Shown here: positions 1-64,000 of the stretch, one piece after another
Layout: each line of letters opens with the position of its first letter
Numbering within the stretch: position 1 is the first letter of the stretch
Assembly: GCA_011503125.2 (NCBI GenBank)
Contig: WWBZ02000007.1
Location: 496,001 to 560,000 of the forward strand
Reading direction: 5' to 3'
Source of the DNA: Botryosphaeria dothidea
Lineage: Eukaryota; Ascomycota; Dothideomycetes; Botryosphaeriales; Botryosphaeriaceae
DNA: 64,000 nt
The notes under the pieces: model-generated
Databases searched by the model: none
What the model saw: the letters and a program-made list of their open reading frames with translations, nothing else
What the model was told of the DNA's origin: nothing
Made by a program: the position numbers and the translations under genes

Positions 1-2
1 TC

Positions 3-1584
3 CAAGGCCCGTTCATTCCAGATCCGGACCTCGACATCGACCACGAGCTCACAGACATCATTATCATCACTCCGAGGGAAGGCCATCTCGATGAAAGCGA
101 GCAACCTGATACCACAGGGGATAGAGAAGACCCAAATGTCACCGTTATCGGCGTCGTCACGAGCCAAGGGAAGATGCATATCTTCATCGACTTCGACGGC
201 GTGGAGGGGCAGTGGCTACCAAGGGAACAGGTGAGTATTCCCACCAAGGAGCTGTAAGAAATACATCTCGCTGACTAAGTGCGTTCAGGCCACGACTATC
301 GTCCCAACTTACGATTGCCCTCAGCTCCTCTTTTTTGAGACAGTAGAATTTCAGGCATCTGGCAATGGAGAGCCGACCTGCAATCCGATCATCACTGGTG
401 ACGCCAAGGGAGGCTCGTCGGTGTTCATCTCAACTGAGACAGGCGTCTATTACGTGAGCCTGACGGCATGGTTCCGACCTTTGCAAGATGAGCTCAGCAA
501 CCCCGAGTCCGAAGGTGCAGGCATGAGAATCGACGCAATCATGAGGGGTTCGGGAAGTCTGCTTGAGGGCATCATCCAGTACCGTCAGGATCAGCACGGC
601 GACCTCTTACAATCCACATCTGCAAGCATCACGATCGCCAATTCGGAGCTCGGATATTTCTTGCTCACGTCGGAAGGGTCACAGCCACATGCCGCAGTGC
701 TCGACTCGCCCGAGTCGGACTATTACGGGGATGGGTATGGTTTGGTGCCGTATGGCGGCGACTATGAGACCGAGAGAATCAACATCCCGGAGCCTTGGCC
801 GGCCTATCAACCCCCTCAATCACTATTCGACTACCAATCACAGCTGCCTAAAATGCTCGAGGCTGTCCCTGAACGCCACAAGTTCATGCTTAAGCAAGAG
901 ATTCGCCTCTCGACTGCCACCCTCGATATTCTGACGAAGGCGCACCGCGTGCTCGTAAGAGAGACGCAGCAGCTTGGTCAGGCTGCGTCTAGCTTGTACA
1001 CGCGTTGCCAGCGCCTCCAGGATGAGCTAAGAGATCAAATTCGCAAGGCCAATGACGTGGCGCAGCAAATCGAAAGCATCACCGGAGAGGATGTGGATTA
1101 CGCACAGGACAGCGAAGATCGGATTGTTGGTAGCGCCAAGGTCGAAAGCAGGATCGAAAAGGTCCAGGCAAAGCACAAGGAACTTATCGAACGGACGGAG
1201 CGGCTGCGCAACAAGCTCAACAAGGCGGGTACCAGGGAGCTCAGCGACAAGGAGAGGGCTTGGTTCGCCGAGGTGGATAAGATGAAGCAGGCCATCAATG
1301 CTGGTGGGGCAGAGCGTAACGGGGCTGACGAAGACGATGTGGAGCCGACAGCAGTGAAGCGCCTGCAGCAGGTGAAGGAGCTCAAGGACGATCTCCTACA
1401 GCAAGCAAGCGAGCTGCAAGACACGGTGGCGGAGGAACAGCCCGAGACGGGGGTCAAGGTGCCGAGCGAGTTCCGCAAAGCCAAGGTGAAGCAGATCATG
1501 GAACTGCTGGAACGCGAGACGGCGATGGTGGAGGCGGCTACGAAGAAGCTGAGGAAATTGACAGTGGGCGCGAGCGGATATTAG
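3..1584 (+). CDS. Nup82/Nup88-like nucleoporin, 5'-truncated by the window edge
   Basis: Probable nuclear pore component of the Nup82 (Nup88) family, which anchors the mRNA-export platform on the cytoplasmic face of the pore. Exons visible: 3-230 and 289-1584; the intron 231-288 has a gtgagt donor, a ctgactaa branch-like site and a cag acceptor, and joins the frame exactly. The visible protein starts inside a beta-propeller-like region. From about base 880 it becomes a long charged helical coiled coil (heptads such as LQDELRDQIRKAND and ELIERTERLRNKLNKAG), which matches the family's layout of an N-terminal propeller and C-terminal coiled coil. It ends with a tag stop at 1582-1584. The N-terminal half lies outside the window. 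Recognition rests on the general pattern and wording of fungal homologues, so the name is moderately sure; the existence of the gene is very sure. Confidence 0.75.
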
Positions 1585-2625
1585 GGGATAATGTGGTAGT
1601 TGTCTTGAAAGGGTTTGAAGGACGGCACTTTGATGTGTGGAGGGGGCATGGGCTGGAGTAGAGGGCAGTTCGAGATACCTAAAGCGGAAATAATACCAAG
1701 CTGTTCGAGGGCGTCTTGTGCGATGATTCGACCAAGCAGACGGGATGGCATGCGGAGTTAGCGACACGTCGTCGGCAAAGGCAAGGACAGGGAAGGTGGG
1801 CGTAGCTTCTCGGAGCTTGGCTTGTGGTAAATGCTGGGATGTTCAGGCGCTTGGCCGAAGCTTGCGGGACGGCGTGGTGCTTTGGTGTCGCGATGCGTGG
1901 GACCAGCAAGATGCAAGATCACATCACGGTACCGTGACACAGCGCAAACCGCGCGGTAAAGCGAGGCACAAAGTCAGTGACGGCCGGCAGAGGGGCCTGG
2001 GAGGGAGGCGAGCGGGCGGCGCTGGAGATATGGATTGGTGGATGCTTGGGTTGCACGCGGGCACGCAGGCCGAAGCGCCGGGCGCTTAGAAGAGGCACGG
2101 CCATCACACTCCCCCGTCGCGGCGCAGCGAATCAGCGGGCGCGACGGCGCTGCTCCCCATGCGCTAGGCCGGACTGCGACTGGCGTTCCCGGCCGCCCAT
2201 CACGGCGTTTGCAGGCTCGTCCCGCTCGTTGGACAGTGGAGGCCCACCGTCCCTGTATCGGCAATATGCAGGGCGTGCGGCTATTCGCCAGCTTCTGCTC
2301 CGCTCTGCTCACCTGCACCGTGCTGACAGCTGCAGAACAGCGTGCAGCCCTCCCAATGGCGCGGCCCCCGGGGCCTGGACGCTCTCTGCACTGCGAATCG
2401 ATGGGCAAAGCTTGTTGCACACGCCCGACTGCCGGCCGCCTCCATTAAGGCGCTGAGGTCCACTGCCCAGCGCCCAGCTTTTACACCTCTTCTCAGCTGC
2501 AAAAGAAGACCTTGAGTCAAAAGCCGTCTGCCTGCTTACCAGCTGTCTGCTGTCCGCTTTCGCGCCTGCGGATCGCCCGCCTGAAACCGCCTTTCTTCCT
2601 TTCCCCAAGCTCCTCGAAGACCAGA
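1585..2625. other. intergenic, no gene seen
   Basis: This stretch holds the 3' flank of the nucleoporin gene and the promoter of the BIM1-like gene. It is GC-rich, with only short overlapping reading frames on both strands and no recognisable protein. A CT-rich tract just before 2626 looks like the leader of the next gene. Confidence 0.6.
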
Positions 2626-3479
2626 ATGCTGCGAGCATCGCTTATCGCCCTTGTGGCTGCCTTGTGGTGGAGCAGTCTCGTCGCCGCCCACACCGTCATC
2701 ACCTACCCTGGCTGGAGAGGAAACAACCTCCACACGAACGGCACAAATTCAGATGGCTCCATTCCCGCAGGATCCATCGGTATCGACTACTCGGAGAATG
2801 GCACCATCGGATTTCCCTACGGCATGCAGTGGATGTACCCATGTCAGTACTCGCCACCCGCGCATTCTCCATTGAGGACTCCCTACTGACTTCTTGTCCA
2901 GGCGGTGGTCTCCCCACGTCAACTAACCGCACGAAGTGGCCTGTGACCGGCGGCGCAGTTGGCTGGCAGCCTGGATGGTTCTCCGGACACAAGACTGCGC
3001 TCATGTACGTCAACCTGGGTCTGGGCACCGAGCCTCTCAACATGTCGCACAACATGGTGCCCATGTTCTCCATCAACGGCCCCAGCAACAACATGTACCC
3101 CGGCTCGGTCTGCCTGCTTCAAGTGCCGCTGCCGGCCAACGTCACCGTGAACGTGGGCGACAACGCGACCATCCAGGTCGTTGAAATTGCGCAGCACGGT
3201 GCCGCACTTTACAGCGTATGTATCCGCTTCGGACACTCGTGAGCATGGACTAATGGGAGGAACTAGTGCGTCGACATAACCTTCGCAGACCCGCACGACG
3301 TCGCCGAGGTCAACGAGACCAACTGCAAGAACACGACCGACCCCGATTCCCTCATCACATTCGATACCGTCTTCACAGCGTCGAGTCTCAGCAGCGCGGG
3401 CTCCTTCTTCCCCGCAGACAGCTTTATGGCGGCGCTACCCACATTTGGCGCGCTCCTGCTCGCGTTTTTCATGCTATGA
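2626..3479 (+). CDS. BIM1-like (X325 family) secreted copper-binding, GPI-type protein
   Basis: Predicted cell-surface protein of the X325/BIM1 family: LPMO-like folds that bind copper through an N-terminal His and, in Cryptococcus Bim1, help copper acquisition. Exons 2626-2842, 2902-3215 and 3267-3479 (247 aa). Both introns are GT..AG and keep frame. Residues 1-21 form a signal peptide; cleavage exposes His22 as the first mature residue in HTVITYPGWRGNNL, the family hallmark. Several NxT/NxS sites follow. The C-terminus has a small-residue region (SSLSSAGSFF) and then a hydrophobic tail (ALPTFGALLLAFFML), typical of a GPI attachment signal. Length fits the family. An oxidative polysaccharide cleavage role is not implied, since characterised members lack it. 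The start is the only Met that gives a signal peptide. Confidence 0.88.
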
Positions 3480-4959
3480 CGGAATGCATGATCTCCTCCT
3501 TTATCCCTGGGCCGGACCTACCATAATCGAAGAGGTGCTCATGAATCGTTTCCAGTTGTTCAGGACAAGTACGCGTGGATCTAAGAGAACGTCGTTGGGT
3601 GCAGATGGTTGCAAGTTTTCGATACCTCTTTTCTCACATGGGAATTTCTTTCTGGTTTTTGGCAACAAGCGGCCGTGGATGGCCGCTATCGAAAATACCC
3701 GGCTCCAACTGTACATATAATTTTAAAGGCGGAAGGGGGCGTCAGGGTTTCGCAGGATATAACCAACGCGACAAATGATCTTTGGATCGTGCGAAGAGTA
3801 GCAGCGGCGTCTTGAGATATTACGACATGTCGTTTACAAGCGCTTTTTCTAATTGAGACAGCGGATATTGCTTCCGCTTTTTGAGACAAGAGCAAGTTCA
3901 TCGTTGTGCTGTCCGCGAGATTCACAAGATCGGTTCTCGACAAGTTGAGCCCGGCATCGCCAGACAACCTGCTCCGGCAATGCTGCTCGTGTGTCGGTCA
4001 ATAAATAGTCTTCGGACGTCAGACCGGAGCTCGGACAGGGTTGCGGCAATTCAATTGACTGCCGGCAACCAGTCCGGCGGTGAGAGGGCACGCAAGGTAC
4101 CGGCGGTACGTCATGGGTCCGAGTTCTGTCGCAACCCACGAACAGCTGCACATGCACAAACAACCCTTAGCCTTCCAAGAGCTCACTCCCACCTCGGCGC
4201 TTCTTCGCTGCTTCTCAAATCTCCCCACTGCCGCCGCGCATCACCAAACCTTCCTGTCCACCAGAAAAATCCTGCCCCGCCGCCAAAACAGCCCGCCTGA
4301 CGCCGCTCTCCTCCGCGCCCCCGCATCTTACGAAAACGCGGACGGGCGGCCTTAAAATATTCCCATTTTCGCCCAACGTACAAAAGCGCGCGGGATCGCC
4401 TTCCCTTTGCCCTCACGCCCGCGAACCCCGCAAGACGACGGGTGAATTGACGGAGCAGAAGAAGCATAAAGATTGAAACAGAGTGCTGAAACCCAGATCG
4501 TCGAGGCCAAGACAAACCACCATCGAAACCTTCGAAACCTTCAGCTCCCAAACCTTCACGTTCTTCCCCGTCACGCGCCGACTTTTTTTCACCGCCCGCG
4601 CGATCTACCTTGCGAGAGAAAGAGGGGTTTCTACGGGAACACGGCACACCATACCCTCTCAGCAATCGCTGCCCTTTTCCTCTCCACCGGTCAACAGGAA
4701 GCGGGAAGCACGCGCGGGATTTTGTCCTGAGGCAGCAATCAAGAGACTAAAAACCTCCACTTCCCTCCTCGCCGTCGGTTTCCCCAACCGTCCGAGCCAG
4801 GCAGAATCACCGGGATAAGAGTAGAGGAGGGGCCCGCTCGACGCGCACGTACCTTTGCTTTTTCGCGCCGCAGCAAAGGCATATCTCTCTCGCTCTCGGT
4901 CGTCCCCGCTCTACCTTCCCTTTCCCCCACTCTGTGTGCAATCGGGGCCCCAGTTTTAT
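3480..4959. other. intergenic, leader of SRR1-like gene
   Basis: No gene recognised in these 1.5 kb. The first 350 bases are the 3' flank of the BIM1-like gene. From about 4140 the + strand is CT-rich with many short runs of cc and tt, as in long fungal promoters and 5' leaders, and leads into the start at 4960. Confidence 0.55.
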
Positions 4960-6142
4960 ATGGCGACTACGATGCCACACTCGACCACGGCGAACACCCT
5001 CAGCAGCAGTAGCAGCGATCCCACGAACCGCACCGAGAGCAAGCAGACGACGACGACAACGACGACGACTACGGCGAACGCCTCCTCCACCTCGTCCACT
5101 CGCCGCACCAACACAAACACCACCACCACCACCGCCTCCGCTCACCCCAAACGCACGACCGTCCCCCTCGCCGACGGTTGGACCCTCGTCAGCACCACGC
5201 GCAGCGCGCCCGCGCACACCAGGAAGAAAAAAGGCAAGATGCCCGGCGGCGGTGGCTACAGCGGCCTGAGCGGCGCGGGGCTGCGGGCGGCGCACGAGCC
5301 GGCGGGGCCGGCCCGCGTCATGCCCGGGATGGGCAAGGAGAAGCTGCTGGAGCGGCTGGGCAAGTTCAGGGAGCGGTGGGCCGAGTGCGGGTGCCGGGTG
5401 GGGATCAGGGAGGTGTTGGGGAGGGTGGGCGTTGGGGAGGGTGGGGGCGAGGTGGTGAAGAGCGTCGAGGGGGCTGCGGAGGAAGAGGAGCAGAGGGGCG
5501 GGGAGCTGACGATACGGGGCGCGGTGTGCATTGGACTGGGCAGCTTGAGCGTCGATAACGTCGCGGCGGGCGTGCGGAGCATGTGGCAGTTGGTCTGCTT
5601 CTTGGACATTGTCGAGATGCTGGCGGGCGGCGCGGAGGCGGTTGCGCTGTACGCAGAGGATCCGGTGTTCAATGCGTTGGACGAGGAGATTCTGCAGGAG
5701 CTCGGCGTCACGGTCGTGCAGGGGAGGCGGTTGACGGATGGGAGCAGGCAGGAGGGCGCGGCGCAGTACATCGAGCGGGACAGCTTCGTCTTTGCGCCGT
5801 TCATGCCGAGTTTCATGGTTCTGGAGGATTTCCTGGCGGACAAGGATCCGGCGATTTATATTGGGAATGACGTCCAGGCTACGCTGGAGCTGGCCAAGAG
5901 CCAGGTACGGTACAGGTGAGCCAGGATTCCCCCGTCTGCCCTACCTCTTGTCTAGATCATCTGAAATTACTGACATAAGGTCGTACAGCGGAGACGTCGA
6001 CGAGCGTACAAGGAGATGCATTCGCGTGGCGGAAGAGTTTCTCGCACAAGGTAGGGAGGTTGTAACGCTACCGGAATTCGACCTCCATGAGCATGCTCTT
6101 GCAGGCCAGATGATCTACTGGAGAAAGCCCGCCGGAGAATAA
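4960..6142 (+). CDS. SRR1-like domain protein
   Basis: Protein with an SRR1-like domain, named after Arabidopsis SRR1 (circadian and light signalling); the yeast relative is Ber1. Exons 4960-5915 and 5989-6142 (369 aa). The donor gtgagc at 5916 and acceptor cag ending at 5988 restore frame as SQVRYSGD. Residues 1-60 are Ser/Thr-rich low complexity encoded by acg/acc repeats. Then comes DGWTLVS, common near the start of fungal members, a basic KKKGK patch, and the SRR1 core from about residue 180: GAVCIGLGSLS, then acidic YAEDPVFN, SFVFAPFMPSFM and YIGND. The C-terminus FDLHEHALAGQMIYW is also family-like. Cellular role in fungi is poorly defined. The Met at 4960 is preferred because upstream in-frame codons are not ATG. 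Confidence 0.85.
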
Positions 6143-6456
6143 AGCGCGTGCACACGCCCAAAAGCAACGTTATACATTCGGCCAGCTTTTTGCAAGGTTT
6201 GTACAATCACTTGCGCAAGCTACAGAAGTCCAAATGTTCTTAATAGTTCCACTCTTCCGGCGCAATATACCCCCCAGCATAGCATAGAGAAAAAGGTAAA
6301 CTGGATCTTCGTTATTGTCGTTAAAGCCTTGCTTACATTGATATAGAAGCGATACCAACATACAAATCAAGGCAAGAGGCTAAGTTGATAAGCAAATATA
6401 GCAAATGTCCACCGGCATCAACATGAAGAAGATAAAACCCTCACAATAGAGAGATA
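6143..6456. other. convergent 3' intergenic spacer
   Basis: 314 bases between the stop of the SRR1-like gene and the stop of the minus-strand DUF6594-type gene. It is AT-richer than its surroundings, as expected for two facing 3' ends. No gene seen. Confidence 0.6.
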
Positions 6457-7982
6457 CTAACCCGTTATCGGCCCATCATTCGGTCCATTGAGGTTCGAAA
6501 TGAAAACCACCAGTACGGCACAATATGCGGCTGATGCTGCGAACAGCTCATGCCGCTTGGCTTTCGTGAGAGAAGACATGGCTGCGGAGAACAAAAGGGT
6601 AAACACGACCAGAACGCCAATGGCAGTGAATGTGGAAGAGCGTGTGCCAATGCTGGTTAGCTGGTACATGACGACCACTGGCAATACCAGAAGAATGAAG
6701 ATGATGACGGTGATGATGAGCGCGACAAAAGACTCTACTCGTTTTGCATCGTAGTAGTGAAGATGCTTCTTATCCTCAGTCTTCTCCAGCAGGTCTCGCG
6801 GCTGGAATATCCGCTGCAAACAAATAGGAGTCAATGAAACTTTCTGTAAGAATCGCAACCGGCTCGATGCACACTTACTCTGACTAGTGCGCAGTCGCAC
6901 TTGGTCAACATCCTCTCGACAAATCCGTCAAACCCGGCCCACTCCCTCCCCTGGCGCAACGTAAGCATGTCTTGCCACTGCTGCAGCGAATACCACTCTT
7001 TCTTCACCAACGGCTTCCAGTTGTTGAACCACGTGATAACGCTGGTGTAGTCGCGGTTGCTCGGCCGCTGGAAGGCACCGGTCTCGCGCGTCTTGATGAG
7101 TATCTCGTCTGCAGCAACGAGCATATCAGAACAAAAAAAAAAACCGAAGCACCACAAGAGCGGACGAGAGAAGGAGTCTACGGACCATACTCGACGAGCC
7201 TCTGCCGGATGTCCGCGACGATGCGCCTCCTGGTCCGGACATTCTCGTTCCTCTTCTCTTCCTTGCGCGCGTCAATCTCGTCGCGCTTCCACGACTTGAG
7301 CCGGCGCTCCTTCTTCTCGTCGGCGGCGTCGCGGGCGTCGGCGCGCCGCAGCTCCTGCTCGAGCTCCGAGAGCTCGTACTGCAGGTCCAGCAGCACCCGC
7401 GCGTGCAGGTACTCGAACTTGCGGTAGATGCCGAAGCTCTCGTCGCTCGACTGGAAGGCTGCCAGCCGCGGGTAGCCGCAGGGGTACTGTTCCACTGCGG
7501 AACACACATACGGCGTTAGAGAGAGAGCTGCGGTTAGGGAAAGTGGTGGACAGGCACGAACAATGATTGCTGCTGTTGTGTTCCAGGAGAGTAGTGCAAT
7601 AGTGAATGCGAGTATGCGAAAGTTTAAGGACATCGTTCGGTGATGTTGCGACACTTTGGGGGGCATGGGATCATAGAGGGAGAAAGAAGTTTGCACGGGC
7701 AGGTCCCAGAATATATTCCCTACTTACATGGCAGAGTGCGTGCTCTTACGAGTTCTGCGTCTTCAGGCGGCTCTGCGTTGCCGACACCCTTGTCAGCGGG
7801 GCGATCATGTGGAAGCCATGTGGGACCAAACAACCTTCTGCGGTTGGTGAGTTGACGGCGAGTGTGGCCCGGCTGGGAATGTCTATGCAGAAGTCCCCGG
7901 AAGAGGCCGTGTTGGTGGCGGATGGCTTCCGCAGCTCGAAACTGCGGTGGGCATTATCCGCCTGGTTGGACTGTTCGTCCAT
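6457..7982 (-). CDS. DUF6594-type three-helix membrane protein (pair A)
   Basis: Fungal protein with a DUF6594-type layout; function unknown. Proposed exons, 5' to 3': 7982-7835, 7772-7728, 7494-7186, 7108-6879, 6813-6457 (362 aa). The last three exons are well supported because the paralogue at 26126-27424 has the same intron phases (1, 1, 0) and a third exon of the same 230 bases. The first two exons are less sure (donor gttgtt at 7834 is weak). Features in order: a polar N-terminus, the motif YPCGYPRLAAF, a helical stretch (YLHARVLLDLQYELSELEQEL), a highly charged region, the conserved block MLTLRQGREWAGFDG, then three hydrophobic helices at about 273-296, 306-326 and 333-350. It is transcribed away from the caspase-lipase gene, sharing its 1.3-kb upstream region. 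I infer a membrane effector or sensor partner of that protease. Confidence 0.8.
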
Positions 7983-9268
7983 TCTGGCACATTGGACAAC
8001 AAGACCGAGCAAGATAAAGGTGAAATGGACAAGGCCCTGATGGATTGCTAGTATGAATAAAGGCTGCAAAGCCTACAGTGTCAATCACGACGCGCGACAG
8101 GTAGTCGCAAAGCTGGACTCAGCCTCGCGGGCTTACGGTGGTCTCACCGGGAGGATTGCGCCCCCACATGACGCTCCCCACCGGAGACAGCCTTGGCTGT
8201 TGTGCGCAATCGGTGTGCAGCAGCATTCGCCAGCACAAGTCGTCACGGTCTATCAGGTATCTTTGGTTGTTGGTGACGGGCTTCGATTCACCATAGATAT
8301 CCCAAGCCCAACATTTCCGGCACGGCTGCGTATCTTTGAAGAAGAGCAGAGCCGCTCGACCTGCTGAGAATTGGAGAGGAAAGCCACCTTATCCTCTTTT
8401 TTGTCAACTTGGCCATTCTTTCACAATAGAGGTTCGAACTCGTTCGCTGTATCATTTGTCAAGCCGTGTTAGGAGATTCGAGATTCGTTCAGGTGTTGTC
8501 GGTTCGGGTGCAGCGGGCTCTTAAGGGTTAAACAGTCATCGCGCAAGCGGTAAAATGAAGGCTCACATATCAGCAGTCAAGGCGTCTCTAGGTGGGTTTG
8601 TCGCACTATGGTTAACTGGATGTCAGGCCGACAAGGAAACTGACGAAGGGCAAGGCAGACGAGGCGCACACAGCTCTTCAAGCGTGGCTAAATTACCCCT
8701 ACCCTTGAGCATGTGAAAGAAAAAGTGTTGGCGGGTAACATTGATTGGCCTAGGATCGTCTTTGACTTTCATGCGACGCACTGAATGTGTAGGGCTCCGC
8801 CTCTGTGAGTGATCGTATGTGGTTATTTAGGAATGCAGACATCCCACAGCCCAGGTGGCGGAGGCGAACATGGCCAGCTACAGAGACAGCTCACACCCAA
8901 TGCAGCACTGCCACACTTCGACAGAAGCTGACGCTGCGATTTGCTGTCAACAAGTGCAAGGCTCTCATCTGACTGCAGCCGCCAATACAATCCCCAGCGC
9001 AGGCTGGAAACCCTTCCAGTCCTTCGTCATACTCCCAAACTCTCGTCGGACTAACTCTCTATGTTGTCCTCTTTCATTTTCCTTCACGTACCGGGAAGAA
9101 AATGGCCTCAAAGTTCCGCAGTATAACGTGATTTCCCGAAGGCTCTCACCAGTTCAACCGTCTCCCTCGACTACTGCAGCTGCGGGTGCGGGCCGGCGCC
9201 GCTCTGACACCGAGCTCATTGGATAGAAACGGCAGGCTGCACTGTCCGGAGCTGCAGAGACTTTTTCC
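7983..9268. promoter_or_regulatory. shared divergent upstream region of pair A
   Basis: About 1.3 kb between the divergent starts of the DUF6594-type gene (7982) and the caspase-lipase gene (9269). No gene is recognised in it. Because both genes start outward from here, common control is plausible, but I could not identify a specific binding site by eye. The final 200 bases before 9269 are CT/CA-rich, as in fungal leaders. Confidence 0.45.
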
Positions 9269-12200
9269 ATGGCACCTCTCACACTGGAAACAGAGGAAAG
9301 GAACCGATCCGAAAAGCTCCAGGCACAATGGTCTGAGGCAATATGTCGGAACATGGACTTGCCGGAAGGCTACGCGCAGGTCGCAGTACTCATCATCAAA
9401 TGGGATGAGCGCATTGACGAGCTTAAATGTGCGGAAGAGGTTAGTTGTCTGGGTATTAGTCGTTACATGCATAGGGTCTCGTGCTGACTGAGTAGCCTGC
9501 AGGTTAATGAGTTAGAGGCGCTCTTTCGTGACGACTTCCACTATGAGACAAATATCATCTCACTGGACGAGAAGTCCTCGCCACATCATCAACTTATTCA
9601 TGCAATGAGCGGCTTCCTGAGGAAATTCGATGGCCCAAACAATCTCCTCATAATCTACTATACTGGGCATGCAGGTTACAATAAGGAGAACGGCGAGTTG
9701 GAATTCTCTGCGTAAGTCAACAGTCATCCTGCAGAGCCTGGGCATTCTCTGACATAAAATCCAGAAGGACCAACTCAGCTGCGGCCTCGAATGCAAGCTG
9801 GAATGTGGCAGAAACCCTCTTTTTGAAGGGCACACAAGCCGACACTCTCGCTATCCTGGATACATGTTATGCAAGCAACATCACCAAAGGAGCAGAGTAT
9901 ACTGGCAGGGCATACCAATTACTTGCGGCAAGCGCATATGACAGGATGACGGCAGGTCCAGGCCATAAGTCCTTCACGAACGCCATGATTGAATCGCTCA
10001 GAGAGTGCTTGGTTGAGAACAGTCAAGCCCCTTTCAGCCTCTGGAAGCTGAGCACCAAGATCAACGAAAAGCAATATCGCCGCAAAAATCCTTGCATTCC
10101 TCACGACAGATTGAAGAAGCATGACCGGCAAATATTTCTCGCGCCTCTAAAAGAGAATAAGGGCAAGCGTGAGGAGAACAGAAAGGTGTTGAGCGAAAGA
10201 ACCGGCGTCGCAGACCTGACACTCCGATTTGCCCTTGGAACCACGTCCTTGACCCGGGAACGTATCGAAAGGCTGTCCAAGGAGCTTCCAAAAGCCTGTA
10301 ATGCTGCGGATGTAAAACTGTGTTCGATTGACTGGGTTGGTTTCGAGAGACGGCCCGTGAACTTTGCAGCAGCTGTCCGCGCATTCTCCTACGCCCGCCG
10401 TTGGCTTCGGATGACTCGGGGGAAGAAAGAGGACCTACCTCAAAAGGGGAGTGTTGCTAATCCGACCGGAATTGACAATGTTCGGGATCCTGCGCACCAG
10501 GAAGCTACTTCTATCAGGGTAGGTGTTACTAAAATGAAATCTGACGGCACCAATTCAGCCACGGATGTTGTCTTAACAAGGAGACTGGTGTCTCCAGACT
10601 CAGAGCGACCAGCACCCGACAGCAATGAAGATAATTCCCCGTCCGGAGTCCGCCGCAAAGAATCCACGCAGCCGAGCGTTACACCAACAAGCATAGGGCT
10701 TCAATTGACTAAGACCAGGATAGATGCAGCACGGGATAAGCAGAGCATAGCAGGGCAGGCTCGCACCAGTGCCAGTGCCAGCCAGCGGCGTGCAAATCAA
10801 AGCAGTATCCTTGCCCGTGTTCTTGCAATTAGGGCACAGCAGGTGCAAGAAGGTTCCAAATCTCCTAGGATTAATCAAAAGCAGACTGAAGAGTCGACCC
10901 TCATACCACCGACTGTGAAGGTAGAGACCACATATGAGGAAGCGAACGTCAAAGTCCAGCGCTTGCCCATTGTCGGGCCTCGACCGATCATGACCAAACC
11001 TTCATGGACAAACCAATCACGAAAACGTCCACGACTATTCACATCTAGAGAGGGCAGTCTTCTAAACTTTAGGCTAAGAGGAATTCCCCATCACTACCAA
11101 AGTGAAAGTGATGTTCAGGCGCTCGTCATCAATGCCCTGTCCCTCGAGCCTGAAGCGGATCTTGAGGTTTGTTCGCTTGCGACCAACCCTGTCGAGCGCA
11201 GCAGCAGAGTTGCTACAATTGTCTTCCAGGATGTGCCGCCTCCATTATCTGGAAACCCACGAAATCAATGGGTTGTACCCTTGCCCAACATCGACGATGA
11301 TGACGGCGATGCACGTGGCTCCCCCAGGAAGCCTCTTGTCTTTGACACTCATTTTGCAGGCTTCACACCTCTCCAACACGCTGATGAGGAAGATTGCCAC
11401 ATTGAGTAAGATATAATAGACTATGTCACGTATTATTGCGCTAACATAAAATTGTAGCTTGATCGCTCTATCTGGCCTTGGAGGGCATGCGTTTGGCTCA
11501 TTTAAGGACAGAGATGGGACATTTATGTGGCTTCGAGATGCTCTCCCGCTCGATATTCACGATTTCAGGATCTTGATATATGGATACGACACTCGGACGG
11601 CCCATAGCAATTCATTTCAAAATTTGCTTGATCTGGGCAGGGCTCTACAAACTGACATACGGACTGTCAGGGTAAGCGTCAACTCGCGTTGATTTGAAAA
11701 CGACTTTTTTTGCTCACAACTAGATGTTCAGAACCTCAGTCGACATCGTCCGTTGTTATTCCTCGGCCACAGCCTAGGCGGGCTTGTGATCAAAGAGGTC
11801 AGTCGATCTGACGTAGACATGTAGACTTATCTGACAACCCCAATACAGGCAATAACACGAATGAGGGAGGACGAGCACGAGGAAGATGAAGAATTGCTAA
11901 AGTCAGTTGTTGGGTTCGTATTCTTTGGTGTGCCTCACCATGGAATGACGACCGAATCACTCGTACCGCTCTTCCAAGATCAGCCGAACCGAGCTCTCCT
12001 TGAGTCCCTTGGAAAGAACTCTGATCTCCTCTCGCGCCTACAAAAAGACTTCGACAAAGCGATTAGTGCACAACATCCTGAGGTAGTCTCATATTATGAG
12101 ACGGAAAGCTCTCCCACAGCGTGTAAGGTTAGTATCCGACGCAGTTTTTTTTTTTTTTTTTTGGCGGAAGTCCTCTCCCCAAACTTAACAAAAATCCATC

Positions 12201-12495
12201 AACGCTCACTATAAGATAGAATGGAGACAAATGGGAAATGTCCGGGTCCTTACAGGTCTTAGTTGACCGAGAATCCGCGGTTTGCGGGAGTAAAAGTAAG
12301 GACCAATATCCCCTTAATCGGAACCATTCGGAAATGGTCAAATATTCCAATCCCTTTGATGAACGCTACACAAGGGTCAAAGCGACGCTTGAAAGACTTG
12401 CAGGGCTTGCTAGACCAGCACCTGAAGTTGCAAAGTTCCCACTCCTCGGGCTATCTGTCTTCATTAGCAGTTTGATGCGTAGGTTCTGGGAATGA
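9269..12495 (+). CDS. caspase-like protease fused to SesB/SERAC1-like lipase (pair A)
   Basis: Two-domain candidate cell-death effector. Exons 9269-9439, 9503-9711, 9765-11405, 11458-11671, 11732-11797, 11849-12127, 12220-12495 (951 aa); all junctions are GT..AG and keep frame. Residues 30-260 are caspase-like (peptidase C14): beta strand VAVLIIKW, catalytic His113 in IIYYTGHAG, catalytic Cys161 in LAILDTCYAS. Residues about 276-344 form a module shared with the paralogue (LTLRFALG, LPKAC). A long polar, probably disordered linker follows. From about 558 comes the module that precedes the hydrolase in fungal SesB/NLR proteins (FRLRGIP, FAGFTPL), then IALSGLGGHAFGSF, the nucleophile elbow GHSLGG with Ser759, FFGVPHHGM, and His896 in NRNHSEMVK. 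No NACHT/NB-ARC or repeat domain follows. The last exon's tail (after about residue 920) is uncertain. Divergent from the DUF6594-type gene. Confidence 0.85.
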
Positions 12496-13137
12496 TGATG
12501 GAGATGCCAAAGTGAACCCGTCAATTCAGCCAAAAGAGCGAAAACAGATCAACTCCCGACGGCCTCTCCTACATGCAGAACAAGGCGGGATGCAAAGTAC
12601 AACCAGACTATGCCTGAGTCGGCCAGCAGATTCATCGTTCTGACCATTGAAAGGGGTTTATTCGGAAACCCTTCAAGATATCAACGGAAAACCTCGCGTC
12701 CGGAGGTAAAGGAACGGTTTCGAACTTTCCGATGCAATGGTTATGACAGGTAGCACAGGATGCAAGCAGCTGTCGAAGAAATTACTTACGAGCTTCTGAT
12801 CCAGAAGCCTGAATGCGCTGGAAGAATGTCGGGAAGACGGGCCTCGAAGAACCAACAGCAAGAGATGTTGATTGGGGCGTAAGACATATTCCAGTGGATT
12901 ACCTTGATTTTCATGATGGTTGATAAGCATACAGGTGATATATCTTCGTGATCTGGTTTCCTGTTCTGGCTTACTCTCTGTCACTTCCTAGGACTTATCA
13001 AAAACACGGGAACAAGAATAACATAATTACCTATGTCCATAAATTGTACAAGATATTACCTTTCTGCATATATCATGGGTATCTTAGAACCACATCTTCT
13101 CCATCTCCCTCCTGCCTTGTCTACCTCCATTGACACG
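12496..13137. other. convergent intergenic spacer
   Basis: Region between the facing 3' ends of the caspase-lipase and kelch genes. Short frames are seen but none is recognisable; it may include an untranslated or mis-modelled 3' end of the caspase-lipase gene. Confidence 0.5.
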
Positions 13138-15253
13138 CTAGCTCTCCGTCCGCTCGACCTTTGGGCTATCTCCCTCCATCTCCACCGGCGCCAGGATCTC
13201 CCTCCCATCTGCCTCTCCCACAACCCGCACCCTCCCATCCGCCTCGCTCACCCCCGTCCCGGGATCCAACTCCGCCCTTTTCTCTGTCTGTTGCTGCTGT
13301 GCATACCCATCACCGCCATACCCACCCTGATACGCCGCCGTCCCCATTTGGTGATTCTCTCCATAAGCCCCCTCATCCGTCTGCGACACAATCTCCCCCT
13401 TTCCCGCATTCCTCTTCCTCCTGCGCAGAACCAACCACCCAATAAGGCCGATCAACGCGAGTCCCGCAACACCGCCAACCACACCGCCGACGATGCCGCC
13501 GGTATTCGACGAACCCGATGACGAAGAAGAGCCGGTGCTGGAAGACGTAGCGGAGGAAGTCGACGAGGCGGTCGACGCGGCACGGGCGACGGTGGTGGCG
13601 AAGATGGAAGCGACGGCCGTGTCGTTGAATCCGCCATCGGGTTGTTTGATTGTTGCGCCGCCGGAGCCGCTATGTCGGTTGTCAGCATCCATGCCCTTGC
13701 TTATTTTTTTTTTTTTCGTTTTTCGGAGTTTTCATGAAAAGGGAAAAACGTACTCTCCACCAATAACATTCGAAACTTCTTCCGGCACGCTGTACTCAGC
13801 GCTGGCATCGAAACTCTTCTGCCACGTCATGGTCGCGAGGTTCAAGATGCGCAGCGGCGGCAGCTGTGAGTCGCAGACGTGGTCCGACTCGGTGCCGTTC
13901 TCGTTGACGATGCCGCCCAGCACGATCATCTGCGAGTCGTTGTGCACGGCGCACCTGTGCTGGTGGCGGCCGCGGTTGTTGCCCGAGAGCGCTTCCGTGT
14001 TCGAGCCCGTGTAGTTCGAGCTCGAGATCTTGATCCAGCGGAAGCTGGGGACGCTGAGAACCCAGGTCTCCGAGTACGCCTCGTCTGAAAACAAATTAGT
14101 TCCTTTTTTCCCTCAAAATCTTTCGAAATTTTTTCTTCAACCCCAGGATCAACTTACGCTGATACAAGTTCCACCCGCCGTACATGGCAATGTTAAACGA
14201 CGAATAATCCGGCGCCGCCGACACCACCGCACAAGTCTCCGACCTCCGTCCGGGAATCTCGTCGCCCTGCGCCCAAACGACATTCCAGCTGGCGCTCGCA
14301 ATGTCGTACACGTAAATCCGTTCGTTATCCAGCACCTGATACGAGAACGCCGGCGCGCCCGTCGTCGCGTTCACCTCGGTCCCGTTGTACCCTCCCCACA
14401 GGAGAACCACGCCTTGCTCGCCCATCGGCACGTACACCATGTTGCCCGCCACGCGCGCCGGCACGGCGACGCCGGAGCCGCTCGTCGCCGTCTCGTTGCG
14501 CCACGACAGCGCGTCCGGGCTGGAGGCGTCGAAGCGCAGCATGCCGGTGGGCTGGCCGGGCTGGAAGACGCCTGAGTTGCTGCCGCCGGAGAAGAAGGAC
14601 AGGCCCGTGCTGGGGACGCTGGCGGCGCCGGGGAAGAGGCGGTTCAGCTTGTTGTAGTTGCCGCCGGAGACGGAGTGGCTGGACCACTGGCTGCTCGTCG
14701 TGTTGTACATGGCCAGCACATTGTTTTCGGTGGTTGAGCCGTCGCCCAGGCCCGCGAAGACGTAGAAGGAGTCGAGGGTGGTGAAGAGCGCGCCGCCCTG
14801 GTTGTGCGTTTGGTTTTCGAGGGTCGAGGTGGTGTCGAAGGGGACGGAGATCTGGTTGAGCGAGGAGGAGGAGATGATGCTTTCGGCTTGGATGTTTGTG
14901 TTGCCGCTGAGATCGAAGTAGAATAGGTTGTCATCTGCATCGTGTCAGACATGGCCGAGGAAGTAGTAGAGGGCTTGTGCATTTACTAGAAAATGTTTCG
15001 CCATTGGCATCGCCGTCGAAATGGTAGTCGCCGCCCATGAAGTATAACCGGTCGTCAATCATAGCCACTGTCGAAGCCGATTAGCGAGAGCCCACGGCAA
15101 TGGTAGCGAGATCGACTGACTCTTCTGGTTGTTGATGTAGCAGAGATCTCCATCGGCGCGACGCTCCAGCTTGCTGCCAGACTCGACCGGAGACGCGCGA
15201 GCATGCTGTAGGGCTAACGAAAGCCATAATGATGCTCTTAATGACGCGCGCAT
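13138..15253 (-). CDS. kelch-repeat single-pass membrane or cell-wall protein
   Basis: Predicted surface protein with an extracellular kelch beta-propeller. Exons 15253-15121, 15067-14987, 14934-14158, 14084-13754, 13669-13138 (617 aa), all GT..AG. Residues 1 to about 21 are a signal peptide (MRASLRASLWLSLALQHARA). Kelch-type blades are recognisable by motifs such as LYFMGGDY, FYVFAGLGDG, VVLLWGGYN, FNIAMYGGWN and MIVLGGIV, each followed by a Trp/Tyr-containing strand (SWNVVWAQGDEIPGRRSETCAVV). After the propeller comes a Ser/Thr-rich stalk, a Gly-rich transmembrane helix at about 499-522 (GLALIGLIGWLVL), a basic LRRRKR stop-transfer and a polar cytoplasmic tail. This layout is common in Dothideomycete cell-wall-anchored proteins; a sensing or adhesion role is inferred. 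It neighbours ceramide synthase on the same strand, with no sign of joint function. Confidence 0.87.
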
Positions 15254-16885
15254 TGCAAGTAGCACTCTCCAAAGACACGGACTCAGGAAAGGAACGAAAA
15301 GGAGCAGCAGCGCGAGGAGGTTGTCGCTGTGGAGATACCAGCAAAGGCGCGTTCCAGCAAGCGAGGGTATCCAACAGGCAACAGGACGTCAGATGTAAAA
15401 TCGAGCAAAGACCCACGAGTCCAGGATTCCCAGGCACGCGGGGCTGCTCGGGTTTTGTTAGATTGCAAGCATGTCAAGCAAAAGGGAGCAGCCGTGGCGC
15501 CATGGTAGCACTACGACTGATGAGGGAAGGGGAAGAGAGCTTGTCATGGGCATCTGTCCGGGAGCCACGAGTCCGAAATAGAATTGCACGAGGGAAATAA
15601 TCGGGGGCTCAGCGAAGTTGGGCGTCGTGATAGGCTGGGTGCAGTGTTTTGGCCCCCAAAACACACAGTGGCGGTGTCTCCGGTCGCCGAAGGATCGTCC
15701 TGGCGAAGTGAACGGCCAACGGACGATTTTGTTTTTCGTGCTGCGGAGCGCTGAATTGGACCAATGGATCGTTTCGGCACCAGCGCTAAATGATACACGG
15801 CCATATTGCGATCAAGACGCCCGGTGTCAGCAATCCTTTGTGAGCACTTGTTGTTATTGCATCGCCTTGCTTTTGAGTGCCACGAACGAGTGTAATCTGG
15901 ACGAAACCGCGTGCAGCATGAGGTTTGAGACGATTGAGTCAATGGCCAATGGCTTGCGCGAAGAGCGGAGTATATGGCAGAGCAGGCAGTTGAGATGGAG
16001 AGGACATGGCCAGCTAGCAGGAGCCGCATGCGTCATTGGCTGAGCTGACATGCGCCCAATGCCGGTCTTCCCACAATCTAACAAATACCCGCTCACTTCC
16101 TGCGATTTGCCTCCCGCCTATCTCCACTGCATCTGTCCAACTCCTTGTCCGATCTGATCAAGATACTAGCGAATCCCCATCGGAAATGTTCCCCAGAACG
16201 TCACCTTCGCCAACGCAGTACCATAGGCTCACGTGCACGCCTTGTATCCTACAGCATCGAGAAAGGAGCGAACGACGCAGTCAAAGAAGAAAACCCAATG
16301 TACAATTCATTTCGACCGTTTTGCCGGCATTTGCATGTCCCGAAAATCCTATACGTGCCTGTCTTCCCGCCCCCAACCCTTCTTTTTTGATCTCCATCCA
16401 TGCCGGGCCAAATTTTTTTGCATTTCGTGTTTTCCCTTTTCCCCGCCTCAAAACCGCCGTTGTCTATCGTATGAATGAGAACTTGGGGGGAACATGTAGG
16501 GACTGGTGCTGTGGGGGTATTTTCTAGTAAATGCTCCGAGAATTTCTTTCCTGAGAACCAGAATGACCTTTTCTGTCTGCCTTCTTCCCCTTTTTTCGAA
16601 AGAAAGAATGCCATGATTGTTGATGAAGGATAATGATAAACCAAGGGTAAGCGGACAGCACAAAAAGAACCTATGTACGCCGTTTCATCTTCCTTTCCTA
16701 GTGAGAGTAACGCAACACCGACTACTCTCACATCGTACCGCACCGACGTCGTAAAACAGGACGGAGACAGGGACACAGCGACGCGGGAAATCGTTGAGGA
16801 AACAGGATCAACCCATTCCCTCCTGCGCCAGCCTTCAGTCGAAAACCGGGACCAGCAGTTTCGACGTCCCCTCGTCGCCGTCTTT
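15254..16885. other. intergenic, no gene seen
   Basis: 1.6 kb between the start of the kelch gene and the stop of ceramide synthase, both on the minus strand. It contains the kelch promoter and the ceramide synthase 3' flank. Short frames on both strands show no family motif. Confidence 0.5.
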
Positions 16886-18642
16886 TTAGTCCTTCACCGG
16901 CTTCTCGCATCCAATTCTTCCAAGAAGCTCCTTGCGGTCGCTGGAGCCGGAGATGCTGATGCCACTGGCACGGCTGCTGCTGCGCTTGTAAAGCCTCTCG
17001 CTCCTCCTCCGCGTCGGAGTTCCGAAGTGCAGGCCTTCGACGCCAACCTCTTCCTCGAGAGGCTGCTGCTTGAGCGACAAAGACGCCTTGCCGCCCTTGG
17101 GCTTGCCGTGGCCGCTAATGTCGCCGTTGCCGTTCTCGTACGTTTCCTCTTCCTCATCGCCCTCGTCGTCGCTGCGCGTGTCATCGGCCCCCTGGCCGCT
17201 CAGGACCCTGTACGCGACCTTGATGATCATCCACAACCAAACCAGCGTGATGACCTGGAGGCCTCCGAGCAGCCCGAGAAAAGCCCAGCGAATGCGCGAG
17301 TTGAAGCAGACCGGGCCCTCCGGATCGCGGAACGGCTGCAGAACCTCACGCATAATCTCATTGCCGCCATCGGCTGGAGTCGTCGGGGAATCGGGAAGGC
17401 GGTCGCCGGAAACGGAGTCGTAGCATCCATAGGGCATCGCGATCGGGACCGTCGCGTAAATCGACCAGCACACCATGATGTACAGGCAGTGCCGCGCAAT
17501 GACCCAGCTGGCAATGAAGATGCCGAAGCCAATGTCGCAGGCCGTCTGGTAGCCGAGATATTTGAGGAGCTTGGCGCCCTGTGCGAAAAATTAACGACTG
17601 CGTAACCGTTGGGACGCCGTGCTCTCGCGCATCCCGCGAATCACACAACGCGCAATCCCACTTACCGCAAGAAAAATATCCACCACATCCATGAGGCACA
17701 GGATCACGTTGCCGACCTTGGTCTGATAGTAGCTGTAGCTCATCGACACGAGCGCGCTCGTGATGATGTGGTGCGTGAACATCTGCCAGTGGTCCTTCCG
17801 CCTCTCCTCCATGTTTATGACGAGGATCTGCTGCAGCCAGAAGGCGAACTGCAGGAGATAGTAGCCCTTCATCAGGCCGCTCATCGCGCGCGTCGGGAAG
17901 TGGTTCCAGATTTCGTAGAGATTCAGCCAGTACTCCGAGTTGTAGTTGATGCACTGTGGTCGCACGGTATCGCGGTCAGCACATGCACACTACAGCGTGG
18001 CAGCCACCATGCGACACAGTGGCTAGCCATTGATGGCGCGGTAATTAAAAAAAATGTCTCACCATGCCCAGCGTCCAAAAAATGGAGCAGTAGATCAGCA
18101 ACCAGCCCTGCTCGGCGAAGCGAACCGTCGCCTTCTTCTTCTGAATGCCGCCCATGCGCGCCAGCGGCTTCAACACGTAGTCCATGGTCGCAGCCCTCAG
18201 CGCGGTGAAGACAATGATACCGAAGGTGACGAAATGGAAGTCTTCCCAGCCCTGCGTATACTGGCCGCTGGCGGCATCGTAGTAGGACAGCTCGAAGAAC
18301 TTGCGGGTGGTTGTGCGAGCGCGCGGGAAGCAGGTGTGGGTCAGCGCAAGCAGAAGCAGCAGATTGACGGAGAGGCCTGAGACCAGCGTCAGCTTGGGAC
18401 TTGCATCGAAGCTCAGAAGTAAGCAGCATACCAATCTGATGCTGCTCGAGCCACGCGCAGAAGGCGCCGAACAAGGTGTCACCGCGGGACTTCTTTCTGC
18501 GCACCTTGATGAGATGGGTGCTGCCGTCGGCGGCGACGCCAGAGAGCAATTGTGTCTTCTGCGCGAGGGTTGGGACACCGTCCGAGTCCTTGTCCAGCAG
18601 GACGCGGGTCTCCGTCGCAGGCGAGGCGGCGGCGTGCTCCAT
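16886..18642 (-). CDS. ceramide synthase (Lag1/Lac1, TLC domain)
   Basis: ER membrane enzyme that N-acylates sphingoid bases with fatty acyl-CoA to make (dihydro)ceramide. Exons 18642-18432, 18376-18063, 17953-17666, 17578-16886 (501 aa), all GT..AG. After a polar N-terminus with the basic patch KVRRKKSRGD there is a first hydrophobic helix (LSVNLLLLLALTH), then the TLC region: SIFWTLGM, the Lag1 signature around NSEYWLNLYEIWNHFP, and the catalytic His pair H236-H237 in HWQMFTHHIITS, followed by YYQTKVGN and LCLMDVVDIFLA. More membrane helices follow (FIASWVIARHCLYIMV; LGLLGGLQVITLVWLWMIIKV). The C-terminal tail is acidic (DDEGDEEEETYE) and then Ser/Arg-rich, as in fungal Lag1 proteins that are phosphorylated there. 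The family is certain; which paralogue (Lag1 or Lac1/BarA type) cannot be told. Confidence 0.95.
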
Positions 18643-19619
18643 GGCGGGCGAAGCTATATCAGAACCGCGGGGGCCGGTCTCGAGGAGGAGGGGGAGCGGG
18701 AGGGGGGTTGCAAAGTGTTGGGGGAAGCTCGAATGAAGCAGGCCCGCACTGGCATGCGCAGAGCTGCGGTTTTCAGGCTTGTGTGGGGAGCTCGCTGTTT
18801 CACGTCGAGGCGGTGTACCTGTCCAGATCTGAGAGCTTCAGACACGTCGTAGAGCTCGCTGGCAGTGGTTCTCGGGGCCAATGGGCGGGCAACGAGCGCG
18901 AGGGGACAGTTGGAGGCTTGCTCGCAGTTGCGGGCGGCAGTGAGGACTCGGGCGGTGTTGCGGGGAAGCTCTGGCACTCGAGCGCTCGTCGGCGGTGGAC
19001 TGAGATGCGAAAATTGGCCGCCGTGCTCTTTGGGAAATCTGCAAGGCCGCGGAGCAAGGCAGTTGCAGGGTCTCCCCACCAGCCAATCTGCGCCCTTGCA
19101 ACCCCCCTCGTGCACCGCACCACGCCCAAAGAGCAATAGGGGCGGCGTGCGCGCGTCGATCCGCACAGTTTTCCGCTTTTTGGTCACTGCGATATGCTCC
19201 AGCTGTGCTCTACTCGAGGCAGATCTCCGCTCGCCGCAAGCCCAATTCGCGTCCGTGTGACCTCGCCGAATCACTCCCGTTGCCCAGCCTAAACAGAATC
19301 TCTCGGAGATCACTGATCGTGCGTGAGCCTGATTCGAAACAACCTTGTCATTATCCTCGCTGGGGAGAATCCAAAAGAATGTGTATCTACAGTCTAGGTG
19401 TTTATGCGGCGCCGCTATCCACTTACCCGCCTGGGCGCTACTGACCGCCACCTCCTTTCCCGCCGTTCTCCAAAGGGTATCAAGTAGTGTCAAGGAAACT
19501 TGCAAACGAACGCCAATCGCGCGATGCCAAGAGGAATGCCCGCGCGTAAAACCATCTACCAATCTGAATCTCAATCAAAATCCCGCTCCAAACTTTTGTC
19601 CTGTACAACCCAATCTGCG

Positions 19620-19650
<31 letters not shown>

Positions 19651-19736
19651 TTGCTCTTTACAGTAGAAATACAAATAAACATAATAAGAAACGATCGTAG
19701 CTCATCAGTCCCAACGGACAATATACACACAAAAAA
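18643..19736. other. intergenic with a 31-base poly-C tract
   Basis: Holds the ceramide synthase promoter and the MDM34 3' flank. A run of 31 C occupies 19620-19650, about 90 bases past the MDM34 stop, so G-rich in the MDM34 transcript sense. No gene recognised. Confidence 0.6.
19620..19650. repeat. homopolymer C tract, 31 bases
   Basis: Uninterrupted C run on the + strand inside the predicted MDM34 3' untranslated region. The complementary G run could form a G-quadruplex. Its exact length is a likely sequencing or assembly error point. Confidence 0.9.
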
Positions 19737-21488
19737 TTAGGCAGCGTAAGCCGGTGGTGCTTCCAGATCTTCTTCGTCGCGCCGGTCCCAGAAGCTGGCC
19801 ATCGGGTCCGCGCTACCGCTTCCCTGGCGAGCCTCGCGCTTCTTTTCGTCGCGCACCTTGCGCGCAATCTCGTTCGCCATCTTCATCATCCACGCCTGCT
19901 CCAAGATGCCACCAGATGTTGCCGCTTCACTGTACGGAAGAGCGGAACCCTGAAGCCTGACGTTGGATGACGCAGATGAGTTGTACGAGTGCGTAAAAGG
20001 CGACTTGACGTCCCTCGGGAAGGACCGGAGCGGAAGCGAGGACGTGGCTGAGTGCTGGGTCTGCGGACGAGAGGAGGAGGGAGCGTTGGCTGTAGATTCG
20101 CACTCTTGCTCAGTTTCCTGCAGCTTCGAAAGCGCTGCTGCCGATGGCACGGTCGCCGGCGCTGGCGATTTTTCGATGCTGTTTTTCCGGGCCCGTTGAC
20201 CGGATTCGCGAGGAGGCGTCGTCGGGGGCGTCATAAGGTCCTCCTCGCGTTCCTCAGGGATGACCGACGAGCTTTCCGACGCGTCGACGCTAGGTTCGGG
20301 CGTCGTAGTGTCGGTAGCAACACTCTCCGTATCTGTACCATCCTTATTGCGGCGCAAGTTGACCACTCTTCTCTTCCTCTTCCGTTGCGCATGTGCACGA
20401 GATCTGCCTCCTCCCAGGCCCAGGCTCGAGTATGTAGAGTTGGAGCTTGCCAAAGTGGGTCGCGACAAAATACTGCCATTGTCTGTGCCCTCAGAGACAC
20501 TGTAGGTGCTCGGCGATGTAACTCCGGAAGCCGAGTGGACGCGCGAAAGGGTTGACGAGGTAAGCGGGTGAAATGTGTGCGCGCCAGCAGTCTCGGCCCG
20601 ATCAGCGCTGCTAGCCCATGCGCGGAAGACGGTGTCTCGAATCGAGGGCGTGAACAGGGAGAGGGTCCTATGGGAATCGTTCAAGGCAGCGAGCCGGAGC
20701 AGGTTCTTCTGAGAGAACGACGCGTGAATCTCGGAGGACGAGTCCAGGGAAAAGGATGAGATTTGGCTGTCATCGAGCGGGTTGCCATACAGATCGACAG
20801 GGTCCTGCGGAGGGCTTGCAAACGGGTCGACAGGGGCGGGAGTGTCAGTCCCGCTCCGCTTCGCGTTGTTGATCATCTCATCCATTTCACGGTACTCTGG
20901 CGACCAGAGACGCAGAGACAGACGATGCAGAATGGCCGGAAGATCCTCCATAAACAGTACTCGCAACTGCTTCTCGATTTCCTTTTGCAGGTAGTCCCGC
21001 ACAAACGGTATGGAATCGAAGGTCGACGACACTTTGAGAGACTCTAGAGGATCGTTTCGGAAGACCAGAGTGAGGCCTTTGTGGCGGGAGAATACGAGGA
21101 TGACGAAACCGGAGAGACGGATGTCGGAGAGGGTGATTTGTAGAGGTATGGTCAGGCCGTCGGCCGCAGCAAGAGGTTGTGGTGATGCGAAGTTCGGTTT
21201 TGTCGATAGGTAGGTATTCAAAGGATTCGCTTGCACGCGCGTCTTGAGGGTGAGAAAGGCATCGCCGGAGTAGGTCATCTTGAAGATACCGCGGAAACGG
21301 TCCTCGGCCAGGTCACCAATCTCTAGTATTTCCAACTCTGGAGGGACAGCTCCCAGGTTGAGCTCTGTCACGATGATGTCGTCGACGATGATGGGAGGCT
21401 TCGGGGATTTGTTCAGCGCGGCCGTCAGCATCTCGCGTGCACGCGAGGTGTCGGCGATGAGCGGCGACCAGTTGAAGTTGAAAGCCAT
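19737..21488 (-). CDS. MDM34: Mdm34, ERMES complex subunit
   Basis: Mitochondrial outer-membrane subunit of the ER-mitochondria encounter structure, where its SMP domain takes part in lipid transfer between ER and mitochondria together with Mmm1, Mdm10 and Mdm12. Single exon of 583 aa. The N-terminus MAFNFNWSPL is diagnostic, and residues 1 to about 200 make up the SMP-LTD domain (DDIIVTELNLG, LEILEIGDL, FRGIFKMTYSGDAFLTLKT, ITLSDIRLSGFVILVFS, KGLTLVFRNDPLESL, FLQ-like DYLQKEIEKQLR). The rest is low complexity: Ser/Thr/Pro-rich, with the basic cluster RKRKRRVVNLRR that is typical for fungal Mdm34. A conserved helical end (EQAWMMKMANEIARKV) comes near the C-terminus. The start is unambiguous because of the conserved first ten residues. 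No intron is visible. Confidence 0.96.
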   Translation of the reverse strand: MAFNFNWSPLIADTSRAREMLTAALNKSPKPPIIVDDIIVTELNLGAVPPELEILEIGDLAEDRFRGIFKMTYSGDAFLTLKTRVQANPLNTYLSTKPNFASPQPLAAADGLTIPLQITLSDIRLSGFVILVFSRHKGLTLVFRNDPLESLKVSSTFDSIPFVRDYLQKEIEKQLRVLFMEDLPAILHRLSLRLWSPEYREMDEMINNAKRSGTDTPAPVDPFASPPQDPVDLYGNPLDDSQISSFSLDSSSEIHASFSQKNLLRLAALNDSHRTLSLFTPSIRDTVFRAWASSADRAETAGAHTFHPLTSSTLSRVHSASGVTSPSTYSVSEGTDNGSILSRPTLASSNSTYSSLGLGGGRSRAHAQRKRKRRVVNLRRNKDGTDTESVATDTTTPEPSVDASESSSVIPEEREEDLMTPPTTPPRESGQRARKNSIEKSPAPATVPSAAALSKLQETEQECESTANAPSSSRPQTQHSATSSLPLRSFPRDVKSPFTHSYNSSASSNVRLQGSALPYSEAATSGGILEQAWMMKMANEIARKVRDEKKREARQGSGSADPMASFWDRRDEEDLEAPPAYAA

Positions 21489-22946
21489 GGTCGGTCGCGA
21501 CGCGTCGGCGCAGCTCAGCGAGAAAGTTGTGGTGAGCTGGAGGCGTGTGCGCGGATGACGAAAGTTAAGGTAGACAGGGTCGCGTGCCGGGTGATCGGAG
21601 CTATGCCATCAGCTGGACGTGGGCGGTGGATTGATGCAAGACAGGGTGGGAGCCGTGACGGCTAATATAGCTAGGGCTGAGGCTGGGGAGCGACTCAGTG
21701 GGCCGGATGACGGGGGATGGGGAGAGGAGGATGTTGTGGTGTGACGACAAGAGGATGTGCGCGCGGAGAAGAGAAGGCAAAGGATTTCTTGTCGGCCGGG
21801 AGCCCACGGACCACCTGCTCTGCTGCTTCCCCGAATGCTCCCGCCTGCCGCAGTCTCGTGCGTCATACGCGCTAATCATTTCAGGGCAACACACAACACT
21901 CCCTTTAAATTGCAGTCACAGCCTTATCCATGATAGCCCGTCTCCCTATAGGGGTGTGCATGAACGCGTCCAGTTTAGCTTCGCTCCTCCACGGCAAGTG
22001 TGAGTCAACCTCTGGATGATTTGTTCGCGGTGCTATGCTTTCCCCAAGCTCACCGACCCCACACCATCGCCCACTTTGCGGCCTCCAGCGCCAACAAAGC
22101 ACTTGCGCCAGCTCCCACTTGAGACAGACCCGCCGAATCGAAACAAAACTCAGGAAGGTGATCACCGTCAATGCTCTTTGATGACGGTCACGACCCTCTC
22201 CGTCAGTCCGCATCCCGAGTGGCCGCTGCGCCGCCTCTTCTCCGCACTTGATGGCTCCCACTAGCGCTGATACTGCCACCCGTCCGCCTCAGCGCCATGA
22301 CGGATGCGTTCCAGGCCCATGAACACGTCTGCTTTGTCCCGGAGCCTGCTGGATGAACCTGGGAGGGGTCGAGTTTCTCCTTCCTGAAAAGACCATCTGC
22401 AACGACCAATTGGCCCAGGCCCTGAGAACGGCATTTTTAGCCACTTCTCACATGACATGCTGTCAGGATACCGTTGTAGACGGAGATTGTCCGACATGGC
22501 CTCAGCGCGCCGGTCACTGCGTCAGCGCGGCATCTGGACGAGCTCCAGCACGAGGTGGCCCGCGCTGAGGGCCCAGTGCTCAGTGCCAACGAAGCACGGA
22601 TGAGAAAATCGGCCTGAGACGAGTCTCGCCGACTTGCGGGTTCCAAGGCAGGAACCCTCCGAACGATTTTCATCATGGCCGTGGACAGCGTGCACACATG
22701 CCAACACAGGACTTCTTAATTACCTTCCATGCTAACCATATGCATGCCATAGAGGTGAAAATCACATTTCCCGCAGGGTATCCAACGCCACAAAAACATG
22801 AAAGGCCTGAAACAAGGACCACCCGTACCATGTCCAAAGCATGCAAACTTGAGGTTACCCACAGATGAGCAACAAATCCCCAGTGCTCACTACCGCATTG
22901 AACGGAGCTGGGTTGAAGATAGATGAAATCAAAAAAACAATGCATA
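21489..22946. other. intergenic, no gene seen
   Basis: 1.46 kb covering the MDM34 promoter and the 3' flank of the pair-B caspase gene. Short frames in every phase look like shadows, and no motif was recognised. Confidence 0.5.
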
Positions 22947-24664
22947 CTAAGGGAAGCGACAAGTCCACCTGGCAAACAGCGAATCTTTATGAGTGACTAA
23001 CATTGCCAAGGAAGCGATGCTGACGACCACGATAATGAGGACTGCCATGTAATCAAGGATCAGGACTCTCCTATAAGTGGCACGGGGTCCTTTCAAATGA
23101 AGTGGATTCGGCCTGGCACTTGCGTAAGGATATCCGCCACGGCCTTCAGCGTCGAGGCACGTTGGGTTGATGAACGTATTCTGAGATCTGATGCTGGCAT
23201 CGCTCGTCTCAATATTGATTGAAGGTCGTCCAGAAAAGGGTAGGCGTTGCATAGTCCCTTCTTTGGCGCTTGGTGCTTCGTCCAGCACCTCGAGGGCTTC
23301 GTTGTACTGTGATGTATCGCCCCTTGACCGCCCGGCCATTTGGAAACGAGAAGCAGCAAGTACAGCCTTCATGGACCTGCGTAGACTTGCGTTTCGCTGC
23401 AGCTTGAAATCTCTGAGTTCGATGCCGTGCAAATCCATACCAGCCCTTTTGCAAGCATCGGGAAGGTATTTGGTCAAGGCATCGATATGTGTGTCCGTCA
23501 ACTTTCTGCAGCTCTCTCCGAAAGCAAAACGCAGCGTGAGGAATGATGCGCTCTGCTGTTCATTGGCAAGACGTTTGGATCTCTGTTTCTTCTCAATCTC
23601 GCTGCTGTCGAGCGGACTGAGTCGAATATATCTCTCGTTTTGTTGGAGACGATCGTAGACGTAGGAAGGGCTATTATGCCTCGGGGGGTGCATGTTGATT
23701 CTTTCGCACAGCCTCCAAGTAGAGAAAGGCCGACCAAGATTGCGAAGGTCTCGCAAGGCCTTGATCAAAGCCGCCGTGAAAGAGTTCTTTCCTGGGCCTG
23801 ATGTCACCATATCGTGCCCGCACGCTGCAAGGAGCTGGTAAGTCCTGTTCCCTTCCATTGCGCTCTTGTGAGCATGCGCAGCGAAACAGGTGTCCAGAAT
23901 TGCAAGAGCGTCGGCTTTCAACCCTTCAAGAAGACTCTTCTCTGCTTGATGCCACTGTGCCTGAGCAGCTTCCTTCCCTTTGCCTACAGTGAAGCCTGGA
24001 GTGTCTGGGCTTCTCGGTGGTGTTTCGCTGCAGATGACGTTAGTCTCAAGGTCTTCCAACGCCGCGTGTGGGAAGACTACTCACGCAAAGAATTCCAACA
24101 AACCACTTTCAGCACTAGTGCTTCTCGCTGATACCTTGCGATATTTGGAATGTCCCGTGTAATACACGATCAGCAGGCTTCTCGGTCCATCAAACTCGAG
24201 TACAAATCGCGCCATTTCGAAATTTAGCTGTTGCTGAGGAGATGTATCTGTGTGTAGCTCAATTTTCCGAGTGCAATAATTGAAGTCATCTTTGAAAACT
24301 TCTTCCAGCTCCGCGACCTGTTTTCAAATCAGCTTGTATATACTGGAAACTCTGGGGCCATGGCACATACCTCATTCTTGGTATTCAGTTGATCCAGATC
24401 ATCACGCCATTTGATGATAAGTACCGCAACTTGGTCGTAGCTGTCAGAGAACCCGATGTTCTCGGCTATCCCCTCGTTCCATCGGAGCTGCAGCTCTGAA
24501 GCCTGCTCCTGAGTTTTGCTCTCTTGGCGAAGGCTACCGGGCAACGAGACAGGGATGCCGTCTGTACTAGAATGCAAGAGCCCGCCCGGGCTTGTAATGT
24601 CTGTTTCCGAATGGCGCCTGCGACCCGACGTCTCGAGACGCTCCAGGTTTCTCTGGTTGCTCAT
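22947..24664 (-). CDS. caspase-like protease with C-terminal membrane anchor (pair B)
   Basis: Paralogue of the protease part of the gene at 9269. Exons 24664-24371, 24317-24085, 24027-22947 (535 aa), GT..AG, with the same two intron phases (0 and 2) as the first two introns of its paralogue. Residues about 70-320 are caspase-like: VAVLIIKW strand, catalytic His154 in IVYYTGHS, catalytic Cys223 in LAILDTCFAA. The loop between them is 21 residues longer than in the paralogue. Residues about 336-406 repeat the module seen after the paralogue's protease domain (LTLRFAFG, LPDAC). In place of a lipase, the protein has a short polar linker and one transmembrane helix at about 497-520 (DYMAVLIIVVVSIASLAML) with a short basic tail. 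This suggests a membrane-tethered protease. It is divergent from the second DUF6594-type gene and its small neighbour. Confidence 0.87.
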
Positions 24665-25511
24665 GGTGCTGCCAATGGGGTACAACAGTGACTGTATGGA
24701 AGAGATCCTATTGATTCTTCACAAAAGTTGCTGATTCGACGCCTAGCTTGGTTTTAAATTACTACTAAAAAGGCTGGCTGGCTCTGCAAGGCCCCATCAT
24801 GACGATAATGCAGCTCTTTCAGCCTTTCATGAATATTTTGCGCTCAAGAACTGCGCCTTGCCAACCAAAAGAACACCTGCATCGACGATCGATAAGATTC
24901 ACATGCTATGGATGTTTGTAGGCTCTTCTGGCTAGGAAAACTTGTGGTTGCAGGCGTTTGCGATCATTGCCTGTCTTTGCTTTTCTTGCTCATGTGTTCA
25001 CCAATCGGCCCCCCACCACGTTCTTTGTAAGACAGCGGCGCTGGCGGCGTCAAACAGCAATCGTTTCCAACCCTCCTGAAGCCTCATGCATCGGCAAGGC
25101 TGATATTGCCTGTTTGCCTGATTCCTCATCTTTGAGAATCTGCATGGCAGCCACAGTCGCTCCACCAATGAGATTTGCAGCCGAATGGCGCCACATATGC
25201 AGTCACCCGGGCAGTGCTTCCCGCGGCCCCCAAGATGGCGTGCGTTGATTTTCGTGTCGTGTCTTACAGTAGTTACAATCGGAGAAGGTGCTGGGGCGAG
25301 TGTTTGGTGGCAAGGCTGATCCAAGAGCCGCAAACTGAAAGACTTGCATTCATAAATGCCTCAGAACCAATGGATTCACCACAGCAGGAACGCACTAACC
25401 ACTCTGCACACCGAGCCAACGCGGAACGGTAAGGTATCAGAAGTACAACCACATACACCAAGAATTCAAATCTGCCTTGCCGTCGCTTCAGCTTACGCGA
25501 GGCTACCAAGC
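24665..25511. promoter_or_regulatory. divergent upstream region of pair B
   Basis: 847 bases between the caspase start (24664) and the first exon of the small unknown gene (25512). Both flanking genes point outward. No specific site was identified, and no recognisable protein is encoded here. Confidence 0.4.
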
Positions 25512-25945
25512 ATGTCCGAACAGGTAAGCAAAGCCGGCGCATTTCGGCATCCCACATCTTCTTCCGAGCAGTTCTCTCACCTGTAAAAGTTTCAGCCGAC
25601 GAGTCCTCCCCTCTCCCCGAAGAAATCCGGAGTGGATGCGAAAGTCAATCCTGAGCTGGTAAGCGTGGGACGCCATCGAACATTTGTCTATAGCGCTGAC
25701 ACACATGTGAGGAAAACCCTGCCGCCTTCGCAAAGGGCAACAAAGTTATCATGGCTGTCTCTGAGATCTTGAAAAATGGGGATACAGAACGTAAAAGAAA
25801 GGAGTTCTTGGTTCACAAACAACGGTGGAAGGAAGCGGACGGAAACAGCGGGGAGTGGTTATACCAACTTTCGAGCAACGGCGTTGTATACAAGTCAGAT
25901 GGCACTGATTGGTTCCCGGAGAGCAAGATACGCCTTGCGCAATGA
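25512..25945 (+). CDS. small protein of unknown function, 102 aa, between pair B genes
   Basis: I do not recognise this gene. Proposed exons 25512-25523, 25596-25658 and 25712-25945; both introns are GT..AG in phase 0 (donors gtaagc and gtaagc), which is better than chance. The product starts MSEQ, has a Pro/Ser-rich patch (PTSPPLSPKKSG), then a charged helical part (AVSEILKNGDTERKRKEFL) and a compact C-terminal part with Trp and Tyr (GEWLYQLSSNGVVYKSDG, TDWFPESK). There is no signal peptide or membrane helix. It lies on the same strand and only 180 bases upstream of the DUF6594-type gene, inside the divergent spacer of pair B; pair A has no visible counterpart. It could be an adaptor or inhibitor of the neighbouring protease, which is speculation, or an unrelated gene. 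The third exon alone could also be translated from 25751. Confidence 0.5.
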
Positions 25946-26125
25946 TAGGTTGGAAGGAATACGCGGCTGAAGTTTTGCTGTCGCACATGCGGAGCCTGGC
26001 GCTTGACCGGCGATAGATAAATGGATTCGAAAACCCCGCATCATCCTTTGAGCGCCTTCAAGGCGTACAGCTGCATTTCCCGTCGATTACTGACACTAAC
26101 TTTGTCTCTCTTTTATTGTCAGAAG

Positions 26126-27424
26126 ATGACTTCCCAGGAAAGGAGATCGGACAGCATTCCAGTCCTATCTCCAAGCAGCACAGTGTTCTCTGGAGAGGCT
26201 ATTATCAATATTGGAGATGATTCGAAAGGAAAAGGCAAAAGCCAAGATAGTAAAAGTAAGCCACATGCGTGTCATAAGAATAGGCTATTGACCAACGTCA
26301 GGGCGCTGGGGGAGGAGATTTCTCCCCTCGAGGCTTTTGAAATCCTCGCCGGGGCACGTGCGTCGCATCAAGACTCATGATACCACAGTGCGCAAGTGTA
26401 AGAACACCTTTGGATCGGTCGATGACATAACCACTTATGTCGACGAACAGTAGAGCAGTGTCCAAGGGGGTATCCCCTTGTTGCCGCTTTCCAGTCAAGT
26501 GAACCTTGCTTTAGCCTCTATCGAGGATTCGGTTACCTTCATTCACGTGTGCTGTTGGATCTCCAATGTGAGCTCGCAGAATTAGAGGATGAACTGAATG
26601 AGTTCGACGAGTTGGACGACTCACCGCGAACCCGGATTCGTCTTCAGTCAAGGTCACAGGATGCAATGTTTGCAAAGAGGCAGGCTCCAGAAAGAAGTCG
26701 CCGAGATATACTCTCAGAGATCAGAACAAGACTCGTGGAATATGGTAGCTTCCCTTCTTCAGGCTAGTGTCCTCAAACATCTGACGTAAATGACAGATGA
26801 GCTCCTGATAAAATCCCGTGAAACCTCGACATTTCAGCGTCCCTCCGATCGGGATTACAACAGTGTGAGGACTTGGTTCCACAACGAGAAACCTCTGACA
26901 GGCAACGATACTCGATCAATAAAGTGCAAGGAAGACATGCTTACTTTGCGCCAAGGAAGAGAATGGGCTGGATTTGATGGGCTAATCGAATCCTCATTGA
27001 GAAAATTTGATTGCAAACTCATCCGCGTACGTATTGACTTTAATTAAGAGCGAAGAGCGTTGCTTACACCTTACAGGCGATCTTTCAACCCCGAGATTTG
27101 GCACAGAAGACCAACGATGAGAGCATATATTACTATTCCGCAAAGAGGGTTGAGTCCTTCGTTGCCATTATCATCACAGTGATCATTTTCATTCTTCTCG
27201 TTCTGCCCGTTGTTGCGATGTATCGATTGACAAGTCTCGGAGGCAGATCATCAACGTTTGATGCAATCGGTGTGTTAGTAGTATTCACGCTTTTGTTTTC
27301 TGCAGCCATGTCATTGTTGACGAAAGCTAAACGTCACGAGTTATTTGGCGCATCAGCGGCTTATTGTGCGGTGTTGGTGGTCTTCATTTCGAATTTCAAC
27401 AGCCCATCTGATGGCGCGCAGTGA
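26126..27424 (+). CDS. DUF6594-type three-helix membrane protein (pair B)
   Basis: Paralogue of the gene at 6457-7982. Exons 26126-26357, 26451-26744, 26797-27026, 27077-27424 (367 aa), with phases 1, 1, 0 as in the paralogue. The joined codon at the first acceptor gives LEQCPRGYP, matching LEQYPCGYP of the paralogue, which supports this exon choice. Order: polar N-terminus with the short hydrophobic motif AIINIGD (residues 25-31), CPRGYPLVAAFQSS, helix GYLHSRVLLDLQCELAELEDEL, a charged variable region, MLTLRQGREWAGFDG, then three membrane helices at about 280-303, 313-333 and 340-357. The membrane segment is nearly identical to the paralogue while the region before it has diverged and is shorter. 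A longer in-frame start at 26021 is possible but is less supported. Function unknown; inferred partner of the protease at 22947-24664. Confidence 0.82.
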
Positions 27425-28165
27425 TTCCCTACGGGCCTGATGAGTCGAGATGATTGCAGTTGCACGGAACTAGAGTACTGCCTGGTCTGCAGCGAGGATG
27501 CCATTCCATTTGTTTGATTATCGTGATTGAGGGTTTACACGGCGTTCTTCAGGTTCTCGTTGAAGTTTGAAGGCGGTTTCTTCTTCTTATTTAGTCTGTA
27601 CTTGTTTAGACAGAACCTCTAATGATGTAATGCAAACATAGAATTGTGCCAACTTGAATCGGGACCTCCGCACACTGTTTTAGCTGAGTGAGCTTAGGAT
27701 AGCCTGCTTGCAGAAGATGGCAAATACTGGTAGATCCAGCACGTTCAGCATTCTCTTATTGTATCTATCAATAGTATCATTTCCGTCAAGCACTTATAAG
27801 CTATTCCCGCCATCTCGGATTTTCGGGAAATGTTAATGGAGGTCCTGATTCAGCATGGACCCTTCGAAATTCCGCCTTCTCTAGCATCGCCGAGCAGGTA
27901 GGGTTTTTTCTTTGCCGCCACAAGACGCTTCATCTTCCTCAAAATATAAATCAGACGTGCAGAGGATATGAGTCTCTGCTCCGGACAGACCGAGGAGTTT
28001 GGTGTGGTTGTAGTCTCGCAGACAAAGGGATGCATGGAAACCTTGTCAGCCATCCACGTAACTACAACAAGACTGAAGTTCGTCAACTTTGGAGGAAATA
28101 TCGGGGTTTATAGCGATTTGTCTCTTTCCATGGCCGAAGAAGGAACGGATCATACGTACTATAAA
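27425..28165. other. convergent intergenic spacer
   Basis: Facing 3' flanks of the DUF6594-type gene and the FAD monooxygenase. Moderately AT-rich; nothing recognised. Confidence 0.55.
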
Positions 28166-30201
28166 TCACAAATTCTCTGATATCTCTGTTAATGAACCTT
28201 GTGGCCGTACGGGTACAAAATGCGCAAAGAATCTTTCCACAAGCTGAACCCCGGTGAGGGAATAAATCGCGGCAATATCTAGATCTGCATTAGCAAGCGC
28301 TCCTTCCTAAAGCCTAGCCCGTCTGACTGTGACTTACAATGGTCTGGTCGCACAATGACGAGGGCCCCTTTGGCTGGATCTATTCCAAAGTTCTCGTAGG
28401 CGCGCCCGTGAATGTGCTTGTAGTCTTCGTCGTCCACGTATACTTTGTGGATGTCTAGGAGAGATGAGCTGTCAATACGTGTGCTATTGGCGACCTGCCA
28501 TTCTTGTATTTGATCAAATTACCTCTCATTTTCCACTTGCCAGTGACTGGCCAGAAATATTCCGGAATCTGGCCCTGCTCTATTCCGAGGCGTCTCCCTT
28601 TAAACAGAACAATGGACTCAATGAAGCTGTCAATATCAGCGCCCTTCTGAGTGAACTTCTGAACAAGGCCTTGATCTCCTTCAAGAGATTCTGCAAGCTA
28701 TACACCAAGTCAGCTCATGAAGGAGCGCGAGGAATCGGACAGGTACCTTCTTTAACCTGGTGAATGTGGTCGTATCAGCAATATCGCCAGCAAAAATAAT
28801 AAGTCTCCACCGACCATCAGCCGGTAAAGCTCTTGCAAGCTGCATAGATTTCGCATCGCAGAATCTCACCACCTGCGCGCTTGGAAAGCGCATCCCCACA
28901 GCAATGTTCTTCACCAAATCCTCCGTGCTTCCCTCAATATCAGTGATAGTGGAGTCATCATACCGCGCCGTCAACCCTGCCATGTAACGTCCTGACTTGA
29001 TAAACTGCTCGCTGACGTATTCCGGACTGGGTGCATCCTCGCCCGTCTTGAATAACCGAGCAAAACTTATATCAAAGGCAATAAGATCGGCAGCAACTTT
29101 GTGCCTCTCGGTAACGTAAGTGTTGACGATGGAGTGATGAACCTGGCCGCTTAATGCAGAGCCCAGCTTCCACCCGATATTGTAACCGTCCTGGAGGCTG
29201 ACGTTCATGCCCTGACCCGCCTTAGGTGAATGAGTATGGCACGCATCTCCAGTGAGAAAAACTCGGCCAGATTGAGTAAAGCGGTCCGCCAGGCGTTGGC
29301 CGATGGCGTAGGCAGACCACCAGGCAGTCTCTGCAAATTCCATGGTATATGGCTTGAAGACTTGACGAGAAGTTTCGTGCAGGTCGGCAAGCTTGACATC
29401 CCTTGCCGCAGTTCCTTGTGGTAGTTCGATGTAAAAGCGAACCAGAGAGCCGCCTTCCCGTGGAATGATGATCAAGTTCCCGGGGTTAGAGCGGATGATG
29501 GCCTTCTTGCGGATGTCAGGAAAATTGGTCCTCGGGTAGATATCCATGACTCCCCAAATCGTGTCGCTGCTGTCTCCGAGCATTTGGATACCCAGCGATT
29601 TGCGGACCAGACTGTGCGCTCCATCACAACCCTGTATTCGCACCGTCAGACCTGACCTTTTTTCATCATGAAAGAAGATTCTTACCAGAACATATTTAGC
29701 CCGGAACTCTTCCTCTTTGCCATCCTTTTCCGCAACGACGCTGACCGCATACGCCTCCGGATCCGCTGCAGTTGACTCATCAACCACCACACCGCGCACC
29801 TCATACCCATAATCAATCTCCGGCCCCCCAAACCTTCTTATCGCCCCAATCAGCAGATAATTCACCCTCGCCTGATTCAGAATCACATGCGGCAAATGCG
29901 ACAGCCCCACGGGCGTGTCCGCGGTGACCTTTGTCCTGACGATCCCGCCCTCCCCTTCCCCCGGCGCCCAAAACGTCACCTCCAGCACGTGGTACGCCTC
30001 GCGCAGCAGCTCCTCCGCGATGCCGAAGCTCTCAAACACCTCGACGGTGCGGCACTGCACGCCGTCGGCCTGGCCGGTCTTGAGCGGGCCGGCGCGGCGC
30101 TCGAGCAGCTTGAACGGCACGCCGTAGCGGGCCAGCCAGGTCGCGGCGCAGAGGCCGGCGGACCCGGCGCCGCAGATGAGGACGTCGGTGTGCTGGACCA
30201 T
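28166..30201 (-). CDS. FAD-dependent aromatic monooxygenase (phenol 2-monooxygenase type)
   Basis: Flavoprotein that hydroxylates a phenolic or related ring with NAD(P)H and O2; substrate not predictable. Exons 30201-29686, 29631-28747, 28697-28523, 28454-28338, 28284-28166 (603 aa), all GT..AG. FAD motifs: the GxGxxG Rossmann fold in DVLICGAGSAGLCAATWLA, LLERR, the DG motif at GCDGAHSLVRKSLGI, and the second FAD motif FLTGDACHTHSPKAGQGMN. The C-terminal third is the thioredoxin-like dimerisation domain of phenol hydroxylases (LIIFAGDIAD, IHKVYVDDED, ALVIVRPDHY). The intron 29685-29632 is 54 bases and free of stops, so an unspliced reading would insert 18 residues. An upstream in-frame Met at 30300 would add 33 residues, but the start MVQHTDVLICGAG at 30201 fits the family. 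No biosynthetic partners lie next to it. Confidence 0.9.
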
Positions 30202-31878
30202 TGCTTTTTTCTCCCCCTCTTGGTGGATGCGGGTGGTGATGGCGGCGGGAATGCGGGGCCGAGACGGGGTTTGTGGGGAATCTGGGGTATTTGCGGTCAT
30301 GAGAAAATTCGTAGCGGCAGTGAAGGTTTGGGGGAAAGATGATGGATGGTAATATGCCCCGTCCAGTGGGAAGATTAGAAAGCGTCATACCGCACTCCCG
30401 ATGCAGGAAGCCGCAGCATGGTTGGGGTAGATGTCAGTGGGAGGAGGCTGATTGGCTGGTTATCGAGCCGAGGCTGCGACATGTCAGAGTCGGGACTGGC
30501 AGACGGAAAGTATGGAGACGGGGCATGGTTCGGGGGGAAGTAAGGGCGGCAATTTCCCCACGAGACAGGCGGCAGGCATCGACGTCCATATGGACAGGAT
30601 GAAAAGCTACGCCTCGAAACTCAGCTCTACTTCCGCTACAATCCGTTGTGAGACAGCAAGGGATCCTTTCTTCCGATGCAATGGTGCCACACACAAAGCG
30701 TATCTCTATAGATGCAACTTAATCTTAGAAATGAAATAAAAATCCAAGATGTCCACATAAACAGTCTTGACATCGGTTGCTAGCGTAGGGCTGATCCTGA
30801 GATCACCTTCCGACCATTGGAAACAACCCAGATAAAAAAGAAATCTTGGCACAATAATCCCAAAGATGTTACTCTAATGCTCCTTCTCTATGCCACAGCA
30901 CTAGATAATGGATGCCCGCACCGCGGAAGCCGGCAAACCTTGCGTCCGATCCGCCCTTCGCCGGGCAGCCGACCTGTAGCGCTTATGTCAGACCCCTTCG
31001 CACATCCAGATTGAAACAGCCCCGTCCACGACGGGCCGTGAAGCTTACCTCGAAAGCTTGTGCTCTGTGTCAAAGCGCGAAGATCGGCAGGGCACCAACA
31101 GCTTCCACAATTTCCAGCAACCGGAATTACCGCAAAAGGCAGGAGGACGGCGCGGTGGGACCACTTCGGATTTACCAGGAAGGGCTAGCCACCAGGAACC
31201 ACGCCTGGGCTACAGCTTGACCGCAGCACTGACACCAGGAGAACAGACCGCAGGAAGAGCCAACACGAGCTCTTTCTCGACTAGCAGGGCGTTGTTTGAA
31301 TGGAGGACGGATTCACCGGTTGAGGAAGGCCATGTCTGCAAAGGGCGCCATGAAGGATTTGATGAAGGCTGGTTTGAGGCCACCTGTCGCACGTTCAGCA
31401 TCTTCAGCTTCGTTATTTACCACGTGAAACTAGCCAGTTGTCTTGCTTATTCACGATTAGGGCGGGTAGTACATTGTGGGGATGACCTGCTTGGGGGGCC
31501 GAAAAGGGAGCCAGCCCACGCCGTGCCGACCCAAATTTAAGCGTAAGGACCCCATGCTTCCCGTAGATGGAAGCTTACTTGACCTAGCTCATCAGACAAG
31601 GGCGGACCACATCCGGCTTCAGAGTTACCGCTTTGGGTAAACGAATTGGAGGCTACATGGTGGTGTCCACCCTCGAGGTTACACCTACGCCGATCTCCTC
31701 GAAGAGCTGGAAATAGATTTGTTTCTATTATGTTGGACTCTCCGACACCGAGCATGCCGATCACTAAAATAAACATAATATAAAAGTCAGCTGCCAGTCA
31801 CGTAGATGCAACAACTCACAGCTCTTCCTCTCAAACAACTTTCTACACCACCTTCCGTTCAAACCCCACCCATCCAAA
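30202..31878. other. intergenic, divergent promoters
   Basis: 1.7 kb between the monooxygenase start and the chitosanase start. No gene recognised. A TATA-like element close to the chitosanase is listed separately. Confidence 0.5.
31779..31786 (+). promoter_or_regulatory. TATA-like element of chitosanase gene
   Basis: The sequence tataaaag lies 93 bases before the chitosanase start codon, a usual position for a strongly expressed fungal secreted-enzyme gene. Confidence 0.5.
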
Positions 31879-32741
31879 ATGGTCGGCTTCACCACCACCC
31901 TCGCCGCCACGGCCGCCATCTTCTCCATGGCAACCGCCTACGACATCCCGGCCAACCTCCAAAAAATCTACGACGCCCACAAGGCCCGTATACCCCTCCC
32001 CTCCCAGCCCCTCCCAACCCACTAACGACCCAACCACAGCCCGGCAAATGCTCCAAGAAACTCCTCGGCGGCTTCGCCCCGGGCGTCGGCAGCAACGACC
32101 ACACCTTCGCCTACTGCGGCGACATCTCGTCCAACACCATCTTCCTGCACTCGCAAGCCAACGGCGGGCAGTACGCCGACATGGACGTCGACTGCGACGG
32201 CGCGAACCAAGGCGCGGGCGACTGCGCCAACGACCCGACGGGCCAGTCGCAGACGGCGTTCCAGGACCGCGTGCGTGCGCACGGCATCGCCGACCTCGAC
32301 GCCAACGTGCACCCGTACGTCGTGTTCGGCAACGACGGGCCCAAGTTCGATCCGCAGCAGTACGGGATGGAGCCGCTGAGCGTGATGGCCGTCGTGTGCG
32401 GCGGGAAGCTGGTGCGCCCTTTCCCGCCTCTCTCTCCCTCTCCACGAAAGAATGCTGACGCTCTTTTCTTTTTCTTTTTTCGATAGCACTACGGCATCTG
32501 GGGCGACACCAACGGCGCCAACACCATCGGCGAGGCGTCCATTGCGCTGGCCAAGCTGTGCTTCCCCAACGGCGGTATAACCGGCGACAACGGCCACGGT
32601 GGCAAGGACGTCCTGTACATCGGCTTCACCGGCTCCGGCACCGTGCCCAACGACGCTAACTGGAAGGCTGGCAACGCTCGAGATTTCGAGAAGAGCATTC
32701 GCACCTTGGGTGACAAGCTTGTTTCTGGTCTGGCGGCTTAG
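31879..32741 (+). CDS. GH75 endo-chitosanase, secreted
   Basis: Secreted fungal chitosanase of glycoside hydrolase family 75, hydrolysing beta-1,4 bonds of chitosan. Proposed exons 31879-31983, 32040-32411, 32487-32741 (243 aa). Residues 1-20 are a signal peptide ([20 protein letters not shown]), followed by the usual mature start [12 protein letters not shown]. Family motifs include [20 protein letters not shown], the acidic strand ADMDVDCDG with the expected catalytic Asp, and [22 protein letters not shown] with the conserved Glu. The second intron is GT..AG. The first is a problem: the only GT donor (31988) leaves the frame off by one, while a GC..AG intron 31984-32039 joins it as HK|PGKC, close to other family members. 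So either this is a non-canonical intron or a base is missing. The rest of the model is firm. Confidence 0.85.
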
Positions 32742-33129
32742 AGTGATGGGGTTGGGAAATTCTGGAGTTAGTGACTTCTGTAAATATCTTTGAGAGAGAC
32801 AGAAATGAAGCAAAATCAAGTGTCTTTTTATGCAGCTATTGGGCCGTTCTATGGCTTCTCCTGGCCTTTCGTGAACCAAGACTCAGAGCTCTCTTGAGCA
32901 GCCCCACTGAAATGAGCATTGCCAAAGCAAACACCAATTATCATACGTTGACTCTGGAAACCATTTTCTCTTGGGCGAATGCGGGAAGAAATCCCATAAA
33001 CATTGTTTGTACAGCCGGGTAGCGATTGGCATCTAAACTTTTGAACGTCAATATTACAAGAATTGAGCCACCAAGATGGTTTTTTCCGAACAAAAATGCA
33101 TTGGGGCAATCTGACAGTCCACCAACCGC
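32742..33129. other. convergent intergenic spacer
   Basis: Facing 3' flanks of the chitosanase and the CCDC47-like gene; nothing recognised. Confidence 0.55.
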
Positions 33130-34584
33130 TCATGCCCTCATCACCCTCTTCCTCTGGCTCCTACGGAGGTCCTTCTCTCTCTCCTTCTCCAAGTATTTCC
33201 TCTGCTCGTCAGCGCTCAGGTTCTTCAGCTTCCTTTCGCGCTCAGCCTTCTTGGCCTTGTCAGCCTCCAACTTCCTCTCCTCCGCCTTCTCCTCCTCGTC
33301 GACCTTCCTGATCTTGCGAATTTCGTCATCACGGGTCTGCTTGACACGGCGCAGAGCTTCCGGGCGGAAATGGGCAGCGCTAACGAGCTGGTCGGGCATG
33401 CGCAGGAAGTACTGGAACAGAGGGAGGATGTGGTCGTACTTGTCGTCGGACGGGAGGACGAAGGACAGGGAAACGCGCTTGCGGGAGACAGTGTCATCCA
33501 ACCTACAGTTTGTTAGCACGGTGGCATTGGCAGTCATACGATAGACCCAGGGTTGTACTCACTTCTTGGGCTGATCCATAGGCTGGTCAGAGACGACGAT
33601 GGCCTCCAGAGACTCACCGGCCTTCTCAATAGCCTTGAGAAGCTCGGGAGTCAGGAGAGTTTCGGTGATTTCAGCACTCTCGCTCATGACCGTGTAGAAG
33701 ATGGGAAGCTTGGCGTGATCCTTGGTCGTGGTAAGAGAAATATCATAGCGGTCGTCCCTCAGGGTCTTGATCAGATTCTTGTGCACGACAGCCCAGACGA
33801 ACCCATCGAAAGTCGAGTTGGGGACCTTGGAAGCGCTGGGAACAAGCGAGCTCTCCTTACCATCGAAGGCATAGATCGTAGCTTCGACGCGCTCAGTAGG
33901 AGCGGTTATACTCTCGAAGAAGAGGGCGAGAATAGACTCGCCGTAGCGGATCAGAGGGTTGTAACGCTTCAGCATAGACAGCTTGATGTCAATGAAAGCC
34001 GCGTTCTGACGACCCGTGGCGTAGACCTGGTACTCGTTCGCGGAGACCTCCTTCAAGAGCTCGTCGGAACTTCCGAGCTCCTCAGCGCTCAGCTTCGCAA
34101 GACCGCTGGCCTGAACATCCTCCAGGCTGGGCGCCTTCCTGCCAGAGAAACCAACGCTGGCGAATTCCTGACGCAGGAGGGGCGCATGGCTTTTGAGGAA
34201 GCCATCAGCCTTGCGCCTGTTTGCGCGCTTGCCCCAGGCATGCAGGAGCACGACGATGACGATGAACGGGAGGATGAAGGCCTCCTGGTAGAAGTCGGCG
34301 GGGGTGGTGCGCTCCCAGACGCGGTACCACTTGGTGTAGGGACGAGCAGCGCCGGTCGCAAAGGATCCGGGGGCAGCATCACTGGCGCTCAACGGGGAGA
34401 TGGAGGCTGGGCTGGGGTCCGGGGCTCCAGCAAAGTCGGCGAAGTCTGAGAGGGCGGTGTTAGCGGTCAATGGCTGGTGGGAGTGGGAGCTCGCTCAGCT
34501 GCTGCAGGCTGACGTACCGGCGTCGCCAGCGGCGGGCGCCGACGAGGGCTTGGAGCCCATGATGTTGTTGAGGAAGTTGGCCAT
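33130..34584 (-). CDS. CCDC47-like ER membrane protein (DUF1682)
   Basis: Fungal homologue of CCDC47, an ER protein of the PAT/multipass translocon in animals that helps insert membrane proteins and affects ER calcium handling. Exons 34584-34518, 34445-33563, 33502-33130 (440 aa), all GT..AG. Order: short N-terminus MANFLNNIMGSKPSS, an acidic/Pro-rich stretch, WYRVWERTTPADFYQEAF leading into one transmembrane helix at about residues 93-111 (FILPFIVIVVLLHAWG) followed by basic KRANRRK, a globular DUF1682 domain (YQVYATGRQNAAFIDIKL, FDGFVWAVVHKN, HAKLPIFYTVMSE) and a C-terminal Lys/Arg/Glu coiled coil (DEEEKAEERKLEADKAKKAE) ending in basic RRSQRKRVMRA. The coiled coil and basic end fit ribosome contact, as in CCDC47. 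The fungal role has hardly been studied. Confidence 0.88.
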
Positions 34585-35676
34585 CGTCGCAGCGACCTCT
34601 AGAGCCACCAGTCGCTCGGATTGACGGTCTAGAGAAGAGGTCGGGGGATGAAGGTGCGGTTGAGCAACGTCGTTCGTCGTCGGGGCAGCTGCGGCAAAGC
34701 AGACTTAGCGGCTCTGTAATAAGAGCGTAAGAGCCGATTCGGCCTGCCAGGAACTTTAGCGGTCCGAGAACCGCCGGGTAGTTACCCGGCGGCAATCATC
34801 ACGTGCTTGGGAGCCGTTGCGGAGAATGGTTTCTCCGAATAGCTGGTCAGCCCGCGCTAACCACTAGCCCTTTCGCTCTCTTTTTCTTTTCTCTCGATGC
34901 TTAGAATTTATTGGTAATAGTGCACACCAATCTGAGCTCAAAAGAAAAACTGCAAGTATGAGAACATGACGCAATGTACACGGCAAGGATATGAGAAGTA
35001 GTTGCCTAGCTAAGATAAAGTAGCGAAAAATTATATTCACCAGCCAAGACTCACTGCGCCTACAATGAACGAGCTCGTGTACATGATGACATTTAATATC
35101 GACAGATATAGAAACATGGGGATGGCCATTGTGGTAAAATCAATATTGCCCAAAGACGAATGTATGGGCAAAGGCGACGAGGAGAAAGCCTGGGCAGCCA
35201 AGGAACTATTACCGAAAGGCGGAATGAAAGTGTCCCAAACTCAGTCTTCATGAAGTACACACCGTGCCATGTATGGCATTTATCTATCTTCTCATAATCC
35301 GCGCCGTACGAGCCCAATTCTGCGCCTCTCATAGCCGTGAATTTCTCTCCTGCTGGTGCAACATGCGGGGTGTCATCTGTGCTATAGCGCTGGTGAGATG
35401 ATCGGTGGAGGGTTTGGCCTTCGGTAGTTCTTCCATCTTTGCATGTAAAGGTGTTTCTGCTGGAGTTTTGCTGAAAAGTGTTCATGGAATTCATCTTTGA
35501 AAGATAAAGTTGAGAAAGGTACGAACGATATTCAGGACCGGGTGTTATCTGGTTTCCTTTGCATTCCGTACTGCTCCCGGGCTGTTCTTGGCTGTCTATG
35601 TCTCGTTTGGTGTTATCATCATCATCATCATCATCATCATTATATAAAGATTTTACGTACCTCTAGAATAGTTCGT
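34585..35676. other. intergenic, no supported gene
   Basis: Promoter of the CCDC47-like gene, then AT-richer sequence. Small open frames exist on both strands near 35065-35494 but lack motifs or splice support. A short (atc)n microsatellite lies at about 35613-35640. Confidence 0.5.
35613..35640. repeat. (atc)n microsatellite
   Basis: About nine tandem atc/cat units just before the first solo LTR. Confidence 0.8.
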
Positions 35677-36156
35677 TGTTACGGCGCAGCCTCCACAGGT
35701 TGAGGAAGTTAGGGATCAGCCCCGCCGGAACGACAAGAAGTCGGGGTCATAGAGATCCGAGATCACGTGACCTCGCGCTCAACCGGACCCACCCGCTCAG
35801 ACTGCCAAGGCTGTCTGAGCAGATCCAACTCACTGAGCCATCCTGCTTAGTTACAACACCCTGCTCAGAAGACCAAAGGACGTTGAGCGCAACCCACCTA
35901 TTGAGCATATAGATTGAAGATACTCTCCTACGTGTATATAAACCACACTCCTTAGATAGCTTTGACCTTCGTGGTCAACTTCAATAACAATTCAGCATCA
36001 ATTGTTAGTAACAAGGCCTTCGCACGCAGTGCTTAGTCTTCAGTCGTCTACTCGTTCCTCGCGCACCTCTTCTTGTACCCACTCAAGGAAAACCCTCGAC
36101 ATGTTTTCTCCCTCTTTGGTGTTTGGATCCTTAGAGGTAGAGGCCCGTTCGTTACA
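35677..36156 (+). mobile_element. solo LTR, copy 1 (480 bp, + orientation)
   Basis: Starts tgttacggcgcagcc and ends cccgttcgttaca, so has the TG..CA ends of a retrotransposon LTR. It is flanked by the perfect 5-bp target duplication ttcgt (35672-35676 and 36157-36161). A TATA box (gtatataaacc, 35933-35943) divides a 5' part (putative U3) from a 3' part (putative R-U5) that is shared with the two other copies. No internal element or second LTR of this insertion is attached, which means recombination between LTRs removed the body. I infer the + orientation from the TATA position. Confidence 0.88.
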
Positions 36157-36449
36157 TTCGTCTATTTTCTTCCAATCCTGACGACCCTACCATAAAGACC
36201 AATATCCCACCAACATATTCCTCTCGGGAACGTACTCGATGATCGTATATAAATATTTTGCCCCGCCCAAGTATAGATCCACCAACACGGTCCAGGGCTC
36301 GGATCCTCAATAGTAACTCGACCCTCCCTGAAAGCCCACATTGTGTTATCTTTGCAAAAAAAAAAACTATTACATTCATGGATGTACGGGCATGATTCTT
36401 GGGTGGTTGGAAAGTATTGAGGAGTATCGTCAGCACTGAAAGGTACTGG

Positions 36450-36935
36450 TGTAACGAGTGGGCCTCTACCTCTAAGGATCCAAACACCAAAGAGGGAGAA
36501 AACATGTCGAGGGTTTTCCTTGAGTGGGTACAAGAAGAGGTGCGCGAGGAACGAGTAGACGACTGAAGACTAAGCACTGCGTGCGAAGGCCTTGTTACTA
36601 ACAATTGATGCTGAATTGTTATTGAAGTTGACCACGAAGGTCAAAGCTATCTAAGGAGTGTGGTTTATATACACGTAGGAGAGTGTCTACAATCTGTTAT
36701 TGATCTGTTTGATCTGTGCTGTCCGTTAGACAGAAGCGTGCGGATCAGACAGATCAATGTTGTTTTGATCTTATTGATCTGTTCTTGGATGCCTGAGGCA
36801 TGCGGGATCAAAGGGATCAATTCCTTGGCATCACGTGAATCACGTGACCCGTGGTGGGTCTTCACGGCGCGTGTCTGCGCCCCGCTGGCTTCCTTTCTCA
36901 TCCTATCCCGAATCTGTGAAGGCTGTGCCGTAACA
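36450..36935 (-). mobile_element. solo LTR, copy 2 (486 bp, - orientation)
   Basis: Inverted relative to copy 1. Runs from tgtaacgagtgggcc to gtgccgtaaca and is flanked by the perfect 5-bp duplication actgg (36445-36449 and 36936-36940). The first roughly 245 bases (R-U5 in its own sense) are almost identical to copy 1. The following U3 part is different and holds repeated gatctgtt/gatcaa units and two cacgtga motifs. Confidence 0.88.
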
Positions 36936-36940
36936 ACTGG

Positions 36941-37756
36941 ATAATAATCGCTAGCACCGAAAGGTACTAGAGAAAGTGATAAGAGCAACGCAATTAGCAT
37001 CATCGTGAAGTTGGATCTCTTAAGAATATTTCTTCGAACAGTGGACCAGCGACTGGATATGGAAGGAACTCAATCTGATATACACTGGAAGAGGCGCGTC
37101 GGCTTGTTCTTTATGGTGAAGCTATTGATAAGAATAAGCCTCGGGTAGACACTTATTACAAAGCGAAACTAAATCCAGGAGAAAAGGAGGAAGCTTATTT
37201 ACTTCAATAAAGTAAGGAAGCACTGCAAATTACAAAAGTAGCGGGTAGGTAAGAACTATCGACACTGCATGCTGGCACCGGCGATGGCGGTCATAAAAAT
37301 CATTTATATCACCATTCACTGAGCCTGAAATGCCCCGTTGCGCATGGGCTCGCATATGTACGAGAACAGGATCACGCGGTTTACCTTCGCAGGTTTCCGC
37401 ATAAACGACTAGGCACGAGGTGACTGATTCGTCGGCACGTGTCTGACTCCCAGCATCTGGCGCCATGAACACCAAGTCAATGTTACGGATCTACCTGTAT
37501 ATAGAGTTGTTGGGGCACGATCAGCGACTAGGCTGATCATTGCTAAACTTTTTGTCGACTGGGAGTCGACGGGAGGTTGGCCGAATGGTCTTACACACCG
37601 ACTGAAACCCAACACGGTCGGTCCGTCGTAACAGTCAAGTGGCGGAGAAGGCGGCACAGGCGATAGAATGAAGCGGCTCACAGAGTGTCGCGGCAGCATC
37701 CGCCTGCACTGAGTACAAAGGCACTGTATCGTTACTTTCTTCCCTTTATCGACTAA
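36941..37756. other. spacer between solo LTR copies 2 and 3
   Basis: 816 bases, AT-rich in the first half. No gene and no retrotransposon protein was recognised, so copies 2 and 3 are not the two ends of one element; each has its own target duplication. Confidence 0.6.
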
Positions 37757-37761
37757 CCAAG

Positions 37762-38205
37762 TGTAACGAGCGGGCCTCTACCTCTAAGGATCCAAACACC
37801 AAAGAGGGAGAAAACTTGTCGAAGGGTTTTCCTTGAGTGGGTACAAGAAGAGGTACGTGAGGAACGAGTAGACGACTAAAGACTGAGCACTGCGTGCGAA
37901 GGCCTTGTTACCAATAGAGTCCAAATTCTATTGTGAAGTTGACCACGGAGGTCAAAGCTATCTAGGGAGTACGGTTTATATGCACGTAGGAAAGTTTATA
38001 TAATCTATGTGTTGCCCTATGTCGCCGGGGCTATACTGGGCGATAGTTGCTCTATGTCGCCCGGGCTTTAGAGGGCGACATGTGGGTCCTGGTGGGGGCT
38101 CACGTGCGGGGTCACGTGGCGCCTTTCCTCTTCCCTTGGTGGGGTTCTCTCTGCGGACTCCCCCATCTTCCCTTTTCATGTTCCTGTGGAGGCTGCGCCG
38201 TAACA
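37762..38205 (-). mobile_element. solo LTR, copy 3 (444 bp, - orientation)
   Basis: Same orientation as copy 2. Runs from tgtaacgagcgggcc to gctgcgccgtaaca and is flanked by the perfect duplication ccaag (37757-37761 and 38206-38210). The R-U5 half matches copies 1 and 2 with scattered substitutions, so it is older or from a sub-family. The U3 half is again different, with two copies of a ctatgtcgcc..gggct unit and cacgtg motifs. Confidence 0.88.
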
Positions 38206-38210
38206 CCAAG

Positions 38211-39619
38211 CCTATATTCCGACTCGGTCGGTTTAAAGCAATGATGAGTCAAGGCTAGGAGACAGCTCCTGAGCTGAACACTAAAGCTTACTATATTTGT
38301 CGGCCAGTTAGGAGGTACGGCTCATACAGTCTGCCCAACCGCCCACAGTTGCGCGCTGCATCACGATATTTGCCTCCAAGACCTCCTGGCTTGGCGCACC
38401 AAGCCGCCAATGACTTTCCCTCTGGTCGTGCGCACCAAACCATCTGCCGCAGCCCGCCTGTTTCGCGCCACGTATAAACATCTCCAGAGCTTTGCGCGTC
38501 CTGATGTGCTTCCTCGGTGAGCTTGGCCATGTTTTAGTTCGCGCCGGCGGGCGGGATGTGGGCGTGGCAGGGCGCGTGTGGTGTAGTCGAGGCAGGGCTG
38601 ACAGCTGTAGGACGGCGAGTCGATCGAGTGCACGACACAGGGTATTCGACAACACTCATCTCCAAATACCATGTGCGTCCAACCGGAGATGGCCCGGCCA
38701 AGTCGCCGCACTAAGCTCGCTGATCGAATTTGCGTATTAAGGTAGCGGCACGTCGAGCTCTAATCGGACGTCTACGTATTTCAGCAGAGTAAACTCAAAG
38801 GAATGGCCTGGAGCCCGCTCCCACTTGCAAGTATAATTCTCAAAGTCGTGGCACTGTCGAGTGCAATAGCATTTAGGACTCCCTCGCCCCCTGCTGAGTC
38901 TGTTGAATCAAAGGAAGCGACATTCAGCATTGGCAAACGAATCACTTGCATGAATTTCCCTCACGATCTTCAACCTTCCGTCGTTTTGATTGTCGCCAAT
39001 GACCGCCGAGGTGACCGGCCAAATCGCCATCCGGCATGTCCCGCTGTCGAGGCTCAGGAGTCTGTGCGGCCACGACTATCTCAGACACGCGATTCTTTTA
39101 CCAATGACGACTCCACTTCCCTCTCCGTCTCTCGGTCCAGACCGCTGCCAGCCCACTTCCTAGTCAAAAGGCATAGCAGCCACGATTACTAACACGATTC
39201 GCGCCGATGGTCTAAGGGCTATGATTGCTGCCTTCCATTCGCCGAAAGCAGCAGATTCGGGTTCGAGGTAAGGAGCCGCCTGGCCCTGCTCAAAATCACC
39301 ATTTTCTAACATTGGCACAGTCCCGATCGGCGCACCAGTCCATCATGTTAATTTCTTTGTCTTGATTGTTTTTGTTCTGCAATTGAAAAGAGTACAGATA
39401 TCATTTTTTAAACTCTGGGCGGTCCAATGCTGTTGGACTCTGGAACATCGCCGGTAAGCTCTGGGTCGAATCACGAGGTTACCTCGCTTATTTCCCCACA
39501 ATCTCTGGGTGCGAGAAGGAGGCCAGGCATTGGTATGAGCGCTTTGGGTAAGGAAGGCGTCACTTCATGAAGAAAGAGAAAGGGAACTATTTCTTGTCTA
39601 GATCTTACTCTACGGGGAA
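38211..39619. other. gene-poor stretch
   Basis: 1.4 kb between the last solo LTR and the dehydrogenase gene. It contains a tRNA-Gly-like sequence (listed separately) and a 129-codon open frame at 38803-39192 with a hydrophobic start but no other support. Confidence 0.5.
39201..39275 (+). pseudogene. degenerate intron-containing tRNA-Gly(UCC)-like sequence
   Basis: The 5' half reads as a nuclear tRNA: gcgccgatggtctaagggct resembles the acceptor start plus box A/D-arm. The anticodon arm is gctgc-cttcca-(ttcgccgaa)-a-gcagc, giving anticodon TCC with a 9-base insertion where nuclear tRNA introns sit. A B-box-like gggttcgag follows. However, the T stem and the 3' acceptor strand do not pair with the 5' side, so I treat it as a relic and not a working tRNA gene. 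Confidence 0.4.
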
Positions 39620-40933
39620 TCATTTCTTTTGCTCAGGTACTTGTGTCTTCAGAGTACCTTGCTGCACCGCCAACCTCAAATTCTCCAGCACCAGCAGCTC
39701 CATATCACGCTAAACATGAACTTGTCAGCTTGGTCCATCTGTTGGACATTGAAGAAAGGCAAAACATACCTGAGTCTCGAAAGTTCCCGTTCCAATGTGA
39801 GGCAACAGCACGACATTCTCGTTCTTCAGAAGACCAGGGTGGATCTTCGGCTCTTCTTCGAACACATCCAGCCCAGCGCTCCACACCTTTCCAGCGTCCA
39901 AAGCCTCCACCAGTGCCGCTTCATCCATGACAGGTCCTCTTGCAGTGTTCACAATCACAACGCCGTCCTTCATCTTGGCGAACTCCTTGGGTCCAATGAT
40001 GTGCCTTGTTGCCGCGCTCAAGCCCAGGTTCAAGCTGATGACGTCCGAGGTGCTGAGGAGCTCGTCGAAAGAAACGTACTTGGCGTTGCCAGCTGCGGCT
40101 TCCGTGCTTTCGGCGACGCGTGATCGGTTGTGATATTGGATCTTCATTCCGAAGGCTGCGGCACGTTTTGCGACAGCACGTCCGATGCCACCCATGCCCA
40201 GGATACCCAAGGTCTTCTGGCGCGGGTCGTGGCCGAGACCGAAGCCGGAGCCTCTCCACTGATCTTGGCTCTGTCAGATCCGGTCCAGCAGAAGACAACT
40301 TGCTCCTGTGTCTTTAGTTCTCAGGGAATGCTTACTTTGGCGGACAGCGGTGAAAGGAATGGTCACACGGCGGAGGGCGCCAAGGAGGAGGAACAGGGCC
40401 ACGTCTGCAGTGGCATCGTCAACAGCCTGCGGAGTGTTTGCGACAGAAATGCCTGGGCCATTTGTTAGCCATAATGGTCTGCCGGTCCAAGTGTAGTAGC
40501 CAGCTAACCCTTGGCAGTACATGCGGCCACGTCAATGTTATCGTATCCAGCACCGTTGTGGCAGATGTATTTCAAGCTGCTCGGCAGTGCCTGGACCAAA
40601 TCTGCGTCGAAGGGACCAGTATACTGGACGACAGTCAGCTCCAGTCCTCTTTAAGGCGCCATCCAATCTCAAATCACCTTTGTGGAGTCGTTGCTACGGT
40701 AGATAGCCACGACGCTGTCGTATTTGCCGCTCTTCAAGTTGGAGAAGAACTCCTCGCGAGTGCCAGTGGGAAACTCCTGTTTGAAAGCATGTGAGAACCC
40801 AGATCACCCTACTTCCCAGACCATAATTGGCGTTCAAACTTACCAGTAGCTGCACAAACGAGGAACATTCTTCCCACTCCTTCCGAGCATGGGTGATATC
40901 ACCGATCAAGAGAGCTTGCTTTCCGGAAGACAT
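39620..40933 (-). CDS. D-2-hydroxyacid dehydrogenase (glyoxylate/hydroxypyruvate reductase type)
   Basis: NAD(P)H-dependent reductase of small 2-oxoacids, most like glyoxylate/hydroxypyruvate reductases. Exons 40933-40844, 40776-40678, 40623-40509, 40452-40336, 40263-39770, 39709-39620 (334 aa), all GT..AG. Visible parts: substrate-side N-terminal domain with ICHNGAGYDNID, NTPQAVDDATADVALFLLLGALR, WRGSGFGLGHDPR, the Rossmann NAD motif LGILGMGGIGRAVAKRA, catalytic Arg in IVNTARGPVMDE, catalytic Glu in DVFEEEPKIHP and catalytic His in LLPHIGTGT. The last exon adds the usual C-terminal helix (MELLVLENLRLAV). The exon-5 acceptor was chosen as ccaag at 40264, since the nearer cag would break the frame. 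Same strand as the SDR gene, 1.06 kb apart; a joint pathway is possible but not shown. Confidence 0.92.
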
Positions 40934-41996
40934 GTTTGGTGGCTTGCAACGTTTTCGAGAGGAACAGAGACTGGCGCTGTAATGCGGGGAGCAGAAGACG
41001 GAGTATTTGAGGGAGGGGAATGTCTTGCGCGACGCGCCGTAGGCCCCGCGAGCGCGCGATTGTGACGCTCGGGAAAGCTTTCGCGGGGCAGGGACAATGA
41101 CCTCATTGGCCGAGCGGCATTTGCTCTCGGCCACACTTCCCCGTCCGCACACGGACTTTCTCCAGACTTGCCTCACCCACACGTCTGACCAGTCAAGCCA
41201 CAGCTCGTTCGGCATCCTGCAGCCCCCCGGCCGCATCGGCATGAGCCAAGGCGCGCAACCCACTGTCAAACGGCCTTGCGAGCTCGGCCAAAATCTCCCA
41301 ATTCGGCCTGCGCCCAACCACGGTCACTCCGAGTGTCATCCCGCCAATGAGCCTCATCTCGGCGCGCGATGGAAGAGGCCTAGAAGCTGCGGTAATGATC
41401 GGCATTTGAGCAACTATCCACATCTGGGACGATTTCTCGGCGGTTCTGAATACAAGCGCAGAAACCCAAACGCCCTTCCCTCAAGGCAATTACGGAACGT
41501 CCCGTAAACGACAGAAAATTGACTCAGCATCCAAACATGGAGGCGATCCAGTTCATGAAGAATCTTCATTGCCGACCTACGTTGATCTCTACACGGAGTT
41601 GACGTACAATCCTTGGGCCTCCAACGAGGGCGATCCTCCTCGGCATAGCCAGAATTTTCATGTATGAGGAGCATCCAGAGCCAACTTCAGCAAGCTGCTT
41701 GCAGAAAGATTGTGGCCGGGTCACAGGCGCTGTCATGTTGGACAATGATGAACAGCGGACGCGGAAACATCACTTCAAATTGCCACTACGTCTCTTTGAC
41801 GAGCAAGAACCAGATCAGTCACCTGAGAAAATTGCAAGTACACAAGCAGTGAAACAGTATACCGTGTTTGGAAAGTAGTGAAAATGCCCAGTTTCTGCTT
41901 AGTGGCAGGGTTGTCTCTCAAGAGGGTATCTTTCATCTGCTGCTAATGACACATGCCCGATTGCCAGTCGTCGAGTTCTTGATATCAATATATAGC
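40934..41996. other. intergenic, no gene seen
   Basis: Promoter of the dehydrogenase and 3' flank of the SDR gene. Frames here show no motif. Confidence 0.5.
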
Positions 41997-42966
41997 CTAC
42001 TTGTGCATAAGTCCACCAGCAACCACGACGCTCTGCCCCGTACAGTACGGCGTCTTGACGAACATCTCCACGGCATTTGCCACCTCATCTGCTTTTTGTT
42101 AGCGGTACAGTCTGAAGTTCCATGGAGCGTAGCATTTACCTGGTTTTCCTAGCCTTCCTACCGGAATGGTCTCGACGACACCAGGCACTGTGTCCGTGGA
42201 CGGGAACATGCCGGTGTCGCCAATCATGGCAGGTGCCACGTCGTTGACAGTGATGCCATATTCAGCAAGCCTGGTGCTCAGGTTCTTCATCATGCCGAGC
42301 TGACCACCCTTGCTTGCTGCGTAGTGAGCGCCGTTTACACCTTTGGATCCAATTAGTTACTGTGCTCGTTTCAGATGGGCTTCTGCTTGGACGTACCAGC
42401 TCCATATGCAGCTATACTCGAGATGAAGACAATTCTGCCCCAACGCTGGTCCCTCATACCCTCAGCAACACCCTTGACAAGCAAGAACGAGGCTTTCAAG
42501 TTGGTAGCAATGGTAAGGTCAAATTCCTCAACGGGGATGTCCCAGATTTGAGGGTAGCGCTTCCCTCTTCCAGCATTGCTTCACGCACAAAGTTAGCTGA
42601 GGCACAGCAGGAAGGGCAGGAGATTTACCTGACGAGAATAGAGATGGGCTTTCCATGAGCTTTGGCGGCTTCATCACACAATGCCAGGGTCTGCTCCGTG
42701 TTGGACAAGTCTGCTTGGTGGCTGGTGATCTTGACAGAAGGAAACTCTTTCTGGAGCTGGGCGACAAGCTCATCGATGGCGGCCTTGTTCGACGAGTAGG
42801 TAAGAGCCAAGTCTACACCATAAGGGGCCAATTTACGAGCACATGCACTGCCAATTCTGCAGCATTGTTATCATCTGGATGAAACAAGGGACGGGATGTT
42901 TACGTACCCGCCAGAGGCTCCAGTGATCAGGGCCACGCGGCTCTTCAGCTCGTTTTCCGCAGACAT
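41997..42966 (-). CDS. short-chain dehydrogenase/reductase (3-oxoacyl-ACP reductase-like)
   Basis: Classical SDR oxidoreductase using NAD(P)(H); substrate unknown. Exons 42966-42908, 42856-42629, 42578-42397, 42340-42140, 42088-41997 (253 aa), all GT..AG. Motifs in order: cofactor site TGASGGIGSACA, DL site HQADLSN, the NAG motif in LVSNAGRGK, catalytic Ser in IVFISSIAA, catalytic Tyr/Lys in YAASKGG, and the C-terminal GQSVVVAGGL. Splice choices were fixed by these motifs: the first acceptor at 42857 gives GGIGS across the junction. It starts 288 bases from the divergent Zn2Cys6 regulator, which suggests that the regulator may control it. Confidence 0.92.
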
Positions 42967-43254
42967 GACGAATTCGGGAATATCAACCAGTGGATGCCGC
43001 TGAATTTCACTGGACAAGGTACGGACTTTATGGGGACTGTGAAGCACCAGCGAAGTCGGGCAAAATCTAGAGCAGGGTCCGCGGCGCCGAAGCGTCACAG
43101 GGCGCTAGCGCTCTCTCCACGCAGCGTGATGGACTGCGGGGTATGTATGCGCACGGACGGAGCGGATCCTTCGGCAATTGACCTGGTCTGCAGCTGTCGT
43201 CGCCCTCGTCGGCATCTGACAGCTCCCCGTTTCCTCTCCGCCAACTCCACAGGA
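42967..43254. promoter_or_regulatory. 288-bp bidirectional promoter region, SDR / Zn2Cys6 factor
   Basis: Short spacer between two divergent starts. Such a short shared region makes coordinate expression likely. No specific site is assigned. Confidence 0.5.
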
Positions 43255-46047
43255 ATGAACATGGAGGCACCACCGCCACCGCCGCCGCCTCCGCCGGAGC
43301 CTTCGTCCCCCACGAAGTCTGCCGACAATGACGGTAAATCAAAGCGCACCACCATAGCCTGCCTGACCTGCCGGAAGCGAAAGAGCCGCTGTCATCTGTG
43401 AGTCCCACCGTGCGACAATGCCGTCGGCCCAATTGTGAGCGGGTCGCAAAAGCCGATGCGCGCGTCGTCAGTATCACCACTGCTTGCATGTTGCGAATGC
43501 CGAAGCCTGAGGCCTCCTGAAGCGAGGCCTCGCGGCGAGCGCAGCCTTCGTTCTGTCTCCGCCCTCCAGTCCGTCCATACGCCTCGCCTCTGCCCGAACC
43601 CCGCGTGTCACACCTTACCGGTTGCTGTGAACTAACTTTGGCCGCAGTGAGTATGAGAATGACAAGCCGAAGCTTCCGTGCGAGCGATGCAAAGCCCAGA
43701 ACCTTGAGTGCGTGCTTGGAGGCTCCAACCGTGGCGGCCGTCGAGTAAGAAGAAAGACCTTGTCCGACAACATCAGCGCCACGCGTAACCTCACAAGCGC
43801 CTTCGCCGGCCCTGGAGACAATGTAGCTTTCCACGGCCTTGGCAATATGGGAACCACTACCACATCCCCGCTGGACCAACGCCTGAATTTCGCAAGCCTC
43901 GAGCCTAGCAACCACCGACCGACTCAAGAAGAACCACCCGCACAAGGAACCGGAACGACTCCTATGGAGTTTGACAACCTGCAAAACCCATCAGATGCGC
44001 TTGGGATTCTGGCACGTGTCGCCGAGGAAGACACTCCCGCTCCGGCGCAGGAGAGGGCGAACTTTGCGCGACCCGTCGATCCAGGGTTGCGGGCGTCTCC
44101 CTATCGTTTGCTTGCCGACGGCAAGCTTTCGGTGAACCAGGTTGTCCAGCTCATCCAGCGATACCGCACCCTGTACCATCCATACTACCCTCTCGCACCT
44201 CCACAAGTCTTCGACATAAACCGCCTCCATGAAACCGCGCAAAAGGAACCCACTCTGTTGACAGCCATTCTTGTCATCGCGTCCAAAGATCTCGTCGAGG
44301 AGACTCACATGTACGAGATATGCGCGGAGCACATGAAAGGCATGATTTCCGATCTAGCTGCCGGCGGGCCTGGCGATGTCGATGCAGTGGAAGCGCTGCT
44401 TCTGCTCGCCGAATGGGCCCCTTTCACACAGAGAGCACAATCGGGTAAGGTCGGGAAAGGTGAAGAGGATCGCGAAGCGTGGAACTCCAGTGGGCTGGCA
44501 CTGAGGCTGGCCTACTTTCTCGGACTCGAGAAATACTCTTTCAAGGTTACGGATGACGGCAGGGACCCACAGTTTAGTCGCAAACTTTTGGTTTGGACGG
44601 GTATGTGTTCCGGAACCACGCGCATCGTCACGGGGTGCAACAGAGTAACTGACTACTTCCACAGCCTGCTACATAGCCGATCGCACCATTTCCATTAGGA
44701 TTGGGAAGGCCTTTTGGTCTCGAGGGTGAGCTGGCCACCGTGGTTGTCGCATAGTAATGCCATGTCACTAATCGTTTGCAGTCCCGGTCCGCTCACGAGT
44801 CTTCGTCGTGACCATTACCCTTCTTTATTGCCTCAGACCCCTAATGATGAGGATTACGCGTCGATATTTCAGGTAGGACATCCGTCAGCAGCACATGAGA
44901 GTGACACTGAGATAGTTCCAGGCAACGCTCGAATTAACTTCCCTTTTTAGTAACGTTCACGATGTTTTGTATTCTAATGTTGGCACTTCGTTCCGTTCTC
45001 ACCTCAGCGGATCCTACATCAAGTTCATTGACGATTTCCGAGCTGCCAGCTACAGCTGGAATGCTGTCTGGGGCACGCTCACATGCTCACCAAACCTCAA
45101 GGCTATGCTGTTGATGTCGTACAACTACTTACGGTACGTAATGACACGTTTCTGGGCGTCCTAAATGCTTACAACTCGTCTGTTGGTTTAGGCTTTACGT
45201 GAACGCCTTCGCATTCCAGGCCACAGTGCGTAGGGTGCAGAGTGCATTGGCGGAGGAACGGAACTCTGCTTCAAGCCCGATGATTCCGCAATCACCATCC
45301 CGGCTATTCTATGTAGGTACAATCAGGCAAGGACGCAGAATATGGCATGCTAACGTCTCTCCTCAGAACAACGTCGGGGCGGTCGGAGACGCGCGCTTCA
45401 TATACGAGGGCCTCGATGCCGCGAAAGCGATTCTGACGACGTGCAACAACTTCATCGATCCGGAGAAAGCACTTCGATTCATGCCGCTACGGTTCTTCCT
45501 CTACCTGGTGTACTCGGGCGTATTCCTGTTCCGGGCGAAAATTGTCGGCGTGATCGAAGGCGAGGAGGAGCGCGGCATCAGGCGCATGATCGAGGAGACG
45601 ATTGACCGGCTGCAGCGGTCGAGCGTGGGCATGCAGCACCTCGGCAGTCGGTACTCGCAGCTGCTGAAGCTGTTGTGGGAGAAGGCGGACAACCACAGGC
45701 CTCCGGGACGCAGTGGCAAGGGCACTCACGTCGGCCACCGCAACAGCCACTTCGGCGGAGCGGCAGAGGGAGGGCCGGCCGGATTGACGCAAACGACGCC
45801 GGCGGCATCGTCGCAGGCCGGCAGTGGCAGCATGGGCGAGAGCCCGATGGCGAACAATGTGAACGTTGAGGCGATTGGGGACTTCAGCTGGACGGACTTG
45901 AACACGATCGGCGAGTTTGCGGTCAGCCAAGGGCAGCTCACGGGAATGGACGTGTTTGGTGGGTTTCTGCCGCTTGAGGTGGGAAATGTGTGGGACATGG
46001 GGCCGTTTGAGGGCGGCGGCGGCGAGATGACAGGAATGGCATTCTGA
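43255..46047 (+). CDS. Zn2Cys6 transcription factor with fungal_trans domain
   Basis: Nuclear binuclear-zinc-cluster regulator. Exons 43255-43397, 43648-44600, 44665-44725, 44782-44872, 44922-45133, 45192-45312, 45367-46047 (753 aa). The zinc cluster is Cys36, Cys39, Cys46, then after an intron Cys59, Cys62, Cys69, followed by basic GGRRVRRK. The first intron (250 bases) falls between the third and fourth Cys. The N-terminus carries nine consecutive Pro. The middle-homology region starts around LSVNQVVQLIQRYRTLYHPYYPL and continues with LLTAILVIASKDL, EALLLLAEWAP, LALRLAYFLGLEKY and IADRTISIRIGKAFWSRGPGPL. The C-terminal tail is Gly/Ser-rich then acidic/aromatic (FSWTDLNTIGEF), a possible activation region. 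The 54-base intron 45313-45366 is stop-free and in frame; I treat it as intron because of its donor, gctaac and cag. Confidence 0.9.
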
Positions 46048-46899
46048 GATGCGAAAAGCGGGTGCGGGGAAACATGGGCAATCAATTGGGGCGGGGGAAC
46101 GAGGGAAGATGGGCATTCTCGTGTCGCGTTGCTGCAGTCTACTGCCTAGCGTTGTCTCTGGGTGGTGGTGCTGGGTGCCGGTCACGGGCGAATGGGAGAC
46201 GCGGGGAAGCAGATTACTAACTGTATCCGGGAACGGCCCATTCGCGCAAGGGCGGAAGGCAGGCGTCGCAGGCATCGCACGCACAGCTCGCCGCAGCGCG
46301 AAAGTCTTCCTCTGGGGAGCCACAAGAAGCCTTTCGTGCATATTTTTCGGGACACGCACGCGCCGCTGATGAGACATGTCGCCGATCTCAGCTCGCCGAG
46401 TCAGACAGCGAAACCGTAGATGGGAATTGGTAAAAAGACTATTCTTCGCTATGCGACGTCATCACTTTTCGATGACGAGTGGCGCGGCTTTGAAGCTCCA
46501 GCGCGGCAGAGGCCAAGCGGCAGAGGCCAAGCGGCAGTTTTGAAAACAAGCATGCAATCGCCCCCCCGCCCCCCCCCCCCGGCGGCTCTGGGCTTGGAAA
46601 AAGGCGAGGACTAATTGGCTGGGTTGCCAAGGTCTCGAGCGCACTGCTGAGGTGAGGGCGCCGCACCGGAAGCTGCGACAGGGGCGGCAAGAACAGCCGT
46701 CATGGATCGATCAAGCATGCCTAATCCTCCCAGACACCAGAGTCCCGATTCTGGTATATAATCTTGCATGTCACCCCGCTCGCCCCTCGCTTGCGCTGCT
46801 CAAGACTTTGCTTTTTTCTTGCATTTCGAATCAGCCATCCGAGACTGTTTCTGGCCTTTGCAACTGTTAAAATCACTGTAGACCAGCACATTACCCAAA
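46048..46899. other. intergenic, catalase promoter
   Basis: Includes a short tandem repeat of an agaggccaagcggc unit (about 46505-46540), a C-rich tract at 46560-46580 and a TATA box before the catalase. No gene recognised. Confidence 0.55.
46755..46762 (+). promoter_or_regulatory. TATA box of catalase gene
   Basis: tatataat lies about 140 bases before the catalase start codon, in a CT-rich leader context typical of highly expressed fungal genes. Confidence 0.55.
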
Positions 46900-48749
46900 A
46901 TGGCCCCGGGCTACCAGGTTTGTCTTCCACCTTGCTCAATTGACCTTGCTCAGCTGACATTCAACAGGCACATGCTGCGGATGGCCGCAAGAACGGTGAC
47001 ATCTACAGAGACTACAACGGTTTGGATCCCTGTCAACAATGGAGCAGGCCGGACAAGTTATGGCTGACATGAATAGATGACCGCGATGCCACCTCTGAGG
47101 ATACCCTCTACACTACCAGCAATGGTGCTCCCTACCCTCACCCGTACGAGACGCAGCGCTGCGGCGAGAATGGCCCGCTACTCCTCCAAGACTTCCACCT
47201 TGTAGACCTGCTCTCACATTTCGACCGCGAGCGTATTCCCGAGCGTGTTGTCCACGCAAAGGGCAGTGGTGCGCACGGCTTCTACAAGACCACAGACCCG
47301 CTCGACGATCTCTCGTGCGCCGACATCTTCAAGGCTGGCAAGCAATGCCCCATCACCATCCGCTTCTCTACTGTCGGTGGTGAGCGCGGTTCGCATGACT
47401 GTGCCCGCGACCCTCGTGGCTTCGCGATCAAGTTCCGGACTGACGAGGGCAATTGGGACATGGTCGCCAACAACACTCCGGTGTTCTTCCTGCGCGACCC
47501 GGCCAAGTTCCCTCACTTCATCCACACGCAGAAGCGTGACCCCGCAACCAACCTCAACGGCAGCGATGACGCCACCATGTTCTGGGACTATCTCTCGCAG
47601 AACCCTGAATCTGTCCACCAGGTCATGATCCTAATGGGTGACCGTGGTATTCCAGACGGCTACCGCTTCATGAACGGCTACTCCGGCCACACCATGAAGC
47701 TCGTCAACTCCAAGGGCGAGTGGGTCTATGCTCAGTTCCACTACAAGTCGAAACAGGGCATCAAGTTCTTTACCCAGGAGGAGTCCGGATCCAAGTCGCC
47801 CGACCACTCGCAGAAGGACTTGTACTACGCCATCGAAGAGGGCAACTACCCCGGCTGGGACTGCTACGTGCAGACAATGACGCCCCAGCAAGCCGAGGAG
47901 GCGTGGGAGCAGAAGAAGATCAACGTCTTCGACCTGACGCACGTCTGGCCCCAGGGCGAATACCCTCTGCGCAAGTACGGCGAGCTCTTCGTCAACGAGA
48001 ACGCCCGCAACTATTTCGCCGAGATTGAGCAGGTCGCCTTCAACCCTTCGCACATGCCGCCCGGCGTCGAGCCCACCGCCGACCCCGTCCTGCAGTCGCG
48101 TCTCTTCTCGTATCCGGATACCCACCGCCACCGAGTTGGTGTGAACTACCAGCAGCTGCCGGTCAACACGTCGCGCGTCCCGTACCGCATGGCCAACTTC
48201 CAGCGCGACGGCGGCATGGCTTTCTACAACCAGGGCGCCCGCCCCAACTACCTCTCGTCCATCCAGCCCATCAAGTTCCGCGAGCGCAACATCGACCTCA
48301 ACAAGACCCACGGCCACTTCGTCGGTGAGGCTGTGACCTTCCTGTCGGAGATTCGCCCGGAGGACTTCAACGCCCCGCGCGCCCTGTGGGAGCGCGTGTG
48401 GGACGAAGGCGCGCGCGAGCGCTTCATCAACAACGTCTCCGGCCACATGTCGACGTGCCGCAAGGAGGAGATTATCAAGCGCCAGATTGCCATTTTCCGC
48501 GAGGTCTCGAACGATCTTGCTACGCGCCTCGAGAAGGCGACGGGGGTCAAGGGGTATGATGGCATTTCGGGCCTGCGGTTCAATGGCTCGCACAACGGCA
48601 TGGCGAAGAAGCCGGAGCTGCGCGCGGCAAACGGCATGACGAGCTCGATTAGCTTCAGCGCGACTGATAACAATGGCGCGCCGAGGAAGGGTACGCACAA
48701 GGCGGAGCTGTTGAACGGTGGGTCGAATGGCGTGGCGAATGGTCACTAA
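46900..48749 (+). CDS. clade-3 small-subunit catalase
   Basis: Heme catalase that splits hydrogen peroxide. Exons 46900-46917, 46968-47019, 47077-48749 (580 aa), all GT..AG; a six-codon first exon is seen in other fungal catalases. Catalytic His83 sits in ERVVHAKGSGAHG, distal Asn156 in VANNTPVFF, and the heme-ligand Tyr369 in RLFSYPDTHRHR. Other conserved sites: RFSTVGGERGSHD, RDPRGFAIKF, YRFMNGYSGHT, FDLTHVWP. The length is that of small-subunit catalases without the flavodoxin-like C-terminal domain of large ones. After about residue 500 the tail is low in conservation and Asn/Gly-rich, with no clear SKL-type peroxisomal signal at the end (GVANGH). No signal peptide is seen, so a cytosolic enzyme is likely. 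Confidence 0.96.
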
Positions 48750-50525
48750 ACGATATCCGGGGAAAAAACGGGTTTCATGGATGGGCATGGATGGGGGTTT
48801 CTCGGTGTATTACGATTGGCTATACATTATTTCTTAAAGTTCTTGGGTGTAATGGGGAATGATGATTCCTAAACTGCCATTTCATTCATCCAACATTCTG
48901 ACTTTCTCCGTGAAATCGATGGATTGTGGCTTCTTATCGTTCTCACATAATTGCTGATGGTGTCACGGATGTTGGCATTCTGTCTCAGAAAACGTTGCAT
49001 TTGTCGTTCCTAGATCCTGCTGAACGTGTGACCGCATCTTGCAAATTCCGTTGGTTTGTACCTTGCTGATTCCTTGGTGTGCCTGAGACACGCATCGTGC
49101 CGCTCCGTACGTCTTGTTTCGCGGTGGTGACACAACTGGTGGGCTCTGCTGCATTCTTATCGATGACGTAGACGACACTTTGCGAACGGTATACGTTGGG
49201 CCAAATATCGGTGGAGAACGATCAACAGACGGGCAATAATGATGATGGCACTCTGACGAAGTACCTTTTTTTTCGCATCTGCCGAGCGGACGCTAGTGTG
49301 GCGGTCCGGTCGGGGACTAGTGCGCGGGAAACTACGCGGTGTGGCGTTCGTGTGGCGAGACTCGCGGAGACAGGAAGTGTTCTCGATTGTGGATGATAGA
49401 TAATACTCTATCAGTTTCTTTTGGCAAGCGTTTGGCCGGAACGGAGGCGATTGTGTAAGCGGATGCGGGCGGCTTCCGGGTGGGATGCCGAGCCTGAACG
49501 GCGACCTGAGAGACGAACCTTGCTTGTGTTACGGACGGTTGGATTAGCAAGAAGTCTGCTTCCAGGCCCGTTGTGTGGTATTTTTTGTGAAACCTAATAC
49601 TCGTGCCGACGGAATCATTCGTATGGGCAATTCGGAAGAGATCAAGAAAGCGATGGCAGCAAGATTCGGTGAAGTTGTGGCGGCTTGCCTGTCTCTCTTG
49701 TGGCGGTCATTTGATTCACTTAGGTTTGAAAGGCCAACGGACAGGTATCATGAGAGCCTTGCTTAACGCATCGTGAGCATCGTGCCAAGTTTCAGCCCTG
49801 TAGACTGAGCGAGTCGTGCTGTCGATCGGGTTTCCTCTTTGGGTTTCTACCTTTGCGATCCACTGCCCCGCATCGGCAAGGATAAAGGTCATGGAGCTTA
49901 GTATATTCCTGAAACCATACAGCCTGACGACAAAGGATCAAGGTGCTCACCGTGACCCTCTCTATCCTCCTGCACCTCACGTACTGTTATCATGGTTCCG
50001 TCGTTACTAACCATTTGTCTTCAATCTCTCTTTTCCAGCAAATCTATATAGGCAATAATCGAGTCAGCTCTTCGGCCTAACTCACGTTGAAAGAAACGAC
50101 ATTCTCCCATCTGCTGTGCTCTGTTTCTGATTCCATGGTCACTCAAAACAGCCTGCCAACACGAAATCTGGTCCTATACCAAACTAAGCTCTGGTCTTGA
50201 GCCACCTCGCACGGTCCATCTTCTACTAACGCAACCCCTCTTTCCATATTCGGAACTCTTGGCATAAACTCCAAGTCCTAATGCGCCATCTTGATCAAGA
50301 ACTATTGCTTCTCTTGGAATTTCTGTTGTGGGTCTCCCAGTTTTTGTGGTATGATAGAGGCAAGGCCAGTGCACTTGTGGCGTCAGGCAACAACCCGCTT
50401 CCAGAATAGTGCCTCGCGGTAGCCTGAAGGAACCTGGCATCACATACAACACTTCCGTGTATATAACCAACGCAACCCCTTATCCATTCTTCCATCGCAG
50501 CAGCAAAACCACGGCCCAGTCAACA
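48750..50525. other. intergenic, no gene seen
   Basis: 1.8 kb of catalase 3' flank and F-box-like gene promoter. Only short frames without motifs. Confidence 0.5.
50459..50465 (+). promoter_or_regulatory. TATA box of F-box-like gene
   Basis: tatataa about 60 bases before the start at 50526. Confidence 0.5.
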
Positions 50526-51923
50526 ATGCCAAAAAGAAAAAGCAGACCAGAAGCGACATTCGCCGACAGACCAATGACAAGATCAAAAGCCAGACGCGAA
50601 GGACGTCCAGACGTGCCGCAGTGCGGGCAACGCTCGTCACTCCCGCTGCCAGTAGAACTAACACAACGCATCCTATTCCTGGTATCCGAGCCAGACCCCT
50701 CCTTTGGACGCATCCGGTACAAGTTCAACGGCGAGCGTCGGCCCACCCACCAGCCGCCAACGAACATCCAAAACGCCCGCCTCGTCTGCCGGTCCTTCGC
50801 CGCGCTGGGCGCCCCCTACCTCTTCAACAGACTGCTCATCACCACCAACCCAGACCACCTCGCGCACGCCCGGCACGTCGCGCAGCACGCCCACTTCGCC
50901 AAGGCGATCCGCACGCTCGTCTACGAGCCCAGCGGCAAAGACTGGGACCACGCAGCCAAGCCGCCCACCTTCTCACGCGACGAAGAAGCCCAGGACGATG
51001 ACGACGCCGCCAGCGGGCCGGACGCCTCCTTCCTCGCATCCCTCCTCCCCTCCCTCCCCGCCGCCACCCGCGCCGTCTGCACCAAATACGACTCCTCCGA
51101 CCCCTCCACCCGTCCCCTCTACGCCCTCTGCGCCGCCCTCCGCACCTCCCACCCGCACCACAGCATCCGCGCCCTCGACCTGCGCGTCCACGTCTCCCTG
51201 CTCGCCGACGAGGCCCAGCACCCGCAGCGCTTCGCCGCCCTGTGCGCCGCCTTCGCGCCCATCCGCGACCTCGCGCTGGCGCTGTGCACGGAGCCGCGGC
51301 GCACGCGCGACGACGACGGCGGCGGCGGCGGCGGCGCAGAGGTCGACCGCGTCGCGGCCGTCACGGCGCTGGTGCGGTCCGGCGCGCTGGGGCGGCTGGT
51401 CGGGTCCGCGTCGAGGCACCTGACGCGGCTGAAGCTGAACCTGGCGGGCGACGGGCGGCGGCGCTCGGGCGGCGGCGGCGCGTGGCGCTTCGACGCGCCG
51501 CTGGCGGCGTACGTGGGGGCCGAGGCGGCGGCGAAGGAAGACTCGAGCGCGTGGCCGCACCTGCGGTATCTCTATCTGGGATGCCTGGACGTGCGGGAGG
51601 ACGAGGTGGTGCCGTTTCTGCTGCGACGGCGGCGGACGGTCGAGTGCGTCGAGTTCGACCGGGTGACGCTGACGCAGGGGTCGTGGGCGGTGGTGGGGGC
51701 GGTGGTCGAGCACTGCTTGCCGTGGCGCTGGAAGAAGCAGCATAACCTCAAGCAGGTGGAGCCGAAGCGCGCGGTCGTGCCGCTGCCGGACGAGGTGGTG
51801 GCGGCGGTGAGGGAGGCACTGGGGCCGGGGACGGACGAGCGGTATGTGCCGTGTGATGCTGAGTATGGGAATTTGTACTACTTCGAGCCTGAGGATGTGA
51901 TGTCGACGTTGTCTCGGGGATGA
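50526..51923 (+). CDS. F-box-like domain protein
   Basis: Single-exon gene, 465 aa. Residues about 33-105 look like a divergent F-box: LPLPVELTQRILFLV followed, after an insertion, by NARLVCRSFAALGAPYLFNRLLI, the usual LVC-R-F...P-LF helix. F-box proteins link substrates to SCF ubiquitin ligases through Skp1; targets here are unknown. The remainder has scattered Leu-rich strands (IRALDLRVHVSLL, LTRLKLNLAGD, LRYLYLGCLDVRED, VECVEFDRVTL), which is a weak LRR-like pattern common in fungal F-box proteins. The central part is extremely GC-rich, with Gly runs (GGGGGG) and Arg/Ala bias, so the opposite strand is open too. The ATG at 50526 is the first in frame and follows a TATA box closely. Confidence 0.78.
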   Translation: MPKRKSRPEATFADRPMTRSKARREGRPDVPQCGQRSSLPLPVELTQRILFLVSEPDPSFGRIRYKFNGERRPTHQPPTNIQNARLVCRSFAALGAPYLFNRLLITTNPDHLAHARHVAQHAHFAKAIRTLVYEPSGKDWDHAAKPPTFSRDEEAQDDDDAASGPDASFLASLLPSLPAATRAVCTKYDSSDPSTRPLYALCAALRTSHPHHSIRALDLRVHVSLLADEAQHPQRFAALCAAFAPIRDLALALCTEPRRTRDDDGGGGGGAEVDRVAAVTALVRSGALGRLVGSASRHLTRLKLNLAGDGRRRSGGGGAWRFDAPLAAYVGAEAAAKEDSSAWPHLRYLYLGCLDVREDEVVPFLLRRRRTVECVEFDRVTLTQGSWAVVGAVVEHCLPWRWKKQHNLKQVEPKRAVVPLPDEVVAAVREALGPGTDERYVPCDAEYGNLYYFEPEDVMSTLSRG

Positions 51924-52190
51924 GTGTAGGTCGGTGTTGAATGGTTCACTTCAGAGAACAGGAGTTAGGAAGCCACCTTTCTAGGCATTGACGATCAGCC
52001 TACTATGCCCTAAAAACAATGACACATGAGTGGATTCGTTTGTGGAATTTATTGTGTTTTAAAGTGCGGCGAAGATAGTGCTGCGTCTTGAGAAGTGGGT
52101 TTTAAATGCTTTCCTAAACACTTCTATTTACTCCTCCAAGGTTTCTTTCCCTCTACGCTGCCGATTCAAAGTAGATTATCGACTCATCGA

Positions 52191-53815
52191 CTACTTCGAC
52201 AGTCCCACAAAGCTCTTCACGTAGTCAAAAACGCCGGACTTACGCTTCTGAGGCTCAGCTTCTTGCCTTGCATGGTTGCCAATCGCGCCCATGGCATCCG
52301 CTTCAGCAACGGTAGGCAGCTTCCTAACTGCCGCAAGCCTCTGCTCTGTGATGAGGTAGCTCTTCGGCAGGCCCACCTTCTCGACGACCTGCTTCTGAGC
52401 GTCCGCTGCCGGGACACCTGCCTGTTCGGCCAGCAGCAACTCCACGACCGCCTTGCCGCAAAGCGTGCCATTGGGCATGCCGTGACCTGTCCACATCCTG
52501 TCAGCAGTAGTCAAACAAGCAGTCAATAAGAGGGCCCACTCACCGGTATAACCGCCCGACAACCACACCCCCTCGGACACCTTCCCGACCCACGGCACAT
52601 TATCCCTCGAGTATCCCATAATTCCCGTCCACTGGTGAGACGCCTCCAGCTCCTTTAGTCCTTCCGTCTCGCCGCCCAGCTCCATATACTCCAACAGCCT
52701 ACCCCGCAGCCACCCGGCCATGCCCTTATCCACAATGCTATCATCCCACACGCCGATGCGTTCGTGGTCGGCAGCGCCATCGCCGCCGCCGTACATGTAG
52801 TGGCCGGCCGGGTTAGGCACGCCCTCGTACGGGCGTTGGTTGAGGTAGTCGTCGCCATGGGCAGGCTGGCCGGGCTGCCCGCACAACCCATACGAGTTGG
52901 GTAGGCGGGGCGCATCCTTTGGCGGCAGCAGGGACGACATCTCGCCGCGCACAGGGACAATCAGGTCGGCAAAGCTCGGCAGCAGGTGCGAGGTGTAGCC
53001 ATTGGTAGCCAGGATGACGGAGCGCGCGCGGATGGTGCCGCGGGGCGTGTGCAGGGTGGTGGAGCTGTCGCCGTCGGCCTTCGAGATGGACTCGACGGGC
53101 GTGTTGGTCTGCAGGTTGAGCGCGCCCGCCTTGACCAGCTTCTCGAGGATGAAGGTGACGAGCTTGTAGGGCCACAGCGAGGCGGCCGCGCTGGTCAGCG
53201 TGGCGCCGACGGCCTTGCTGACGCGGTGTTTCGCCAGCTCGTCCTTGTCCGTCACCACCGTCACGATTTTGCCGAGCTCGGGGTCCTTGGCTTTGAGGGC
53301 GTCGACTTCGGATCGCGCGACGGAGAACATGTCGGAGGAGTAGTAGGCGCGGCAGCCGTCGAGGGAGCGCCATTCGCATTGGATGTCGTGCTCTTCGATG
53401 TAGGACTTGACGGCGTTGTAGTTGAGGACTTCGAATTGCGTCACGTCGAGGGCGCGGGCGACGGGGAGGACTTGGCAGTGACCTGGAAGAGGTGGGGTCA
53501 GCTAGTTCCTTGCGCGCGTGTAGTTGAAGGCTTGTGTTTACCTCCGTTGCGGCCAGTGGCTCCCCAACAGGCCTCTCGCGCCTCGAGTAGCACGATGCTC
53601 TTGCCCTTGGCGCGATCATCTTCGGCGAGGAAGCGTGCTGCGGATGTGCCGGTGATGCCACTGCCGACGATGACAATATCTGCTTCAGCAGGAAGCTCGG
53701 GTGTGGTGCGGTGGCCGAGCAGGAATTGGTTGGGCTCGCTGTGCCAGAAAGACGAGCTTGAGTTGGGGACGGGCAGCCCCGCGGGCTTGTGCTCGGCCGA
53801 TGACGTCGATACCAT
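52191..53815 (-). CDS. FAD-dependent oxidoreductase (DAO family)
   Basis: Flavoprotein of the D-amino-acid oxidase/glycine oxidase fold, related to gamma-glutamylputrescine oxidoreductase-like proteins; an amine or amino-acid substrate is likely but not known. Exons 53815-53542, 53482-52544, 52486-52191 (502 aa), all GT..AG. FAD site: DIVIVGSGITGTSAARFLAE, then LLEAREACWGATGRNGGHC across the first junction. Middle: GTIRARSVILATNGYTSHLLP. Near the end: HQWTGIMGYSRDNVPWVG and, across the last junction, GGYTGHGMPN, the conserved second FAD contact. The last intron was placed to restore this motif, since reading through would insert about 19 residues. N-terminal residues before 45 are unstructured. 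Its minus-strand start faces a 2.2-kb spacer. Confidence 0.92.
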
Positions 53816-56059
53816 GGTGGCTCACTATCCTCTCAAACAGGCCCAATTGCTCGTGTTTCAAGCTGAGCTCTCGGTATGTCTTGGATCTTGGATGGTAGGG
53901 TCGATTCCAGCTTTTGCAATGATGGTCTTGAGCTATCAGGCGTGCTATGTAGCTAAGTGTGGTCTGGCTTGCAAGGGTCGGCGGAATTGCATGATCGCTT
54001 TACTCCGCAGCGGGGCTCAGGGTCTGTCGGCTTCGTGCGCACCTTGCCGCAACCCGATAAGCCTACCTTACGGTGTTCGGTGTTGAAGGGTGGGGAGCGC
54101 CCTGCGTACTGCAAAGCCGATGGCGAGGGCGGAGTTCGGCCAGCTTTTGGCAGACTCAAAGTCGAGCTTCAGCACCGGTTGAAGTAAATTACAGTTGATG
54201 TCATGGAATCATACCCCTCTCCAACGGAATTTGGAAGACATTTTCAAAAGTCGCACGGAAATCGAAGAAGCTATCTGGGATGAGCTGGTTTTTTTTTTTT
54301 CGTGCCTGAAAATGTGCAAAAGTTCCGGTTGTATGAAATGATCTCCCGAGCATCGGATAGCCAAAGAGATATGAGGATCATGATCATTCGCGCCTCGTTG
54401 GCCGGGCGGGCTGTCCGAAGTCTGCAAAGCCGTCTGGTTTTCTAGCTACAAATCGCTGCTGATATCTGGTTGAACAAAAAGCGAACTTGATCGAAATACT
54501 ACTCTGGCTCAACACATCCGCTCCGGTTGTGAACATAAGTTCCCAGCCATCCGTGAAATGGTATGGAGTCTACACTTGGCTAGGAAGATTTTCAAATGAA
54601 GAAAATGGAAAAGAACTTACTGCATCTGTCACGTAGCAATTGCATTACACGAGATGTCCAAAGGCTTGTCAGTCTTCATGTCCACCGAATTATGGAGAGT
54701 AAATTCCGAATACGAACGTTTGATGATTATTTGCAACATACACCTGAGTCAAATGGTACGCAACCAGTTACGTTCAGCGGACCATTGTGCTTCAATTTCG
54801 CACGTGTGGAAATGTGAGCTTTGAAAATGGGTACAGAGTGCAGGCTAATCGTAACCATTCTCTGCTCAGTGCGGCACGTCCACACGCAAAATAACACCTG
54901 GACGTGGGCCTGAAAGGTAGGTTCGAAGTTAACCGTCGTTGAATGGTGGGCAAAATAAGATCTTCTCGGCAAGGTTATCATATGATAGGTTTGCGGCTAT
55001 GAATTCAAGAGAATCCATAGCCGCAAATAGTCAAAATACGTGTGAGTGGTAGCTTAAGAACGGCTATCCTGAAGTCTCTACACAAGGTTGAATGCACAGG
55101 GCAGGATTGTGAAACCTGAATGACGTGGCCTTGTTTATGTCATGGTGTACCACCCTGGCATAAACTGTCATCCAGCAAGTTGGCCCTACTCGGTACATAA
55201 GCATTGACATGTGCTCTTCATGCAAGGCGTACTGGATTGGGGTCGATCGGTCTGGCCACAAGAAGAGAGCTGTCGTGGCAAAAGTGGGCAGTGGGAAGGA
55301 TGATCGCAGCAAGCTGCGCAGAGAGACACGACCACGAGCTGGAAAGGGCCATGGAACTGTCGGAGCTTCGGGCAGGCCGAGGAGCGGTACAGGCGGTGAT
55401 GTTCAGCCCTGTCGCGCAGAATTTCGGGGTAGAAGGGGGTTTGGGGGGTGCGGGCCCAGTGCGCTAAACCTTAGTTCCCGCATCCCTGCCGCAAGCCAAT
55501 GAGACAATGCGGGGCCCTTGCGACTTGGCCGCCAGTGCGCTGCCCTGCTATTTCCAGAAGGCGAAGGACGGAGCACCCCTAGGCGCGTGGCAAGTAGAGT
55601 GATAGGGACAGAATCAAAGCTTTATGGGAAACAATCCATGCTTCCAATTTTAGGCTCACGTGTGCGATGGGACCGTGTATTGGCAATCAAAAGGTTGAAA
55701 ATTGAGCTCCCGAGGGAGTCGATGAAAGAAGCTATTGATACAAGAATCTTTGAAGGGGTATAAGTCTCAAAACCGCTGTACAAATCCAGAAGGTCCTCCT
55801 CATTAAGAATCCATACAATCCGTAGCATCCCCTGCGCAAATTCTTGCTGCCTGACTAGCAGGCCGACGTAGCTCTCTTTTCTCCTTCCATCTTGTGGTAT
55901 CATTGATCGTGGGTGTCATCGACTCGTTCCCAGAACCAAGCTGGTTTGATGAATTCCAAAGGATGAGAGTCAATCTCTGATTAAGCAGCAATCCGGCACC
56001 GCAATCTTGGGTATTGAAGAGAAAGGTGGGGGTGGGGTCCAGCCATGATTTGCAGCAAT
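53816..56059. other. intergenic, no gene seen
   Basis: 2.2 kb with short frames only. It is lower in GC than the flanks around 54.2-55.0 kb, with a poly-T run at about 54291-54300. No transposon protein or RNA gene recognised. Confidence 0.5.
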
Positions 56060-56593
56060 TTAGTTGGAGTCATGGCTGTCGCCGCGGAAATGATGATACG
56101 CCCCCTTGACCGACTCCCTCACACTGAAGCCGCCAAACAACCATTGGTTGGAATGGCGACCGTAGTAGTAGGAATAGCTGCTGTCGGTGCTCTGGCGCTT
56201 GTTGGCAATCGGCGTGGGCGACATGGTGGAGCTGGTAGTCGAGGAGGAGTTGACGTGACGCAGCTGTTGGCCCCGGGTGGGTGATGCTGAGGTCGAGCTG
56301 GAGGTGCTGATGCGGCTGGGAGGCATGGGAGAGCGCGAGCGGGAGCGGGATGCGCGCGACCTGCTCCTGGAGCGGTTCCTGATCTTCTCCTTGATGGCGC
56401 CAAAGAAATTCTGCTCAGCGGAGGGCGTGGAGCGAGGCGCGGGCTTGTCGAAGCAGAAAGTTTGCGAGGTTGCGTCGGGAGACATGGGCTCAGAGGCTCT
56501 TGTCGAGGTAGAGGACTGAGTATATGTGCGGTGGGCCATGGTTTGCGGGTAGGTGTTGCTGTTGGTGGTGGTGTTGGTGGTGGAAGTGGCCAT
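56060..56593 (-). CDS. Ser/Arg-rich small protein of unknown function
   Basis: Single exon, 177 aa, not assigned to a named family. The first 50 residues are Thr/Asn/Ser-rich. A conserved-looking short helix EQNFFGAIKEKIRNRSRSRSRASRSRSRS follows, ending in RS repeats, then Ser/Thr low complexity. The end is YYGRHSNQWLFGGFSVRESVKGAYHHF, which looks structured and is the best region for homology searches. There is no signal peptide or transmembrane helix. A TATA-like element on the minus strand about 125 bases upstream supports transcription. The RS repeats could suggest RNA binding or phosphorylation, but this is speculation. Confidence 0.7.
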   Translation of the reverse strand: MATSTTNTTTNSNTYPQTMAHRTYTQSSTSTRASEPMSPDATSQTFCFDKPAPRSTPSAEQNFFGAIKEKIRNRSRSRSRASRSRSRSPMPPSRISTSSSTSASPTRGQQLRHVNSSSTTSSTMSPTPIANKRQSTDSSYSYYYGRHSNQWLFGGFSVRESVKGAYHHFRGDSHDSN

Positions 56594-56714
56594 CGAATGT
56601 TGGTTGAGGTGGTGAGGCTCGGTCGAGTGAGAGTGTTTTCAAAGTGGCTTCTGTCGTGTTTATGTTTGACGAAGGTCGAACGGATGATGAGCAGGAGAAG
56701 CAGGAGGCAGCATC

Positions 56715-56724
56715 AGTTTATATA
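56715..56724 (-). promoter_or_regulatory. TATA box of Ser/Arg-rich gene
   Basis: Minus-strand ttatataaac lies about 125 bases upstream of the start at 56593. Confidence 0.45.
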
Positions 56725-58689
56725 ACTGGCTTGCATTGTGCCTGGGGCCGAGGGCGGGAAGCTTGGCTCCCGCAGGGCAGTCGGACCCCGGCACCGCGCT
56801 GACGGTGTCTGGGGATGAGATTGCAGGGATGGGAGGGAGGGCGGAGGGGATTGACCAATGGTCGCACTTTGTCCTTGCCTTCTTCTGCAAGATTAGGGCT
56901 GACATGGGTCCTCAGGGCTGAACCGACGCCTCGCACTCACCGACGCCCCTGCGGTGACTCGTCCACAAGCAGCTCCCGGGCCACGCGCTGTCTGCACGAA
57001 GGCCCGCCAGCGCATCCGAGCGAAAAATTGAAAAGGACGCAGCGCCAATCGACGGCTGCCTGGACGGCCACAAGCTCTGCTCCCGCATGGCGGCCTGCAG
57101 CTTCGGGCTCGTCCGCCGCCGGTCAGCAGCTTTTGCTCTTTCGGACAGCCCGCAGGTACGTCAACTCGCAAGGGGCCAGCCTGAACGTGACGATGATCAG
57201 ATCACCGCGAGGCTCTGCGCACGGGTCGCCGGCATTGCGAGAGTCCTGTGATTCCATCACCGTGCCCGGAATAGCAGCGCTCTGGCGTCCGCGCGTCGCT
57301 GCCTAAGGACGCCGCCCGCCCGGCCAGTCATCAACGCCAGACGGGCGACCTCTCTCGGCACGCTCGGGCCGCTCGGGATGGATGAGAAGGAGGGTGACGC
57401 AGCCGGCTCCAGGGCGGACCAAAAGCCAAAAGGTCACCTGTGACGCGTTGCACGACCGCAGCTCCCCCAGCGCTCCCACAGTTCTCCCACAGCTCACCGG
57501 CCGGCAGCGTGCATAGTAAGCGGGAGCCACCATGTTCCAGGCCCTGCTCCACCATGCATGCGGAGCCCAAGCACCCACATCTCCCTGACCTTCTTGGCCT
57601 CGCCTGCAGTTCTCAGCTCCTCAGCGCCGCACCCGCTCACGGCACGTCCGCGCGACAAACCCACAGCTTCCATGCCGTGCTCCTGGATACCACAACGCTT
57701 TCTTGGCGTTTGAAACCTCGCCTTTTTCCTCCCGTTGCAGCCTCAGGCAAATCAGCGAGGACACGTTCACTCGTTTCGTCTCCGCTCCGTGAAACTCTGC
57801 TGTATTGTGGCGCCGTTCTCAGGGCTGTCTCCTCGTCTTTCCCACTATATCTGCATCAGCACCGAGTAAGTCTGGCCCTTCGGCGTCTTGGCCTGTTTGA
57901 ATCACCAAGCCCGCGGGACTATGAAAAGGCCTGACGTCCATATGTCTGTCGATGGGTTGACTTACAGTCCCTCACTCTGACTTTGCAGCAGCCGCAGCCA
58001 TCGGAGGGAATTGATATCTGGACAAAGCTCTCGAACTCTCCTGTTGACGTGGGCCCATGCAGCCAAAATGTTCGACTGACCGCACGCAATCGCACCGTAC
58101 GGATAGTTTGTCAACTAGTGCCATGGTGCACCTTTAGTATTCATCTCGTTACAACGGCATGTTTTCTGCAAGGATTGGCTGATTCGAACCGACGTTGCGC
58201 GATACCACACCACTTACGCCGGAAGGTTTGCAGCTTTGTATCTCCGTCAGCAGATCATCGTACGGATGTCGGATGCGGAGAGTAATCCAGGGCATGCCCA
58301 GCGGAGTGAACGCGGCTGATGAAGCCCAGCACTCCGCTCCGCCCTGTTTTCTGAGCTGGGCGGTGGGCGGAGAATCCTTTGAATTCTCCGCCTTCATTTA
58401 CGAAAGGAACAGCCTAAAGCTCGCCTGCCGTCGATCAAACGTCACTCTGGCCGTTTCGCCTAGTTCACCCATTCGCTTGGCGGCATATCGCCCCTGTTCT
58501 CCGAACGTTTCACTGTTTTCTCCCTTTAACGACGTTTCAATATACATAGCGCTGGTGCTCATTGGCTGTCTTGTTTGTGGTTTTCCCGCCATCGCCGCAA
58601 TGCCGACGGGCCTCGCTCGCCTGTTGGCGCCGTGCCCTCAATGCGGAACTCCGGCTCGAGGCGCCCTCTCTCCACATCGTGTCCAGGAG

Positions 58690-58696
58690 TATATAT
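58690..58696 (+). promoter_or_regulatory. TATA box of xylanase gene
   Basis: tatatat about 100 bases before the xylanase start, followed by a CT-rich leader. Confidence 0.5.
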
Positions 58697-58796
58697 GTGC
58701 TTCAGAGCCTCCGCCTGGGAGTGTTTCGCCTTCCCCAGCTTGTTCCACTAGTTGGCTGTTTCTCTCTTTCTACAGACTTGAAGTCTCTCTTTCGCA

Positions 58797-60310
58797 ATGT
58801 CATTCCTTGCTACCACTTTCACTTCTCTCCTCGCCATTCAGGCCGCTCAGGCCATTCCGTTTTCGTGAGCACACCCATGTTATTTCGGCATTTGCCATTG
58901 CTCACTTCAATCATCTAGGCGCCGTGCTGAAGCTGGTCTGAACACGGCTGCGCAAGCTGCGGGTCTTGAATACTTTGGTTCCGCCACTGATAACCCGGAA
59001 CTTACCGACACTGCCTATGTCACCGGCTTGAACAACACTGCCGACTTTGGTCAAATTACTCCGGGCAACTCTCAGAAGGTGTGTGCCTACCTCGCTGAAC
59101 TCAATTGAACGACGACTGATGGAACCAACAGTGGGATACGATTGAAGCTTCTCGCAACACATTCTCCTACACCAAGGGTGATGTGATTGCCGACCTCGCT
59201 GAGGCCAACGGCCAAAAGCTGCGCTGCCACAACCTCGTTTGGTACAACCAGCTGCCCAACTGGGTCAAGAGCGGCGGATTCGACAACGCAACTCTGGTTG
59301 AGATTCTGCAGAACCACATCAAGAACGAGGTCACCCACTACAAGGGCCGCTGCGTCCACTGGGATGTCGTCAATGAGGCGCTCAACGAAGATGGCACCTA
59401 CCGCGATATGGTCTTTTACAATACCATCGGCGAGGCCTACATCCCCATCGCTTTCGCTGCTGCCGCCGCTGCCGACCCTGATGCGAAGCTCTATTACAAC
59501 GATTACAACATTGAGTGGTCTGGCAACAAGCAGAAGGCTGCAAAGAAGATTGTGGAGATGATCCAGGCCTACGGTGTTAAGATTGATGGCGTTGGTCTCC
59601 AGGCTCACTTCACTGTCGGCAACACGGCTTCTCAGGATGCCATTGAGGGTGTTATCAAGGACTTCGCCTCCCTTGGCGTTGAGGTCGCCATCACTGAGCT
59701 TGATATCCGTATGGAGACACCTGCTACCGACGCCAACCTCAAGCAGCAGGCCACCGACTACCAGACCGTCGTCAACGCCTGCTTGAACCAGAAGGATGCT
59801 TGCAAGGGAATTACCATCTGGGATTACACTGACAAGTACTCTTGGGTGTAAGTGATGGGCGATAGCAACTTGAATGCCCAAGCTAACATGTGACCTGATA
59901 GGCCTTCTACCTTCTCCGGCTACGGCGCCGCCCTCCCTTGGGATGACAACTTGGAGAAGAAGCCTGCCTACGATGCTATCCTGTCCGCCCTCCAAGCGGC
60001 AGCTGGCACCAATAGCAGCAGTACGTCTGCCCCAGCAGCCAACGCCACCACCCCGGCTGCTACCACCCCCACCGCTACTGCCACTAAGACTTCGAGCAGC
60101 GCAGTAGTCGCCCCGTCGGCGACCTCGGTCCAGGTAGCGGAGACTCCTATCCCCACTCCGGCCGTTCCGACCCCCAGCTCTGGTGCTACCACTGGTGCCG
60201 CTGTGGCCAAGTGGGGCCAGTGCGGAGGTGTGAACTACTCAGGCTCGACGACCTGTGAGAGCGGCTCCACCTGCAAGGAGTGGAACACGTACTATCATCA
60301 ATGCTTGTAA
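58797..60310 (+). CDS. GH10 endo-beta-1,4-xylanase with C-terminal CBM1
   Basis: Secreted plant-cell-wall enzyme cutting xylan. Exons 58797-58864, 58919-59078, 59132-59847, 59902-60310 (450 aa), all GT..AG. Residues 1-19 form a signal peptide ([19 protein letters not shown]) followed by a short propeptide with an RR site. The GH10 barrel has [13 protein letters not shown], acid/base Glu158 in [17 protein letters not shown], and nucleophile Glu265 in ITELDIRM, then [13 protein letters not shown]. The barrel segment usually written TPENxMKW reads TPGNSQKW here, so two positions near the substrate are changed. A long Ala/Thr/Pro/Ser linker leads to a fungal cellulose-binding module ([22 protein letters not shown]) with its Cys and aromatic residues in place. 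Supports a plant-biomass-degrading or plant-associated lifestyle. Confidence 0.96.
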
Positions 60311-63300
60311 ACGAGCCCGATGATCGAGGCGCCGAGGGTCGTGCTGCTGTTTTCCCTTCTTTGTTGATACTTTCCAGACAGAACATACTACGCTTTACTT
60401 GCTCAAATGCTTCAAATTCACGTTGCCGATACGAATTGCATGGCTTCTAACTGCAATTACCCTTCGCGCTTGCTCTGCATCCGGATTTGGCTTGCGACGT
60501 GCTGCCTTTAAAACACTAGGACGTACCAAGGACAGGGGAGTGACCACGGAAAATGCAAAACTAACGGCGAAATGCAGTGAAAATTTCATAAGTCAGGCCA
60601 TGTCCAAGGCATTTAGGCCCACCGTCCGGAGCCGAGATATCACAGGTGAAAGATTGAAACAGAAGATGGCAGTGAGGAGGCCAAGATCGATCTAGACCAC
60701 GATGCGACCCCTCCGGTCACCTTCGCCTGCTGTACATGCATCTCTGCACTAATTGCGCCATATTCCTTGAGCAAGACACATCATTGAGCGTGAGGACCGA
60801 TTACCGAAACTAGACTAAATTCAGGCCACCTGCACACTTCAGCGGCTACCGAAGGTACTTATACCCCCAGCCAGTCAACGCGTCGGGAGCACGCGTAGAA
60901 AAAGAAATATAGCCACTTCAACCGAATGCGCACAACGCCACTCCCGCAGCACGATCGCCACTTCACACATCACGCACACCTAAAGCGCCCCGGTGCGCCG
61001 TCCGATTGGGACTGTCCTACATGCAGAATGACCGTTGCTGCAGCGCTTACTGCAGGGGAAGACCCTTCTGCAACCCATCACGTCCGGCTTTCATCACAGC
61101 CTCGCTGTCGACCCTCCCTTTCCGCCTTCTGATTGACGAAGAGTCCTCGGGAGATCTACTGTGGCGGCGATCGATGCATGGGGACTCTTTGATCCTCACA
61201 TCTCCGGCCCACCTTTCCATTGCGTTCTCTGAATTTGACCTCGGATCAACTTGGTTGGGCAGCTCCCGTCCCTCTTCCCTCTGGCACACTTGATCTCCCG
61301 ACCGATAATCCGCATCGACTCGTCACGTCCGGATTCAGCTCCTGGAATCCGCCAGATCTATTCTTTGTTTTTCCTGATAGCCGGTAGAGCCGCAATATGT
61401 CCGCCCCGCCCAGGGCTGTCCGCCCGCCGCGACGCTGTCCGTGCCTTTCCGCCCGTTATCGATGCTATCCGACCCGCCCCGCAAAGCTACTATCCGCGGC
61501 GAATACACTTGCATGCATATCACATTATACTCGATGGCGGGCCTAATGATGCGCAGTAACATCCGACCGCATCGACCGACAAGTGCCCAAAGCAAAACTA
61601 ACAAACATCAATTATCGCTGCAACGGTACATACACCAACATGGGTGGCAGTACATGCCAATTCAGGCAACCCGGGGAATACTGACGTAGGATCCCGCCTT
61701 TCTCTCTACCCGCTTCCGCCATCCCTTCGCTGTCCCACTTGTTTATTCCCATTTCCCCAGCCGTGCGTCCTGTATTAATCGTCCTCGGCCCGGGCTCCAA
61801 TCGCGCGTGTATGTTCGAGACGAGGTCCACTCTTTCACGGGTAGATTCAGACAACATTCGGAGCCACATCCTACTAGACACATCGTGAAAAACCAGCAGT
61901 CAGGCTAGGTTTTCGACCTTGGCCAATATGGAAGCGCCCGTGAAGGTTCGACGACGCGCTCCGCCTTCCGCTCCGCTGCGTAGCTTAACCTGCATTTCCA
62001 ATAGTCGAAGGATACTTGACTTGGGCATCTGCCGTCATTTTTTAGCCGACGCACTGGCGCCCGACTGACAGTCCTGGACTATCACTGGCCTGGTTCTTCC
62101 TCACCTACGATGACGCCGCCGCCGTAGAGATGTACGCCTACTGTACAGCGCATACCACATTCTTTGCCGTGTAACCGCGGGACGGCTTGGCATCAGGGTA
62201 TTATACATTCTGTCAAAAGCAAAAATCGAAATCATCGCCTATCGTCCGTTTTAGGCCACCAGCTCTCGATGCCTACTCTTTCGGGTATAACTGCAACTCT
62301 CGTCATTAGCGCCGATTTGCGGGCGGCGACTCTTCATTGCTTTTTGCAAGTCATCCTCCCCTTTCCGGACGCGGTCCCTGCATCTTCCGCCGCATATCAC
62401 TGGGTGTGGTAACGGCAAGCGTTGCGCTCGCGTGGCAGCGACGTCCGTTTAGTCCGTTTCAGGCCACCAACTTCTCCAACGTCCCTCGACGTGTCTCTAT
62501 TCGGACATGGGGATGTTCCTGGCTCAGGGGGTCCTTTTACCAGTTCGGCGTCCCATATTTCTTTTTTTCCGCCTCCAGTATAGGTACCTCGTCAAGTTTT
62601 TTCTCCTCGCTGCGGCTATTAAGGTTCTACTATACCATCTTTCTCGCCGTCCTTCCCCTGCAGAATGATGGGGGTTGCCCTGCATGAAGAGATTTTTGAG
62701 CTCATATGGCGCAAGAGGAGAGAGTAAAAAAAAGACGCACGCGCCGATTGCTGGCCCCTTTTTCCACGTGGCGGTTGCTTCGACCTGCATCCGAGACATT
62801 GGACCGCAGGCCTTTTCCATTCCCGCCCTCATCCCAGCGTTGGCGTCCGAAATGGCCCGACGTCATAGGCAGTAGACGAAGATGAATGAAGCACTTGGTG
62901 TTGACAGCGTGTGCCAACTATCTTGACGCCTCGCCAATGAGACGCTGCTTCTTCACGCCTTGCAAGGTGAGCAGGCGAGGAAAGCAGCACATGGCGGCGA
63001 CTTTGTGACCTCGAATGCCGTCATCTGTCTTGGCTTAACAGGAGAGACACCTCTGCCCAGAACTTTTCTGTGTGAATGACCATTTGTTGGGACAGTGTAG
63101 CTGCATGCCACGGCTGAGCGTCTAAGCACATACGCACTTGTCTCTCCCTCCCTCTCCGTCTACCTGGCGGGCTGGACCGTCCGATAAGCAGCGACTTCCT
63201 TGCCGCTCGGAGGGAGAAGAATACAATGCGGCCGTCGGTCCGCCCTCCGCTGTTCGTGTGTTCGTGCTGTTTCACCCCAGGTGGTGGAATGGATCGGCAG

Positions 63301-64000
63301 TGCTACCGCTAGGTCATTCCCCGGGATCACTTCGTTGTCACTGCAGCACACCAACCCACACGAAGAGTAAGAGTAAGAGATTAATTTCGTAAATGAATGT
63401 ACGTACGTGCCCAACCTGGCCCTCTCAATCCTGGCGACTTTCACAAAGGTCTCGACACGCCAATCGGGGAAGAGGGCTTTTCGTCACGGTGCGGTTCCGC
63501 CCCACCCTTCCATCCGCTCCTTGAAGATCTGATCTGTCGTCCTCGTTCAGACTCTCCCCAAAATCGACGCCGGTCCGATAGTTACGCGTTATCCTGTTTC
63601 TCCATTGGAGGGACCTTCGTCACACATACATGAAAGAGGGAAAAGAGGGAGAAGGGCACCAATAGCAGATATGCTCACTTGTCACAGGCCATACTTGGTG
63701 TAGGTGTTGATCTCCAGTCACCCTCCCATCCTACCCCCTCGCTCATTTCCCTTGTTATCGAGATTGGTTGATAGTGCTCAAGGCTGCGGCCACCACGCGG
63801 AGAATCTGTGGGGAGGGGCTAGGCTTCACTATCTCCCCGCGTCTTTTTTGCCCACCCTCCCTCCTCCCTCAATGCAACCAGTTGCTCGATAGCGCCATGT
63901 ATTCATCCAATGAGCAATTATGTGCCTATGCGCCACAGTCACATCATGCCGCGGGCCTTCCCCCCGCCCCTACGAGTATGCCAGACACAGTCAGCTCAAC
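60311..64000. other. 3.7-kb gene-free right end
   Basis: No protein or RNA gene recognised. From about 61.0 kb the + strand is rich in cct/ttc tracts. A related stretch appears twice (gtccgttttaggccaccagctct near 62246 and agtccgtttcaggccaccaactt near 62452). This looks like a long promoter/leader of a gene to the right of the window, or accumulated non-coding sequence; I cannot tell which. Confidence 0.45.

Follow-up and report, generated by a model that had tools for sequence, protein, structure and literature searches.

Recurrent linkage of caspase-like protease and DUF6594 membrane protein genes in Botryosphaeria dothidea, a candidate protease and membrane-effector module

Two divergent gene pairs in the window

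The window analysed here is a stretch of 64,000 nucleotides from Botryosphaeria dothidea in which, as the first-pass annotation had claimed, a caspase-like protease gene and a DUF6594 membrane protein gene lie head to head twice, between positions 6457 and 27424. The order, DUF6594 (minus) and caspase-like (plus) followed by caspase-like (minus) and DUF6594 (plus), forms a mirror arrangement of two divergent pairs that are separated by approximately 10 kb with other genes:

6457..7982, minus strand: DUF6594 membrane protein, copy 1 (exons 7982-about 7769, the tentative first, 7494-7186, 7108-6879 and 6813-6457; PF20237 E=2.6e-64 on the core)
7983..9268: intergenic region of pair 1, between the divergent genes
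9269..11405, plus strand: caspase-like protease, copy 1 (exons 9269-9439, 9503-9711 and 9765-11405; from gene model, family alignment and homologue fold)
11458..12498, plus strand: C-terminal alpha/beta-hydrolase part of protease copy 1 (exons 11458-11687, 11724-11797, 11849-12127 and 12220-12498; PF05057 DUF676 E=2e-5)
22947..24664, minus strand: caspase-like protease, copy 2 (exons 24664-24371, 24317-24085 and 24027-22947; from gene model and alignment)
24665..26125: intergenic region of pair 2, between the divergent genes
26126..27424, plus strand: DUF6594 membrane protein, copy 2 (exons 26126-26357, 26451-26744, 26797-27026 and 27077-27424; PF20237 E=3.1e-68)

The duplication within the window is old, since DNA similarity between the copies is almost erased, leaving a single 58-nt inverted match at 79%. 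The ORFs scanned in the intergenic regions, one in pair 1 (8041-8367) and two in pair 2 (24998-25360 and 25273-25644), belong to no Pfam family. Between the pairs lie a TLC-domain ORF, a kelch-like ORF whose Pfam match falls below the cut-off, and others that have no Pfam family. ORF 19737-21608 on the minus strand, for which the Pfam scan likewise gave no family, resembles by eye what we take to be Mdm34, a subunit of the ER-mitochondria tether.

The two window proteases are 42% identical over their N-terminal region and have their first two introns in common, in phases 0 and 2. The catalytic motifs YYTGH and DTC are retained in both copies, the His being encoded in exon 2 and the Cys in exon 3 of copy 1, and both DUF6594 genes have introns in phases 1, 1 and 0, counting for copy 1 a first exon that is tentative; the earlier claims of retained motifs and intron phases were thus borne out. 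In the Pfam scan, neither window protease matched PF00656, NACHT or NB-ARC at E<=1. The label 'caspase-like' holds on the evidence of these motifs, of PF00656, which 10 of the 14 family members match with E<=0.1 (3e-7 at best), and of the predicted structure of a homologue, which has the caspase-hemoglobinase fold plus an extra C-terminal alpha/beta part. G-H and D-x-C are invariant in the 14-row family alignment, which includes all six paired copies of this genome and leaves out one decayed copy at C3:579 kb, and the tails vary across the family. From these models, the first gene of the pair is predicted to encode a caspase-fold cysteine protease, C14-like with a His/Cys dyad, which in some copies carries a membrane helix near the C-terminus.

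The first-pass annotation had also held that partner architecture is kept in both copies, which is correct for the DUF6594 proteins (PF20237, 68% identity) and not for the protease tails. Copy 2 carries a hydrophobic helix (hydropathy 2.78) that ends 14 residues short of the C-terminus, and copy 1 a DUF676 hydrolase, presumably SesB-like, with the motif GHSLGG. This hydrolase is joined via an atypical intron (11688-11723) of just 36 bp, where the reading frame is doubtful, and given the odd intron this end of the protein may be broken. The fusion of a DUF676-type hydrolase to a caspase-like domain (window 11458-12498) is an unusual combination.

Both partner proteins belong to the DUF6594 family, scoring 217.8 and 230.7 bits across the full PF20237 model against a cut-off of 30 bits. 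The first exon of copy 1 is tentative because its first intron joins only via a GC donor; it carries SGDFCIDIPSRATLAVN, which corresponds to the N-terminal motif of homologues and itself helped build the motif profile. In the predicted domain plan, a variable N-terminus, in which many homologues share a conserved motif, is followed by a long hairpin of helices and then by three membrane helices that are conserved at the C-terminal end; the membrane region is strongly conserved, with many invariant columns among 20 ascomycete sequences. The N-terminal motif, approximately SGDAII[DN]IDSRATTVVN, was found in 38 of 108 DUF6594 N-termini (domain E<0.01), 22 of the 38 having built the profile, and the N-terminus of window copy 2 fails the profile threshold. 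The motif may serve in assembly or interaction. A gasdermin identity for the partner was considered and rejected, as the structure model of a homologue is all-helical with zero strands, versus a beta-rich pore domain in gasdermin, and DUF6594 is the only family above the Pfam cut-off.

Linkage across the genome and in other species

A PF20237 profile search of the genome (51.7 Mb in 78 contigs) gave 70 stretches, which we grouped by hand into 35 DUF6594 loci. When the genome was searched with both window proteases and two divergent relatives (E<=0.1), three of the four queries returned the same seven caspase-like loci, and one divergent relative returned six and no further locus. Six of the seven lie less than 2.7 kb from a DUF6594 locus, measured as gaps between matched stretches, where chance would place 0.05 of 7 within 5 kb (binomial P 1.2e-12, a figure that takes the loci to be independent, which duplicates are not). 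The individual gaps to the nearest DUF6594 are 1,795, 1,807, 1,986, 2,029, 2,648, 2,537 and 56,017 bp. For comparison, 1 of 150 scored HET-domain loci was as near (5 kb) to DUF6594. At E<=0.001 PF00656 marks a single locus in the genome, C36:1423 kb, which is a different gene and lies 190 kb from the closest DUF6594 locus.

Pairs occur at four sites outside the window, two on contig C1 and one each on C18 and C36. The two window pairs, on C3, are divergent, as are the C18 pair and one C1 pair; in the other C1 pair and in the C36 pair the two genes share a strand, the protease lying upstream. Adjacency in this genome is far above chance and the pairs are not confined to one duplicated locus, so neither of the two outcomes that the first-pass annotation had named as speaking against a module was observed. 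A HET-domain ORF (PF06985, E=7.2e-10; C1:5913.4 kb, minus strand) lies beside the caspase-like/DUF6594 pair at C1:5915, a neighbour that hints weakly at an allorecognition setting. Two of the 35 DUF6594 loci (on C36 and C78) fall inside a near-identical duplicated stretch: HET, MFS and DUF6594 matches recur between approximately 2.67-4.12 Mb of C36 and 1.78-3.24 Mb of C78 at a near-constant offset of about 885.7 kb, and one compared 8-kb stretch is 99.7% identical. This repeat is either a very recent duplication of more than 1 Mb or an assembly artefact.

The one unpaired protease, the third family copy on its contig (C3:579396-580358, minus strand), lies 56,017 bp from the nearest DUF6594 stretch, with none within the 30 kb read. 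It has IMDTNFIAN at the D-x-C site (Cys replaced by Asn), an in-frame TAG and an unrecognisable first exon, whereas the dyad is intact in all six paired proteases. That the partnerless protease has decayed is, as a single case, suggestive rather than proof. Conversely, 29 of the 35 DUF6594 loci have no family protease nearby. The family profile was run on the surroundings of 15 of these, 8-10 kb for 14 loci and 3.5 kb for one, and brought up no caspase-like gene (weak matches only, E above 4); the remaining 14 were judged from genome searches alone. In a DUF6594 tree that took in 13 of the 29 unpaired loci, the copy at C29:3956827-3957724, for which the surrounding 10 kb showed no protease, groups with the paired partners at C1:3138 and C36:1232 (support 0.79), and the partners on C3 and C18 fall within the external homologues, with deep nodes poorly supported. 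As most loci are unpaired and homologues far outnumber the proteases recovered by the protein searches described next, which miss divergent members, the DUF6594 protein may often act alone.

Protein searches with the caspase-like proteases, limited to scoring the top 7,996 word matches each and prone to miss divergent proteases, gave at least 11 distinct proteins. One is the window's own, one is near-identical to the C1:3135 gene, and six come from other named species. A DUF6594 search with one copy gave at least 500 homologues, and among the best 120 of 500 five of the six named species have a DUF6594 homologue on a contig of equal bp size; counting three further protease homologues that lack a match, the proportion is 5/9, with the window's own and the C1:3135-like proteins left out. 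In Glonium stellatum each of the two proteins is on a contig of 18,176 bp, and locus tags place them at 006965/006964 in Coniosporium tulheliwenetii, 007426/007427 in Diplodia seriata and 006135/006137 in Xylographa bjoerkii. In Aplosporella prunicola each is on a contig of 759,578 bp, which is weak evidence of adjacency, and the protease homologue of a Didymella sp. has no DUF6594 partner among the best 120 of 500. Read from contig sizes and locus tags only, the pairing appears in other species too and is not restricted to this locus. Because pairs are indicated in Xylographa, a Lecanoromycete, and in Coniosporium and Glonium, which are Dothideomycetes, the linkage would predate the divergence of the two classes, unless it was transferred.

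Protease and partner trees agree across 11 pairs (Mantel r 0.93, p 5e-5), a correlation that partly reflects shared species history; r is 0.92 (p 1.5e-4) without the short Diplodia pair and 0.91 (p 0.001) for the six pairs of this genome. Common to both trees are the groupings of C1:3135 with C36, Diplodia with window copy 2, and Aplosporella with window copy 1, while Coniosporium and C18 are placed differently and several deep nodes are weakly supported. Protease branches are about twice as long as partner branches. The matching trees fit a pair that would have duplicated as a unit, and a single ancestral pair may have given rise to every one of them, in which case the loci are not independent events. 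The earlier proposal of a functional two-component module stands insofar as a linked two-gene module is repeated at six of seven loci, four sites being additional to the window, with recurrence in other species read from contig sizes and tags. The caspase-like and DUF6594 genes very probably form a functional linked module.

What the protease may do to its neighbour

The best reading is of a protease that acts on its neighbour, given that the genes are linked and co-inherited, that the protease dyads are intact, and where the partner is predicted to lie, in the membrane. Our main interpretation, to which we give a probability of roughly 0.45, is that selection maintains the pair together as a module in which the protease activates the neighbouring DUF6594 membrane protein by cleavage. 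We infer the trigger, the cleavage, activation as opposed to inactivation, and cell death. On a trigger that may be cell fusion, infection or damage, the protease would turn active and cleave its DUF6594 neighbour in the cytosolic part, possibly at the loop of the hairpin; the membrane helices, freed or re-ordered, would permeabilise the membrane and kill the compartment. Several points run counter to this: most DUF6594 loci are unpaired, and the unpaired C29:3957 kb gene clusters with two paired ones; the Didymella protease has no partner among the best 120 of 500; the highly conserved DUF6594 membrane part is atypical of a fast-evolving effector; no motif common to protease and partner was supported; and the pairs may share a single origin.

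The same C29 gene bears on the opposite possibility, in which the protease degrades or clips DUF6594 to hold its level low and the loss of the protease, or the mixing of unlike alleles, releases the partner as in poison-antidote or incompatibility systems. A DUF6594 gene of the paired group that has no protease in 10 kb is hard to reconcile with a partner poisonous alone. Tight linkage that survives rearrangements suits restraint as well as activation, the faster evolution of the protease agrees with it, and fungal incompatibility via a linked gene pair has been described (PMC10890737, in the portion available); the decayed partnerless protease is compatible with either model. We consider restraint unlikely, and because a paired-type partner exists without a protease and the partnerless protease has decayed, we lean towards activation, which is not a demonstration. 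It also seems improbable that the protease processes or matures the membrane protein for ordinary membrane or organelle physiology, or that the genes are merely co-expressed, with no role in death. The strong conservation of the membrane region is more channel- or transporter-like than effector-like, and the TLC and kelch-like genes between the pairs mean that the surroundings are not a conflict-gene island. However, high copy number, decay, variable tails and fusions are usual in conflict and immunity genes more than in core physiology, and here there are 35 DUF6594 and seven caspase-like loci, one decayed copy, variable tails and one fused hydrolase.

Adjacency could alternatively persist by inertia, if one ancestral neighbour pair with no functional tie had been block-copied several times. 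The matching trees are what block copying predicts, but the copies occupy separate sites on C1 (two), C3, C18 and C36, orientation has altered while adjacency was kept, linkage is indicated in Lecanoromycetes too, and the sole unpaired protease is decayed; we regard inertia as distinctly unlikely. Least probable by far is mutual recognition of the two proteins by way of a short motif common to both, as in fungal NLR and HeLo proteins. The conserved DUF6594 N-terminal motif and, by eye only, similar-looking strings in protease tails would suit such amyloid signalling; yet the motif profile reaches at best -0.6 bits against 14 protease sequences, when shuffled controls reach 1.9 at the 95% point, and the window copy 2 partner is itself below the motif threshold.

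Under activation by cleavage, the fuller picture, which we put forward tentatively, would be a gasdermin-independent, caspase-triggered lytic death (or allorecognition) in ascomycetes, in which a C14-type protease cleaves and activates the adjoining three-helix DUF6594 protein. If true, ascomycetes would possess a pathway resembling pyroptosis whose components are not related to gasdermin, and a first role would be found for DUF6594, a large unstudied fungal membrane-protein family (at least 500 homologues of one copy). The strong linkage supplies a candidate substrate for each protease and a candidate protease for each partner, and bears on an old question of fungal cell death, namely which targets fungal caspase relatives cut to kill. 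The literature searched held no mention of DUF6594 or PF20237 and no description of the caspase-like/DUF6594 pairing. For substrates of such fungal caspase relatives, that literature, which includes part of PMC12881547, gave none apart from the CHAT-activated gasdermin of Podospora.

Relation to known protease and effector clusters

HET-Q1/HET-Q2 is a fungal gasdermin-protease two-gene cluster, and in bacterial gasdermin operons the protease is caspase-like. SLATT membrane effectors likewise have the effector gene beside its controller. According to the accessible part of a 2025 review (PMC12881547), a protease gene accompanies more than 80% of fungal gasdermin genes in a cluster, the gasdermin of one Podospora cluster is activated by a CHAT protease that bears TPRs, and such clustering is also found in bacteria and archaea. 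The gasdermin analogy drawn in the first-pass annotation is apt in layout, a protease gene adjoining a membrane-acting partner gene as in the Podospora CHAT-TPR pair and HET-Q1/HET-Q2, an arrangement present here at six of seven loci; it does not extend to the partner, which is not gasdermin-like but, in the model, all-helical with three membrane helices. Further differences are that the protease family matches C14 and not S8 or CHAT (Pfam), and that the Pfam scan gave no WD40, TPR or ANK repeat in the two window proteins.

As in bacterial gasdermin operons, a protease is linked to a membrane partner (a pore former there), but the partner family is another one and the genes here are eukaryotic, intron-bearing and mostly divergent. 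Like type I metacaspases and Peptidase_C14, the family has the caspase fold (homologue model), YYxGH and DxC; unlike them, it has an extra C-terminal alpha/beta part and variable tails, and the genome's PF00656 gene at C36:1423 kb is a locus separate from the family. Fungal effector genes also lie beside their controllers in NLR-HeLo/HET-s amyloid pairs (PMC9815663, consulted in part); in contrast to these, the window proteases have no NACHT/NB-ARC by Pfam, and the profile of DUF6594 N-termini supports no motif common to protease and partner. The caspase-like/DUF6594 pair would work like the clusters of a protease with a membrane effector, and by the tests run it is neither a gasdermin cluster nor a CHAT/S8 cluster.
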